A stretch of 64,000 nt of DNA from Ancylostoma caninum (lineage: Eukaryota; Nematoda; Chromadorea; Rhabditida; Ancylostomatidae), in assembly GCA_037903475.1 (NCBI GenBank), contig JBAJFG010000361.1:248001-312000 (forward strand), given 5' to 3'. Within the stretch, counting starts at the first letter, position 1, and each line of letters begins with the position of its first letter. The position numbers were made by a program, and so were the translations under genes. This document shows positions 1 to 64,000 of the stretch, in pieces. Under the pieces are notes generated by a model. It saw only the letters and a list, made by a program, of their open reading frames with translations. It had not been told where the DNA came from and searched no databases.

Positions 1-19
1 TACGATACTCAGCAGATAA

Positions 20-330
20 TACAGCAACTGCAGCGTGTGGCACAGTCGCGCTGATGTACAGTCTATTAGCTCACAGAGGGCGCCCGATCTGACTTTGTCC
101 GCAACTACGACTTCACCATTTTTAGGCTAACCGATCTATTTTTTGCAGTTTTTTGATATCCATATGGTGTGGTTCCTTCCATTCTTATGTTTCCCCACTG
201 CCATCCGCTAAAATATCCTTCCAGAGGCATTCTGCAGGCAAAGTCGTAATTGCAGACAATGTCAGATCAGGCGCCATCTGTGAGCTAATAGACCATACAT
301 GCTCAAGCCTGCAGATTTGCCAGTTCCATC
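20..330. repeat. Foldback (inverted-repeat) element
   Basis: Two arms of about 60 bp, at roughly 56-115 and 240-300, are imperfect reverse complements sharing CTATTAGCTCACAGA and the run around GATCTGACTTTGTC. They enclose about 125 bp of AT-rich sequence. This is the architecture of a small palindromic MITE. I cannot fix the outer ends because similarity decays beyond the arms. No coding sequence is supported inside. Confidence 0.6.
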
Positions 331-359
331 AACGTTAATTTTTACCACCTTTTTTGTAT

Positions 360-1045
360 CACCTGCACCCTAGTTGTTCTTCGAGTAGACCGAGAGGGTG
401 TCAGTGATTCTTCCATTTGTCCTTCTCGCCTGCAAAAGTTGCCCAATGGATTCGGTCTACTCGAGGGACACGAATAGAATTGTATCTTTCATTAAAGGAC
501 TTCGTAAAGAGGTCTAGCCACAGCGTATGGGATGTTCCTGTTGTAAGCTTGACGTTCCATGGAATCCAGCCGCTAACTCGTTAAGACATCGTTAAGCATC
601 GCGTGTCAAGGCCCACCTAATCTTGCTCAACTTCGCGGTAAGCGGCGCGCTCCCTGATCTTCGACTTTTAACAAAAGACGGAACTATGGATTCCCTCTCT
701 CACTTGCGTGATGTGGGTTACTCATCGCATCGCCCTCTTAACAGAGTGTTTAATGACGCCGATCACATTTTCATCTTGCTCACGTAACGGCCAGGCGTAC
801 CTTAAAGCAGAGAGGGCCGTGGAGTTGAACAGGCGAGCGCAGACCCTGGTGTTCTGTTCTTCTTCACTACCTAGATATATGCAGCTGGAGTAATCGAATA
901 TGCTCGTTCCATTGAGCAGTGAGAATGGGGCATCCGAGAGGCATCCGCTCTTCATGAACATCGTCTCCGTTAAAATCAGTTGGAGGCCGATCTTTCCACA
1001 CGTATCGGCGTCGGCCAGCATTCGTTCCACCTTCCTTAACGGCAA
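360..1045 (-). pseudogene. Degenerate RTE-type reverse transcriptase fragment (C-terminal part)
   Basis: Read on the minus strand from 1045 downwards, broken frames spell the region downstream of an RTE reverse transcriptase domain. They include CGKIGLQLILTETMFMKSG, then DAPFSL, then LREQDENVIGVIKHSVKRAM. Near 560 comes a piece equivalent to WIPRDVKRTTGRPP of better copies, here W-I-P-W-N-V-K-L-T-T. Several frameshifts separate the pieces, so no protein can be made. The same regions occur in better shape at 19752-20860 and 4195-4411, which is how I recognise this one. It is an old dead retroelement. Confidence 0.8.
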
Positions 1046-1513
1046 CGCTGAATAGCTTTGGCAAAAGAGTGTGACTTTGGCAAATCTCTCCTGACGTTGA
1101 TGGTATGGTGTAGTCTCTTGAATCTAGACGAAGACTCTCCAATGTGTGCATGGTCTATAAATACTGCACGAATGGAACTTTGAAAGAGCTAAATTATTTT
1201 TTTCTTCAGTGACAACCATAACTAGGGGTAGCGAATTTAAAATTTTTTTATAGACGACCGCGAAGCTCTGCAAGGGTTAAGAGTTTCATAGTTCGAGCGT
1301 GAACGACATACCTCTCTCTGTGCAAAGAGGCACCTACTATAAACTCTCGTGCTACTTTCAAAAGATTTGCCGTTCCTAGGACCTTCTAACAAAGTAATGG
1401 TGCAGTTTCAGTTTTAATTCGCTATGATTGCATTTGTTAGTACTGATTTTTACTCACATGTAATGATAATTATTTTTAACGTCCTAAACAGCGTAGCAAA
1501 TGTATGTATGTAT

Positions 1514-1598
1514 CAGTGGCGGACGCAGAAAGTGGGCGGGAGGGGGGGGGGGGTGGGAAAAAAGTGGGGTCTCCGCCGCTTTCAGGATCCAGATCGAA
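1514..1598. mobile_element. One arm of a hAT-like MITE, truncated
   Basis: CAGTGGCGGACGCAG followed by a G-rich run and a GGTCTCCGCCG stretch matches one end of the complete MITE at 2796-3069 in inverted orientation. It stops where the mariner-like terminus at 1601 begins, so the mariner-like element probably inserted into or next to it. Confidence 0.6.
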
Positions 1599-1600
1599 TA

Positions 1601-2205
1601 TACAGGGTGGGCCAAAAGTACGATAACAACGCTCTTTCTCCTCTGAACAAAACTGTTTGGTTCTGAAGTTAAAATTAGTTGAGATGTCCTCTTGCAACGT
1701 TTTACCGAAATAGTGTACCGGCTCACAAGTCATGTTTGATTCAGGACTCAGCAAAAATATATTTTAGGTCCTATTGGTTTCATCGAGTGACCACTCATTT
1801 GCTTGGGTCTCAATCAGTAGTTAGTGGGCTTTGGTGATCCCCGGGACCAGGGCTTGTTCACTTCAATTTAACTTCTTCGGAATTTGGTTCAGTTCGGCAA
1901 GGATTTCAAAAAATGTTGGATGACCTGAACCCCAACCACTTGCGCGCCGCGATCAGTGACGTCACTTTGAATCTTGGGCCCTGTGCCGGAGCTGAGAGAG
2001 GATATCCGTAGGTGAAGGGTTGCATCATGTTGTAAGTGACCTAGTAAACATAAATCCTAAGACTCTGTTTCAAATCATATACCAATTCGTTTCCGGTGTA
2101 CACTTTTCTGTGTTACTATATTTATGGCCCTCCCTGTAAAATTAACAAAAATAATATTTTCGGCGTACACTTTTCCGTGTTACTGTATTTATGGCCCACC
2201 TTGTA
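1601..2205. mobile_element. Internally deleted Tc1/mariner-type element
   Basis: The left end TACAGGGTGGGCC and the right end GGCCCACCTTGTA are imperfect inverted repeats and both carry the TA expected of a Tc1/mariner target. On the plus strand near 1913-2010, MLDDLNPNHLRAAISD followed by L-G-P-C-A-G-A resembles the extreme C-terminus of mariner-type transposases (a leucine-rich stretch, then a cysteine and a glycine-rich end). At about 600 bp the element lacks most of a transposase. A 64-bp unit carrying the right terminus is tandemly duplicated (about 2095-2222), so the true end may be 2138. Family assignment within Tc1/mariner is not possible. Confidence 0.55.
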
Positions 2206-2228
2206 AAATTGACAAAAATAATAATCAT

Positions 2229-2740
2229 GACAATAAATTCTCTTATATAAATCATTCCAGTGCAACCAAATTTTCTAGAGCGCAGGCTGCACTCCGCATT
2301 TCGCGCTAGGACCAGCGGCTAGCGGTCTCGAGCCTCCGGGCGAGACAGTGTTTACAACGATTTGACCTTGCATAGCAGCAATATACGGAGCAGAGTTGCC
2401 CGTCTGCTGGAGCTTTGTTACTAACTCCACTCGTTTTTGAAACACGGGACGATGACCACATCGGAAGGAAGTGCGCATACTGTTAAGGCCGTAGCGACAG
2501 GATTCACTCGGTTTTCTCACTTGGGATATGCTCATTGAGGCCCCAAGGAAATTATGCAGCCTGAGGATCCGCCTGGTTGCAAGAAGGGCAGTACAATCAA
2601 ATACACAGGATGAACGAACGAGGAACACATCACCATAAGCTGTTGTGACATTTTCTGAAACCAGTTGTACAGTTGGTCAAACTTTCTAAATATTCCTTAA
2701 CTTTTTTCCAGCTTCCCAAAGAGTGTGGGCGCACTGATGA
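2229..2740. other. No recognisable gene
   Basis: Only short unrelated open frames are present on both strands. I see no inverted or tandem repeat and no protein motif. Confidence 0.4.
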
Positions 2741-2744
2741 CGGA

Positions 2745-3285
2745 AAGATGTGCCGGGGCACCATAGTTCAGAAAAACATCAGGATTGGTATCCACCAGTG
2801 GCGGACGCAGGGGGGGGGGTCGCCCCCCCATCGAGAATGGGTCGCCAAATTTTCGAAATTACTTCGCAATACAAACAAAATTTGTGTAAGTTAATTTTTA
2901 ATTGTTTATTCCTATCATTATTTTTAATAGAATTTTTATTTATTATTTATTATTGTAATTAATAATTTTATTTTCCATTTGGGTCCCCAAAACGGCGGAG
3001 ACCCCACTTTTTTTCCCCGCCTCCCCTCCCCCACCCCCCCCCCCCGCCCACTTTCTGCGTCCACCACTGGTGTCCACCGATCGAGAAAAGGACCGCCGTG
3101 GCCCAATAGTGGGGGAAGCGCCTTTATACGACTCCACAGATGGAGGCTGGGTCCGCAGGAAGCCCGTTAGTCGGAAAACATCAGGATACGGGTCCACGGA
3201 TGAAGAATGGGTCCGCTGTTGCCTAATAGTGGGGAAACGCCAAGATGCACGTCTGCCGGTGAATGGGGGAACGACTCACTCATTC
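2745..3285. repeat. Degenerate minisatellite (unit about 75 bp) interrupted by a MITE
   Basis: Units built on CAATAGTGGGGGAA, then ACATCAGGATACGGGTCCAC, then GATGAAGAATGGGTCCGC recur about four times. The second unit is split by the hAT-like MITE at 2796-3069. The unit flanks rejoin cleanly if the MITE and one copy of its 8-bp duplication are removed. Confidence 0.55.
2796..3069. mobile_element. Complete 274-bp hAT-like MITE with 8-bp target duplication
   Basis: The ends CAGTGGCGGACGCAG and its complement CTGCGTCCACCACTG are inverted termini with one mismatch. They are flanked by GTATCCAC (2788-2795) and GTGTCCAC (3070-3077), an 8-bp duplication with one substitution. Eight-base target duplications and CAGTGGCG-type ends are features of the hAT superfamily. 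The interior is AT-rich and non-coding, with G-rich and C-rich subterminal blocks. Partial copies lie at 1514-1598 and 25545-25675. Confidence 0.75.
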
Positions 3286-3659
3286 GGGTCTCATTCAACC
3301 ACCTCTTCTTCTTTCTTGTGTATTGAAGCAGAAGCTTATCAGTTGGACTATCCCAGTGGCATGAAGTTTGAATCATTTTGGGTGATTATTCGCACGGCAT
3401 TGGTTACACTGTATTGTTCACAAGTCCTAAAGCCATGTGAAAGATACTCCTGTGCGGAGTTGGGAGTGCCTGTCCATAAGAGGTCCATAGGCATGTAAGA
3501 AACGTGGCAAAAGAAGTAGGTAGTATCTCTGCATCGGAAATTAGCTTTACATGTAGGTGCGTGATAAAGAATTTGCAAGCATGGCCAGGATCGCGAGAAG
3601 GCTCCAAGCCCGACGTAGGAGAGGCGGCCAGACTCGTAAAATATACGCAATTTATAGGG

Positions 3660-3830
3660 AAGATTTTGTATTTGAGCTCAGCTAACGATTGATGGTTTTG
3701 CTTATTTGCTAATTTTTTAAGCATTTCGCATGTGTGGAGCTTTTGCACTTACGTCAAGTGGCTGCCCACCCTATTTTCTAGCGCCCCGAAGGGGCGCTAG
3801 TAATGTATAAAATCTAATAAGAAAGCAAAA
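3660..3830. repeat. Dispersed repeat with a perfect 10-bp-stem hairpin
   Basis: This segment is similar to 25390-25545: both have CTTTTGCAC, then an AAGTGG-x-GCCC block, then a hairpin and a TATAAAATCTAA-type run. Here the hairpin at 3778-3800 is perfect (CTAGCGCCCC, loop GAA, GGGGCGCTAG). In the other copy one arm has decayed. Confidence 0.5.
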
Positions 3831-4194
3831 TAAGATGGCGTTATTTAAATTAATACAATGTGAGTTGCCGAGCTACACAGTTTGACAAGCGCAATTGATT
3901 GATATTGTGAGAAACGAAAATTCCTCTCTTCGGAAGCGCTATGATTGCAGTTTTGTTAGCGTTCTGACCAGTGCAGTGTAAAAAAGAGAAAATAAGTAAG
4001 TGGCGTGGAAGTATATATTGGTAAAGTATAGTTATATGAAAGAAAAGCCAAATATGTATATCTTCGTAAACCGTCAACAATGGAAAGCGTGTCGCTCAGG
4101 CTTTTCAAACTCGAATGAAATGAGGTTATAGAAGATTGGTTCGCTCTTACAGGCATCTGCTAAGGTATAGATAATTAGGTAGACTAGAGCGAAG

Positions 4195-4411
4195 TGAAAC
4201 CCTTACAATCACCTTAATCACCTTGACTCCCGTTATTCTACGGGTATACCGAGCGGGCGCCAGCAATTCTTCCACTTGTCCCTCTCGCGAGCCAGAGTTG
4301 TCCAGTGTATTCTGTCCGTTCGAGGGACACGGAGAGCATCGTATCTATCCTTGAAGGGCTTCGTGAAGAAGTCTGACCATAGGGTCGGTGGTCTTCCTGT
4401 CGTGCGCTTAA
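4195..4411 (-). pseudogene. RTE retroelement: 3' end (C-terminus and tail), separated from its body at 19752
   Basis: On the minus strand, starting at the TTAA (4408-4411), the frame reads KRTTGRPPTLWSDFFTKPF, then YDALRVPR, then HWTTLARERDKWKNCWRPLG and a stop. This is the conserved C-terminal tail of RTE-type non-LTR elements. It is followed by a short tail with the repeated GATTAAGGTGATTGTAAGGG character that ends near 4195. The coding sequence continues exactly at 19752-19755, where the upstream half ends in W-T-P-R-D-V. This is therefore one retroelement split by a 15.3-kb insertion, not two fragments. Confidence 0.88.
4408..4411. other. TTAA target-site duplication, left copy
   Basis: TTAA lies between the RTE 3' half and the left terminus of the large insertion. 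The matching copy is at 19752-19755. Only one TTAA is needed to restore the RTE frame (V-K-R across the junction), so the second is a duplication made on insertion. Confidence 0.85.
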
Positions 4412-4645
4412 AGGCAGTGTCCAGGCAAAATTTTCGAGCTTTCGATTTCTGTGGTTCCTAGGCCAGTTTGGCTCCCTGATTCCAGATACGAAACTTACAG
4501 ATCAAAAAACCCGCGGAAAAACCCTTTTCTGAGACCCCTCCTAACTGATTCGGACGAGATGTCCGAGGGCCCTCCCTCTCGTCAGAGAGGGCGCAGAGAA
4601 AATCGAGAAATCGATTGTCAGCGGCAGTTTGCTGCCTCAGTTCAA
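4412..4645. mobile_element. Left terminal region of the large transposon
   Basis: This segment closely matches 61291-61507. It contains the terminus, GGTTCCTAGGCCAGTTTGG, a CCAGATACGAAACTTACAG run and CTCGTCAGAGAGGGCGCAGA. The shared subterminal sequence shows that both ends belong to one family. It is non-coding. Confidence 0.8.
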
Positions 4646-4660
4646 CTACTCTGAACTTTC

Positions 4661-4905
4661 TGCCCGCGGTGGACCCGCGGTACGAGGTCGATCCGCGGTG
4701 GATCCGCGGTTGCCCGCGATAAATCCGCACATGCCCACGGTGGACAACCGAGAGTGACGTCACTCCCGCGCTATGGCCGCACGTGCCCGCGGTGTATCCG
4801 CACATGCCCGCGGTGGACCCGCAGTAACATTGCTATCCGCGGTGGACCCGCACATGCCGCACGGTGGACCCGCACATGCCCGCGGTGGATCCGCGGATGA
4901 CTTTA
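4661..4905. repeat. Left CCGCGGTGGATCCGCACATGC array
   Basis: About ten imperfect copies of a unit of about 21 bp, rich in CCGCGG and CpG, end at GGATCCGCGGATGAC. Local GC is far above the surrounding DNA. The array is interrupted by GAGAGTGACGTCACTC, a palindrome. Confidence 0.7.
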
Positions 4906-5997
4906 CCATTTGAATTTGCACATCCGGACACCATTCAACTTCTTCCACTTGTTTCCTTCACAGTAATCATTGTCTCAGCAATCTATTTCACGTGTCTCAC
5001 CTTACCTCTGGACTGGAAATTTCCGCCGATAACCACCTCTAGAACTCGACTGTTTTTAACTGCAGCTCATTTTGTAGCTCTTGATGTGCTCTTTGCAAAC
5101 ATTGCAACCTCGTTGTTCAATTTTTGCAGCTTCTGCTTTCGTTTTCTCTTTCGTTCATGCCTTGTTCTGTTTTAGCGGGATTTGGTCTCCCAGTGATCGC
5201 CCTCGCTTTCGCGATATCCAGTGTCTCTGTATCCTCATTTTACTACTGACGAGGAGGTAAGTGAAGGATCGCTCCATTGTTTCCTTATCCCCAAAACCTT
5301 TCCGTTTGTTCCAGGTCGACCGTCAACTGGAGAAATCCCGTCTCCTCTGTCAGCGTCGATCGCGTCACAGTTCTGTCGTTCCGGTGTCAGGTGCGATTTC
5401 AATATACCAACAATCGGCGATCGTTCAGTGGAACTGGCGCGCAGAGGGCTTCTTCTGAAGTACTCCCACCACCTCCCGTGCGGTCCTCGCATCATTAGTC
5501 ATCGCTACAGGAGCCATCGCAACCTTCGGTAATGGTATCGGTTGCCTTCGAATTGTTTTCTTTCTCTTTGAAGTCTTACTATTCAGCTTTCATCCTTCCG
5601 CGATCCAACCTCTGATCAGCCTCTGATGACCATCCAACCTCGGTATTTATGTGCTGTTTTATTTCTTTGATGTGTTATTCCATCATCTTTACCTCGAGGT
5701 GGGATGGGGACGGCAAGAAATATATAACATGGCAATCGCCTCCGGATTTGCTGATTTGAACCTCATTCAATTCGTTCTTATTGAAGAGCTTGCTTTATGA
5801 ATTACGGTGTTCTTACATATTGGTTCCTTACCATTGAAGAGCTTTGAAGAGTCCACGAAATAGTTATGTAATAAATGAAGTAAATAAAGTGAAGCTATAG
5901 TTCATTTATATGCTATGGTTCTGTTAGTACCATTTTACAACTGATATCGTTATGCGTTCCATAAGGTGGAAAAGGCATGTTTTTCATTTGCACGCTT

Positions 5998-6205
5998 CCC
6001 GCGGTGGATCCGCACATGCCCGCGGTGGCGCCGCAGTACATCCGCGGTGGATCCGCACATGCGCACGGTGGATCCGCACATACCCGCGGTGGGTCCGCAC
6101 ATGCCCGCAGTGGACCCGCAGTAAATCCGCGGTGGACCCGCACATGCCCGCGGTGGCGAACCGCGGATCCACCTCGGGCGTACCGCGGATCCACCGCGGG
6201 CAGAA
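5998..6205. repeat. Right CCGCGGTGGATCCGCACATGC array
   Basis: About nine copies of the same unit run in the same direction as the left array. Only the outermost part (about 6140-6205) is inverted, forming the element's right terminus. Confidence 0.7.
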
Positions 6206-6217
6206 AGTTCAGAGTAG

Positions 6218-6460
6218 TCAGTTCTTTTCCTCCAGGGTCCCGCATCTCTGCTTGACTACAACATTTTGATCAATTTTAGCCCGAATAGGTAAGTTTCGAT
6301 CATTGCTATTCTCGGCAATGTATGTTGGCAATGCAGAGACCTTTTTCCACGAATTCAGTGTTGTTGTTTTTTGCCATTTCTTGTCAATTGTGCAAGATTT
6401 TCCGGTTATTTCGTAACAATTTGCAATCAACCAAGATGGTTGAATGTATTCATCTGTATT
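6218..6460. repeat. Diverged copy of the 289-bp 'A' repeat
   Basis: TCAGTTC, then a TTCC/CAGGGTC block, then CGGCAATGTATGTTGGCA followed by GCAGAGACCTTTTT matches 61508-61796 and 63311-63599. In this transposon family the A segment follows the terminal segment directly. Confidence 0.65.
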
Positions 6461-7540
6461 TCAAAATCCGCAATGACGTGAATGTTAAAACACAGAGGAG
6501 TGCATTCAAATAGTCTATGAGGTTACTGGTGTACATGTGTATGAGAGGGGTGAAGAATGAGGAGAGGGCGACGCATTGAAGTGTGTAAATTTTTCTGTTA
6601 CTTTTTTCGCATTGGAAATACCATAGCACGACAGCTTATTTGGGTTGTCTATCACAAAATTGAAAATTATGTCTGAAAAACCAGCTTATTTGATTCCTTG
6701 AGGTACGGTCGTTGCTTTATTTTTAATTTCTCTCGATTTTTGACTTCCGATTCCCTCTGTTGCAATGCTCCACATTTCGGATCAACACTGGCATTCATTG
6801 CCTTTCTTCTTCTTTTAAATAGAATTTCCCATTCCAACTTGTTATTTCGGCATGCTCATTCTTTGAAGAAGAGGCTACATCAACTCTACTATTATATTCA
6901 CAACAGATCGCAAACTTCGCTCGTTATCAACTTCGGTCAGACCAGTTTTGGAGTATCCCCAGACCTAGGCAATTGACGCCCTTGCCAAGACAACAACTAC
7001 GATTGAAGCATTTATCAAACGCGGGAGGGACGATGAAGTATGTACGGGAAGCAATCATCATCTCTTTGGAAGGCTTCCAAACGAGGCTCACCTCTTCCCG
7101 TCGGAACTCAACTTTATTACCTGTACTACGTATTTCGTGAAAATGGGTTCAAGTTGAAGCGATAACTGAAGTAGAAGTAGAGAAAATATCAGTTGCAACG
7201 ACGCACCAACCTCACTTGTTATCATGAGATCCCACGTCTGGAAGCTTTTCTTTTGCCTTATCTATGTGGCCAACGGGATGGCTACCGCCGAAACCTGTGA
7301 ACACTCTTAACGACGCAATTGGGGGAATTATGTAATTTCGTCACTGCATTAGTAGTGTTCTCGGATATTGGTCAATATCATAGTAGAGATTGTGAGTGAG
7401 ATCAATTGAAACTGCTTTTTAAAAACCGTCATGCACCACCACTGTTGCGTGCACAGCAGCTTGCGACTGTCCTGAAAGTGCTATGTACCGCCTATCCGAA
7501 ACGACGGGTCCGCCGGCACGGTGAGGCGTCCATAGTATAC
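6461..7540. other. Interior of the large transposon, no recognisable gene
   Basis: Short frames only, AT-rich, with no motif or repeat that I can name. Confidence 0.35.
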
Positions 7541-7544
7541 TTGT

Positions 7545-7760
7545 GACCGAATCGAATATATTCGAAGAAATGTTCGAATATTCGAATATTCGAATAATTC
7601 ATTTATTCGGTTTTTCGAGAAGAGAGCAAATCCGAACAATTCATTCATTCGGCAATCTTGAAATGTGGATTATTCGAACAATTCATTCATTCGGGTTTCT
7701 CAAAACATAGGTTATTCGAATAATTCGTTCATTCGACTGAGAGAAACGGTGTTATTCGAG
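7545..7760. repeat. TTCGAA-rich repeat, 'ATTCATTCATTCGG' subtype
   Basis: This starts with GACCGAATCGAATATATTCG, a terminus shared with other copies in the window. It then alternates TTCGAATA blocks with AATTCATTCATTCGG blocks. It is palindromic at the level of the TTCGAA core and non-coding. Confidence 0.7.
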
Positions 7761-8734
7761 CTTTGAACTGTTATGATGTCGAGGAAGGAGAGCGTGCAGC
7801 ATCGTATAACGAGGTCATGCCTTGAAGGTGCGTTGCAGTACCATCCATCTCAGGCAAATAGCCTATCATAACGTGATATGCCTCAAGGCTGACCTTTGCC
7901 AGAGCAAGTTATGGAGATTGTTTATGGCGGTAAAGCACACCTACCAGGTTAAATATAAATAAGGGGATGGGAGCATGCGCTACACCCTACAAGAACCTTA
8001 TTCTTCTTTCTTCTTTCGGTCTTTTCTGTTACCTTATTCTGTTGTTCTTACGCTTCTTTTGTTCAATATATCCTTTATCTTGATGTGGAAAGCTTTAGCT
8101 TCCCCCCCCCCCCTGATTAACCTCTGAAAGTCAGTATTTTAGAGGAAGACCAGGAGGTGTTCGGTCTAGCTATCCTAATTTCTGGAAATTTACTGAACCA
8201 GTCGCAGTGAGAAGCTAAGTAGGATACCTCGCATTGTATTTAAACATTTCAGAAAGCAGAAGAACTAAACTAAATCTAAAAACTGGATCTAAAAAAATCT
8301 AAAACTAAATCTAGAATTAAATCTAGAAGTGAAAGAAGACTTTTGAGAAATCAAAGGACAGACGAAATGGAAATTATTTTAGGCATATATATTTATACCA
8401 GTCTGGCCGTCCGGCTAACGCCGGACTTCCAGACTTCTATTGATGCTCGCTTCGCTCGCATACTGCACCTTGAAAGCAAACACAAAAGTGTAGATGGATT
8501 GATAAAATCTGCATCCTTCCACGCAGTTCTATCGCTCTCCTGAGAAACCCTTGATCCCGTAAGTGGTAGCTTTCCCCCATATGAACGAAGTTATGCTCTT
8601 CCATATGAGCGAAGTATATGGCCGTGAAGAACTGAGTGTAACCAATTCAGTGCAAATGTTATGTTGAAATGATTTAGGCTCAACTGGTTGTTGTTTTAAT
8701 TCAAGTGATAAGGGTCCACCGGTAGAGTTTTACA

Positions 8735-9025
8735 TTCGAAAATATTTTTCGAATATTCGAATATTCGAATTTTCGAATTTTTGGGGACCCCCGAATTTTC
8801 GAATATTCGAATTTCCGAATTTTTGCGAACCATCGAATTTTCGAATATTCGAACTTTCGAATTTTCTGAACCCACCGAATTTTCGAATATTCGAACTTTC
8901 GAATTTCTAGGGATCTCCGAATTTTCGAATATTCGAATTTTCGAATTTTTGCGGACCACCGAATTTTCGAATATTCAAACTTTCGAATATTCGAATGTTC
9001 GAATATTTATTCGAATAACATTCCA
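8735..9025. repeat. TTCGAA-rich tandem repeat, ~43-bp period
   Basis: Six units of CCGAATTTTCGAATATTCGAA followed by TTTCGAATTTT are separated by 8-10 variable bases such as GGGGACCCC, GCGAACCAT and CTGAACCCA. The period is about 43 bp. The regular spacing imitates a CRISPR array, but the repeat is a near-palindrome and the spacers are far too short. Confidence 0.75.
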
Positions 9026-9929
9026 TTTGGTAAAAACATTTTGTACCCATGCATGTAGGCGAACAAGGCGATATGTTTGCCAATCAAAACGGGCATGAAA
9101 CTTTTCGGGTAGTAAGTTTCATTTGCCGTTTTGGAATTTCTCACAACCTTCTCATGAGTGGAAGCTTGTGCTGCTGTGAAGTTGGTCCCTTATCGGTTTT
9201 AAAATTGGAACGGGCTGAAATTTCTAAGCTTAAGAACGTCACTTGAGGTCTGTTACCATCATTAAAGGATCGTAAAGTGGATGAAACCCTTCGTCCGTGA
9301 GAAGGCTTTCGCTTTAATATCTCCGTGTTGTGGTTTAACAAAACGTGGCATGGTAGTAAATGTAGAGGTGTTGATGCTGTAAAGACGATGTTGGGTACAG
9401 TAGTTCATTTACCTTGACCATGAATGAGTTTCCAGCTATCAACAAAAAAGCGTCAGCAAGATAAAAAACACTGTGTATTATCCCGTTCCTCATTATTACT
9501 TCTGTTTATCGGGTCCAACTGCATGCTTGTACGTTGAATGTTGAAACCAACAGAACTTCTATAACAAGAAGTCGGAGTATGTTTGGGCAGAAAGGATAAT
9601 AATAGATCTCAAGATTTTGTGTGAACTTTGAATTCCATAACTAACGGTGATGTACTTAGAAAGAGTTTAAACGGAGCAGTAGCCGGAAATCAGCTAAATA
9701 TAAGGAGGAATGTTGTGTAAAATTTTATATTATAGTTTGCAGTTCACTTACATAGTTCTGGAGGAAAGGCTTGAATAATCAGAAGTATAGTTGAAACTGC
9801 TGGTTTCTCAAGTCTCTAGAAAAGTACATAGGTAGGTTTCACCGGAGAGATCATCGTCGCCAATGTCGTATACCTCGTAGGATTGCAGTTTCGAAGCTTT
9901 CAAATGCTGTTGGTGGCTTTCGAATGCGT

Positions 9930-10285
9930 GCAAAGATACGAGCACGTTTTTGGGAAAATTGGGGTTGAAATGAGAAACTGGACTGGGGTTTCAATTGGAA
10001 TGGTTCCTCAGCGAGAAAATGGAACTGAATTAACAGTTGCGACGTAAAACAACTCCAAATATTCGAATTTTCCACCTAAAATTTTCGAATATTCGAATTT
10101 TCGAATAATCCCGGACCCTCGAATTTTCGAATATTCGAACTTTCGAATATTGCGGAGCCATCGAATTTTCGAATATTCGAATTTTCGAATATTCGAATAT
10201 TCGAATTTTCGAATTTTATGGGACCCCCGAATTTTCGAATATTCGAACTTTCGAATAAATATTCGAATTTTATTCGATTCGGTCA
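9930..10285. repeat. TTCGAA-rich repeat with a conserved unique flank
   Basis: A flank at about 9935-10050 (GGGAAAATTGGGGTTGAAAT, then GAGAAAATGGAACTGAATTAACAGTTGC) is followed by four ~43-bp TTCGAA units. It ends in ATTCGATTCGGTCAAAACTCTA. The complete arrangement recurs in reverse at 63600-64000, so flank and core move as one element of about 350-400 bp. Confidence 0.75.
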
Positions 10286-10472
10286 AAACTCTATCCACCG
10301 GTGTATATAAATGGAAAGGAAGGAGTGGTTCTTCTCCAAAGGAATGGGAAGAGAACACCGATACGAAAGGAAACAACGTACATCTAGGTGATTTAGGTAG
10401 AAGGGTCCGCCGAAACAGGATAAGCGTACCCCTCATGCAGGAATAGACCCGCCTAGCGACTTCCTATTAATT

Positions 10473-11030
10473 GTGGAAGCCGGCGCAGCCTTATCACACC
10501 GTTGGACCCGACTCCAGGCTTTTCCCCACTTTTGGACGCCGGCGCACCCTTACCACACCGTTGGACCCGACTCCAGGCTTTTCCCCACTTTTGGACGCCG
10601 GCGCACCTTTATCACACCGTTGGACCCGACTCCAGGCGTTTCCCCACTTTTGGACGCCGGCGCTCCCTTATCACACCGTTGGACCCGACTCCAGGCTTTT
10701 CCCCACTTTTGGACGCCGGCGCTCCCTTATCACACCGTTGGACCCGACTCCAGGCTTTTCCCCACTTTTGGACGCCGGCGCTCCCTTATCACACCGTTGG
10801 ACCCGACTCCAGGCGTTTCCCCACTTTTGGACGCCGGCGCACCCTTACCACACCGTTGGACCCGACTCCAGGCTTTTCCCCACTTTTGGACGCCGGCGCA
10901 CCCTTACCACACCGTTGGACCCGACTCCAGGCTTTTCCCCACTTTTGGACGCCGGCGCACCCTCATCACGCCGTTGGACCCGTCCCCAGGCGTTTCCTCA
11001 CTTTTCGGCGCCGGCGCACCCTCCACACCC
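10473..11030. repeat. 59-bp minisatellite, about nine copies
   Basis: The anchor GTTGGACCCGACTCCAGGC starts at 10501, 10560, 10619, 10678, 10737, 10796, 10855, 10914 and 10973, giving an exact 59-bp period. Variation is limited to a few positions (GCACCC or GCTCCC; GCTTTT or GCGTTT). All three forward frames are open through the array for over 200 codons each. This follows from a stop-free unit whose length is not a multiple of three, and is not evidence of coding. A decayed inverted relic lies at 32405-32520. Confidence 0.92.
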
Positions 11031-11172
11031 TCCACACCGCGGTGCACTCACCGCTCTCCACTTCCCCATCCTTTAGAGCTTCTCTTCATTCTTTGAACCT
11101 CATCATACCCGTCCCTATCATCTTGTTGACCTCTTAATCACCATCACTGGCCAATCAGGGAATTTCGTTTCT

Positions 11173-11294
<122 letters not shown>

Positions 11295-11444
11295 ACAGAC
11301 GAAGTAAGCCCGTTATTATAAGTCATGATAGTCAGATCTCCTGAGATTTCTATGTGTAGGCAAATATGAGGAAAATGTGAGAATTTAATACTCTCATGAT
11401 GGTTATTTGTTAAATGCAATGCCAATGAAATTTGAAAAAAAACC

Positions 11445-11665
11445 GAATGTTCGAATCGAATATATTCATTCATTCGGTCTCCCGGAATATCCCTCTATTC
11501 CAACTATTCATTCATTCGGGCAGGCAAAAATACTTGATATTCGAATAGTTCGTTCATTCGCATATTGCGAAAACTGCGATATTCGAATTATTCATATTTC
11601 GAATGATTGAAATTGGGCAATATTCGAATAATTCGAAAGTTCGAATAATTGAAAAATCATCGAAT
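11445..11665. repeat. TTCGAA-rich repeat, 'ATTCATTCATTCGG' subtype
   Basis: It begins CCGAATGTTCGAATCGAATATATTC and continues with alternating ATTCATTCATTCGG and ATTCGAATAATTC blocks to GAAAAATCATCGAATATTCC. Same family as 7545-7760. Confidence 0.65.
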
Positions 11666-11739
11666 ATTCCCAAGTATAGTCCATAGGCGGCGTGGCTGTG
11701 ACGTATGCTGAGGTGTACATCTTGGCAGCGTGCAATAAC

Positions 11740-12046
11740 ATATAGTGGAGTCGTTTTGACAGTGCGTTTTCCGCGACAGCGGCTCCCTGGCATTGGAGCA
11801 CGCAGCGCGGTCGGTCAAAAAGTTGACCTATGATTCATCTAGTATCTTTGAAGAGTTTTGTAGCTTGTTTCTCCTTATATTGTTCTTTCTCAGCTCTTAG
11901 AACAAATGAAGAAGGGAACAGACGATAAAACCCGTCAAAGAAGCCGGATCCATCGTGGGTCGACTGTTTGACCGACCGCGCTGCGTGCTCCAATGCCAGC
12001 GGGGCCGCTACCGCGGACAACGCACTGTCAAAACGACTCCACTATA
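11740..12046. repeat. Foldback element with ~100-bp arms
   Basis: The arm at 11740-11838 starts TATAGTGGAGTCGTTTTGAC. It is the reverse complement of 11948-12046, which ends GTCAAAACGACTCCACTATA. The arms share GCGCGGTCGGTCAAA. The loop is about 110 bp. Confidence 0.8.
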
Positions 12047-12059
12047 CGTCACAGCTGCG

Positions 12060-13390
12060 CCGTCTCTGGAGTCCCGACCGCTTGGGCGGACCAGTCGTTT
12101 CGGACCTACAGTCCTCGAAAACAGGCGGATTCGGTGACTGCAGAATTGTGGTGGGATCACAACGGGAAGAGAGCATACTCCACATGACAGGGTAGGGTTG
12201 GTCCCGCACCGAATCTGCGGTCGCTATGCACGCGCAACCCTTCTTGTTTTCCAATCACTGTACTTCGGCTCTACATCTGGCTCTATTCCACCGACATTTA
12301 GAATCGGACTTGGAGTTGTTGCGTCACTCATTAACAACATTCTTCATGAGGGAAAGTTCTCTTGTTTCGTGACCTAGTATTTCGTCGTGTCCGTGCTTTG
12401 AAGATGGCCGTGGAGTGACCGCTGATTCATTTTCCCAGTACTGATATCTAGTACGCGGTGTGATTGCGCTGCTCGCGCTTGGGTCGTGACCGCAACAAAA
12501 ATCTATAGGGTTTTCTTTATAGTCCGTTTTCTCGATCCTAAAAATCGAATATGGTGAGAATTATCGGGAAAACCCTGAATTGCCACAACGGCAGTGGTAC
12601 GAGCGCGAGCGGGTCGGCCGCAGCGAGTGCTTCCCGTGTCAGTGAAGAACGCGCTGGCATCGACGCTTCCTGTACTGCTGGTGTCGTGAAGCTTCTTGGA
12701 ACGGTTCCAGTATTCTTGGCAGCCCTGTTTGGATAAGTTCCATGTGCAATTTGCCTAATTTGCTTTTGCTAACCTTCTCTTTTTCATATGTAGGAGCTTG
12801 TTTGTTAAACTATATACGTATAGGTTGAGAAATTCATCCACATTAGATCCACCGGCCGGCGTCTGTCGTTGAGTGGAAGGATTGAGAGGAGGGTAAATTG
12901 GTTCAAAGTTGATTGCAAAATTGTTACGAACGATCATTTATGTTGAAAGTCTACTTCAAACAAAAAAGGGAAAAGAATGGGGTGGGCATCCATCTTCAGA
13001 ATTAGGTCTAGGCTTGCGTTGGGCTAGTGGCATCCATTGGCCAATGGCAGAACTCGGCCGCAGTACCTTTTCCAGGCACACCGCTCTAAACCTGTACGCT
13101 CTATGTTGATTGTAGCACTTGCCTTATGATTATTATGGTCTAGCAACTGATTATTAATTCACCTGCCTGACTTCCTGTTGAAAGCCCGGCACGTGTGTCA
13201 GTTTGGAATAGTTTGTTTCCTTGATAAAAAAACGGAGAGAACCTCATTCATTTGTATTCAAAACTACCATCTAAATTCATCTACTTTCCCTATTATCAGT
13301 GTCGAAAAGCAACAATATATAATATAAGATACAATAAATATTAGCAATGTGTATCGTGTACTAAAACTTTCATGTTATTTCCTCCTCCAA
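12060..13390. other. Interior of the large transposon, no recognisable gene
   Basis: No inverted repeats or protein motifs recognised. The region lies downstream (3') of the transposase-like gene on the minus strand and may include its untranslated tail. Confidence 0.3.
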
Positions 13391-13394
13391 AGAC

Positions 13395-15527
13395 GTGCTA
13401 GACATGTCGACGTTTGCAAATCTCGACCGCCGCTGCTGTACGTAGGAGACTAGAATTTCCTTCCTCCAGATATGCTGTATCGGCGTTTTGTAGCGGATGG
13501 ACGATTGTCGCTGCTTAAATTTTCGTCGCACTTTGCTAGATCATTCAATACGCACCTCTCCACTGAGTTCGGCCATGCGAAGGGTGTTCATATGCAATGT
13601 CGATAGCTTCGCATATAAAGGATAAGTGACTAGAGGCCTGAAAAGTGGAATTGTTTTATGGATTAGGCGAGGTCTTGCACACAATTATGGACATACAAGT
13701 AAATTTCTTTTGAGCAGTATAGCCGGTCCAGAGAGTTTTTGGATTCACAGTGACTAGTTCCACCGTATGGACTGGCCATTACGAGGTCTCTCTGGAAGCT
13801 GTGGTGCAGTATGATTTCGTTCAATTTTTCGTGTGCCGCACTTCCGATCGCTATAGTTGCTTTGCCTCTTTCTTCGTCCGACGGAAGTTCTCCGTGTGCA
13901 CAACTGGTCAGCGGCCCTGTGATATCATCCTATAATCAGTTTGTTAATTACTCATCTTTCCATTCACCATCTTCCACACTACCTCTGTCCATGTATGTAT
14001 ACCAGCTACATGGTTTAGACAGCTGTTGAAGATATATTTTATATTGTTTCCATCTCCAGTAGCAGCTCCTATATCTACGGCATGGTACAGATGATCCTTT
14101 ATATCTCCAATCCAGTTCTTCAATGAACCGCATTCCCTTCTTTTCGCAGCCTCAAATATCCTCTGATGAGTAACTGGCGGAGATGACTATTGCTTGGAAA
14201 GTCTATTCAACTATCACACTACACCGTGCGTAGATTGCTGACCAGGTATCTTCGCAGGTGCCACGGGTCTAAGTACCACTTGACTTGACCCCCAAATTCG
14301 TTGTTGAACGCCCTTATTTCGCTGCCATACACAGAACTCCTGTCGGTGGATATCGAATGAATGGCCCTTCGATTCGAACCACCGCAGCATCCGTCGGAAT
14401 CCCTCCTTTTCCATCCTTCCGCTAAGATTTGCTGGAAGTGTATACGATTCTTCCAGGTTAAGCAGAGCACGTTGTTAGCGTTGAATGCGTACATTCGGAT
14501 TCTGCTGAGCTTACGTTGCCAAATGTGGGACCTCTGCTTGCAGGATTGAAATGGAATCATTCGCCGAGCCAGCAGTGAACTCAGGCTCTTTGAGTAAAAA
14601 AAAGATGTGCATTAGTAGGTACAGTTTTAGCAGTCCCAGTAGTTGCGCTATCAATCCACTATTGGAAATCCCCACTTGGCGAATCCGTATTGTCCACATT
14701 CTACCGCCAACCCTTTTCCTATATACTTTAGTCACCTGTTTCTGAACGATGCACCACTTCTCTGTGAATGCATAGCTTTGTTCTCAAGTCTACAGCTAAT
14801 ACTTTGCACATTTCTGCGCTGTAACCTCTGGAGTCGAAGGCTCCATCAACGGCAATATCCCAGCCTGCACTTCGGTTGTCGACCTAGATGCGTTGTCTCA
14901 TTCAGAATGGAAGTGAACATCCAGACTTGACCCACACGTCTTTCCCTCTAACAATAGGAGTGTACCTCATAGGCAGCTTTGATTTTATTAATCACACTGC
15001 ATTGATGTTTTTCATAGATCTTGTGTACTGAGGGGCGCAAGTCAGCAAAAATATTGTAATATGATATGCGAGAGGGTAGCGCCACCTGCCTCTGATGCCC
15101 ATCGTTTGAGAGCCTTAAATGAATCAGGATAACCTAGCGTTAATGAAGAATACAATGGAACTCACGCTTATCCTTGTGCCAGTCGTTATAGCCGCGGCAC
15201 AGGCTAGGGCATTGCCGTCGAATTGCTTTTCACTCGGGCGTTCCGTCAGCTTTTTTTGACCTTCCCATCTTCCAATCCTGGGCTTCGACCCCCAGTTACG
15301 TATTGAATCACAGGTGCTGATCCATATTCGATTAGGCGCACGAGGCCCTCACTATTTGTACCCTTCGAGCAATTCCTACATAAGTTGAAAAGCTCTAAAA
15401 GCTTCTCCCCCTGCACTAAGTAAAACTTCGAGAGAAGGGCTGGGCCTGTCTCTTCTAGAACTATCTCATCATCAGGGTCAACGGTCGAACCGGAGGACTG
15501 CTTCTTTAGTGAGAACACAGAACAGTC
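13395..15527 (-). pseudogene. Kolobok-like transposase gene, multi-exon, with frameshifts
   Basis: I follow one protein through at least six exons on the minus strand. Exon 15166-15527 (acceptor TTTCAG, donor GTGAGT) reads LLSKFYLVQGEKLLELFNLC, then NWGSKPRIGRWEG, then FDGNALACAAAITTGTRIS, with a one-base slip near 15297. Exon 14736-14883 carries WDIAVDGAFDSRGYSAEM (likely first catalytic Asp). Exon 14243-14431 reads RMEKEGFRRMLRWFESKG, then ISTDRSSVYGSEIR (second Asp) and WYLDPWHLRRYL, with a slip near 14347. Exon ~13957-14167 carries WIGDIKDHLYHAVDIG and NSCLNHVAGIHTW. Exon ~13655-13922 carries CAHGELPSDE and GGTSHCESKNSLDRLY (likely catalytic Glu). A last piece runs to ~13395. This D...D...E layout with D-x-WH is what I recall for Kolobok-type transposases, and these target TTAA, as this element does. 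Two frameshifts suggest it is dead, or mis-sequenced. Confidence 0.62.
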
Positions 15528-15596
15528 CTGAAATGGTTTCTCATATTGTTAACTTAAATGAAAAGCGGAATTTTACAAGCTAGGTTGACGTTTCAA

Positions 15597-15977
15597 AGGC
15601 AGTGTCCAGGCAAGATCCAGTGCCAGCCGGCTTCTTCGTGATTTCGTGAAAACATATTAAATGTTGTCTTTGATTGTGCAGACACGTGCTACTCTTTAAC
15701 ATTCTGGTTCCTCTTCTATAATCATGCTGAGAATGGCATTCACACCAACATATGTGAACTTGCTGAACATGATACTCAAGATGCTCGTTGGTTCACTATG
15801 GAGTACTATACAGTACTATACAGAGATAGGTGACGTACTATATTAGCCGCATATTGGGCTAGTACACAAAAGCTCGAGGCTTGTGAGGGTGAGAACGACA
15901 TAGTTAGAATCACCTCGTCGAGAAGCCTTAGAATATGCAAGATTGGAAGAGTCGAAAATTTTGCCTGGACACTGCGT
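15597..15977. mobile_element. Short internally deleted relative of the large transposon
   Basis: The left end AGGCAGTGTCCAGGCAAGAT and the right end AAATTTTGCCTGGACACTGC are the same termini as the 15-kb element. They enclose 381 bp, just upstream of the transposase exon 15166-15527. The flanks (TCAA and TCGG) no longer form a clean TTAA duplication, so the copy is old. It is a MITE of the same family lying within the presumed gene. Confidence 0.65.
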
Positions 15978-16191
15978 TCGGATGATGTGTTGTCCGGATG
16001 TTGTTGAAGAGCAATACTCGTCGTATCATAAACAACTCTCTCGATCCACACTAACCGTCTGCCTTCCCGATGACCCTGAATCATCGCGACACACAGCCGG
16101 TTGCGGCGCTGACGGTTCTTGTTCATACCATTCACCGGCTCCTTCTGACTCTTCTAGAGCGGGCGTCGTTTCTTCAATCTACACTGAATGT

Positions 16192-17309
16192 TCATGGGAG
16201 GCCACCATAATTATGCGAAATAGCCACTTGATACATAACCTCCATCTCTTCCTGAATATCGTCCAGCTGCCTCGAGTCATCTGCAGACCACCCACAACGG
16301 GAATAGTACCGACTGACGTAATAATTGATGTACTTGGAGACTATTCTCGCATTCATACAGAGACCGTCCTGATATGAATATATTTGCAGTATCAAATAGT
16401 TGGAAATCTATGTAAAGGTGTAGTTGAGGTTTATGTTTTGAAACATACTCCGAACCTTTGTGTGGATCTGTTCAAGCAGTTCACTAGATGGGAGGGAATT
16501 TCTCCTTCATTTATGTAGGCGTGGCCTTCCTTTGTGTGCGATAGCTTCCCTCCAGATACTACCACTTCTGCCAGCAAGTACTGGGCCTGTTGGAAAAAGT
16601 TAGTGAGAAGTGTCGATTTGTCATTACAAATGATGGACTGAAACTGATGGAGGATTAGCTGACTTCTGCTCAAAGTTAATTCATTTAGTCCTGTAGATTG
16701 AGACGTGCGGATGCCCGCAGCGTTTGTTCAGTGTTTTTTCTAGCAAGCAAAACTTTCTCAGATGTAGTACGGATTACTAGAGGTAATGATATATCATGTC
16801 ACGCAGACTAGAAAGAGTCAAGTGTTGCGGGCATCGGTTCATCTTCTTCCACAGGGCTAATATATAGACGAGTTTTGGTATTGGGTCGTATCCAATACTT
16901 TTTCGTAGAAGGAAATACTTGGAAGTTATATGTATAAGTCATTCCGAGATTGGTCCCCTCTGCTATCCAATGTAGTTTATCCATCAACATGTGTTGAACG
17001 GATGGATGCTAATTTATGTGCGGATAATTTAAACATCAGAGGCATGTTCATCCAGCTGGAAAACGTATACTGGATACGGACCTTGGGCCTGGCTACCCTC
17101 ATATAAGATCTTCTAGTGGCTCTGTAAGTATTAGGAAGCCGTTGATGGAACTTACTGCATTGAGAAAATGAGTGGTGCAGATGAGTTTGCGCGTCGCAAC
17201 ACATGCAACACTTCCTTGGCAGATTCACGGCCAGTACCAGTAAAATGCACGAGAGATCCAAGAAAGACTGCATTATGCAGTTGGTTTCTTGACTATCGGG
17301 TCGTAACAC
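16192..17309 (-). CDS. Probable upstream exons of the transposase-like gene (tentative)
   Basis: Several stretches are open on the minus strand and bounded by plausible splice sites. One is at about 16460-16590 (acceptor CCAACAG; AQYLLAEVVVSGGKLSHTK, then EIPSHLVNCLNRSTQR). It joins in phase to about 16200-16358 (acceptor TATCAG; DGLCMNARIVSKYINYYV, then QLDDIQEEMEVMYQ). Others are at 16808-16990 (WIAEGTNLGMTYTYNFQVF) and 16977-17309, whose frame is cysteine- and histidine-rich near its middle (CCMCCDAQTHLHHSFSQC). I recognise no family. Position and strand suggest the N-terminal half of the same protein or a companion gene. An N-terminal zinc finger such as THAP would be expected in a Kolobok transposase, but I cannot show one. 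Confidence 0.35.
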
Positions 17310-17765
17310 TTCTATTCACAATGTTCGAACACACTACACAAGTAGCAACTTGAACCATCTTAGATGAATATTCACCTATAAATTTCTTTTTCAATGTTGG
17401 TACTCCACGTGTGCATTCGAGAACGACATGGAAGTATATTGACGGATTATAGCTCCAATACGAGATCAATTAGCTCATAAAGTCTCTCAGAATCAGTGCA
17501 GAAACCCCTTGTAAATCTGTGATGTTGAAGCTTCCATGTTTTGTTATAGTGAGAACATACAAGTGGGAACGTAGATCGAGTTTATTATTTCAACGGAACC
17601 AAATTGAAGCAACGTATACACGGCTATTTCCACAAAGGAATAATAATAGTCTATTCGCTAATCATACTTTGATGAGAGAAAAGTAATATGAGAAGTAGCT
17701 TTAAAATATAAAGATTTGTAGTGATACAATAGATTAATGACATCGGGACACACTCATGTGATCAT

Positions 17766-17945
17766 CTAGAGCCTTGTAGGATCATGTGCGCTGATATCCA
17801 AAGTACGAATGCGTGGCGCTGGAGAAGAATACCATTGAAAGTTCTTCTGAAAAAATCTCACTTTGACAGAACATCTAACCAATGGATCTGAATGTGTTCC
17901 ATTCATCTGCGAGTGATCGAGCAGTTCGAGACCATAGGTTTTAGG
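17766..17945 (-). CDS. Unrecognised exon-like open frame inside the large transposon
   Basis: On the minus strand the frame KTYGLELLDHSQMNGTHSD, then RCSVKVRFFQKNFQWYSS, runs to a TAG at 17766. It has protein-like composition and no low-complexity character. I cannot fix the acceptor. It lies on the same strand as the transposase-like gene and could be the last exon of a second gene formed with 18421-18793. Confidence 0.3.
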   Translation of the reverse strand, partial: PKTYGLELLDHSQMNGTHSDPLVRCSVKVRFFQKNFQWYSSPAPRIRTLDISAHDPTRL

Positions 17946-18100
17946 TTCTCCCACGCACCCGTTTTTTCAGCTGTAGCACAATTACTTTGAAGAAGAAAGG
18001 CATTTGAACGTGAATGAGTATTGCTGCAAATGCCAAGGTTAAGCATCTACATGATAACATCATGTAGATACAAGAAAGGAAAATGCATGGAAATACCCAA

Positions 18101-18366
18101 CTACAGTGGACGCCAATGGCTGTGGCCCGTCCGCGGTCTTGCGAAGGACGCGCCGCCACCGCGTCGGAATCGATGTCGTCTTCCGGAATGCTATTTCTAG
18201 GCGCTTTCCTTTCCGATTTGGTCGAAAATCCTTGAAATTGGGCGAAAAGCTGCTAGAAATAGCATAACAACAGCAGAAAACATCGGTTACAGCGCGCGCG
18301 GCGCGGTTGCGCGACGTCCTTCTCGAGGCCGCAGATGGGCCAACGCCATTGACGTCCACTTTACGA
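18101..18366. repeat. Foldback MITE, 266 bp
   Basis: The ends CTACAGTGGACGCCAATGGC and (complement) GTAAAGTGGACGTCAATGGC are inverted. Arms of about 110 bp include GAAGGACG-CGC blocks and ATGCTATTTCTAG versus CTAGAAATAGCAT. The element is GC-rich and lies between two exon-like stretches, in the position of an intron. Confidence 0.75.
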
Positions 18367-18420
18367 GGCATGCATAGGCGTGAAAATCTAATTGATGAAA
18401 AGAATGTTTCACAAACTCAC

Positions 18421-18575
18421 TGTATTACGGGCTTGCCAACCATGCAAGAGTGCTTCCATTGAAATTGCGGGATACGAGAGCATACCCAAGACAAAACACC
18501 AAATGCGTTGTGAGTTCGACGGGTTATGGCTGTCAGCAACAGGGCGACCTCGGTGCATGTTTCTCGAGTGTAGAT
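18421..18575 (-). CDS. Unrecognised splice-bounded exon (51 codons)
   Basis: Minus strand, acceptor TTTCAG before 18575 and donor GTGAGT after 18421. With the preceding exon 18695-18793 it forms one open frame reading SEKFHLHSRNMHRGRPVADS, then NSQRIWCFVLGMLSYPAIS. Length (155 bp) and phases fit exactly. No family recognised. The opposite strand is also open and cysteine-rich but lacks good splice sites. Confidence 0.4.
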
Positions 18576-18694
18576 CTGAAATCATTGAAAAACTTTCAGA
18601 TAAGCAATCCTAACTAGTTTTGATATCCTTTGGAAGCATGCTGACCGGCACGAAACGAAAAAAAAAACTGATAACGATGCATTACTCTACTCAC

Positions 18695-18793
18695 GAAATT
18701 TCTCGGAAAAGGAAGTGGAGCCCTTCAGTTCCATTGAAACTAGTTCCCTCTTGGATGTGGTTGTTAAACAAGCTAACAATTTCTTCTTGAGTA
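18695..18793 (-). CDS. Unrecognised splice-bounded exon (99 bp)
   Basis: Minus strand, acceptor TTTTTTAG and donor GTGAGT. In the frame that joins 18421-18575 it reads LKKKLLACLTTTSKRELVS, then MELKGSTSFSEKF. Two frames are open through this short exon, so coding is not certain. Confidence 0.35.
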
Positions 18794-18799
18794 CTAAAA

Positions 18800-19730
18800 A
18801 AGATATAGAATGACACTATTTACAGGTCGGTAACAAATCTGTGAAAGTTCAACGAAAACCAAAGTTTAATGAATAGCTGAAAACAAACCGAACTGGATGG
18901 TTGTTCCCCTCATTCCGTTTTATGGCTCATAAAATTTGTGACCAGCTTGGAAATACAAAGAGCACGCTCATAGTATATAATCCTTCTTCATCACGAGTTG
19001 CCATTTTCGATCGACCGTAGCTAAGTGAAGCAATTTGGACTGATAAAAGCAGATAGATAAATGAAAAAGAGAATGGAAATATCCACCTACAGAAGAATGG
19101 GCAAGAAAAACAAATTAATGAAAGTCAAACACTCACAAAGTCATGTAATTAGTATACACTTCCGAATCCATCTCTGCTGAGGGTTAGTGCATTCCATTTC
19201 GCGCTTCACTCGATCATTCACGCTACAAACATGAAAGACATAGTCAAGAGATGGAGATATCGACCTGGAATAACGAAGCAAAAGCTACCAAAAATACACG
19301 CAAACATTCTAAATTTAATTAGAAAATAAAGAAACCGCTTGGATCACATTTTGTTACGATTAATCTCTGCATCATGGCAAATGATTGATCGATAGTGTAA
19401 AGATCGAGATTGATTGGGAAAACATTGAGAAATATAGCAATAGAAAAGCAACGAAATGTTTTGATCATCAATATCGACCTGTGTAGAGAGACGAAAAAAC
19501 CAGCAAAGAGACGCCGCCATAAACGGTTTGATATTTTTCCGACGATGCTCCACGTTACGCCAATTTCACTCGCAAAGTGGTGGACGGCTGGTGGGCGGGG
19601 CGGGCACTGGAGATGGGTACTGGGTGTAAGCCGAATATCTCGCTTCTTTCTGCGTCTTTTTCGCTGAAACTTTGGCAAATGCTTAAGGAGTCGACCCGCT
19701 ATCATAATGTAATGAGCACTCATGTTCAAT
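18800..19730. other. Right subterminal region of the large transposon
   Basis: A minus-strand frame at 19319-19740 runs on from the RTE coding region through the right terminus and encodes no recognisable domain. This is accidental read-through. It contains CCACCTACAG-type splice-like sites but no exon I can defend. Confidence 0.35.
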
Positions 19731-19732
19731 GG

Positions 19733-19755
19733 TTTTGCCTGGACACTGCCTTTAA
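19733..19755. other. Right terminus and right TTAA of the large transposon
   Basis: TTTTGCCTGGACACTGCCT ends at 19751 and is the exact reverse complement of the left terminus. TTAA at 19752-19755 follows, and then RTE coding sequence (reverse strand G-R-P-T-W for the next codons) resumes. Confidence 0.88.
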
Positions 19756-20860
19756 CGTCCCGTGGAGTCCAGTCGCTGACGGCTCTTGTCCAACGGTTGT
19801 CGTTAAAACGCATCACGTGTCCGGCCCACCTCAACTTGGCGTAAGCGGCAGCGTCCCTGATCTTCGATTGTTGACGAAGGGTGGAACTCTGTATTCCAGC
19901 CCTCACTTGCGTGAGGCGGGTTATTCCTAGCATCACCCTCTCGATGGAGCGTTCGACGACGCTGACCGCATTCTCATCCTGCTTGCGTAACGCCCAGGTT
20001 TCTGAAGCGTAGGTCAAAGCAGGGAGAACGGTTGTGTTGAAGAGGTGGGTATGGAGCTTGGTGTTCTTCGTCTTCTTCACTACGTCCTCGATGCTCTTGT
20101 AAGCTCCCCAAGCCGCTCCTTTCCTCCTGCCCAGCTCTGGAGCGAGGTCGTTCATCATGTTGACTTTCCGACCTAGGTATACGTAGGTGGAGCATTCGGA
20201 TATGGTCGTTCCGTTGAGCGAAAATGGGGCATCCGGGACCCATCCGTTTGGAGACCAACCTTTCCACATGCGTCCTCGAAGTCGGCCAGCATCTGTTCCG
20301 CTTCGCTGATGGTTGGTGTTATAAGAACGATGTCGTCAGCGAAGCGAAGATGGCTAAGTCGCCGGCCATCAACTTGCACTCCCATGCTATCCCATTCCAG
20401 TTTCCGCATGGCGTCTTCGAGAGTGGCGCTGAACACAGTATCGCCTTGTCGAACCCCTCTGTTGACGTCGATGGTGATGTCGTCGTAGAATGGAGAAACC
20501 CTGTCGTGAAGTTGCTGTAGAGCTCACGAAATATCTTGATGTATTGAGTAGGTATGCCCTGGTTGCCCAGGGCTTCCAACACCGCTTCTTTCTTCAAATC
20601 GATGAACGTGAGACAGAGGGGCATCTTATACTCTCGCGATACTTCGATGAGTCTAGTGACGGTGTGTATGTGGTCGATCGTACTGAATCCTTTTCGAAAC
20701 CTTGCTTGCTCGCACGGCTGTCCCTCGTCTAGTGTCCTTTCGATCCTGTTGAGGATCACTCGCGTGAAGAGCTTGTCGACGACGGACAGCAGGCAGATGG
20801 GGCGATAATTGCCAATATCCTGCGGGTCTCCCTTCCTATACAGTAACACGGTCCTACTGG
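19752..20860 (-). pseudogene. RTE retroelement: reverse transcriptase body, 5'-truncated and frameshifted
   Basis: Minus strand from about 20855. The first frame reads YRKGDPQDIGNYRPICLLS, LDEGQPCEQARFRKGFSTID and LCLTFIDLKKEAVLEAL. The residues normally following FIDLKK (AFDSVE-like) are deleted, removing part of motif A. A frame change near 20460 leads to GDTVFSATLEDAMRKLEW and HLRFADDIVLITPTI (the FADD catalytic box). A second change near 20235 leads to APFSLNGTTISECSTYVYLG, LRWAGHVMRFNDNRWTRAVS and finally W-T-P-R-D-V at the TTAA. The 3' tail continues at 4411-4195. No endonuclease domain is attached, so this is a 5'-truncated LINE copy of about 1.3 kb that was the target of the large transposon. 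Confidence 0.88.
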
Positions 20861-20894
20861 ACCCTTACAATCAATTGATGAAAATGCAAAGCTA

Positions 20895-21270
20895 ACTTAC
20901 GGCCGAGTCCAAGCGAAGATATCAAGTATACATATTAGGAGAAGTAAATTTCTAGCGTGGGACAAATTTCCAATTATCCACACATGATTGGAGATGGAAC
21001 TGAGTGCGAGGGTGAGTCGAAACCAACCTAATCTCACTTTTCCAGAAAGCGAAAGGAATTGATGAGAGAAGTAAGCATCCTTGCTAACCCACTTCATGTG
21101 TTCTATTATATATGAGAGGCTAGTGAAATTTTGATTCCGTAGAAGTGCTGCATGTTCATGCACGTGACTGCGCTTTTTGATTTGTGCATATGGAAATCGG
21201 GCTGGAAACGGCTCCATATGAATGAGAATAACTGCAAGGACAACAGTATGTTCCCTAAAACAGAGCTCTT
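20895..21270 (-). repeat. Inverted duplication of unknown exon-like sequence, left copy part 1
   Basis: On the minus strand it reads ELCFREHTVVLAVILIHMEP, then HEHAALLRNQN, KWVSKDAYFSHQFLSLSGK and GWFRLTLALSSISNHVW. The same order occurs on the plus strand at 24230-24605. I do not recognise the protein. A third partial copy of the first part is at 22640-22790. Confidence 0.6.
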
Positions 21271-21573
21271 ATAGTACGTGAATTACTGTAGACAGCATGG
21301 GAATTCCTATCTATTTGAAGAGTTATCTTCTATCTGCGTATCTATCAAAGACATCTGACTTCCATTCCCATGAATTGAAAGCAAAATGATCTATTCTATT
21401 TTTTAAACGTGTAGAACACTCGATGACGATTCCTGTGAGGAAGGAAAATCTTTCCACAAAAACATGTTAAATACGCAATCTTCAGCAGTCGTCAGTCAGG
21501 TAGTTCATGCTAGGAATAAAGAAAAATAAAAGATGACTTCAAAACTGTAAAAATTTACTTTCTTCATTCCGGC

Positions 21574-21890
21574 ATGAGAAATGTTGACAGCCACAACAAG
21601 TACAAATACTGCTGCAATTCAAAGACCTCCCATAAAGGCTGGGATGAGTTGAATATTCTCATCTTTCCAAAAGTTCCCGAGATTAAGATCCAGTGTTACG
21701 CATTGTTATCGGCTGGAACAACAACGTCGGAATGTTTAATTCTAAGGCCAGGCGATGATTACCTGGAATACTTTGCTCTTTCCAGGCAAGCGTCGATTCG
21801 AAGTACCACATGCTGTGCTTGCAATGAAATAACTCCTCTGGAGCCACTAATGGGCAACTGCTGGAAATGTGCTTGGCATGTTAGCGAGGC
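21574..21890 (+). CDS. Unrecognised cysteine-rich exon-like frame (left copy part 2)
   Basis: The plus-strand frame contains NKYKYCCNSKTSHKGWDELN, IFPKVPEIKIQCYALLSAG, DYLEYFALSRQ and STTCCACNEITPLEPLMGNC, then a possible donor GTTAGC at about 21888. The cysteines are paired (CC, CC-x-C, C-x2-C). A diverged copy lies reversed at 23815-24110. It could be an exon of a secreted or zinc-binding worm protein family, but I cannot name it and no start codon or partner exons are clear. Confidence 0.35.
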
Positions 21891-22269
21891 AGATTTCCGT
21901 GCTAGATTTTTCTCTATTTTGCTAGTGCGAACTGCGTGTATTTTGCCTAACCCAAATTACTTTATTTTAACAATTAATCGAATTGCCCTTAGCAATAGTT
22001 TTTGTTTCTTAAGAAATTACCTTCTGTTCCAGGATGCAGTTATTCCGCTTACTATGATAACTGTGGTTACGGGGATGTTAGAGGTGAGAGTACCTAACCG
22101 AACCAGAGTCTAAAGACAAAGCGCTCACAAAACTGTTGTTTTTATTTTCCAACACACACCCTTTTGCAGAATTATGTACCATGCTCACACAGTGTTGAAT
22201 ACATGAATAACAGAATGTTGGAGATGCAATGAAAGCAACTTGTCCGCTTCAAGAGGCATGTGAGAATTT

Positions 22270-22500
22270 CTAGGATAGGCTTGTTACAGGGCATTCACAT
22301 CAGAATAAACAACGCGTTGCAGTACGCGCGCGAGCGGATCCGTTCCAATACATTAAATTCTCAATCGAAAGGCTACGTCCTAAGAGCTAGAAACCAGTCG
22401 CACGTTTCCTTTCGATTGAGAGTTTGATCTATTGGAATGGATCAGTTTGCGCGTATTACAATGCGATGTTTACTCCAAGGTGAATGCCCTGCAAGGTATG
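22270..22500. repeat. Foldback element with ~90-bp arms
   Basis: The arms 22278-22370 and 22408-22492 are reverse complements (GGGCATTCAC..., CGCGCGAGCGGATC, TCTCAATCGAAAGG). One arm alone recurs at 60255-60345 in the plus orientation. Confidence 0.8.
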
Positions 22501-22639
22501 CTTCGAGTTTAAAATTTTCTCCATGTTCTACAGTGTGCGCAAATACCCGCAAAAATAATTCCCGCTTCACTTGCCGGATAAATCCCGTGTTGCAGTGACG
22601 GTAGCAATAGCACGTCCATGTGTTCGTCTGGAACGGTAG

Positions 22640-22790
22640 GTTGGGGGATGAGTGCAAATCGTCGATTTGTGCATGTGGGAATCGATCTGGAAACGGCTAC
22701 AAATGGAATGAGAACAAGGGCAAATGGACTGCCCCAGAAACAGAGCTCATATGAAGTAAGCTCATATGAAACAGAGCTCATAGGTGAAGT
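22640..22790. repeat. Third partial copy of the 21170-21270 sequence
   Basis: GATTTGTGCATGTGGGAATCGATCTGGAAACGGCTAC, followed by AATGAGAACAAGGGC and CAGAAACAGAGCTCATATG, parallels 21176-21275. The last 20 bases are repeated once more (GCTCATATGAAACAGAGCTCATAGG). Confidence 0.5.
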
Positions 22791-22809
22791 ACTGCTGACT
22801 ACATGAAAA

Positions 22810-23780
22810 TTTCAGGACACTGTTGCTCTGGTGGGTTACTTAGCTGTTTGTTTGGTTACTATAGGTATCCGATCATTATTGATGCTGAATAATATAGGCA
22901 ACACTTATTTGTTCACTTATTTATTTGATACATATTAGGTGCGCACGTAACAGGCATGGTTTAGAAGACAAGACTTCTTTAAAATGCAGCGGTAATAAAG
23001 GCAGTATGTAAACCGCAGCCCTTCTCGGTAAAAAAGTAAAGCAAAGAATCAATACGCTCAAAAATAGGTGTTATCACGGTGCGGACGGCTACACTCGTCG
23101 ATAAGCATAGCGTCAACGCTGGTTCTAACCGCATTTAGCGACTCGCATTCGCACACTGATATTCCGTTCCATACGCACATTTAGGCGTATTATTGCTCCC
23201 CTCATTCCAGCGCTAGATTCATATGACAAGTGAAACGGGAATTTTTTTTCCTCTCCAAGCGCTGACCGAGCGGTTGCGAAAGTGCCTGTCTGTGGCCGGG
23301 CGGTGTCTGTATGTTGCCGGATGCCGATTTTTTTTGCGTTCTACAATAGAACTTTCGTGGTTACGCACGAGATTCCCCCCCCCCCCCCCAAAAAAAAAAA
23401 ACAGAGCGAGATTGAGGATTGTTCCACACAACTACAGGAAAAATTATGTAGTTGGAAGTAGTTGAGCATGTGATTCTGCAAAAGAGCGGGTGTTGAAAAA
23501 AGTTACCATACCTATGTAGTAAGCAAAACAACTACATCATGGAACAAAAGGTAATTCGGCGAAGAACAAAAGCTGTTACTAACGGCAATTAGATGTTGCT
23601 AAGCGCAATTAGATTAATTGTTATAGTTAAAATACACGTAGCCCGCACTTGAAAAATAAGTAAAAAAAAACTCTAGCTCTAAAATAAAATAGAAATGTGC
23701 CTTGCTGAAATGCTAAGCACTTTTGCACCAGTTGCTCATGAGTAACTCTAAAGGAGGCATGTCATTACCAGTACAGTATG
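22810..23780. other. No recognisable gene; contains a C13-A12 homopolymer junction
   Basis: Only short frames. At 23376-23401 a run of C passes directly into a run of A. Confidence 0.4.
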
Positions 23781-23814
23781 TGGTACTAAGAGAAATGGGT
23801 GAGTGTCTGGAAAA

Positions 23815-24118
23815 GAGCAAGGTGTTCCAGGAGGGTCCAGAACGCGTGGCCTTCAAGCTTATGTAGATGCTGCGACATTGTTCCAGCCGATAGTGACGCG
23901 TAGTACTGGATCTGAATGTCGGGAATTTTCGGAAAGTTGAAAATATTTAACATATCCCAGCCTTTACGGGAGGTCTTTGAATTGCAGCAGTATTTGAATT
24001 TGTTGTCGCTACCACTATTTCTGATCCCGTATGAGAAAAGTCCAATCTCACAATTCTGGATGTATAGTTGAAAATTGCGAAATAAATAAATTTTCGTGGA
24101 ACAACTTTTCTTCCTCAC
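23815..24118 (-). CDS. Unrecognised exon-like frame (right copy of inverted duplication, part 2)
   Basis: The minus-strand frame contains NKFKYCCNSKTSRKGWDMLN and FPKIPDIQIQYYASLSAG, then MSQHLHKLEGHAFWTLLEHL. It is clearly related to 21574-21890 in reverse orientation. The cysteine-rich end of the left copy is replaced here by unrelated sequence, so at least one copy is broken. Confidence 0.35.
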
Positions 24119-24229
24119 TGGAATAATAACCGACTGTTTTACGCTTACCTTACCATTAGAAGAAGAAGAACAGATCAGTTCGTATTCAATTCATGGGACA
24201 ACGCTCCAGGAATAGAACTTATTCAGAAA

Positions 24230-24605
24230 ATATAGTTGTCCTCGCAGTTATTTTCATTCCATTGAAAGCCGTTTCCAGCCAGATTTCCATATTCGCAAAC
24301 TAAAAAATGCAGTCAAGTGCATGAACATGCAGCACTTCAACGTAATCAGAATCCCACTATCCTCTCATATAGATCGTTGAACAATAAAACACATAAAAAA
24401 TGGGTTAGCAAGAATGCTTACTTCTCTCATCGATTCTTCTCACTGTCTGGAACATTGCGATTTGGTTGGTTTCGACTCCCCCTCGCACTCATTTCCATTT
24501 CCACTCAGGTGTGGACCATTAGAAATTCGCTCAGCGTTCAAAATTTGCTTTTTCCACCAGGACACTTAAAAACGTGTTTTGCCTGTGATGGAGGGATGCT
24601 AATCT
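24230..24605 (+). repeat. Inverted duplication of unknown exon-like sequence, right copy part 1
   Basis: The plus strand reads MHEHAALQRNQNPTILSYR, then KKWVSKNAYFSHRFFSLSG and GWFRLPLALISISTQVW, matching 20895-21235 in reverse. Together with 23815-24118 this gives arms of about 0.8 kb around a spacer of about 2 kb. Confidence 0.6.
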
Positions 24606-24619
24606 AACGATTAAAAGAC

Positions 24620-25390
24620 ATGCGTGCGCTTGCAAAACACCATTTGTTCTTAAATCAACAATTCTAAGCAACAGTCAAATCTATGTAAAACCCATGCATA
24701 CCAATGCAAACCCCAATCATATCCATGCGGAATCCATGCGTCTCCAAATTCGATGCAAATCCAGTGCGAAACCGGCGAAACATCTACGATTTTCTCAATC
24801 CCAAGCAGAACTCATGCATATCGGTGCAGAACACGGTTATAATATGTATTGAGACCAATGTGTGTGTGCTTGGAGGAGCGATCCACCTTCCTACCATCTG
24901 GTTCCACAGTAGTACAAAAGGCATGAGCGATATGCTTTCCATTCTTGATGGTTTCCGATGATATACATGTTTGGCTTTTCTCTCATTGAACTTTACATTT
25001 CCAGCACTACTGCATCACCTGCTCATCCTCTCTTTTTTACACTGCACTGGCCATAGCGGTCACCAAAATGCCCCTTCAGTGGAGAGAATTTTCGTTCCTC
25101 AGTAGATTTCTAGCGCAGATGGATTCGATCATGTCGCCGCCCTGATGTTACAGCAGGAAAACGTAGCAAACTATGGAGAAGTTGTCGTTGTGTGGTCAGA
25201 CTTCAACACATGTAGTCCTTCCACCTAGTGACTAGCAAACTTGCACTACATACGTACCTGCAGAACAAGTTCTACAGCCGAGCATTGCTAGTGACCGAGT
25301 GATTGCTTCTGCGTTGACCCAGTAGTGAGGGAAACGCACGAGTACGCCCACGATGGAGAACGGACTTCTCATACTCATACTCAACCAACA
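24620..25390. other. No recognisable gene
   Basis: Around 24680-24840 there is a loose run of CCATGCATA/CAATGCAAA-like words (about 20-bp spacing). This is probably a degenerate tandem repeat. Confidence 0.35.
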
Positions 25391-25675
25391 AAAGAGATTT
25401 CATATTTGAGGCTATTTAATGATTAGTTTTGTTTCTTTGTCGATTTTCCAGGGGTTTGACAAATGCGAAGCTTTTGCACATGCCCCAAGTGGCCGCCCCA
25501 CCCCACTTTCTAACGTCCCGAAGGGGCGCTAGTATTAAATAAAGATTGTATCAAAAATAATAATAAAAGTAAACAACTGAAAGTAAACTAATACAATATT
25601 TTTATTTGTAGTGAGTAATTTCGAAAATTTGGCGACCCATTCTTGCCCCCTCCCCCCTTGCGTCCGCCACTGGTA
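25390..25675. mobile_element. Partial copy of dispersed repeat and hAT-like MITE end
   Basis: 25390-25545 matches 3660-3830 including its hairpin. 25545-25675 matches the left arm of the 2796 MITE in reverse and ends GCGTCCGCCACTGG. The two are adjacent here, so they may be parts of one larger element. Confidence 0.55.
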
Positions 25676-25679
25676 TGTA

Positions 25680-26600
25680 TGGCAATGTCGTTGTAGAATG
25701 ATTAGCGTTTGATGGTGAAGTTCCAATATAGCTCCCGAAATAACCTTGATGTATTGAGTAGGAATGTCCTGGTTGTTCAGGGCTTCCAAGGCGACTCCTG
25801 TCTCAGAGTCGAAGGCTCTCTTCAAGTCGATGAACATAAGGCAGAGAAGCATTTCATACTATCATGATACTTCAATGAGTCTCGAGACCGTGTGTATGTA
25901 ATCTACCGCACTGAATCGTTTTCGAAACCCAGCTTGCTCGCGCGGCTCTCCTTCACCCAGTGTTCTTTTCATTCTGTCAGGGATCACTCGCATGAAGTGC
26001 TTGTAGATGACGGACCGTATTCAGATAGGACGACAGTTGTAGGTGTCCTGTGGGTCTCCCTTCTCGTACAGCACCATGGTCCTGCTAATCTTTCTTCGGT
26101 TAGATACCTTGCATTCCGACAGGTACCGCGTGAAAAGTCTAGCCAAGGTGTTGATAAGAACTGGCGGTAGCTTCTTCAGATGTTCATGTCGAATCCTGTA
26201 GAGACCTGGTGCTGTACGATTCTATTTAGTATCTTGATATACTGATTAGGAACCCCCTGGTTATCCAGAGCTTCGCTGACCATGAAATTGGATTTCCGAA
26301 GGAGAACTGATGGGATAAAATATCCTCCCTGAGATAATATAGAGAGAGGTGGATGTAGCTGTCGAAGAGGTCCGAGTTGAATTGGTAGATGACCTTCTCC
26401 ATTACCCTCATGGAAGAGGAGTTCGTTACATTTTGACTTCGGAGGGCTGTCACCTTCATCTTGCAATCGGCGAACACACGTCGGGAGTTACGGAAGCCTT
26501 TATTGGTGTTTCTAGAACCTTCAACTTTTTTTGCGCTTTCGCGGAGATGTTGGGTGAGCAACTCGTCAATGCTAACGACAACGACATCTTCTCAAAAGCT
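25680..26600 (-). pseudogene. Rearranged RTE reverse transcriptase fragment
   Basis: Minus strand: 26560-26290 gives SSSMRVMEKVIYQFNSDLFDS and its continuation, the linker upstream of the RT domain. Then SEALDNQGVPNQYIKIL appears, which belongs about 150 residues further downstream in a normal copy. From 26222 the upstream order resumes with NRTAPGLYRIRHEHLKKLP, LARLFTRYLSECKV, EQAGFRKRFSAVDYIHTVS and CLMFIDLKRAFDS, then ALEALNNQDIPTQYIKV. A downstream segment has thus been spliced in ahead of its proper place. Many frameshifts are present. 26600-26990 may be a further upstream relic but I cannot place it. Confidence 0.75.
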
Positions 26601-26989
26601 AGCTAACCAGGTGAAAAGATTCCAGTAGATTCTCCTAGGGTCCATCCTCGCATGCAAGGGGCCAACGATGACCTCACAGAACGTGTGCTTTCCCTTTAGA
26701 ATTTCTGCAGATCCATATAGAAGGCCCCGCGCCCCGAAGTTCACTGGACGATGTCTCCTTGTTCTGAGCAACTCGATAAGGTTGTACCTTCCCTTTCCGG
26801 CTTACACCACCAGATCCTCGATGGAAGCACCAAAGTGTGCGTGAGTGCGTTGAAGGTTCAGATCGCCGTCATAGTCCTTCTCGGTTTAGGGAGCCTGGAA
26901 GTCAGTCTCGGTTTAGGCAGCCTGGACAACCCCTCAGACCTCGTTCTCACTGATGCTGCCCTATCATGACTGTTCCAGTATCAGGGAAC

Positions 26990-27855
26990 CACTCTTATTA
27001 TCACTTCTGGAAAATAAACTAATAGGGAATATTCTGCTGGATTCTATTACCCCGGGGGTGCTGAGATAGGGTTTCACCGGGAAATTGGCTTCCCAGGAGT
27101 GGACGATGGAGTTTATTTGTTGGAGACAACTCCGAACCGTCTAGCTTCGGTCTCCCAGTCAGTTGAATGCAAAGCTTCTGGTCGAAAATATGTGTAGGAT
27201 ACGATCAGCAGACACGCAAGCACACCCATGCACGCATGCATTGGCAGCATTGGCACACCCATGCACTGGTAAGATGTACGGACCCGTTCCGGTACTGCAG
27301 CAACAGGATGTCCATCTGTGAATCCACCAGCGCCTCAGGACAGGCACAATGTCGCATTTTGGTTCGCGACTAGCACACTATCCGCCACCTGGCGAAGCGC
27401 CACGCTGCCTAACCTGGGCATCTTCCTCTGAGGGAAACGTCAGACGTTCATTTTATGGACACAAAATCAATTGGGAAAAGTCTCTTCAGACTAACGACGA
27501 TAAAAGCTACAGAGTAAGCATGTAGAATTACTAATACGAAAAGAACTACCCTTATTGAGCACATGATTTAAAAGTTCTGCCACAATATGGATTTTATGTG
27601 GTGTTTCAGCTGTTACGACGGGTACCAATCAGATATGTGCGCAAGTGAAATTTCAAATCCCGTAAAACGAAAAACGAAAAACGGAAGCTCAAAAATGGAG
27701 GCAAATCTGAAAGCGTACCACCGAAAATAGACGATCCTGCACAATATTACCTTCATGACAAAACATCCTTGGTTCTAAATTTCAAGAACTTACTTCTGAA
27801 TTAGCGTGAGAGCCTATCTTTCACAGCTCATACATATTTACTCGGACGTAGGTAC
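26990..27855. other. No recognisable gene
   Basis: No motifs or repeats beyond a short CACGCAAGCACACCCATGCA-type run at 27211-27270. Confidence 0.35.
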
Positions 27856-28349
27856 AATACTGCTCATGGGATCGCGAAAACCGACGGTCGCTCCGCGGAG
27901 TCACCGTCGCGCACCGTCGCTTCGCCATAACTTGCTTAGAACTGCCCCAATCAGAGCGTTTTATTAACCAATCGATTTGTCTCGTCGAGATCTTTCGAAT
28001 GGCCTACCGAATGTGGGGGTATGCCTTCTGTCTACTGGTTTTCGCCAAGTAATCGATATATCGATCGATGCCATGTAATGGATCGAATCTGTAGTGGCAG
28101 AAATACGGGCGACCCGCAACCCCCTGGCGACCGCAACCCCCCACCTCAGTAGCCCCTGCCCCGGGCTATCTTTCCCCCTGCTCCCCCCGCGCCAGCGTTT
28201 CTCCCCGAGGCTCTAGTCATAGGGCATCTGGAGATGGAGCAATGACGGAGGAACGGCCTACGACGCACCAAAATTTCCCCCAAGAACCTGCCACCAGGCA
28301 GGTTGGCAGGTGGAGGACATTCAGGTTATTCAAACATTGACTTACTGTG

Positions 28350-28445
28350 AAGGAACATTTTGCAAAACCTTGCCAAACTCGGGCATCGAACCCTCCACCT
28401 GTTGCTCGCCAGACAAGACGCTTAGCCACTGCGCCATGCGAAAAT
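28350..28445 (-). repeat. tRNA-derived SINE (A and B boxes)
   Basis: On the minus strand it reads ATGGCGCAGTGGCTAAGCG (an A-box fit), then after about 40 nt GGAGGGTTCGATGCCCGA (a B-box fit). A-to-B spacing matches a tRNA-derived RNA polymerase III promoter. The acceptor stem does not pair, so it is a SINE or pseudo-tRNA. GTTTTGCAAAATG follows at its 3' side. Confidence 0.65.
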
Positions 28446-28504
28446 CAATGAAAAAAAAACCGCAACTGCCTTTAGAAACCCCTCTTACGGGGTTTTTTCA
28501 TCTT

Positions 28505-28610
28505 TTCTAGCATTTTGCAAAACGAATTCAGCGGGTGGGCATTGAACCTGGGACCCACCACAAACGCGTCGTTGTGGGACCCTCGCTTCCAAAGGGAAGC
28601 TTTGCATGAG
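28505..28610 (-). repeat. Second tRNA-like SINE fragment
   Basis: The minus strand carries GGTCCCAGGTTCAATGCCC (B-box-like) followed by the same GTTTTGCAAAATG as the neighbouring copy at 28350. The A box is decayed. A hairpin AAACCCCTCTTACGGGGTTTTTT at about 28478-28500 separates the two copies. Confidence 0.5.
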
Positions 28611-29479
28611 TTACATAGTGCTGGAAAATCGGATCTCTGGAGAGCTTGTCCTTTTCATACAGAATGTGCTCACTTACGATTTCTTCAAGAGTGCATAGGC
28701 TCCCATTGTCCAACCGCTCTTCCAGGGCTGTTAGAGACAGATACAGGAATGCGCCTTAATTTCTAGCAAAATTAACGCGGTCCTAGGTGACAAGCGAGGA
28801 CGGCTGGAACCATCGCAACTACAATTTCTGGAAGAGCACTCATTGTTCTTGATCACCTTTCCTTGGATAGGTCGGTAGCTCATCCCATTGGGGAGCTGTA
28901 GCTTCCTCAACATCGAGGTTTTCACAGGGGACAGCAAAAGTTCGCACTTTGAGCGAGAGTAACATCGAGATTAGCAGGCCAGCGGCAATGCCACTTGCAG
29001 GACTTCTAGTGCATAAAGAGTTATTTCCAACCTGCAATCATTCCCCATTCAGGTTACCTAGTTGCGATGAAACGGTGCGCTCCATCAGCAACCTCGTCGA
29101 AAATCGGATGTCTTTGAAATCATGTAGAGTTTGCCCAGTTCTGCGCCTTCGTGCGTGATTTTGGAAGTTTTTGCCCTTGTTTAGAGAAAATCATCGAAAT
29201 CGAGCTTCAGTTCCGACTCATCGCGCGTATTTCTGCTACTACAGATTCGATCCATTACATGGCATCGATCGATATATCGATTACTTGGCGAAAACCAGTA
29301 AGCAGAAGGCATACCCCCACATTCGGTAGGTCATTCGAAAGATCTCGACGAGACAAATCGATTGGTGACCAAAACGCTCTGATTGGGGCAGTTCTAAGCA
29401 AGTTATGGCGAAGCGACGGTGCGCGACGGTGACTCCGCGGAGCGACCGTCGGTTTTCGCGATCCCATGAGCAGTATGTA

Positions 29480-32400
29480 TGTTGAACAGTAACGATGTTG
29501 GAACCTTAGAGCTGTGCGAGATTGACAACCCATGTCGGATGAGAATTGACAGGACAAATTTATTCCACTCCTATTGCACAAAAAGAACACTGAGAAATCT
29601 CATCATTATGCACGATGGTGGACTCTGCACATACCTCGTCTGTACACGTAAGCGCCAAAGGCTCCCTCACTGGGGACCGCTTCGCAAGCTTTGGAAATCC
29701 AGGAGTTGCTAGAGTTTCTCAGGGATTTCATAATAGTTTTGTTGGTTATTATTGTTTTCGTAGAAGCGCCCTTTTATAATCACAAGAAGTAAGTAGGGGA
29801 AAGACATCTCACAGCCATTCGTTTATAGGAGAGACTTACTTCAACTGATTTTTCGATTATTCAGAAGAGTGGTAGGGCTTGATCCTTCTACCTCAATTTT
29901 CCGTATTTCCCCGTTTCCCAGCCGAATCCCCAGAAAAAAAAAAGAAAATAAAACGTTAAATGGAAGGCCAGAAATGGCCGTAGAATGGAAAATATGGACG
30001 GAGAATCGAAGATTCTGCACACCTCTGGTACCAATTCCATTTAGCCTTCATACACCGATTATTTTTTATTGATCTCTTCATCGATCCGTGCGCATAAAGC
30101 TGCACTTGTAAATGAAAATACCACCTACTTTCCTCTACAATTTACAGAGCTCTTCGCCCGTGCTTGCCTCGCTGTCTTATAGACAACACATCTCTAATCA
30201 GTTCCCGATAATTCCTGTTGTAAATTTTTCGGACCCCCAAGAAATGTTTCGGATAATTTTGTAGTTCTATTCGATAATTTTACGACAGGCTCAAGTTGTG
30301 ATGTTGCACATAAGGGATAAGTAAAAACTGTAAATTTATGCCTAAGCACAATAGTCGATTAGAGTAAGCTCTTGTAAACATCCCTTCTGATGTTCATAGT
30401 GTCAAAACAGGAAAGGGCATGTGAGGATGTAGTACCATATCTTTTCAGTTTTCTCCCCGAAAGAAGAAAACAGTCGTATGTTTTCAATACTCACAAAAGC
30501 TTGTCTACAATAAGACATCATGTTCAAACTATTAGGTTAGTGCAAAAGTTTTCTCCTTTTTTCTCATCGACATTATTTTTTCCACAACTTTACCGAATTA
30601 TAACTCTGACAAGCGTTATGAATTCTAAAATTAATAGAAACCACTACTTATTCTACGAACACGTCGCTGGCGGCGTATGTACAGAAAAGGAAAACTGTGA
30701 AGCGAAGAAATCGAAGACTGCCATCTTTGAGTCGTCATGTTTGGTGATCTTTTTCTCGCGTAATTTTCTAGAGAAAACAAAGCGAAACAGAAGTTCACAA
30801 ATTCATTATCTGTTATAAAGTCTGCCGCAGACAAGGTGACCTCTGAAGTTGTTGTTGGGAAGGGATACCAGTCTTACATTATCTTGAAGTTGTGCGTAGA
30901 CAATCCAGCGCAGTTCTGCAACACTTATGCTATCGGAGACGAGAAATAATGAATAACCAATACGAATGTTCGTCGATTACGACTTCATACCATCCGTGCC
31001 CCTCTGCGAGCTATAACTTGCCTGATATCTCTTTAGATGTAATGAATTTCTATCATTGCTCAAATCTATGCATGACGAGGTTTATCTATGCGGTACTGGG
31101 CAGTGGAGTAGTTATTCCAAGCGTTCTCGGTGGAACACTTAGTGAACTGATTTTTGGCAGTATAAGACTTCTGCACTATATGCCAATAACGACATCGAGA
31201 TTTCAGCACAAAGGTGCTTGGTGGGCTAAACGTAAGATTTTTCAGAATCAATACCTGAACACAGTGAGAGGCCGAAACGCAAAGTAACATAGAGTGCTCC
31301 ACCTGAGAAAAAGCCTCAATAGCTCAAGAATAGAACGCAAGATAAACCATGCTAAAGTTCCTGGATAAGAAACGTACGAGTCATTTATTTTCCTTGGAAT
31401 AATTATCAAATTTTCCAAGGTATTCCCGCAACATGTCTAGGATTATTTTCAGCTTTATTTCTCTTAACGATGAGCTATAACCTGCTTTCAAAGACTTATG
31501 TCTCGAATTTTGAGTAATAGCCTTATATGTATGTCACGTGTGGGAGAGCACGATTGTGCGCTCCCCATGGTGATAAAAAGTTCCTTCGAAGGAGTTGGCT
31601 GTCGTAGAGATACATTAGATGCAAATAAATATGCGAATGAATATGCACACCATACCTGTACTTTTTTTGCGGGGGGGGGGGGGAGGAATGGAAAAATTCG
31701 GATGCTCGAATGATCACTCAGATGTATCATTCGAATAAATAACCATAATGACGCATATGCAGTAAAATATTCCAACAGCTATGAAACTTCTTATATTGTT
31801 CTGCATTGTACAGGGTATATGAATCACCACTTTTTCCTTTATTTTGGGTGAAGAGAACAAAATCTCGCGGAGTGAATTCCTCAAATCATCTATAACCCAT
31901 CGGTCCTCGCATTTGAGCAACAATGAGAAGTGCAGCAATAACATCTGGCCAAAAAAAGGCAATCACGTGCCTAATCTGTGCCAACACTTCACTTTTCTCA
32001 GAAACTGGTAGTGAAGATATTGGATAAAATCCATGGAAACCGAGGGATTGAATTTCATGCTCAGTAATGCCACTTGGATCGAGTTGCTGTCCAAGCTAAG
32101 CTGGTTTTAGGAAGCACCAATAGAGCTTCAACACATCCGTATTTTCCCCCCTCCGATTTAAGGTTTTCTCTTCGAATTCATGCTTTTTTTATTTTTTGCC
32201 TTAGTATGTTGTGCCTTTACATACGTTCCTTAGATTATAACTTGAACAATGAACTCGTGCCCAGCACCAGCTGTTCCCTAGGACTCTGATTTTCAAAGTG
32301 ATTTCTTTCGTTTGCATGTTCAAAAGAGGGTCCGGAAAGGTCGGTTTTTCAAAGGAGGCTTCGTTTTGATTTTCGCCCGAGCAAGATCTCGTGCTGGGGC
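29480..32400. other. No recognisable gene in 2.9 kb
   Basis: There are open frames of up to about 140 codons (for example plus strand 30390-30818 and 30892-31287) but none shows a motif or convincing splice pairing. A G12 run is at about 31671-31682. Confidence 0.35.
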
Positions 32401-32404
32401 ATGG

Positions 32405-32520
32405 ACCGGTCAACCGCTTTGATAAGGATGCGCCGGTGCCCAAAAGTTGATTGACGTGTCCACACCACTCTGATATGGTGTACAGAAGTGCAAAAGTGGG
32501 GAACACGGGTGAAGTGTTGC
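32405..32520. repeat. Decayed inverted relic of the 59-bp minisatellite
   Basis: CAACCGCTTTGATAAGGATGCGCCGGTGCCCAAAAGTTG and, 45 bp on, GTGCAAAAGTGGGGAA are the reverse complement of the 59-bp unit at 10473-11030 with substitutions. The unit is therefore a dispersed repeat, not unique to that array. Confidence 0.55.
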
Positions 32521-32966
32521 GAGAGAAGTACACCGGCACCCATTTGTGATAAAACACCAGAAGAAGGATCCCTCGTCAAGTGAGGGTCGTATCAAGGCTC
32601 AAGAGTGGTGAATGCCAAACACTGGCACCCGATAGTAAATGTGTAATATCTCATTTGTGTTCGCTGTTCAGCCTTACAATCCCTCCTGTGTTGCGCTCCT
32701 CCTATTTCTGCTTAACCATATCCATCGTCCTCCTTTATATAATATATACAAGCACGCTCTCATCCCTTCGTCTACTAGCTGCTCCTAACTGCTTCAGTCA
32801 ACGCGAGGTTACTGCTCTGCAGCGAGTCTGCTGACGAACGAACGAAATCAGATTCAAAAACAATATTACCTTTTCAGTAGCTTTTCTGCTATCAGAACAA
32901 TAAAATAGATTGGTCGATGAATCAACGCGATACAAGAGGAGTCCAGCAACTCGTAACGAAATGAAC

Positions 32967-34250
32967 AGGGTGGCCGACAAGTATGAGCGTCACAATAAGT
33001 GATCTTTCCCTTTTACTACTCATAATTATTGCACCTTTTTTATTGTATCAGATGCGCAACCACATGAAAAAATAGTTACACAAAAAAAATTCAAAAATAC
33101 ACAAAAAAAATTTTAAAGTTGCCCATTTTGGCTTTGATAAAAGCCTTCAAACTTGTCTTCCCGCAACTCACTCTGCGCCGTAGGTAGTCTTCAACAATTC
33201 CTGACCGGGATTGTCTAAGTTCGCGTCATTGATGTTCAATGTTGTGATGTTTTTGTTCTCCAGTTTCCCTTCAGTGGAACTTCACATGAAGAGATCCAAG
33301 CTATTCGAATCTCACGTGCAAAAACACAATTGATTCTCGTGGAGGAATCCAGGGATGGTATCCTCCAAGTAGGTAATGGTGACTTTGACACCTTTATTTG
33401 GAAAATCCCTCAGGCTGGAGAATCGTGTTGGCATTTTTCCATATCCATGCGACAAGGACTTTCCTATCAATCTTATATTGATAGAAACAGGAGCTAACTT
33501 TGTCGTTTTTGCTAGGGAAAACCACGGTTGTCTTCGCATTCGTGGTCACTTCTCTTCAAACCACCACACCTCCAGGGAAGAACAAGTTTGTGGCAAGTCT
33601 CTCCTATGAAGAGTGTCGCCCATCTGTATTGATATACTTGCTGTGGTTTTGAGGGCCAAGGAGAACCTTGGAAGGAGAGATTTCCTCATCAGCCTAGGGC
33701 AGGGCACACCTTCGATGCGGCGCACCGAAGGGCACCCTATGTATTTCTCGAGCCTGTCAGCTACGGCGGCGACGGTTAGCCTTCCTCCATGGTAGCGCGG
33801 TCCCGATTCTTTACTGACAATCATTTAAACGGGATAACGTGTAATTCCCAGACTTCCCGCCATCTTGTTCGAACTCACTCTACCATTTCAACTGATTTTC
33901 TTTTAGTGAACACAAGAACCCTCCCTGTGTCGACCAGTTGAGGAGAGCCCGGTTTTGTTTCTGTGACAACATTCCCTCTTACCTTCTATAGTTTGGTGAT
34001 CTCTGCGCTGTTTGCAGGGGAGTCATTTAAATTTTCTCATTATTGCTGCAGTGAAGTCTCCACACCGACCCCAAAAGCGAACAATGTGTTCGCGGTTTAG
34101 ACCCGCTCGCATGACTTCATGCAACCGAGTGAATTGTAGGTCTAAAGGAAAAAGACCTTAGGACATTTCAAAAGATGTGTGAAATTAGGACCTGATAAAG
34201 CTTACAAATGAAAAATAAATTAGGCGCCCATACTTTCCGGCCACCCTGTA
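32967..34250 (-). pseudogene. Decayed Tc1/mariner-type transposon, about 1.28 kb
   Basis: The ends ACAGGGTGGCCGACAAGTATG (32967) and its imperfect complement CATACTTTCCGGCCACCCTGT (34250) are inverted, and length fits a full mariner-size element. On the minus strand only traces of a transposase survive: FPNKGVKVTITYLED near 33385-33430, then SLDLFM near 33290, and at the C-terminus YLRRRVSCGKTSLKAFIKAK followed by M-G-N-F. These line up with the GVK-x-N-x-x-Y-L, W-S-x-L-E and basic C-terminal regions of mariner/maT transposases. It has many stops and shifts. It differs from the mariner at 50154 in both termini and protein. Confidence 0.55.
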
Positions 34251-34267
34251 TACTGTTCTACGCATTT

Positions 34268-35640
34268 GCGATGCAGATCTCGGATCCGTTTTCCTTATTT
34301 GCTGCGGTGCTCTCAGTGAAGACTTACGCGGCATAATTTCCGCTTGTCTAGATCGGCCGAACTTGACTTTTGAATTATATTCTGCTAAAGATATGCATGG
34401 AAATTATTTCAAGCTTGTCAACCAATTGGAATTAACGACATAATGCTTCTGAACCTTACTTAGATCCAGACAGGTTTCCACGACCTTTCATAAGAATATA
34501 TACAGGGTTTTGCTTTGCCAAGGAAGTCAAATTTTGGCTGCCTTGACCAAGCACGAATCCTGCCAGGCAACTCTTCATGGAGGGCTAAGCAGCAGAAAAG
34601 GAAAACAGATTTGAGATCAGCATCACAAATTGCATATGAAAGTACACAATTCGTTACGAGTTGTGGGACACCCAACCCCCCACCCCCCTAGTATCCTTCC
34701 CAAACTAGTACAAAATGCGTAACGGTGAAAGCGGATGTTTTATTTGTTATAAGGATACGGAGTAACCCCTTGTTTTAAGAATTTTTGGAAGAAAAACTGT
34801 GCTTATAGTAAAGCTCCTTTTGTTTCACAGCTTTGAGCTTGACAAAAATTCTTTCTTACCACCTTTCGTTCCAAATTCAAAATTTCGACAAAAGCGTAAA
34901 TTTTGCTAGAAAAGATAAGGCAGTTAGAAAAGCCATGAAATACGCTACGAAGAGGCCCACAAGAACGATAAGCAAAGCCATTTTTCCGTCTGGAAGATAA
35001 TTCCACAAGAAACGCGTATTATTTTTGCACTAACCTGACAACATTTTATCAGTTCGATTTTCTTGGTGTAGAATGCTTCCCTTTTAGCATGAGGCGAGAC
35101 TTCCCTATTGAGCTGAGTAACTTTGATAAATCAAGTCTTTTTGTAAAGCAATCTTGCCAGCAAGGAAAATGGAACAAGAATAGGCCAGCACAAGATGAGG
35201 GCTGCACCCACAAGTTCGGTTCAGTTACCTAAGTTAAATGCTAATTAGAAAAAGTCGATGAGCTGATGTAGAATAGAAGGTGTTGGAAAACAGTGTCTCT
35301 TACTCTCTAAGATCTTTCCACTGGAAAGGGTAAAAGCCACTGTTTTCAGCTATTCCTATTCTGTTATGCTGCTCATCAGATTTGTTTTTACCCTTTTCTA
35401 CTGTTTCCTGGCAACCATTCCATTAAAAGAAAAAAGGCGATCCCAATCATCCAATAGCGAGCAGTTATTTCTCAAACATGGATGACTACCAGCCTCAAAA
35501 GAGTGGTAACTGATCTAAAGTCTGAAGACCAGCTAACCAAATGAGGCCGCTTAGGAAAAGCCGGACATATGCCAAATAACTGTTCTCAGCGGGCATCGGA
35601 GCAGGTAAGGAAAATGGACTTGAGATCAGCGTCGCTGTGT
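34268..35640. repeat. Three copies of a ~55-bp 'DADLKSVFL' segment
   Basis: A short segment encoding CDADLKSVFLFCCLALHEE occurs at 34575-34632 (minus). It recurs as SDADLKSIFLTCSDA at 35585-35640 (minus) and as a shifted copy at 34268-34323 (plus). It may be a duplicated exon or a small repeat. No family recognised. Confidence 0.4.
34877..34981 (-). CDS. Short hydrophobic open frame (34 codons), doubtful
   Basis: ATG at 34981 followed by ALLIVLVGLFVAYFMAFLTA and a further hydrophobic run to TGA at 34877. It would form a membrane segment or a signal-anchor exon if spliced onward, but no partner exon is visible and chance is possible. Confidence 0.2.
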   Translation of the reverse strand: MALLIVLVGLFVAYFMAFLTALSFLAKFTLLSKF

Positions 35641-36009
35641 ATGACACTCATCCATTGCACGAATTCTGCTACAGTTTTGCGATGTATCATACCGCTGACC
35701 TGAACTCTGCAATTCGTCGGCGTAAGTACATTCGTTCTGATCTCATTAGATGGTGAATCCCTTCTCGAATAGCCAGAAGCTGAAGAGGGAACTCTAGAAG
35801 TGAACAGAGCTTCCCTTCCTGCAAGAAAACTCAAGATCTTACAAAGGAAGTGCACGAACATAAGCTGCGCCTTCGGAACGAGGTACATATGGTAGAAGAC
35901 TTGTCCCAAACAATGTTACATACTGTTACTGTATACTTGAAATTTGCTAAGTGGTTAATACAAGCCCAAAACTCCAATTCCTACCATGCTGTCATGTATC
36001 TCCTTCAAT

Positions 36010-36240
36010 CACAGCTTGGGAGCTGGATAGTCGAGTGGGTAGTGACTATACTTGCAACCGAATCGAATAACTATTCGGTCATTCGAATAAATTATTTGAA
36101 TCATTCGAAAATACGAATATTCGAAATTTTCCTTTTTCGAATATATTCGATATTCGAATAATCGAACAAGTCAATTTTCGAATATATTCGAATATTCGAA
36201 GTCCCCATTATTCGAATGTGTCACCCGAATATTCGATGTT
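36010..36240 (+). repeat. SINE head fused to TTCGAA-rich repeat
   Basis: GCTTGGGAGCTGGATAGTCGAGTGGGTAGTGAC (an A-box-like TAGTCGAGTGGG) is followed within 25 bp by CCGAATCGAATAACTATTCGG and TTCGAATATATTCGAATATTCG blocks. The head matches the SINE at 38573-38665. Confidence 0.55.
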
Positions 36241-36249
36241 CTAATCACA

Positions 36250-38020
36250 TGAAAGGCTTCAGAGACGCTGGCCTAGTTCTGAACAGAATGAAGGCTCCGA
36301 GTATAGAGAGTGGTCCCACGTCGATTTTTTTTTGAATCTGGCAGCATACAACGCCTTTAAATCATCCACTACGCTCATCCAAAAGCGCTTTTCTCCTCAT
36401 AAAATTCTGTCAACATGAGATTACCCAAAAATGTTGGTTTACTTAATTTCTTGCTCAGGAAAAATGGCCAAGCTGAGAAAAAAATGCTATTTTCTCTTCA
36501 CATTCAGTAGGGACTATAATGATGGGCGATGCTGGGCGAACGCCCACGCTCGGTAGAATATGAACGTCGAAGAACATCATCGACCGAGGTCCTGAAGTGC
36601 AGCTTTGACGATGTTGGCAGCGTAGGGCAAGGCATCCTCAATCGTTATCAGGATTTTTAAACCGATGCGATAGGATTTTTCAGTGGATTTTCCAAGTGAA
36701 TTACTCCATCTCAATACTGCATTTGAGAAGCGCGATGCCCATCTGGACTATGCAATTCTTCTCAAGCAATTCTCACGCCTAAAAATAACAATTTTGTGGG
36801 ATCGTGATGGTTGGCTTCTCCGGGACAAAATATGCCTCTTGTGAGGTTATGAGACCGCTGATGAGCGATCATTTCAATCACAACTTGTCTTCTCAACATA
36901 GCATAGGCATCTGAGGGGTATTAGCAGCCTTTCGAGCTCCGACTGAACGCTAAAAGAGTCAGGCGTCAATAGTGCTGCTTCTTGGGGACGCAATACTCCA
37001 TACTGAAGTCTTAAAACTTGATCAAATTGTTGGTTTGGAAAGAATTCGCTATTCTTTTGAATCATGTACGACTCATAGCTAAAAAATTACGCATATAGTA
37101 GGCCGGGTTCTTCGCGGATATGGCAAGCTCATGGCGGGGCCGCGTCGCAAGCGCTGGAATCGCCGCTGTAGTGGCAGATCAGGGTTTTCCTGATATTTTC
37201 AAAAACACATTTGATGTTAAATATGTATCAAGGAAACTCCATAGTTTGCTGTCGCGGCGAGTATCCTGTGCGAGCGTTTTTTGCGCGTTTCCAGATTCTG
37301 CGAAAAACGCACCACCATCGGCGCTAACTGTAGACGGCGAAAACTGCAATTGAAAAAAACGCACTCAATAGCCCGCTTTCGTTTTGTTGCGCACTAACTT
37401 TTTTCTACTTTCCAATGTTCATTCACTTTTTAATTAGGTTTGCGTGGATTAGTTGAAATCATTTGAAATTTTTTTCTTAAACTCACACTCACGGAAGTTC
37501 TCATTTCTGAATAGAGTTTCTTAACGTGTAGCCGGCTGCTGGACAATCGCAATAGTATGTAATTTGAACAAAGAGAACAACCGCCAACCTGCGAAGATAC
37601 TGCCGCGAATATATCTACCAGCCTGGACAAAAGGGTGTCACTGCACCAGCTAATGCAGTTGATCAGATGTGCGCATATTGTTTAGCACAGTGAGCGAAGT
37701 GGAATGCGTACCATTTTCAGGGTCTCATGGTGGGACTAGTCACAGAGCAGTCGTCCGCGCTTTGGACGCATAGGAAATATCGTCAACATTTTCTGCGTTT
37801 CCCGCTTATTTGCACCACTTCATCATTCTCGATGAGTTCCCCATCTTTGGAAACCCCGATACAGCGCAAAATCCCTAAAATAGAAATTTGCCTTTAAACT
37901 AATTCGCTAGGATTGCTCGAAATATTTCTTGCTGGTTCTTTACGACAATGAATTCGAAATGGGCCGCAGAATGTGTTCTAGATTGCTGGAGTTTTGAATC
38001 TATTGAAGCTCCAATTTGAG
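36250..38020. other. No recognisable gene
   Basis: A plus-strand frame at 37120-37353 with an overlapping reverse frame has no known motif. Codon-like composition is weak. Confidence 0.3.
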
Positions 38021-38027
38021 ACCTTCA

Positions 38028-38215
38028 CCATAAATATTCGAATAATTTATTCGAATAAATTATTCGAATAATTATTCGGAATTCGAATATTCGAAAAAAC
38101 CGATTTTCGAATATATTCGAAAATTCGAATATTCGAAATTTTCCCGGAAATGTGCAAGTATGGTAGTGACGCAGAACCATAGGATGACGGTCAGGGGTTT
38201 GCATCTTCTCCCCAA
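38028..38215 (+). repeat. TTCGAA-rich repeat followed by SINE body
   Basis: AATATTCGAATAATTTATTCG-type blocks run to 38150. They are followed by GTAGTGACGCAGAACCATAGGATGACGGTCAGGGGTTTGCATC, the anticodon-to-B-box part of the SINE at 38573-38665 in the opposite orientation. Confidence 0.55.
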
Positions 38216-38572
38216 GTGAGATTTTGCAACTTTTATTGCTGACCCTTAACAAGGTGAGAAGCTGTTGAGGGGGTCTCCGCCATCTTGTGCTCTTGGCGAG
38301 TTGCGTTGGTGATATCACCCTGACCAAATTTCGCCAGCGAAAGCGAAACCACGCGTGAGCAATCGAACAGTTAAAGCGGTTAAAGGATGAGAAATTGACC
38401 GAATAGATTATATGGCATATCGGAATACTTGGTCTTTGCAGCGACATTGCGTTAAAAGTACAGAGCAATTGTCCATTATTTCCAGAGCAGCCCCCGTAGT
38501 TGTTGTTCATTTATCTCCCAAACAGTCCTGCACTCTGTTAAAGATTAGCAATTAAAATTTGCAGAACTTCAT

Positions 38573-38665
38573 TTAGGGACGGGATGCAAACCCCCAACCG
38601 TCATCCTATTAGTCTGCATTACTACCCACTTGGCTATCCAGCTCCCAAGCTGCGAGTGAAGGAGG
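38573..38665 (-). repeat. tRNA-derived SINE with A box TAGCCAAGTGGG
   Basis: Minus strand: GCTGGATAGCCAAGTGGGTAG (A box), then GATGACGGTTGGGGGTTTGCATCCCG (B-box-like). Together with 38157-38215 it forms an inverted pair about 400 bp apart. Not a functional tRNA: the T-loop reads GTTTGCATC instead of GTTCGAATC. Confidence 0.6.
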
Positions 38666-38669
38666 TATA

Positions 38670-39950
38670 TGTCAGTATGGCGGAAAATGGAATTTTGATC
38701 TTGTATTAACCATTTAGTAAATTTCAAGTATAATCTGTAACATCGTTTTGCACAACCCTTCCAACCATATATGTCTCGTTTCGAAAGCGCAGCTTAAATT
38801 GTGCACTTCCCTTGTTAGTTCATAAAATTCACGGCGGCCAGCGCTATTATTGCCTCAAGCGCAACTTTAGACTGTCAGCTGTGTTTTCGCATTTCATTTC
38901 TGGTAGTTCACAGTCTATCCCCCACTATCCCCAGTTATTAGGTTTTCTTTGCACAGGTGGGAAAATAACCCCCAAAGACAGCCCTCACGGAAAGCTTTTT
39001 TCCGGAAATTCCGTCGATTTTCGGGGTTTTCAGGTATGTAGAACTCATATCCAGTAAAGAACCACAGCAAAACACGTGAGAAATCCATGGAAGAAGGGTG
39101 ATCTCTCTCATGCGAGTAATTGCGCACCCCTAGACGTTCGTGGATCCAGTCGTAGGCATATCAGTGACCGAGTCTATGGAAGCTGACGCGGACGGACACC
39201 AAAAAAGCAACATTGACATCAGCGCAGTGGCAATATCTCAGCAGGTGTGTAGCAATCCATTGCGATCTAATTACTGTTATGGTCCTCTTGAAATCAATTG
39301 CACGGCAAGCGGCTCACCTCAGACGTAAAAGTTTCTGGATTCATCCGGTGATTGAGGGCTGCGTTGAGCGGCTTTGGTGCTCGGGTCCGCGCCTTTGGAA
39401 TAGTGAAAGCGGGGGGAGGGCCATAGGTACAATAACCTGAGACGTGTCTCAACCCACGATCACTTACGGTAGCGCCGTAGGGGAGGGGCGGAACCTTCAC
39501 CTATGACGATGAAGATAAGTCGGATCCGGGGCGCAGCCCTGGATAGCAAAAGGGTGCAGGAAGTCGCACATTTTGTCCGGGAAAAGAAGAAATACATGGA
39601 ACGTGAAGTTTGGATTAAATTCTACGTACAAAACAGTGCTAGGAAACATTAAGCTTAGGAGTCATTGGCAAATACGGGTTGAGAAAAACTGTTGAACATA
39701 TACATAGGCATGAGATCGCCTGAAATCTGAGCTTTGGCCTGGAATACCATCTTCAGCTCAGAAAAATAAGTGTTGCGCCTTTGTCAGACGGAATAAACAT
39801 GCGACGTCACATTAGATGTTAGTGGAGCGACAGAAAAGCAGCTAAGAATAACTGGGAAATCTCCTGAAACGTAAAAACAATGATGTCTTCTTTATTTGGG
39901 AGAATTGATAGTAGCGCAGTCGTCAGCTGAACTCAGAATGAAATTCTGAG
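38670..39950. other. No recognisable gene
   Basis: Short frames only. The GC content rises at 39340-39545 without a motif. Confidence 0.35.
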
Positions 39951-39953
39951 CAC

Positions 39954-39954
<1 letters not shown>

Positions 39955-40017
<63 letters not shown>
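39955..40017. repeat. (AT)n microsatellite, ~63 bp
   Basis: Uninterrupted TA dinucleotides. It lies directly at the 3' end of the tRNA-like segment at 40030-40185 when that is read on the minus strand, so it may be its tail. Confidence 0.9.
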
Positions 40018-40019
<2 letters not shown>

Positions 40020-40029
40020 TGATAGTTTC

Positions 40030-40185
40030 GTTCACTCCCAACGGAGAATCCAAGGTGAGACAGATGCTCCGTCCGTCTCACCCTCGCGTAGGGTACCCTC
40101 TCATATTGCGTGCTCTCTCGCTGACCACCCTGAGCTACACGGGGCATTTGTCTCAGGCGGGCCTTTTCAGCCCAGCATGAAAAGA
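40030..40185 (-). repeat. tRNA-related SINE with an (AT)n tail
   Basis: Minus strand: CCCCGTGTAGCTCAGGGTGG, then TCAGCGAGAGAGCACGC, fits a tRNA 5' half with an A box. It continues to AACGAAACTATCAAG and the (AT)n run. No clear B box remains. Confidence 0.5.
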
Positions 40186-40205
40186 AGTACCAAATATTAT
40201 ATACC

Positions 40206-41340
40206 ACTAGACGGTATGCCCGGCTTCGCTCGGGTGTTCTATTACCCCGGCTATTTCACGCTGATGAGGAAATCTGCTACTGCCTGTAAATCCATTGAAA
40301 ATGCTCATCATTTTGGTGATTAACACGCTGACGGAACCGAATGACCCTCATACCGATATATTGGTGAAAAATGGAATAGTGAGTTATTTGGATAATAACT
40401 TTATGGAAAAAGCATGCCATATTTGCGATCAGCATCTTTGAGAACCTCAGTAAATGTGCTTTTACTCGTCCCTCAGAAGTAGCGGAGAAAGCCAGAAACT
40501 TGATTAAAAATCCGATAAAACCAATAACTCGATGCTCCATACATAGTGGTTGTCATAATTGTGATCAGCGCATAATTCCAGTAGACATGTCTTCACTGAA
40601 CCCCGAGTAGAAGCTGTCAAAATTCGATGAAATCAGTGACTCGATATTGTCATTCAAAACGGTTGTTATAGTTGTGTTCAGCACATTCGAAAACCCCAGT
40701 GGGCATGTCCCCACCGATCCCCAAGCGAAAGTTGTGAAAAATCGATAAAATCAATAAATCGATACCATCACTGAAAGCGGTTGTCATGTTTGTGTTCAGC
40801 ACATTCGAAAACCCCAGTGGGCATGTCCCCACCGATCCCCAAGCGAAAGTTGTGAAAAACCGATAAAATCAATAAATCGATACCGCCATTGAAAGCGGTT
40901 GTCATATTCGTGTTCAGCACACTCGAAAACCCCCAGTGGGCATGTCCCCATCGATCCCCGAGCGAAAGTTGTGAAAAATCGATAAAATCAATGAATCGAT
41001 ACCGTCACTGAAAGCGGTTGTCATGTTCGTGTTCAGCACATTCGAAAACCCCAGTGGGCATGTCCTCACCGATCCCCGAGCGAAAGTTGTGAAAAATCGA
41101 TAAAATCAATAAATCGATACTGCCATGCAAAACGGCTGTCATAATCGTGCTCAGCATTCTGAAGAACCCTAGTAGACATATCCTCGTCGACCCCTGGACA
41201 AAAATAGTGAAAAATCGATAAAATCGATATAATCGATAAAGCAATCGATAATCCCAGGTGCAAAGTAGCCTATAACCTCCGCCGGCCCCCGTTGGGCCTG
41301 TATGCAAAATTTGGTCCGGATCGGTTCATCCTCCGCGATT
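40206..41340. mobile_element. Non-coding element with ~118-bp tandem units, ending in a conserved tail
   Basis: It starts ACGGTATGCCCGGCTTCGCTCGGG. It then has about six units of about 118 bp (about 40547-41260), each with GTTGTCATGTTCGTGTTCAGC, CCCAGTGGGCATGTCC and ATCGATAAAATCAATAAATCG. It ends GCAAAATTTGGTCCGGATCGGTTCATCC immediately before the (ACACAA)n/(AC)n run. A CCCGGCTTCGCTCGGG head and an AAATTTGGT...GATCGGTT tail before a microsatellite is a pattern I associate with short retroposons. The exact class is uncertain. Confidence 0.6.
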
Positions 41341-41354
41341 TCTATAAGGAACAT

Positions 41355-42299
<945 letters not shown>

Positions 42300-42339
42300 T
42301 TGACCTTTATATATACAGATTCTACTCGGAGTCGCACGG

Positions 42340-42720
42340 GCTCGACAGCTGACAACTGCGCAACACCTGATTTTTCGAACTGAAAGAGATATTTAGCGAA
42401 AAAGCGTTTTCAAAGATGCCTGTTTTCTGGGCCAGCTTCAGACAAAGGCACTTGCTTTTATGACCGCTGTATGCACAAGGATGCCGGCAATTTGATAGAC
42501 AACCGCGCAACTCACCGTTTTCTGAACATTGCTGAGAAATATTAAAGGACGCAAATCCCCAGCCTAAACTTTAAAAAATTGGTTTCTTCGTAGATCCTTG
42601 GCAAAAATTGTCGATCTTTGTGTCATTTTGTAGAGAACTTTATGAAGGAGATTAGTGACAACTGCGCAACATACGGTTTTATGAGATAACCGGAATATTC
42701 GGCGATAATCAAGCTGGGAC
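42340..42720. repeat. Degenerate tandem repeat, ~150 bp period, three copies
   Basis: GACAACTGCGCAACACCTGA, GACAACCGCGCAACTCACCG and GACAACTGCGCAACATACGG recur at about 42350, 42499 and 42656. They are followed by related AAAGCG/TTTCTTCG stretches. Confidence 0.55.
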
Positions 42721-42779
42721 GCTACCAGTGTTGAGCTGAGCTTAGGTCCCGGCACGAAAGCAGGGCACCAGTGCAAGGC

Positions 42780-43750
42780 CTGTCAGCTGTCTCACCTGCT
42801 AGAGTGAGAATGTAGAGATTGTGAGCATTCCCCCCTCTGAACATGTGATCTTTTTCTTTTCTTTTTTTTTTTGAGCAATACTAGAGCTGTTTCGCGGCGA
42901 ACCATCTTAAAAAAGGTCTTCACTATCTCGCACTCTGTAAACTTCACTATTTTTACCTTCCTCAACTTCATCGAAGTGGTTGGGGAACAACTTTCACCTT
43001 TTTGACCCAGACAACCTTCACTTTTCTGACCTCTGCCTCACTGCTATCGCACCTATGGGGAGGACAAGGGGAGCGGGCTGCAATACGGCATTGAAGGTTA
43101 GGCTTCAGCCTACTTGAAAATACTACGAATACCGAATCAGTCAGTATGAGGAAAGAGTGAAACACTTACCATGGTCCTTACCATTAACTACACTAAGCAC
43201 ATCCCCATTTGAGACACAAAGTAGAAACAAATAACCATTTAATCAATATTCAAAAATCAATACAGGTCAGTTAAGGACACTTCGTCAGATATAAGAGATT
43301 CCTAAACAATGCATTTGGCAAACGAAACGATGGAATTAGAAAGGCGACTGTAAGAGAAATGAGATTAAAAGCACCAGAAAGCAACGGAACTGTACAACTC
43401 GAAAACTTCTCAGTGCCAATGTCCATAGCCCGTGCTAACAACATGCAATAAAAATCAGAGCTGTTTCATTTCACCGAAGACTTGGAGTTAAAATAGAAGA
43501 GACAATAATCTTGATGATGTGACGACGATCATATGCTAACGACGTTCAAAAACGTGTTGAATGCGAAGATGGGAAAGATTGAGCTGGGAATGTTCAAGAT
43601 CACAGGATAGACGCAGCTTGGCAGGCCATTAAATGTTATACAAACGAAAAGACGCATTGAAATATGTAATAAAGACGTGCAACAAAGCTGCAATGGTGCC
43701 GGAGCGACCTGTTACAAATTTGAACTAGATTTGTGAAGGAGGACATAGTC
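42780..43750. other. Region 3' of lin-2; no separate gene recognised
   Basis: This probably contains the 3' untranslated region of the gene ending at 43757, since transcription runs leftward. AATAAA occurs as CAATAAAAATC at 43446 and GTAATAAAGAC at 43664 only on the plus strand. On the minus strand I see no clear AATAAA close to the stop. Confidence 0.35.
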
Positions 43751-43756
43751 AATATA

Positions 43757-43936
43757 TCAGTATACCCACGAGACCGGCAACCACTGCGGGCAAGTCGGCA
43801 GCTTTTCAGCAATTTGCTCTAGCTGAACAATTGTTTCATCAATATCATTGTTAATTACTACATAGTCGAACAAGTGGCCGAAAGCTTGTCGAAGAATTTC
43901 AGACTCCCGTAAAAGTCTTTCCAAACTGCCATCGGG
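43757..43936 (-). CDS. lin-2: lin-2 terminal exon
   Basis: 180 bp including the stop at 43757-43759, acceptor TTTTAG. It reads [40 protein letters not shown], then [11 protein letters not shown]. The final PVSWVY is identical to the end of CASK. Confidence 0.97.
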
Positions 43937-46900
43937 CTAAAATACTGTGTTTAAACGGGGAACAAACAAAACAACACAAGAACATGCTCACATCTTGAAG
44001 GCCCTGCAAATTAGGTGCAGCAATGAAAACTACGAACGGCGAATATTCCGCTGTCCTCAACACCTAGAAAAATAAAGTAAAAATTCAAAGCTCACAGTAG
44101 AGTAACCATCACTACCAACGCATAAATATTGATCAGAAATGTATGCAAGAAAAGCATTCAGCTCACTGCTACAGGGTTCTGGAACGAACTATCAAAACGA
44201 CCAAACTATTCAACATGCCCGTTAAAAATGGAATCAAATTTCAGCGTGAACCACTTTAATAAATCACTACCAATGCCCAAACTTTTTTTTATAAAGTATG
44301 CGTCAAAATCGCTTTCTTTCGTGATGCACAACGCGCAACAACATTTATGTTCAAGGTAATCGGTCAGGTAAAGGGCTAAAAGGGATGTCTCATTTGATGG
44401 AAATTGCTGAGAGATACAGATGCAATAAAGTGAGGCTCAGCCACTCCTTCCCGCAGGTTTCGCCAGATGATTAACTCCCTACAAGGAATCGAAGGCAGGA
44501 GCGAAGCGGCAAACAGGTCGAAGTATCGGTTCAAACAAGGCTGACGACAAAATGCGATCGGACAGCCAACATTTCGCATTTCGAAAGCGACTTTTGGGGA
44601 AAATCAAGAGCAGATTTGGGAGAAAGCCGATGAGCAAGATGTGTGATCTACTACAGAAAGACAGCCACATGGAGAGGAAGATCTTGCTGGGCTTATTTGC
44701 GAGTAATGCTTAGTGATGCTGTCTTCTCTAGCGAAATCAGGGAGAACCGCTGCAGGACACATGGTAGGAAGTCACAAATTCTTTTTTCTCGATAGTACCT
44801 GAACGTTACTTTCTAGTGAGGTTCTTCCGAAATGGGTGTATTTTCAGTGATCTGAACGAGAAGTGATCTGACAAGTTTCGAGTTCTTGAATGAAACTCCA
44901 TGGAAATGTGGAAATAAGGATTCTACTTCGAAATCTGAGCAATAGTTCACTTAAACGCTTAAGTGACATTAAATAATTGTTGCTTCGGTTTAATAGTGTT
45001 ATACTTCATAATGACATACATATATCCCGAGTAATTTAAAAAAAAAAACAGCACAGGGAGAATAATAGGATGCCGTTACCTTTGGAAATCAGATTAATCT
45101 CATTCTATGCAGCCAAAAGCGCTGATCGCGAATTCATTCTCCGTTTCTGCTGAACCTCACTGTTACAGAAGTTACGAAAGCTCCTCAGTACGGAATACAG
45201 GCATAGACCGTGCCGTAACTTTACAAGAATGGGATCCTATCCTACATAAAAGAATCGTTTCACCGTTTTTGTGCTAAAGGATTTCAATTTTTTGCACGCG
45301 AAGGTCTTGAGTCTTGAGCGGGTTGCACAAACCATTACCGTACACTTGGCATAGAGCGCATCAGCGCTCATCAGCTGTCTACCTCAATTCGTAGTCGCGA
45401 TTCCATTGGATGCCTCAGATGTGGTGGACGTCGGCGAGCGGGCGGGGGCGGCCATGGCGGCTTGCGGGTGGGAATACTCGCGCCAGGCGGGGGTTTTCAC
45501 GGGGTCGGGGGTTGTTACCATGGATTTTGATGGGACCTTCGCAGATACACAGGAAAGGGATGGCATGACGAATCTGGGTTGGAATTTTCACGTCACGAAC
45601 GAGTTGCAAAACGCGGGGTCGGGGGTTGACATCTCGGATTTTGAGGTGTGACTATTCGAATTTTGAACAATTTTCGAATTTGGGCGAGATCGAAAAGTGA
45701 TTCCACAGGTTGCGACTATGCCACGTTGACAGCAAGCCATCCCGTCCGATCTGGCAAGTTTAGCAACGCTGGGCATGATTCGTCCTGATACATCTATCGA
45801 TTTTTTCCTGCGATTATTGATTTTATGGTGATTTGCGCTTAATCGCTAAGAAGGTCCTCATCTAACAATATCGCTATTGAGCATAAAGTCCGAGAATCGG
45901 CGACTATGGTTTTCATACAATTTTCTAATTTTTCCTGTTTTGCAATGTTGGCATAGGAGAACGTGGCGGGCGGGATGTGGGTCGAAATATAGCCCGGGAA
46001 CGCTATATAACTAGCGCCCTTGTGCTCGCAGACAGTGTTCCACGAGTGAAACGTGATGATAGCACGCGCGAGTCTCCATCGATGTGTCTGGTTTTCGTGC
46101 AATTTATCGGGGAATCCTTCGAGTTACACGCGAAAATGTGAGAAAAATCCGAAAAAAATGCAGATAACCTTGGTGTTCAAAGTTTCCTTCAATCTGCCTT
46201 CCTACACTCTGACAACCTACTACTTTACCCTTCCGGCTCGTCCCCTTCTGATCATTGCCTCATATTACCACACAGTTTCTCCTTGGGTGAGACGGAGCTA
46301 GCTGAGTTTAACCATTTTTGAGAAGTCCCCGTTGTGTGAAGTGTTGCATCTAGCGCAATTCAGAGATAAAGGCGCACAATCGCTTCATGGATGTCACCAC
46401 TCCGAGAACTCCTGCTCAGTCAAAAGCTCAGAGATAAGCTTATACACCCGCACCATGTCTCAGAGGAGAACTTGTATCATCACGTGTTTCTCGCACACTC
46501 CGTGGATTTCCTAAGATCCGTAGGCTTTGGCAAAAGCGCAAAGAGGGAGTTCTATACCCACTCATGAATCTCATTGCTCCGAGGGTCCCCTTCCATACGC
46601 AGAAGTTCTCAGAAAAATTTGTACATCTGCCTCATGTTTCTCACCAAATCCGCGCATTTCCTCCCTTCTCTAAGCTTATGCAAGAGAAGATTGCACGCAT
46701 TTCCTTTGATTTCCTTGATCTTCTCCCATCTCTGAGCATAGACTTAAGCCCAGAGAAAAGTTATACACTTGTCCCATGTCTCTCTCCATCCCTTGGATAA
46801 CCTCCCTTTTGTGAAGATAGAAAATTAATGGCAGGACAAAACTTTCCCTTCCCCATTCTCCATCTTGTACAATCTTTTTTTTTTTTCTGGACAAATCATT

Positions 46901-49900
46901 AAGGGAAAAGTGGTATACGGCTGTATCATCTGCCTCACACACATGATCTGTTTAACTCTTGAAATGTGCTTTTATCGATTTCATTTCTTTTTTGTGGTGA
47001 TGTGATAGTCATATGCAGTTATAACAACTAGCAAATATTCGAACTACAATTTTTTTATAACTGTGGCAAAAGACATTCTGCTGAAGCAATAGCTTTATAG
47101 GATTCGATTCTGCATAAAGTTATAAGCAGTCGTGAGGGTTACAAATTTTTCACAGCAGGCCACTACCTTCATTCCATCGCTAGGATCAGGATAAGAAATT
47201 GTACACCTGATCCATGTGTCTCTTCCACCCCATCGATCAACCTTCTTTCAGTTTGGGCAAGAACCTATACAATAACTTGCGCACACATCCCATGTATCTC
47301 TCCAACCCCGTGGATCACCTACCTTTCCTATGCTTAGGCAAAGGCCTAGACAGTAACATGCGCACCCACTCCATCTATTTTACCAAGCCCATGGATCACC
47401 TTCCCTTCCTATGCTTGGGCAAAAACCTTGACAGTAACTTGCGCACCTACTCCATGTATTTCACCAACGCCGTGGATCATGTCCCTTTCCTATGCTTAGG
47501 CAAAGGCCTAAACAGTAACATGCGCACTCACCCCGTCAATCTCACCAACCCAGTGTCTCCCTCCCCTTCTTATGCCAAAGCAAAAGCCTAGAGTAACTTG
47601 CGCACCCAGCCCATGTATTGCAAGATATTGTATACCAACACCGTGGATCACCTCCTTTTCCTATGCTTAGGCAAAAGCCTAGGCAATAACCTGCGCACTT
47701 AGACAATATCTTGCACACCTTTAGGACAATATCTTGCACATACTCATAAACGCATTACCAATTCTGTGAATCCCTTCATTCCCTAGGCTCAGACAAAACC
47801 TGTATAATGGAGGGATCCCTCAATTTTTTTATTTGACATGTGGAACTGCTACCTTGTGATTTTCAAACCTCTAACGAAATTAACGACGTGAAGAAAATTT
47901 TAGAATTTTGGCATGTGTTCTTATGAACTTCACAAAATATCGACAATGAAGGAGCATTTGATAATTGGTACATCGGAAATTGCGCCACAAGTTGCTGTTT
48001 GAGGTCTTATCAAATACTTGACAACAACAGTCGGGAGCACTGTCGCTGAGACAAAGAGGGTTAGCGCGCATTCCCAATTTACCACCATAATATTGCAATT
48101 GCATATTTGAATAACAAATTTTCACAGCTGGTCAAACGCCATTTACGTGAACCCATGGCCAGTAGTAAAGTGTCATGGTGGTGAGATGAACTCCAAAACT
48201 CAGCACCACGCTTTAGGCGATGATCGCATGCCAGTTCAAATCCACGAAGTGAGGATAGCAGATCTTTGCCAGCCACGTCACTGCTGGAGTACGCATGTGG
48301 CAACAGGGGAGGTCATCGCCCTGTTAGGAGCTGATCGCCCTCTCAGCTGTGAAAATAGTGCGAGAAGCGAGTGGACGCAGAATTAGCTACCTCAACCGTC
48401 TTACTCTGCGTCTGCTAACTTCTCCCACTATTTTCGCAGTATGAGAGGGCGATCAGCTTCTAACAGGGCGATGATTTCCTCTGTTGGCACATGCGTGCTC
48501 TAGCAATGACGTGGTTGGCGATAATCTGCTATCCTATACCCCATGAATGTGAGCTGACATGCAATCATTTCCTGAAGCCTGGTAATGAGCTTTGAAGTTC
48601 ATCTCACCGCCATGACACTTTACTACGGGCCCATATCTAAGCAGGGTCAGTAAAATGTTGTACATCGATTGCTCATAAAAGGCTCATAAAAATTCCACAC
48701 AGGGCCACTAGGTGCGGTACAAAACGAATATGGAATTCGTGCTCACTATCCCAAATAACCTCCCCGCGCAGAAATTCAAAAAGAAAAAAAAAAGGCATTG
48801 TCAGGGCCACAGATGTTGCTCTTGACGAACCAGGCACTGCAGAGAAGAATGTTCATGTTTCTCGCAGTGGTGATGGGCTGGCTGTATTCCGTTGTAAAAA
48901 CCATAGCATCCCAGTATCCTCCCCTTGTTGGAACAGCTATTCAGTTTTACATCAATTCAGCCTGTTTTCATACCTTCAGTGCTTGCGGTTCCACGTCCAA
49001 TATGGCTACTTTCCCACTTTTGTGGATATTTCGAATTGTTTCCAGCTTGGTCCCATACATGCCTAAACATATCTGCCCTTTAAAGCATAACATAAATAAG
49101 AAAATATATTCAACTAACTTTCTTCATGGGTACCGTATTCGAGGTACTCATTGTTCTGAATATCGACGAGCATTTGATCATTAGAAACAAAAAAATAATG
49201 CTTTCCGTCAACTTCTTCCTTTCGTGGAGGCCTTGTAGTATCTACAAAGTGTATATTTACTGCAAAACCGAAAACATAGGCCACAACGAAATTTGACGCG
49301 TTTTGGCGGGAAGATTTACTGACGTGGTATAGGATATGCGAATCTGTTGGGATGCCTATGGATTAGAGTGTTCTTGATATGCCTTCGTCCAACACCATGA
49401 GCACCAAGCAGTACCAAGGTTTTTCGTCGATACTGGGATAACCGCATCACCTGAATGAACCGTTTACTTATGTGAACTGCAATGAATTATAATGAAATGA
49501 ATAATGAAAAAATTTTTAAAAGATCCACCTCTTCATACGTGACAAGATCCAACTGATCAAACAGTGCGGAGTGCTTTTGCAGATACTTCGTAGTGTAATA
49601 CTTCTTCCTTCTACTGAACCACATGCAGTGAGCTGAAATGCAACTACTAAACTAATACTAAGGATAGGGGAAGGGTAGTAAAATAAAGCTTGATCAGAAC
49701 ACTGTATTGTGAACAATCGTCATTTATGGTGTGTGCTCCATTCTTCATCTTTTTTTCAAATATCTGAGTGCTCGGAATAAAAAAAGACTAATCGGTAGCC
49801 TCGCATCCAAAACGACAAGAAATATTTGAGTAAATACATGACTAATATGTAGTGACCTCGTGTGCAAAAGCTTACACATGTCGTTACACATCGCGATTCT

Positions 49901-52900
49901 CAACTTCTCAAAATGCTTTCAATTAACAATGGGTCGTTCCTGTATACGGGCCACATATATACGGAACATAGATGGAATTGTGCTACAAAGCAATGACTGA
50001 ATACCTACGAATAGATTACAAATGTTATATAAATAGTAATATAGATAGATTACTCTAAATGATATGGCGTTCACCTAACGTGGAACTAATTTCCAGAGGC
50101 GCACAGCAGAGGGGATATAAGGCCCTTGGTACGTTCAAAACTGCACTCACATACGAGGGCGGTTTGAAAAGTTTCCGGAATGACAATGAAAACTAAACGA
50201 ATGCAATTCAATCAATATTTTATTTTTCAATATAGTCTCCTCGAAGCTCAATACACTTAGTCCAGCGTTTCTCCAACTTCTCGATTCCTTCCTAGAAGTG
50301 ACTTTCTTCAAGGTCCTCAAAATACCCATCCACGGCATCGATCACTTCCTCGTTTGATCGGAATCTTTTTCCAGCGAGGAAACTTTTGAGATTCGGAGAT
50401 AGATGGAAGTCCAAGGGAGCCAAATCAGGCGAATATGCGGGATGCGGAAGAATCTCGAATCTTAATTCAGCTAATTTTTGTTGAGTGACGACACTTGAAT
50501 GGGCCAGAGCATTATCGTGAAGGAACAATACTTTTTTCTTTGCCATTCCTGGGCGCTTTTTTTTGAATTGCTGACTTCAGTCGGTCGAGGAGCGCTGCGT
50601 AATACTGACCCGTGACAGTTTTGCCATGCTCAAGGTAATCAATCAGCAAAACGCTATTCACATCCCAGAAGACTGAAGCCATCACCTTGGCAGCAGATGA
50701 GTGGTCCTTGCCTTCTTTGGGACCGCTTCCCCGTGTCCAATCCACTGTTTAGACTGTCTTTTTGACTCTGGAGTGTAGTGATGAATCCACGTTTCATCCA
50801 CCGTCACGAGTCTCCTTTTGAAATCCTTTGGATCCCTATTAAGAATTTCCAAAAACTTCGCTGAGCTTCGGACCCGAATGCGCTTTTGCTCCGGATTGAG
50901 CAAATGCGGCACCCATCTTGCCGAGAGTTTTTTCAGGCCCAATTCATTGTGCAGGATATGGAACGCTCTTTCACGAGAGATGCCCAGGTCCTCCTCAATC
51001 TCATGCACTTTTACACGTCGGTCGTCCATCACCATATCATGCACATTATCCACGATCTCTGGGGTAGTAGCTGTTTTTGGGCGTCCTGTACGCGGTTCGT
51101 CTCCAGTTTGCTTACGCCCACGCCTGAATTCTGACACCCAGAAACTCACGGTGGAAAATGAAGGCGAAGACCCTCCGAGCACAGCATCCAATCGAGATTT
51201 GATTTCTGTTGCGGTTCTTCCCTCCAGATGAAAAAATTTGATGACCGCGCGAACTTCGAGCTTATCCATAACTAAGTACACTCGAAGTTGCTTGAGGTAA
51301 ACGAGTTGGCACAAACAGGCTTTTTCATCAAATTGACCTGATATTTCTAGTATATTCATGTAACGATTTGCCCAACAAAAAAACCTCAAAAGTTTCTGAA
51401 AAGAACGTTCCTTTTACGGTCATTCCGGAAACTTTTCAAACCGCTCTCGTAGAAGTTCCTCATAACTGAAAGGGTCTTCAACAAAATATCAGTCTACGGT
51501 TATTGGTTAAACGGTTACATGGAGTTCTGCACTGCTCGTCACTACCACATATCGCTATCTTTTAGCAAAGATACTCCTATGCTCAATCTACCAATGAGGA
51601 CAGCTTTTTCACTTATGTGGATGGTTGCAGTAGTATTAACAGCAGTGTTTCTTCTGCCTATGCTGACCCTAAATTTAGGACCTTGTCTTCGTGTTCGACA
51701 TCTTTGCTATACGGCAGCACCTGCCACAATTTTTTTTTTCAAATGATCTTCCTCCATAAAAAAGAAGGCGCAAACAGCAATAGCCATTGCAACAGCTGCT
51801 TGGTCCTGATCCGCCCTCTTCCTTATTTGCACTTCTAGTGCCCCCTTCTCTTCAATTACTGTTACAGCGCCTCAATCACCTTCTAGCTACTACACTTTAT
51901 TTTTACTGCTGATAGAACTGTTGAGAGGCCTTGGTGCGGTGAAAAAAATAAGCAAATTAATAGATAATCTACGCCGGCTGTTTGAGTCTGCTGAGTGCAA
52001 GCCACTATTCTCAAATGCACGATGAACCGTAAATGATCCAAAAAAAAAAACGAATTAGTACAAAAAAAAAACAGAGCGGAGAGGGATGGTTCTTAGTTAA
52101 CACCAAACAAAGATAGCAATTCAAGCGCAAGCATTGAAATATTCGGCACAAATATATGCTAAAACTTTCTTTCAGTATTGCAGTATGGCTGTTCTTGCAC
52201 AGGCAATGAAGATTTAATCGTGCGATAGCCATGTAACTTCAACGGTCGAGGGTTCGATTCCCACTCGCTTGGTTTTCTTTGTGAAGTTAAGGATGTTATG
52301 TACCTTCATTGAAAACACAATACGCACCAATATAAATTGTTATAAAAAGGTGCATGCGAAGAGAGGAAATCGACACTAGTTAGAATCCAGAAGAGTAGGA
52401 CTTTGAGGCAGCTTCGCGATAGCCATGCTAGGAAATCAAAAAAGATTCCGCCTTATTACAAAAAAATCAGCTTTAAATCCGGAGTTTCAAGTTTCTACAC
52501 ACTCAAGGTTTTTAAATTCGATGGAAATTTTTTCAGATTTTGGGGTGTTCGAGAGGGAATTCCCCAGCAAAATAAGAAGCGAATGAATTAATTTAAGCTA
52601 AGGAAATCCACTGGGTAAGCAGGCCAGGCTAGACTCCCATCAATATCCCCATTGCAACAGGACCGAGACATTTCCAAGCGCCAAAGTTGGTGAAGTGGTG
52701 AAAGATTTCCACTTGTTAACTCATAAGAAAATTTTCGAAACATAAGTAGTTTATCCGCAACCATGTTTCCTTCGCCTTAGAGGCTTTCAAAAGGTTCCTC
52801 ACAATCCTATTACTTCTATAAGACTCCTTTACGTTCATTTCGTGTGACATTCGACGAACAAGACGCACTGGATTACCACGAATCCTATCGCGTACTTCCC

Positions 52901-55900
52901 TCATTTCCAGCAGTTTTCACTGAATGGCGTGCTCAGTAAGAACAACTATCTTCTCTGTTTCCCAATGCATTGTCATAGCGGAATGTAAGAAACCTGTCTG
53001 ATAGGTGGAGCAATGCCATAACTAGGGCTCTAATGTTGATTGAATGAGTTGTTGCATAATGGAGGGAATGCCAACACGAATCACAAATTCGAACAAAACC
53101 TTCACTCAAGCTAACATTTATCTAAGGCTCAGAACCTCCCAGTCTAACCATTTGTTTTCCATTTCAATTTCGGTTACTAATACTTTTTCTAAGTCACCTA
53201 GCAGTGCATATATGATAAATTAACAAAGCATGATTGCCAACAGCTCGATGGTGCTGCACAAATTGAGTGAAATTAAACTGATTATATGAAAACGATAGAT
53301 CTATGGAGATGGTCATTACAGGAAAGGACAGGAAAGGAGAAGGGGGGGGGGGGGAGGGGAGGTAGTAGTTAGAAGTAAGTATTTAGTACTTGGAGAGGGA
53401 AGCAATGGTAAAGCAACTAACCACATGCCACATCTTCCGAAACCATTAGATACTGTTTTCATTATCATCATTAATTTTATTCTTTACAACAATTTCTACA
53501 CTGTTTCTTCCACTAGCGGTTCCACTAATTTTCCACAGACAGCAGCAATGGCTAACAATGCAGCTCAAAAAAAGAGGACAAAGGAAAAAAAGAAGGAAAA
53601 GAATTAATCCCAAGCCCTAGAGTTCTTGCCGTACGGGAGTTTATGATGTCTAACAAATATGCAAATCATACGCGAATTACAACAAAGAAAACAAGTAATT
53701 TTGAGCGTGCGCATCATGAAACACAGCTCAGGTAAGTAGCGCGGTTCGTATTGGTTTTTAACTTTGGCCATTTTTTTAAAATTTGAACCGTGAGAGATAC
53801 CGTACCGCTCAGTCAAATGTAAAACTTCCCATATTCATGTATAGTTCGGCTCAAATGGGACGGTAATTCGCCGCTAACAGTTGGTAGAAACAAGTTGAAA
53901 CCGAAGAGCACCCGCAATAAAACATACGTACACGCAAATTTTCCAGAAGAATTTAGTGTAGAATGTGATCCTTCAATGCTGAATCAGTCAATCCGGAAAA
54001 CTGTCATGAATTTGCACATTGAAACGCTCACTATGGACGCCAGCTGCATTCTCTACGCAAATAAACACCAACACAAACGTGTATCCATTTTTTTGCCTCA
54101 GGCAATACAGATGGGTCATACGTTACTGTACAGCGTGTGTTCAACTGTTTCTCCGCCAAAAATGCATGCTTTGTCCTGCTCCTTGCCGTTCCGAACAGAG
54201 AAAGGTCTGAACTAATTTTAAATTAAAAGAATGGTTTTGTAGGACGCTTTTGCTTCGGAGCTGTTAGCCTCGGAACATATCTTCGGAAAATAGGCTTTGA
54301 CGTGACAATTTTTTTTTCTGCGAAATCTAAGAAATCTTCGGAGGTTTAAATGTTTAGACAAACTGCATTTTTCGCTGCTTCGCTCGGAAATTGCGGGCTG
54401 AGTCAGTGCATTTTCATTGCATTTTTTTTTTTAGCGGCATCGAAAATCTGCGCTAAAAGTTTGCGCTGAATTTTTTTTTCGCTATTTCGGAATTCTCCAA
54501 GACGTTTTTAAGACCAAAAATAATTCAAATATAGCACTACTAATCATTACTGCAGAGAAATAAACCAGCAAACGATGTATAATACGATAACTAATGGACC
54601 ACCCTGTATACTAAGTACATAACATTTTCGAGATACTGCAGCAACTGCAGGAATATTAGAAGATCCTTGAAACGCGGCAAATGAAGAGTTGGCTCCGCAG
54701 CAATCCTCGATAATGATCTTTTTCCCATAAGCGAAATAATGAAATGAAACGTGACATTACATCCATCTTATAATAAAGGTGAAGCCCATTTCAGAACCTT
54801 GCTTACAAATACGGGAATTTTCCAGGGTTTGTTTTTGTATCCTCAGTTTTCTGCATATGATACGTTACCAGAAACTGCTAGAATAATTCCAGGCATACTC
54901 TTGAGTGTTTCCTAGAGTTTCCGTAATCTCTTCAAAGTCTGACATAATTTTTCTGAACCAAAGGGCGCTATTGAAAGCACGCTCATAGCTCATAGCATGG
55001 AATGAGTAGAAGTACAACTGAAGGCCCCAATGCGGCCCATTATATGCTTTGCTTTGTGTTGTGTAACGTTTGGAACGTTTGAATGCAAACCGTAAGCTTT
55101 CGAGGTTAGCTTCTTATTGGAAACATGAAAAACATGAAAAGCTTTACCTCTAGCGTTAGTCGCCAAGTATGAACTCAGACGAGAAACATCAAAGAGAAGC
55201 CGAAATAATTCGGCGAGAAAAATGGTAGAGAAATGAAGAGTTTAGACTGGAGAGGAAAACAAGGATACAGGTCCACAAGACCAGAGTTCTAGGACTGCCC
55301 TGACAAAATCGCGACCCCAGTAAATCATGGTCTGCCTTACTTTTTTAAATGAATGTAATCTGGACTACTAAAGAATTGAGGGAAAAGTGCACCAAAGATT
55401 CAAATCCTTTTCCAAAAAGCAAAAGAATGTCGAATGCGTGTGAAGGAAAAATCGTCAATAATCTTACAATGATCCTTTGCTCGTTCCATTGCAAGACAGG
55501 CGGTCCGCCACTCCTGCAGTTCTGGAGAAGGTATCAAACCAGCCACATTAGTAGAGACCAATGATGACGTTCCAAATGATGGAAAGCTTGATACGAATCT
55601 TGCCTGCCACCAGTTATGATCATCCTTCGAAATTACCTAAATGATTAAGAGCTCATTGCAAATGTCCTTGAAAACTTCAACATTTAGCTTACCTGAAGTA
55701 TATCACCGGTTTTAAATGGGACACCCGCTTGTGGGCAAGGGATTAAATCATCTTCACAAGGATCATAATCGAATTGAGCTCGCACAAAAATCTCACAAGC
55801 AGGTGGAGCAGATCGATATGATGGTACAATCTTGAAAGTCACCTGAAGTGTGCTAGTGGTCAACGCAACAGAATTAGTAATAAAAATTATAGAGCGAGAA

Positions 55901-58900
55901 AAATCAACAAACCAAACTCTTGAGAAGTGAGATATCAAAAGCCACGGCCTTCGATAACTTATTAATGTACAATTTTTCCACTTTTCAATCAACACGTCCT
56001 ATTTGTTCAAATGCTGTAGGACGCTACTACTAGTTACTCCATTTTCTCAAGCAGAAAACCACTACAGGATTTTGCACTCGTAGTGAAAAAAGAGAAGAAA
56101 AAATGGTGAGGGATGACTAAGTGTTACAGTAGGTCATATAGGTGATCTATTCGAGGAATACTTCCTCAGGTTAGTTCCCGGAGAAATGGCAAAATAGTTG
56201 GATTCGTATCTCCAAATTCAAAAGACGAAAAGTCATTTACATGCCTTGAATAGAAATCTCACTGGATTAAAGTTAAAACTAGATTCCAAATCAGCTCTCC
56301 AAAATAATCAATTTTAGTTTGAGTACTCTTATCATACTTATATGCAGGGTCAAGCATGACGATAGGAAAAACCGACCCTCAATACGACCCCCCCCCCCCT
56401 ATTCCCTCGTCCAACCCCCACCTTTTCACGACCCCCCCCCCCCTTCTGCTCCCACATGTTTTCTCTATACACTAAACAGTTTCAAGGAAGAAGACACAAA
56501 AGAAACATATTAAAAACACAAATCTGGAACTAAAACAACCTTGAAGTCGACATGAATCCTTTCTTATCTGATCGGACCAGACTGCCAGCAGGAACGATCA
56601 TGTCATTACGTGTCAAAACAGGACTGGTTGGCAGCGTTGGCATTTGCGCGCTCACGGGTTCGATTCCCTGCGCCTCCAAGAAATGTTTGCACGGGTTGGA
56701 ACTATACATTGGAATATTCGACGATTTTTGGAATATTCGAATTTTTGAATAATTCGAAAAATAGCAAATTTGAAATATTCGAATTCTAAATAGTTCGAAT
56801 ATGGGGCTTTTTGCAATATTCGAACATTTGAATAATTCGAATAAGGTGTTTTCAAAAAATGCGAATGAACGAATTATTCGAATGTTGGACTTTTTCGGCT
56901 ACCCGAATGAATGAAACATTTGAATAACCGACTTTTTGAAATCAGCGAATGAATGAATAATTCGAGTCGAATGTTCGGTCCAATACCATTTCAATCATAG
57001 CTTTTAAATTTTTCGTTCCTGGCCGCCACTATCAACCACAGAATTGTAAAAGGTGACTCGGGCTGGCATTCTTTAGAAATTCTAGCCTGGACCTCACTTC
57101 AGGGGGTTATTCGATGCGCTGATCATGAAAATCGCACTAATTTTCTAGCCCAATCACGTTTTGCGCTAAGGTGAGGTGAGATCACATAGTAAGAAACAGA
57201 GAAAATATGAATTCTGGCGAGGAAATGGCAGTGCGATCAGACACTTTCCCGCTTTTCTGCTCAGAAAATCCCAGAAATTTCATCACTATTTGATGAAATG
57301 GTTAATGAATGTGATAAACACAAGAATCGTGACCACTTTGTACTGTAACACTACTTATGTTAGTCACGCTACAGCATCTAGCACTGGTAATACTTCGATT
57401 TCCTTGTTGAAGATTGCATTTTATTTCACACTCCTACATTGTTCCAACTGTACACTTACGAAAACGGCACTGGGGTAGAAATGTGCGATTTTCGTGATCA
57501 GGGCATCGAATAACCCCGTAAAGAGAGGTCCACGCTATATTTTCTAAAGAATACAAGTCCGATCCTGAGTCACCTTTTATAATCCTGTCTATCAACCTTT
57601 GTTACTCGAACCTGCAAAGATCGGCCTCAGGATATGTCAGGGTCTCGTCAGGCGATCTGCAATAATTGCTGGGGGTCGCAACGAGCCTTTGAGCTATGAC
57701 CTTGTTAGTGGATACCTATTGCTCTCTATAATAGCCATCATGTCATCATTATTCAATTGTCAACTGTTCCCAAGCCGAATAAACGAATATTTCGAATTTG
57801 CCACTTCTCAGACAGTCGAATGAACGAATTGTTCGAATAGTAGCTTTCTCTAGGTGCCCGAACAAACGAGTTATTCGAATAACTCTAATTATGAACAACC
57901 CCAATGAATGAATAGTTCGAATATGCCCATTCTTTGAAAAGCCGAATGAATGAATTATTCGAACATTCGAAAATTTCGTCGAATATATTCGATTCGGTCA
58001 TATGTATAGTTGGAACCGCTTCAGGATTTAGTGTGGAGTAGGGAGGATTTGAAGGTTTGAAAAGGAAGTGAGGGAAGCGAAATCGATCGATTATACACGC
58101 GAAATTCGCCTACAGGAACGCCAGTTTGTGGAAAACTAGGGTTAATTAGACCTCGTACTGAGGTTCTCTGACTCAAAATCAGCAATTGCTTTCTACGTGT
58201 CCATAGAGGACGATCAGCTCTATCTATTACCAGAGTTTCAATTTTCTAGACCTTCATATATGTTTGGGAGCTCGATGGGAAATTTGGCGAATTTCCCATC
58301 GATTTCCCATTTAAATTGCGGAAAAACGAGCGAACTTCGTGGAACCAGATTCTGTGCTCAAATGGTAAATTTCCTCAACTAAAACTCGTGGAAGAGAAGT
58401 TTTCTTGATATCTGCAAATTGCTTCTCAGTGAGTTGCCAAACAGATTTACTCCATTTTCACCACCTGTTCAAATTGCGAGATTTTCACTTCTAACTCCCA
58501 TGGAGAGAGTTTGCCTTTTACCAAGATTCCATTACCTTTACGTAATAGAGCTCCAAGCATTAATTCTTCATCCCCATTATCACACCCCAATAACTGCCCC
58601 TGCTTGCGTGAGTTAGATGAGAAATTTCCCCTCGGAGACCCGAAAATTTGAAAAATTTCCCATCGAGCTCACAAAAACATACGAAGTTCTAAAAAATTGG
58701 AACTTTGGCAAAAGACAGAGCTGATCGTCCTCTATGCATATGTTGAAAAGCATTAGCTGATTTCGAGTCAGATAACTTCAGCACGAGGTCTAAGTCACCC
58801 TACTTTTCCACATTCTGACGGGCCCTACAAGCGAATCCTCGCACGTGCAATCGATTGATCTCGCTACCCACACTCTGTTTTTCAACATTTGCACCCCCTT

Positions 58901-60568
58901 TACTCCACATTTGATTTTGAAGTGATTCCGACCAATGCAAAAATCTATTGAAGGCGCCGGGAATCGAAACCGTGGATGCGCCGAAGCCGTTTTCTCTCAT
59001 ACGCTGCCAACCAGTCCTGCTTTAACTCGATATGACGTGATCGTTCTTGGGCGGAACGTCATTTGTCACGTCATGAAACAATCATAAATTTACATTCAGT
59101 GGTCAAGCCAGCCCTCTACGTACTCCATCCACACCTCTCCAATACGCCCCCTCCCATACGACCCCCTCATGGGAAATTCCCATCGGACGCTTGACCCGGA
59201 TTATATGACATTTGTCACGGAGTAACCATCGGTGCAATTGCGGACCCAGTACAAAGGCTACGTGCGAACCGCTAAAAACGTAGCCTTAGGCTCGAACCAG
59301 ACTCGACGGCGAACAGCGGCGGGGCGCGTCGGCTTCCACGCGCAGCATGCGGATCGATCGCCGCGGCCTCGTCCGGCTTCCTCGGGCGGCGAGCGGCGGC
59401 CGCCGCCACCACAAATTAGGGCGACCATACCTTGCGCATTGCAGCGTCGGCCGGCTGCACCGCGCGTCGACGCGCGACGACGCACTGGGAAGCCGAACCG
59501 GCTCGGCTTCTTCGAGCGGCGAGGGGCGTCATCAGGGGAAGGTTTGGTTCATTGAAGAGAAACGCTAGTTATTTCTCATTCGTATTAGCAGCTATGAAAA
59601 ATAACCCGTAGAAATTGATGAATAGATGTGAATTTCTTCTGAAATCATCACTTTCGAACAAATAGGCGCCGAAATGGAAGATTTGTGAAAGAAAACACGT
59701 TATGGAGAACGAAAAGGAAGAAGGAGTCGAAGAAACATTGGCATCAATCGTTAGTACATCAGTGTTTGAACACTTATGTGTTGCCATCTGACCTCAGAGA
59801 TTAAGGACGGATATTTCTCGCACTTATTGCGGGAAAAGGATTACTGCCTGGGGCGAATCGTCGTGGGCGTCATGGATCGGCAATCTATTAATCTATACAT
59901 CATTATTGCACTGTTCCCCGTATCTGCTATTTATCATTATAATAGGATCTGGCCCATCATCCCGTTTATCCTCTTAACTTGCTAAATACTTCTAGAATCA
60001 CTGAGGTAAATTTAAAAGCTTTGAACATGATTCGTGACTCTGTAGAAATGTCTCTAAGTATTTTTTTTGTTTGTTATGATCACTCTTTACTACTTTTCAA
60101 CTTTCTTTGGCGATACATCTTAGTTTTCGAGTCTGAGGCATACTGCGTTGATGGCAGCCCCTCGCCGCCCCACGACGCCCCAGGAAGCCGAGGGGTCACA
60201 AAGCGCTGGCGTCGCCCATACCTCCGCCGCCGAGTCTGGTTCGAGCCTTACAACTGAGAATTTGATCCATTGGAATAGATCAGCTCGCGCGCGTATTGCA
60301 ACGCGATGTTTACTCCAAGGTGAATGCCCTGTACATGGAACCATGTGGCTGCCGCGCTGCGTTGCTCTCACGTGATAGACACGCAAAAACGCGCACGATC
60401 ATCAATGGGTAAAAATCTGACTGCGAACTGAATAAAATAATAACAGTATGGTTTAGTGACTAACCTGGCCTCGTGCCTCCCTTAATATTTGTTGCAGAGA
60501 CTCCACAGAACGATTTGCAACAGACACTCCGTCGATTTCACGAATTTCGTCCCCCACATGCAAAGTAG
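43757..60568 (-). CDS. lin-2: lin-2/CASK MAGUK scaffold, 3' nine exons (5'-partial)
   Basis: Nine exons (60465-60568, 55693-55842, 55468-55636, 49529-49632, 49324-49450, 49119-49241, 48974-49062, 43992-44063, 43757-43936) join with perfect phase into 1,118 bp, about 371 residues and a stop. In order they give the second half of a PDZ domain, an SH3 domain, the HOOK linker and a complete guanylate-kinase-like domain ending PVSWVY. CASK/LIN-2 is a membrane-associated scaffold. In C. elegans LIN-2 acts with LIN-7 and LIN-10 to hold the LET-23 EGF receptor at the basolateral membrane. The kinase-like P-loop reads [14 protein letters not shown], lacking the canonical lysine, as in inactive MAGUK domains. 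The CaMK-like, L27 and first PDZ exons are not in the window. Introns of up to 5.8 kb carry a mariner, SINEs and foldbacks. Identification by motif memory, very secure. Confidence 0.96.
43992..44063 (-). CDS. lin-2: lin-2 exon: 24 codons
   Basis: 72 bp, phase 0 at both ends, acceptor TTCTAG, donor GTGAGC. It reads [20 protein letters not shown], then G-L-Q-D. Confidence 0.96.
44070..46365. other. lin-2 intron, no separate gene
   Basis: Contains a GC-rich patch at 45430-45625 with GGGGTCGGGGGTTG twice (45503 and 45616). A short TTCGAATTTTGAACAATTTTCG remnant follows at 45656-45680. Nothing codes convincingly. Confidence 0.4.
46370..47740. repeat. 84-bp minisatellite in a lin-2 intron
   Basis: From about 47190 to 47715, six to seven units of about 84 bp carry GTGGATCACCTTCCCTTCCT, ATGCTTAGGCAAAGGC and AACATGCGCAC. 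Because 84 is a multiple of three, a plus-strand frame (47214-47591) encodes a 28-residue repeat (F-L-C-L-G-K core). It is antisense to lin-2 and intronic, so probably not a protein. 46370-46950 holds older, diverged units. Confidence 0.75.
48155..48632. repeat. Large palindrome (foldback element), ~230-bp arms
   Basis: The ends GGCCAGTAGTAAAGTGTCATGG and its complement, with matching internal stretches (GGTCATCGCCCTGTTAGGAG, GAGAGGGCGATCAGC), form arms that meet around 48375-48410. In the lin-2 pre-mRNA it would fold into one long hairpin. Confidence 0.85.
48974..49062 (-). CDS. lin-2: lin-2 exon: guanylate kinase-like core
   Basis: 89 bp, acceptor GTTTAG, donor GTATGA. It reads [20 protein letters not shown], then LDVEPQALK. 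The next intron is 4.9 kb and holds the 84-bp minisatellite and a large palindrome. Confidence 0.96.
49119..49241 (-). CDS. lin-2: lin-2 exon: GMP-binding-like lobe
   Basis: 123 bp, acceptor TTGTAG, donor GTTAGT. It reads [19 protein letters not shown], then [26 protein letters not shown] and EYLEYG are the conserved GMP-site segments of the fold. Confidence 0.96.
49324..49450 (-). CDS. lin-2: lin-2 exon: guanylate kinase-like P-loop
   Basis: 127 bp, acceptor TTCAG, donor GTCAGT. It reads [19 protein letters not shown], then [18 protein letters not shown]. The loop G-A-H-G-V-G-R-R replaces the kinase GxxGxGKS/T, so no phosphoryl transfer by this site is expected. Confidence 0.96.
49529..49632 (-). 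CDS. lin-2: lin-2 exon: HOOK region, basic stretch
   Basis: 104 bp, acceptor TTTCAG, donor GTGGAT (weak). It reads [20 protein letters not shown], then [19 protein letters not shown]-x-VTYEE directly precedes the guanylate kinase fold in CASK. The mariner insertion lies in the 5.8-kb intron upstream of this exon. Confidence 0.95.
50154..51449 (-). mobile_element. mariner transposon, 1,296 bp, in a lin-2 intron
   Basis: The 31-bp inverted ends CGAGGGCGGTTTGAAAAGTT... (50154-50184) and their complement (51419-51449) differ at one position. Both are flanked by TA (50152-50153 and 51450-51451), the target duplication of Tc1/mariner elements. One transposase gene fills the interior in the same direction as lin-2. 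The nearly identical ends suggest fairly recent insertion. Confidence 0.95.
50220..51269 (-). pseudogene. mariner transposase (DD34D), two frameshifts and one stop
   Basis: The start ATG at 51269 gives [20 protein letters not shown], then the helix-turn-helix region ([20 protein letters not shown]) and a second DNA-binding segment to [13 protein letters not shown]. Catalytic motifs: [10 protein letters not shown] (first Asp), [10 protein letters not shown] (second) and YSPDLAPLD (third). Exactly 34 residues lie between the last two, which is the mariner DD34D signature. A frame change near 50690-50700, one extra base in an eight-base T/A run at 50557-50564, and a TAG at 50292-50294 break the gene. 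The last codons run on to TAA at 50220. About 349 residues are represented, the normal mariner length, so the copy is dead but recent. Confidence 0.93.
51455..55460. other. lin-2 intron, no separate gene
   Basis: The 3.9 kb between the mariner and the SH3 exon shows only short frames. A G12 run is at 53342-53353. A mariner-like terminus GGACCACCCTGTATA at 54597-54611 has no partner that I can find. Confidence 0.4.
52200..52275 (+). repeat. tRNA-like B box (SINE fragment)
   Basis: GCGATAGCCATGTAACTTCAACGGTCGAGGGTTCGATTCCCACTC includes a perfect B box and T-arm-like stem. No A box or acceptor stem lies at the right distance, so it is a SINE remnant and not a tRNA gene. Confidence 0.45.
55468..55636 (-). 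CDS. lin-2: lin-2 exon: rest of SH3 and HOOK start
   Basis: 169 bp, starts phase 0 and ends with one extra base. It reads [17 protein letters not shown], then [18 protein letters not shown] and AMERAKDH. The tryptophan pair and the [12 protein letters not shown] motif are CASK hallmarks. Confidence 0.96.
55693..55842 (-). CDS. lin-2: lin-2 exon: PDZ end and start of SH3
   Basis: 150 bp, phase 0 at both ends, acceptor CTTCAG, donor GTAAGC. It contains [14 protein letters not shown], the last PDZ strand and linker, then [18 protein letters not shown] and FKTGDILQ, the SH3 start with its ALYDY-like motif. The linker between them is very short compared with vertebrate CASK. Confidence 0.96.
56590..56705 (+). 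repeat. tRNA-derived SINE, copy 1
   Basis: GAACGATCATGTCATTACGT, CAGGACTGGTTGGCAGCGTTGG (A-box region) and CACGGGTTCGATTCCCTGCGCC (B box) match 58915-59060 in reverse, including the 5' leader. It is immediately followed by a TTCGAA-rich repeat. Confidence 0.7.
56705..56990. repeat. TTCGAA-rich repeat, 'GAATGAATGAATAATTCG' subtype
   Basis: Alternating ATTCGAATAATTCG and GAATGAATGAA blocks end in GAATGTTCGGTCCAATACC. Same family as 7545-7760 in reverse orientation. Confidence 0.65.
57047..57579. repeat. Foldback MITE, 533 bp
   Basis: The ends TAAAAGGTGACTC and GAGTCACCTTTTA lead arms of about 95 bp (GGACCTCACTTCAGGGGGTTATTCGATGC against its complement). The middle is AT-rich and non-coding. 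Confidence 0.8.
57770..58005. repeat. TTCGAA-rich repeat
   Basis: CGAATAAACGAATATTTCG, GAATGAACGAATTGTTCG and similar blocks end in TCGAATATATTCGATTCGGTC, the shared family terminus. Confidence 0.65.
58132..58808. repeat. Foldback element, 677 bp, ~160-bp arms
   Basis: The arms 58132-58300 and 58640-58808 are reverse complements (GACCTCGTACTGAGG, ATAGAGGACGATCAGCTCT, GAGCTCGATGGGAAATTT). The loop has short inverted stretches based on TTTCCCATCGA. Confidence 0.8.
58915..59060 (-). repeat. tRNA-derived SINE, copy 2
   Basis: Minus strand: GAACGATCACGTCATATCG, AGCAGGACTGGTTGGCAGCGTATG, then CCACGGTTTCGATTCCCGGCGCC. The pair with 56590-56705 in opposite orientation defines a family with a 5' leader, A/B-box region and short body. 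Confidence 0.7.
59287..60345. mobile_element. Composite repeat with GC-rich block and inverted ends (tentative)
   Basis: GGCTCGAACCAGACTCGACGGCG at 59289 is the inverse of CGCCGCCGAGTCTGGTTCGAGCC at 60225-60247. A block of very high GC (59290-59535) lies at one side. 60255-60345 is one arm of the foldback family at 22270-22500. It could be one element or several nested. Confidence 0.4.
60465..60568 (-). CDS. lin-2: lin-2 exon: second half of PDZ domain
   Basis: Acceptor TTTTAG, donor GTTAGT. It reads [20 protein letters not shown], then [13 protein letters not shown]. The exon begins two bases into a codon and ends in phase 0. The GLGF-containing first half of the PDZ is not found between here and 64000, so the next upstream intron exceeds 3.4 kb. 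Confidence 0.95.
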
Positions 60569-61507
60569 CTAAAACCAAAACAACATTGGATTGAATTGAA
60601 TCTCGAAGCAAACAAAGACCAATGCAATCTCTCAATTCTCTGCCGATGAGGGGAGAAAAACTGGAGTAATCACAAAAAAAAAACGGAGTCCGAATTTAAA
60701 AAGGTCATGAAAATCATTTCCATATTTCAACATTGGAAAACGAATCGATACAAAATTTCCTTCTATTCTGCAAAGCACTTTTGGAAAACTTGCCGAATGA
60801 TATTGAGGGATGGGGGCTCAGAAATCGCACTTGCGACGTGACTCAAGATCAAATTGCTGTGACGGGCAAAAAGTGACACGCGTTTTTGCTCTTTTCCATA
60901 ACCAACAAATGAGTACGGTTCTTTCAATAGAACGGCATGTGGAACCACTACTTCGTGTGATATCGTACAATCACTCCAACTAGCGCAGATCACCATCAAT
61001 TTGCCCACTCAACTATGCAACCTCCACGCTTGACGTGCTACTTGAATGAAAAGATTACTAAGCTTCTGGGCCTGGATGCATAATTGAGATTACCCAGAGT
61101 TAACGTGTCGACGACCGATAAATTTGTGGGATGTTAAGACATTTACTCTGGATAATCTCAGTGATGTATGCTAGATGCTCACCAGTCCATGGAGCTCCCG
61201 ACTGCTCTAACGGAAATAACATCTCCTTCTTTTTCCTTTTACTGATCGTTCAAGCAATAAAACTGAGCGCTCCCACGAGCTCATCCTTAAAGGCAGTGTC
61301 CAGGCAAAATTTTCGAGTATTCGGTTTCTGTGGTTCCTAGGCCAGTTTGGCTCCCTAATTCCAGATACGAAACTTACAGATCGAAAAACCCTTTTCTGAG
61401 ACCCCTCTTAACCGATTCGGACGAGATCTCCTCTCTCTCGTCAGAGAGGGCGCAGAAAAAAAACTTTCATCGATCGATAGCGCCCGTTCGCCGCCTCAGT
61501 TTTAGCT

Positions 61508-61796
61508 TCAATAAGTCAGTTCGTTCTTCTTCAGGGGTCCGTATCACTGCTATAGCATTTTTAGCAGATTTAACAAGAAGAGGTATATTTCGATTATTGC
61601 TGTTGTCGGCAATGTATGTTGGCAGTGCAGAAACTGTCTTTTTGACAAAATAAGTTTTTCTTTTTCACCGTTTCTTGGTATCATGGTAACTAATTGATGT
61701 GAAGGTCGAGGTTGATTATCAAAATATTTCGCTGCCCGATCTACAGTGTATGAATAACCACCTCCGTAATGTGATCGTGGAACACTCCCCCAAGTA
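61508..61796. repeat. 'A' repeat, first copy (289 bp)
   Basis: TCAATAAGTCAGTTCGTTCTTC to GAACACTCCCCCAAGTA. It is a direct repeat of 63311-63599 with the same length and about ten substitutions. Confidence 0.9.
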
Positions 61797-63310
61797 CTCG
61801 CTGTTAAACCTACAATGAAAAAACGGCTGCGGGGAAAACTCGTCCAGCTCCGCCCACTCGTGGCGGTACCAGCCAACGCTGCCATCCGCCACCCGTTTGA
61901 TTTAGGAGCAGCGGGTCTCTTATTTCAACTCACAACGGCAACTACTGTTAAGATAGACAAACAGGTTTTGAAGTCTTTGGGATATGTACCTTCATTCACC
62001 CTCGACTATCGCGCTGGTCGGGCTCATGCTTTCACGTATACTTTCACGCATCATTTCCTAAGGCGTTTTAAAGTGTCGAGAACCTAGAAATCCCTACAAC
62101 TAATAAGTTAGAATATATGCGATGTATCAAAAGCAACTTGGTACTCTCCACGCTGCAATACATCTATGATCACTGTTTTCTGAATTCTGAGTTGAATTAG
62201 TGGCAGTTTTTGATTCGTAGTGGTGCGACCATCAGATATGTACTGGTGTGATACGATCTCCAATCCTTACACGTCTAGCAACATAAGTTAACAACTAAAG
62301 ATTGCGTGGTTGTTACAGTGGCAGTGAAGACGTTGTGATGAACAGAGCCTGCAACGTCGAATACCAGTTGCTCCACTTCTTGAAGGGACAACTTCCAGAT
62401 ACCCTTCGACGCTGTGTTAATGGTATCTGGTCCGGCCACTATTCTCTACTAGAGCATATTTGAATGCGCGAGATACAAATAACTCAGGAAGACTTTCATC
62501 GAAGTAGTCGTCACTACTCAAGTGCACTCCAGCAGAATACTCAAACCAAAGAGAAGATATTGGAAAACGATTTCAGTGTTGTAGCCCTTCTAGACGGCTA
62601 CATTGAACGATGTCAACTCGCGTTCAGAGAAGTAATACCTATATTCTCCATAATGGATAATCCCCTTAGCATAGAAATTCAGATGCTTGTTCTGAAGTTT
62701 ATGGTAGATACAAATACCGCTTCTCGAGCCTTACACAAGCGCACACATACTCGCAAGGATAGGCGGCTCCTATTGTTTATGTACAGTTTTCAACTGTTTT
62801 ATAAATGAAAGATCAAGCTTTGCTTTCTCATGGAGGTTGTTCTCGGTCCTGCTGCTTCTACTTTTTACTCTCATTTTACTATTTTCAACAACGGCACTTA
62901 ATTGATCTGTGACACCGGTTTTTTTTGTTCCCTTTTTAGAGTATGCAAAAAGCATCCTCTAAAAAAAGAACAAAAAACACAATTTTGAATGTTGCATCCA
63001 TGCGTGTTTTCTCACGACTCGAAGCGATAGTATTTTTGCTAAGAATTCAATAACTCTTCAAATAAACTGCCCAAAAATGTGGAACATTCAAAGGAAGCCA
63101 CTTTTGAAACATGCGGGCATCGTCATGTGCAAACAACGGAAGAAAATGAAGCATTGTGCTTGACGAAACAATCATGAGTGGTAATAAGAGATCTGCTGCT
63201 CCTAAATTAAAGGGATGACGGCTGGAAGCGTTGGCTGGTCCCGCCACGAGTGGGCGGAGTCGGACGAGTTTTCCCCGCAGCCGTATTTTCGTTGTAGGTT
63301 TAACGGCGAG
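61797..63310. mobile_element. 1.51-kb element 'B' with ~140-bp inverted ends, between two direct A repeats
   Basis: CTCGCTGTTAAACCTACAAT, then GGCTGCGGGGAAAACTCGTCC and GGAGCAGCGG at the left, are mirrored at the right end (to 63310). It carries an exon-like open frame (62338-62808) but no recognised transposase. Confidence 0.75.
62338..62808 (+). pseudogene. Unrecognised exon-like frame inside element B, one in-frame stop
   Basis: Preceded by an acceptor-like TGTTACAG at 62311-62318. From ATG 62338 it reads NVEYQLLHFLKGQLPDTLRR, then WSGHYSLLEHI, a TGA at 62461, and on in frame with REIQITQEDFHRSSRHYSS, then FREVIPIFSIMDNPLSIEIQ to a stop near 62808. Composition is protein-like, unlike its surroundings. 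It might be a host exon captured by the element, or remains of its own gene. Confidence 0.35.
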
Positions 63311-63599
63311 TCAATAAGTCAGTTCGTTCTTCTTCAGGGGTCCGTATCACTGCTATAGCATTTTCAGCAGATTTAACAAGAAGAGGTATATTTCGATTAT
63401 TGCTGTTGTCGGCAATGTATGTTGGCAGTGCGGAAACTGTCTTTTTCACAAAATAAGTTTTTCTTTTTCACCGTTTCTTGATATCATGGTAACTAATTGA
63501 TGTGAAGGTCGAGGTTGATTATCAAAATATTTTGCTGCCCGATCTATAGTATATGAATAAACACCTCCGCAATGTGATCGTGGAACACTCCCCCAAGTA
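63311..63599. repeat. 'A' repeat, second copy (289 bp)
   Basis: Direct repeat of 61508-61796. It is directly followed by a TTCGAA-rich element starting TAGACTAGAGTTTTGACCGAATCG. Confidence 0.9.
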
Positions 63600-64000
63600 T
63601 AGACTAGAGTTTTGACCGAATCGAATAAAATTCGAATATTTATTCGAATGTTCGAATATTCGAAAATTCGAATATTCGAAAGTTCGGAGGTTCCGAAAAA
63701 CTCGAAAGTTCGAATATTCGAAAATTCGGTGGTCCCAAAAAATTCGAAAATTCGAATATTCGAAAATTCGATGGCCCTGCAATATTCGAAAGTTCGAATA
63801 TTCGAAAATTCGAGGGTTCGGGATTATTCGAAAATTCGAATATTCGAAAATTTTAGGCCGAAAATTCGAATATTTGCAATTGTTCTGCTTCGCAACTGTT
63901 ATTTCAGTTCCATTTTCTCGATGAAGAACCATTCCCACTGAAACTCCAGTCCAATTCCTCATTTTAATCTCAATTTTCCCAAAAACCTGCTCACATCTTT
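63600..64000 (-). repeat. TTCGAA-rich element with conserved flank, reverse copy
   Basis: Starts AGAGTTTTGACCGAATCGAAT, has about five ~43-bp TTCGAA units, then a unique flank complementary to 9935-10050. In the reverse direction it is the same element as 9930-10285. Confidence 0.75.

Follow-up and report, generated by a model that had tools for sequence, protein, structure and literature searches.

The elements closest to the one described here belong to the Kolobok superfamily. As set out in PMC9587614, the insertion target of Kolobok transposases is TTAA, the termini read 5'-RR ... YY-3', and the enzyme carries a DDD/E triad with a C/DxxH signature between the second D and the E; a Cys/His cluster, in which the C at the third position is very conserved, lies between this signature and the E. 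An N-terminal THAP DNA-binding domain is given as usual in PMC6004289, whose Table 5 includes ten full-length Xenopus Kolobok copies of 6,763–13,907 bp. Kolobok has already been recorded from nematodes (PMC9587614; PMC11118728). Among the open-licence papers searched we found none on a hookworm or strongylid Kolobok, and none that brings together any two of Kolobok, Mutator-like transposase and PF20700.

Here we describe an element of Ancylostoma caninum, present in a 64,000-nucleotide stretch of DNA that was analysed as a whole (the window). It is long, bears a transposase gene and is degenerate, and it belongs to a family of the Kolobok superfamily in which short relatives are numerous. As in XKol/Kolobok of Xenopus tropicalis and the T2-MITEs, in the account of PMC6004289, we found a TTAA target, AG terminal bases, a DDE transposase with a Cys/His motif, and large full-length copies (6.8–13.9 kb in Xenopus) beside abundant MITEs. 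The window element differs from XKol in its nematode host, in the sequence of its ends, in its multi-exon and decayed transposase, and in a size that includes identified nested insertions. With KolobokP, as portrayed in PMC9587614, it has in common the superfamily, TTAA, the 5'-RR termini and abundant short elements that consist of ends only. KolobokP is also described there as having direct repeats at its termini, about 450 or 660 bp long, and a His-Me finger nuclease gene; self-comparison of the window revealed no direct repeat of at least 60 bp between the two ends, and no His-Me finger nuclease was found among the 20 ORF pieces scanned with Pfam. We consider it highly probable that a cut-and-paste Kolobok transposon, about 8.7 kb long, entered a TTAA in an RTE of a strongylid-like nematode and was later inflated by nested insertions.

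Insertion into an RTE retroelement

The element occupies positions 4412–19751 of the window (15,340 bp). Its inverted termini, AGGCAGTGTCCAGGCAAAA, lie at 4412–4430 (plus strand) and 19733–19751 (minus strand) and are identical over exactly 19 bp, and a copy of the TTAA target site is present on both sides, at 4408–4411 and 19752–19755, as the sequence-only reading had claimed. The terminal bases are 5'-AG ... CT-3', so that both the 4-bp TTAA duplication and the 5'-RR ... YY-3' termini of Kolobok are observed directly. Subterminal blocks common to the short relatives extend from the left end (4412–4603, plus strand) and from the right end (19501–19751, plus strand). Allowing up to 3 mismatches, the 19-mer occurs at five places in the window, against 0.03 expected by chance: the two ends of the element, an internal pair at 15597–15615 and 15959–15977 with one mismatch each, and position 61291.

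When the element and one TTAA were removed, a 252-residue minus-strand RTE frame ran through the junction (...WTPRDV/KRTTGRPP...), which bears out the earlier claim that the frame becomes continuous after excision. The left-hand piece of this host retroelement is found at 4217–4411 (minus strand), with the C-terminal part of the restored frame ending at about 4236. The right-hand piece is found at 19756–20864 (minus strand); the restored frame starts from about 20335 and the reverse-transcriptase ORFs lie farther right. A second RTE copy, at 358–870, aligns over the junction at 72% identity (384/535, with 34 gap positions), and the gap nearest to the junction is about 25 bp off; judged by this alignment, the copy is an independent empty site. 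Since the ends, the TTAA copies, the joined RTE frame and the empty-site copy agree, the observation of a single, Kolobok-like, TTAA-targeted insertion in an RTE holds. Note that positions 20506–20855, inside the RTE reverse-transcriptase region, are 76% identical to 25715–26083, so the window contains more than one RTE-related copy.

The transposase gene

The Kolobok-type transposase gene is multi-exon and lies on the minus strand at about 13370–17358, where we inferred the first ATG and the splice sites. The D-D-E protein that had been proposed from the sequence is thus present and has several exons, but its frame is broken, by an in-frame TAG at 17295 and frame breaks near 15293 and 14354. 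Given a correct assembly, it is very likely that this copy can no longer produce a functional transposase.

The catalytic residues could be predicted on the minus strand. The first Asp codon would be at 14845–14847 in a VDGAFDS motif, whose other Asp is an alternative candidate, the second Asp codon at 14342–14344 in a TDR motif, and the Glu codon at 13744–13746 in a CES motif. DPWH, at 14258–14269, provides the C/DxxH signature between the second D and the E of this DDD/E transposase. The window protein has CLNH...H and CAH, and in the homologues C521 is invariant and C499, H502, H507 and H523 are found in at least 9 of 10; with the positions assigned by us, these residues read as the Kolobok-type Cys/His cluster between C/DxxH and the E. 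A structure model of a homologue is RNase-H-like.

Strongylid nematode proteins are 33–55% identical to the gene product. Three of them, P0001 of Cylicocyclus nassatus, P0005 of Ancylostoma duodenale and P0012 of Oesophagostomum dentatum, belong to the same family, cover 95–97% of the query and carry the same motifs at 36–50% identity; they were compared as proteins only, and are annotated as unnamed, hypothetical or Mutator-like. The first exon encodes a CxxC and resembles, among 19 proteins, P0005 (E 2e-4) and P0006 (E 7e-5). P0005 scored 26.5 bits against the Lin-15B-like profile PF25375, whose cut-off is 27, and no match to a THAP domain was seen.

We also considered other TTAA-linked or profile-linked classes. 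PiggyBac transposases have a piggyBac-type DDD domain, and MuDR/MULE elements make 8–11-bp target-site duplications. At E values up to 1, the only Pfam family listed for the window transposase was PF20700, a Mutator-like profile, below its cut-off. MuDR/MULE was rejected on the 4-bp TTAA duplication, PF20700 being the sole and sub-threshold Pfam family. PiggyBac was rejected on this listing and on the AG/CT termini, since piggyBac termini are described as non-RR (PMC9587614).

The extra genes suggested by the sequence-only reading were not confirmed: none was found among 20 ORF pieces, from within the element or next to it, that were scanned against Pfam. A second set of 10 ORFs gave two Pfam matches, both below cut-off and both on one ORF. 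The matches below cut-off comprised RVT_1 (E 9.9e-6) and 3keto-disac_hyd on the RTE piece, together with DotA, TerC and DUF5478; we judged all except RVT_1 to be chance. Elsewhere in the window, a 945-bp AC-dinucleotide run (41351–42295, 99% regular) lies near a 118-bp satellite array (40611–41238).

A search of the genome with the transposase gave at least 125 matches (94 of 227 candidates scored), 10 of them at this locus. Among the matches listed there was no second close copy: identity outside the locus was at most 77%, with the top values over short pieces. At eight paralogue loci examined, no TTAA-flanked inverted pair was detected at the thresholds used, except for a weak one at C50. 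The closest paralogue, at C50, has TTAA about 1.7 kb ahead of its transposase, and the nine bases that follow are those with which the family's termini begin. Its transposase lies between TTAA followed by AGGCAGTGT... and a weak inverted match, also with TTAA, some 11.9 kb away (L057 403 to L057 12326, and L065); the locus may be another long Kolobok element.

These results bear on whether gene and ends form one unit. The transposase gene could instead have come in as a transposon of its own, inserted into a TTAA element that was non-autonomous, a reading that would suit the linkage of gene and ends at one locus only, the many other repeats nested in the element, and the regions beside the gene (12.05–13.37 kb and 17.4–18.1 kb) that are unmatched in the short relatives. 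We regard it as improbable, however. No second pair of the family's ends encloses the gene, the only other pair being that of the small MITE M, which sits inside it; moreover, the gene belongs to a superfamily that makes TTAA duplications, and the C50 paralogue has TTAA and family-like terminal bases upstream of its own transposase.

Nested insertions and the size of the element

Five top-level insertions, N1, a B/X/Y stack three deep, N6, M and Z, are nested in the element and total about 6.7 kb. These nested repeats were directly observed, several of them with their own duplications. N1 (4649–6214) has 21-bp inverted ends, by which it is Tc1/mariner-like, TA at 4647–4648 and 6215–6216, and a CCGCGG-rich tandem interior; seven of the eight relatives compared align contiguously across its site and lack N1. 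In L022, N1-related sequence also occurs outside a family member, past its end.

The hAT-like insertion B, with its contents, spans 7536–11678 and is flanked by the 8-bp duplication GTCCATAG at 7528–7535 and 11679–11686. Its own sequence consists of 7536–8396 and about 11331–11678, and its best listed copies elsewhere are 92–98% identical. In the B copy at C596 only 38 bp separate the pieces that match 8380 and 11350, indicating that the dispersed repeat X (8397–11330, right edge approximate), which contains 59-bp tandem units and an AC run, inserted into B. Within X lies the hAT-like repeat Y (8723–10293), flanked by the 8-bp duplication TCCACCGG at 8715–8722 and 10294–10301; X occurs without Y in L017 and L057, and a Y-type repeat, 91% identical, is also present in the family copy at 61 kb of the window (L009).

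The remaining insertions are MITEs. N6 (11745–12042) is palindromic, with TATA on both sides, and its best listed copies elsewhere are 98–100% identical. M (15597–15977, 381 bp) has the family ends with one mismatch each and degraded TTAA flanks, and sits in an inferred intron (16055–15528) of the transposase gene. Z (18102–18363) is a common palindromic MITE whose matches are mostly 84–87% identical; when 17400–19480 was used as a query, 37 of 40 scored places matched Z alone. Beside it, about 1 kb of sequence (18411–19414) has two diverged relatives among the matches listed, C293 (71%) and C354 (76%), and no family end was found within the 1.2 kb examined near the C293 relative.

Subtraction of N1, of B with everything in it, and of N6, M and Z leaves 8,670 bp. 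We compared this remainder with 8 of the 16 relatives. All eight match its left part from base 1, and seven cross the N1 site, at base 235, in one piece; the left match reaches base 404 in five relatives, 368 in L016 and 321 in L015, and that of L014 is broken at the N1 site by L014's own sequence. The right part is matched to the last base by seven of the eight, and L026 stops about 50 bp short.

Because about 6.7 kb consists of nested elements, the 15-kb length is, on these alignments, not intrinsic to the element. The novelty that the sequence-only reading had inferred from this size was overstated: in view of the Xenopus copies reported in PMC6004289, 8.7 kb falls between sizes already on record, and 15.3 kb exceeds the largest of them only to some extent. 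The opposite reading, that a true 15-kb unit jumped with all internal repeats as cargo, would be in keeping with the perfect outer ends and the intact TTAA on both flanks, nor do the data date the last jump relative to every one of the nested insertions. It is nevertheless very improbable, as N6 and B have copies elsewhere with identities of up to 100% and up to 98%, which gives both a young appearance, the left end departs from the 16 relatives compared by at least 4%, and no second gene-bearing copy was among the matches listed.

Short relatives and the origin of the family

We searched the assembly from which the window comes (348 Mb in 638 contigs) for the family ends. The exact 19-mer occurs at 415 places, 333 of which (80%) are preceded by TTAA, and TTAA with an end at up to 2 mismatches occurs at 943 places; the reversed controls gave 0 in the exact and in the relaxed search. 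These ends with TTAA recur hundreds of times, but no second full-length copy was found among the matches listed; the outcome that the sequence-only reading had named as refuting, absence of another locus built alike from end to end, is thus seen only in half. Among the first 100 exact places listed there were 22 neighbouring inward-facing pairs, with spans of 887–932 bp (12 pairs), 592–3,314 bp (nine) and 22.7 kb (one). The 22.7-kb pair, at C81, was rejected as a second long copy: it is not one element, because L024 has its own right end (one mismatch), giving a 744-bp element.

We examined 18 stretches for the end blocks, picked from the listed end matches and including the window's second copy. 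Sixteen carry the left-hand block, which starts at 4412, together with the right-hand one, which ends at or near 19751; of the exceptions, L023 is an M-type element and L025 covers one end only. The joining of two unrelated ends by misassembly, raised in the sequence-only reading, was rejected, since the end blocks recur together in these 16 stretches and an empty-site RTE relative exists. The left 190 bp of the window element are 76–96% and the right 250 bp 75–86% identical to those of the 16 relatives, which makes the short elements kin of the window copy, alike in their asymmetric ends, and not its direct offspring. The second family member in the window starts at 61291 and runs past the window end; in full (L009 2792–7144, C263) it measures 4,353 bp, has perfect ends and TTAA, and holds a Y-type repeat and an internal duplication.

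The history that we favour, insertion of a Kolobok transposon followed by inflation, would have run as follows. A Kolobok-superfamily element of about 8.7 kb would have entered TTAA in the RTE retroelement. The transposase of this family would act on asymmetric ends (about 190 bp on the left and 250 bp on the right), and would mobilise long elements as well as short derivatives that arose by internal deletion; the short elements may have been mobilised by the window transposase or by a lost sister. The long copy would then have lost its coding capacity and, with N1, the B/X/Y stack, N6, M and Z, received five insertions or more, reaching 15.34 kb. A bolder idea, which we hold only tentatively and consider rather unlikely, is that these elements form a Kolobok lineage of strongylid nematodes in its own right, with an N-terminus that is Lin-15B-like and not THAP, an intron-rich gene, long asymmetric ends, a sole remaining close gene copy and hundreds of short passengers.

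Since much of its length is that of nested elements and its own enzyme gene is decayed, this is an ordinary if well-documented case, and a new kind of element is not established by this locus. As a worked case, the element illustrates clearly how a DNA transposon comes to look larger than it is through nested insertion. Through this locus, a large family of short TTAA elements in this genome is also linked by its ends to a transposase gene. Finally, the locus suggests that strongylid proteins filed as Mutator-like fit the Kolobok signature, which would bear on their annotation.
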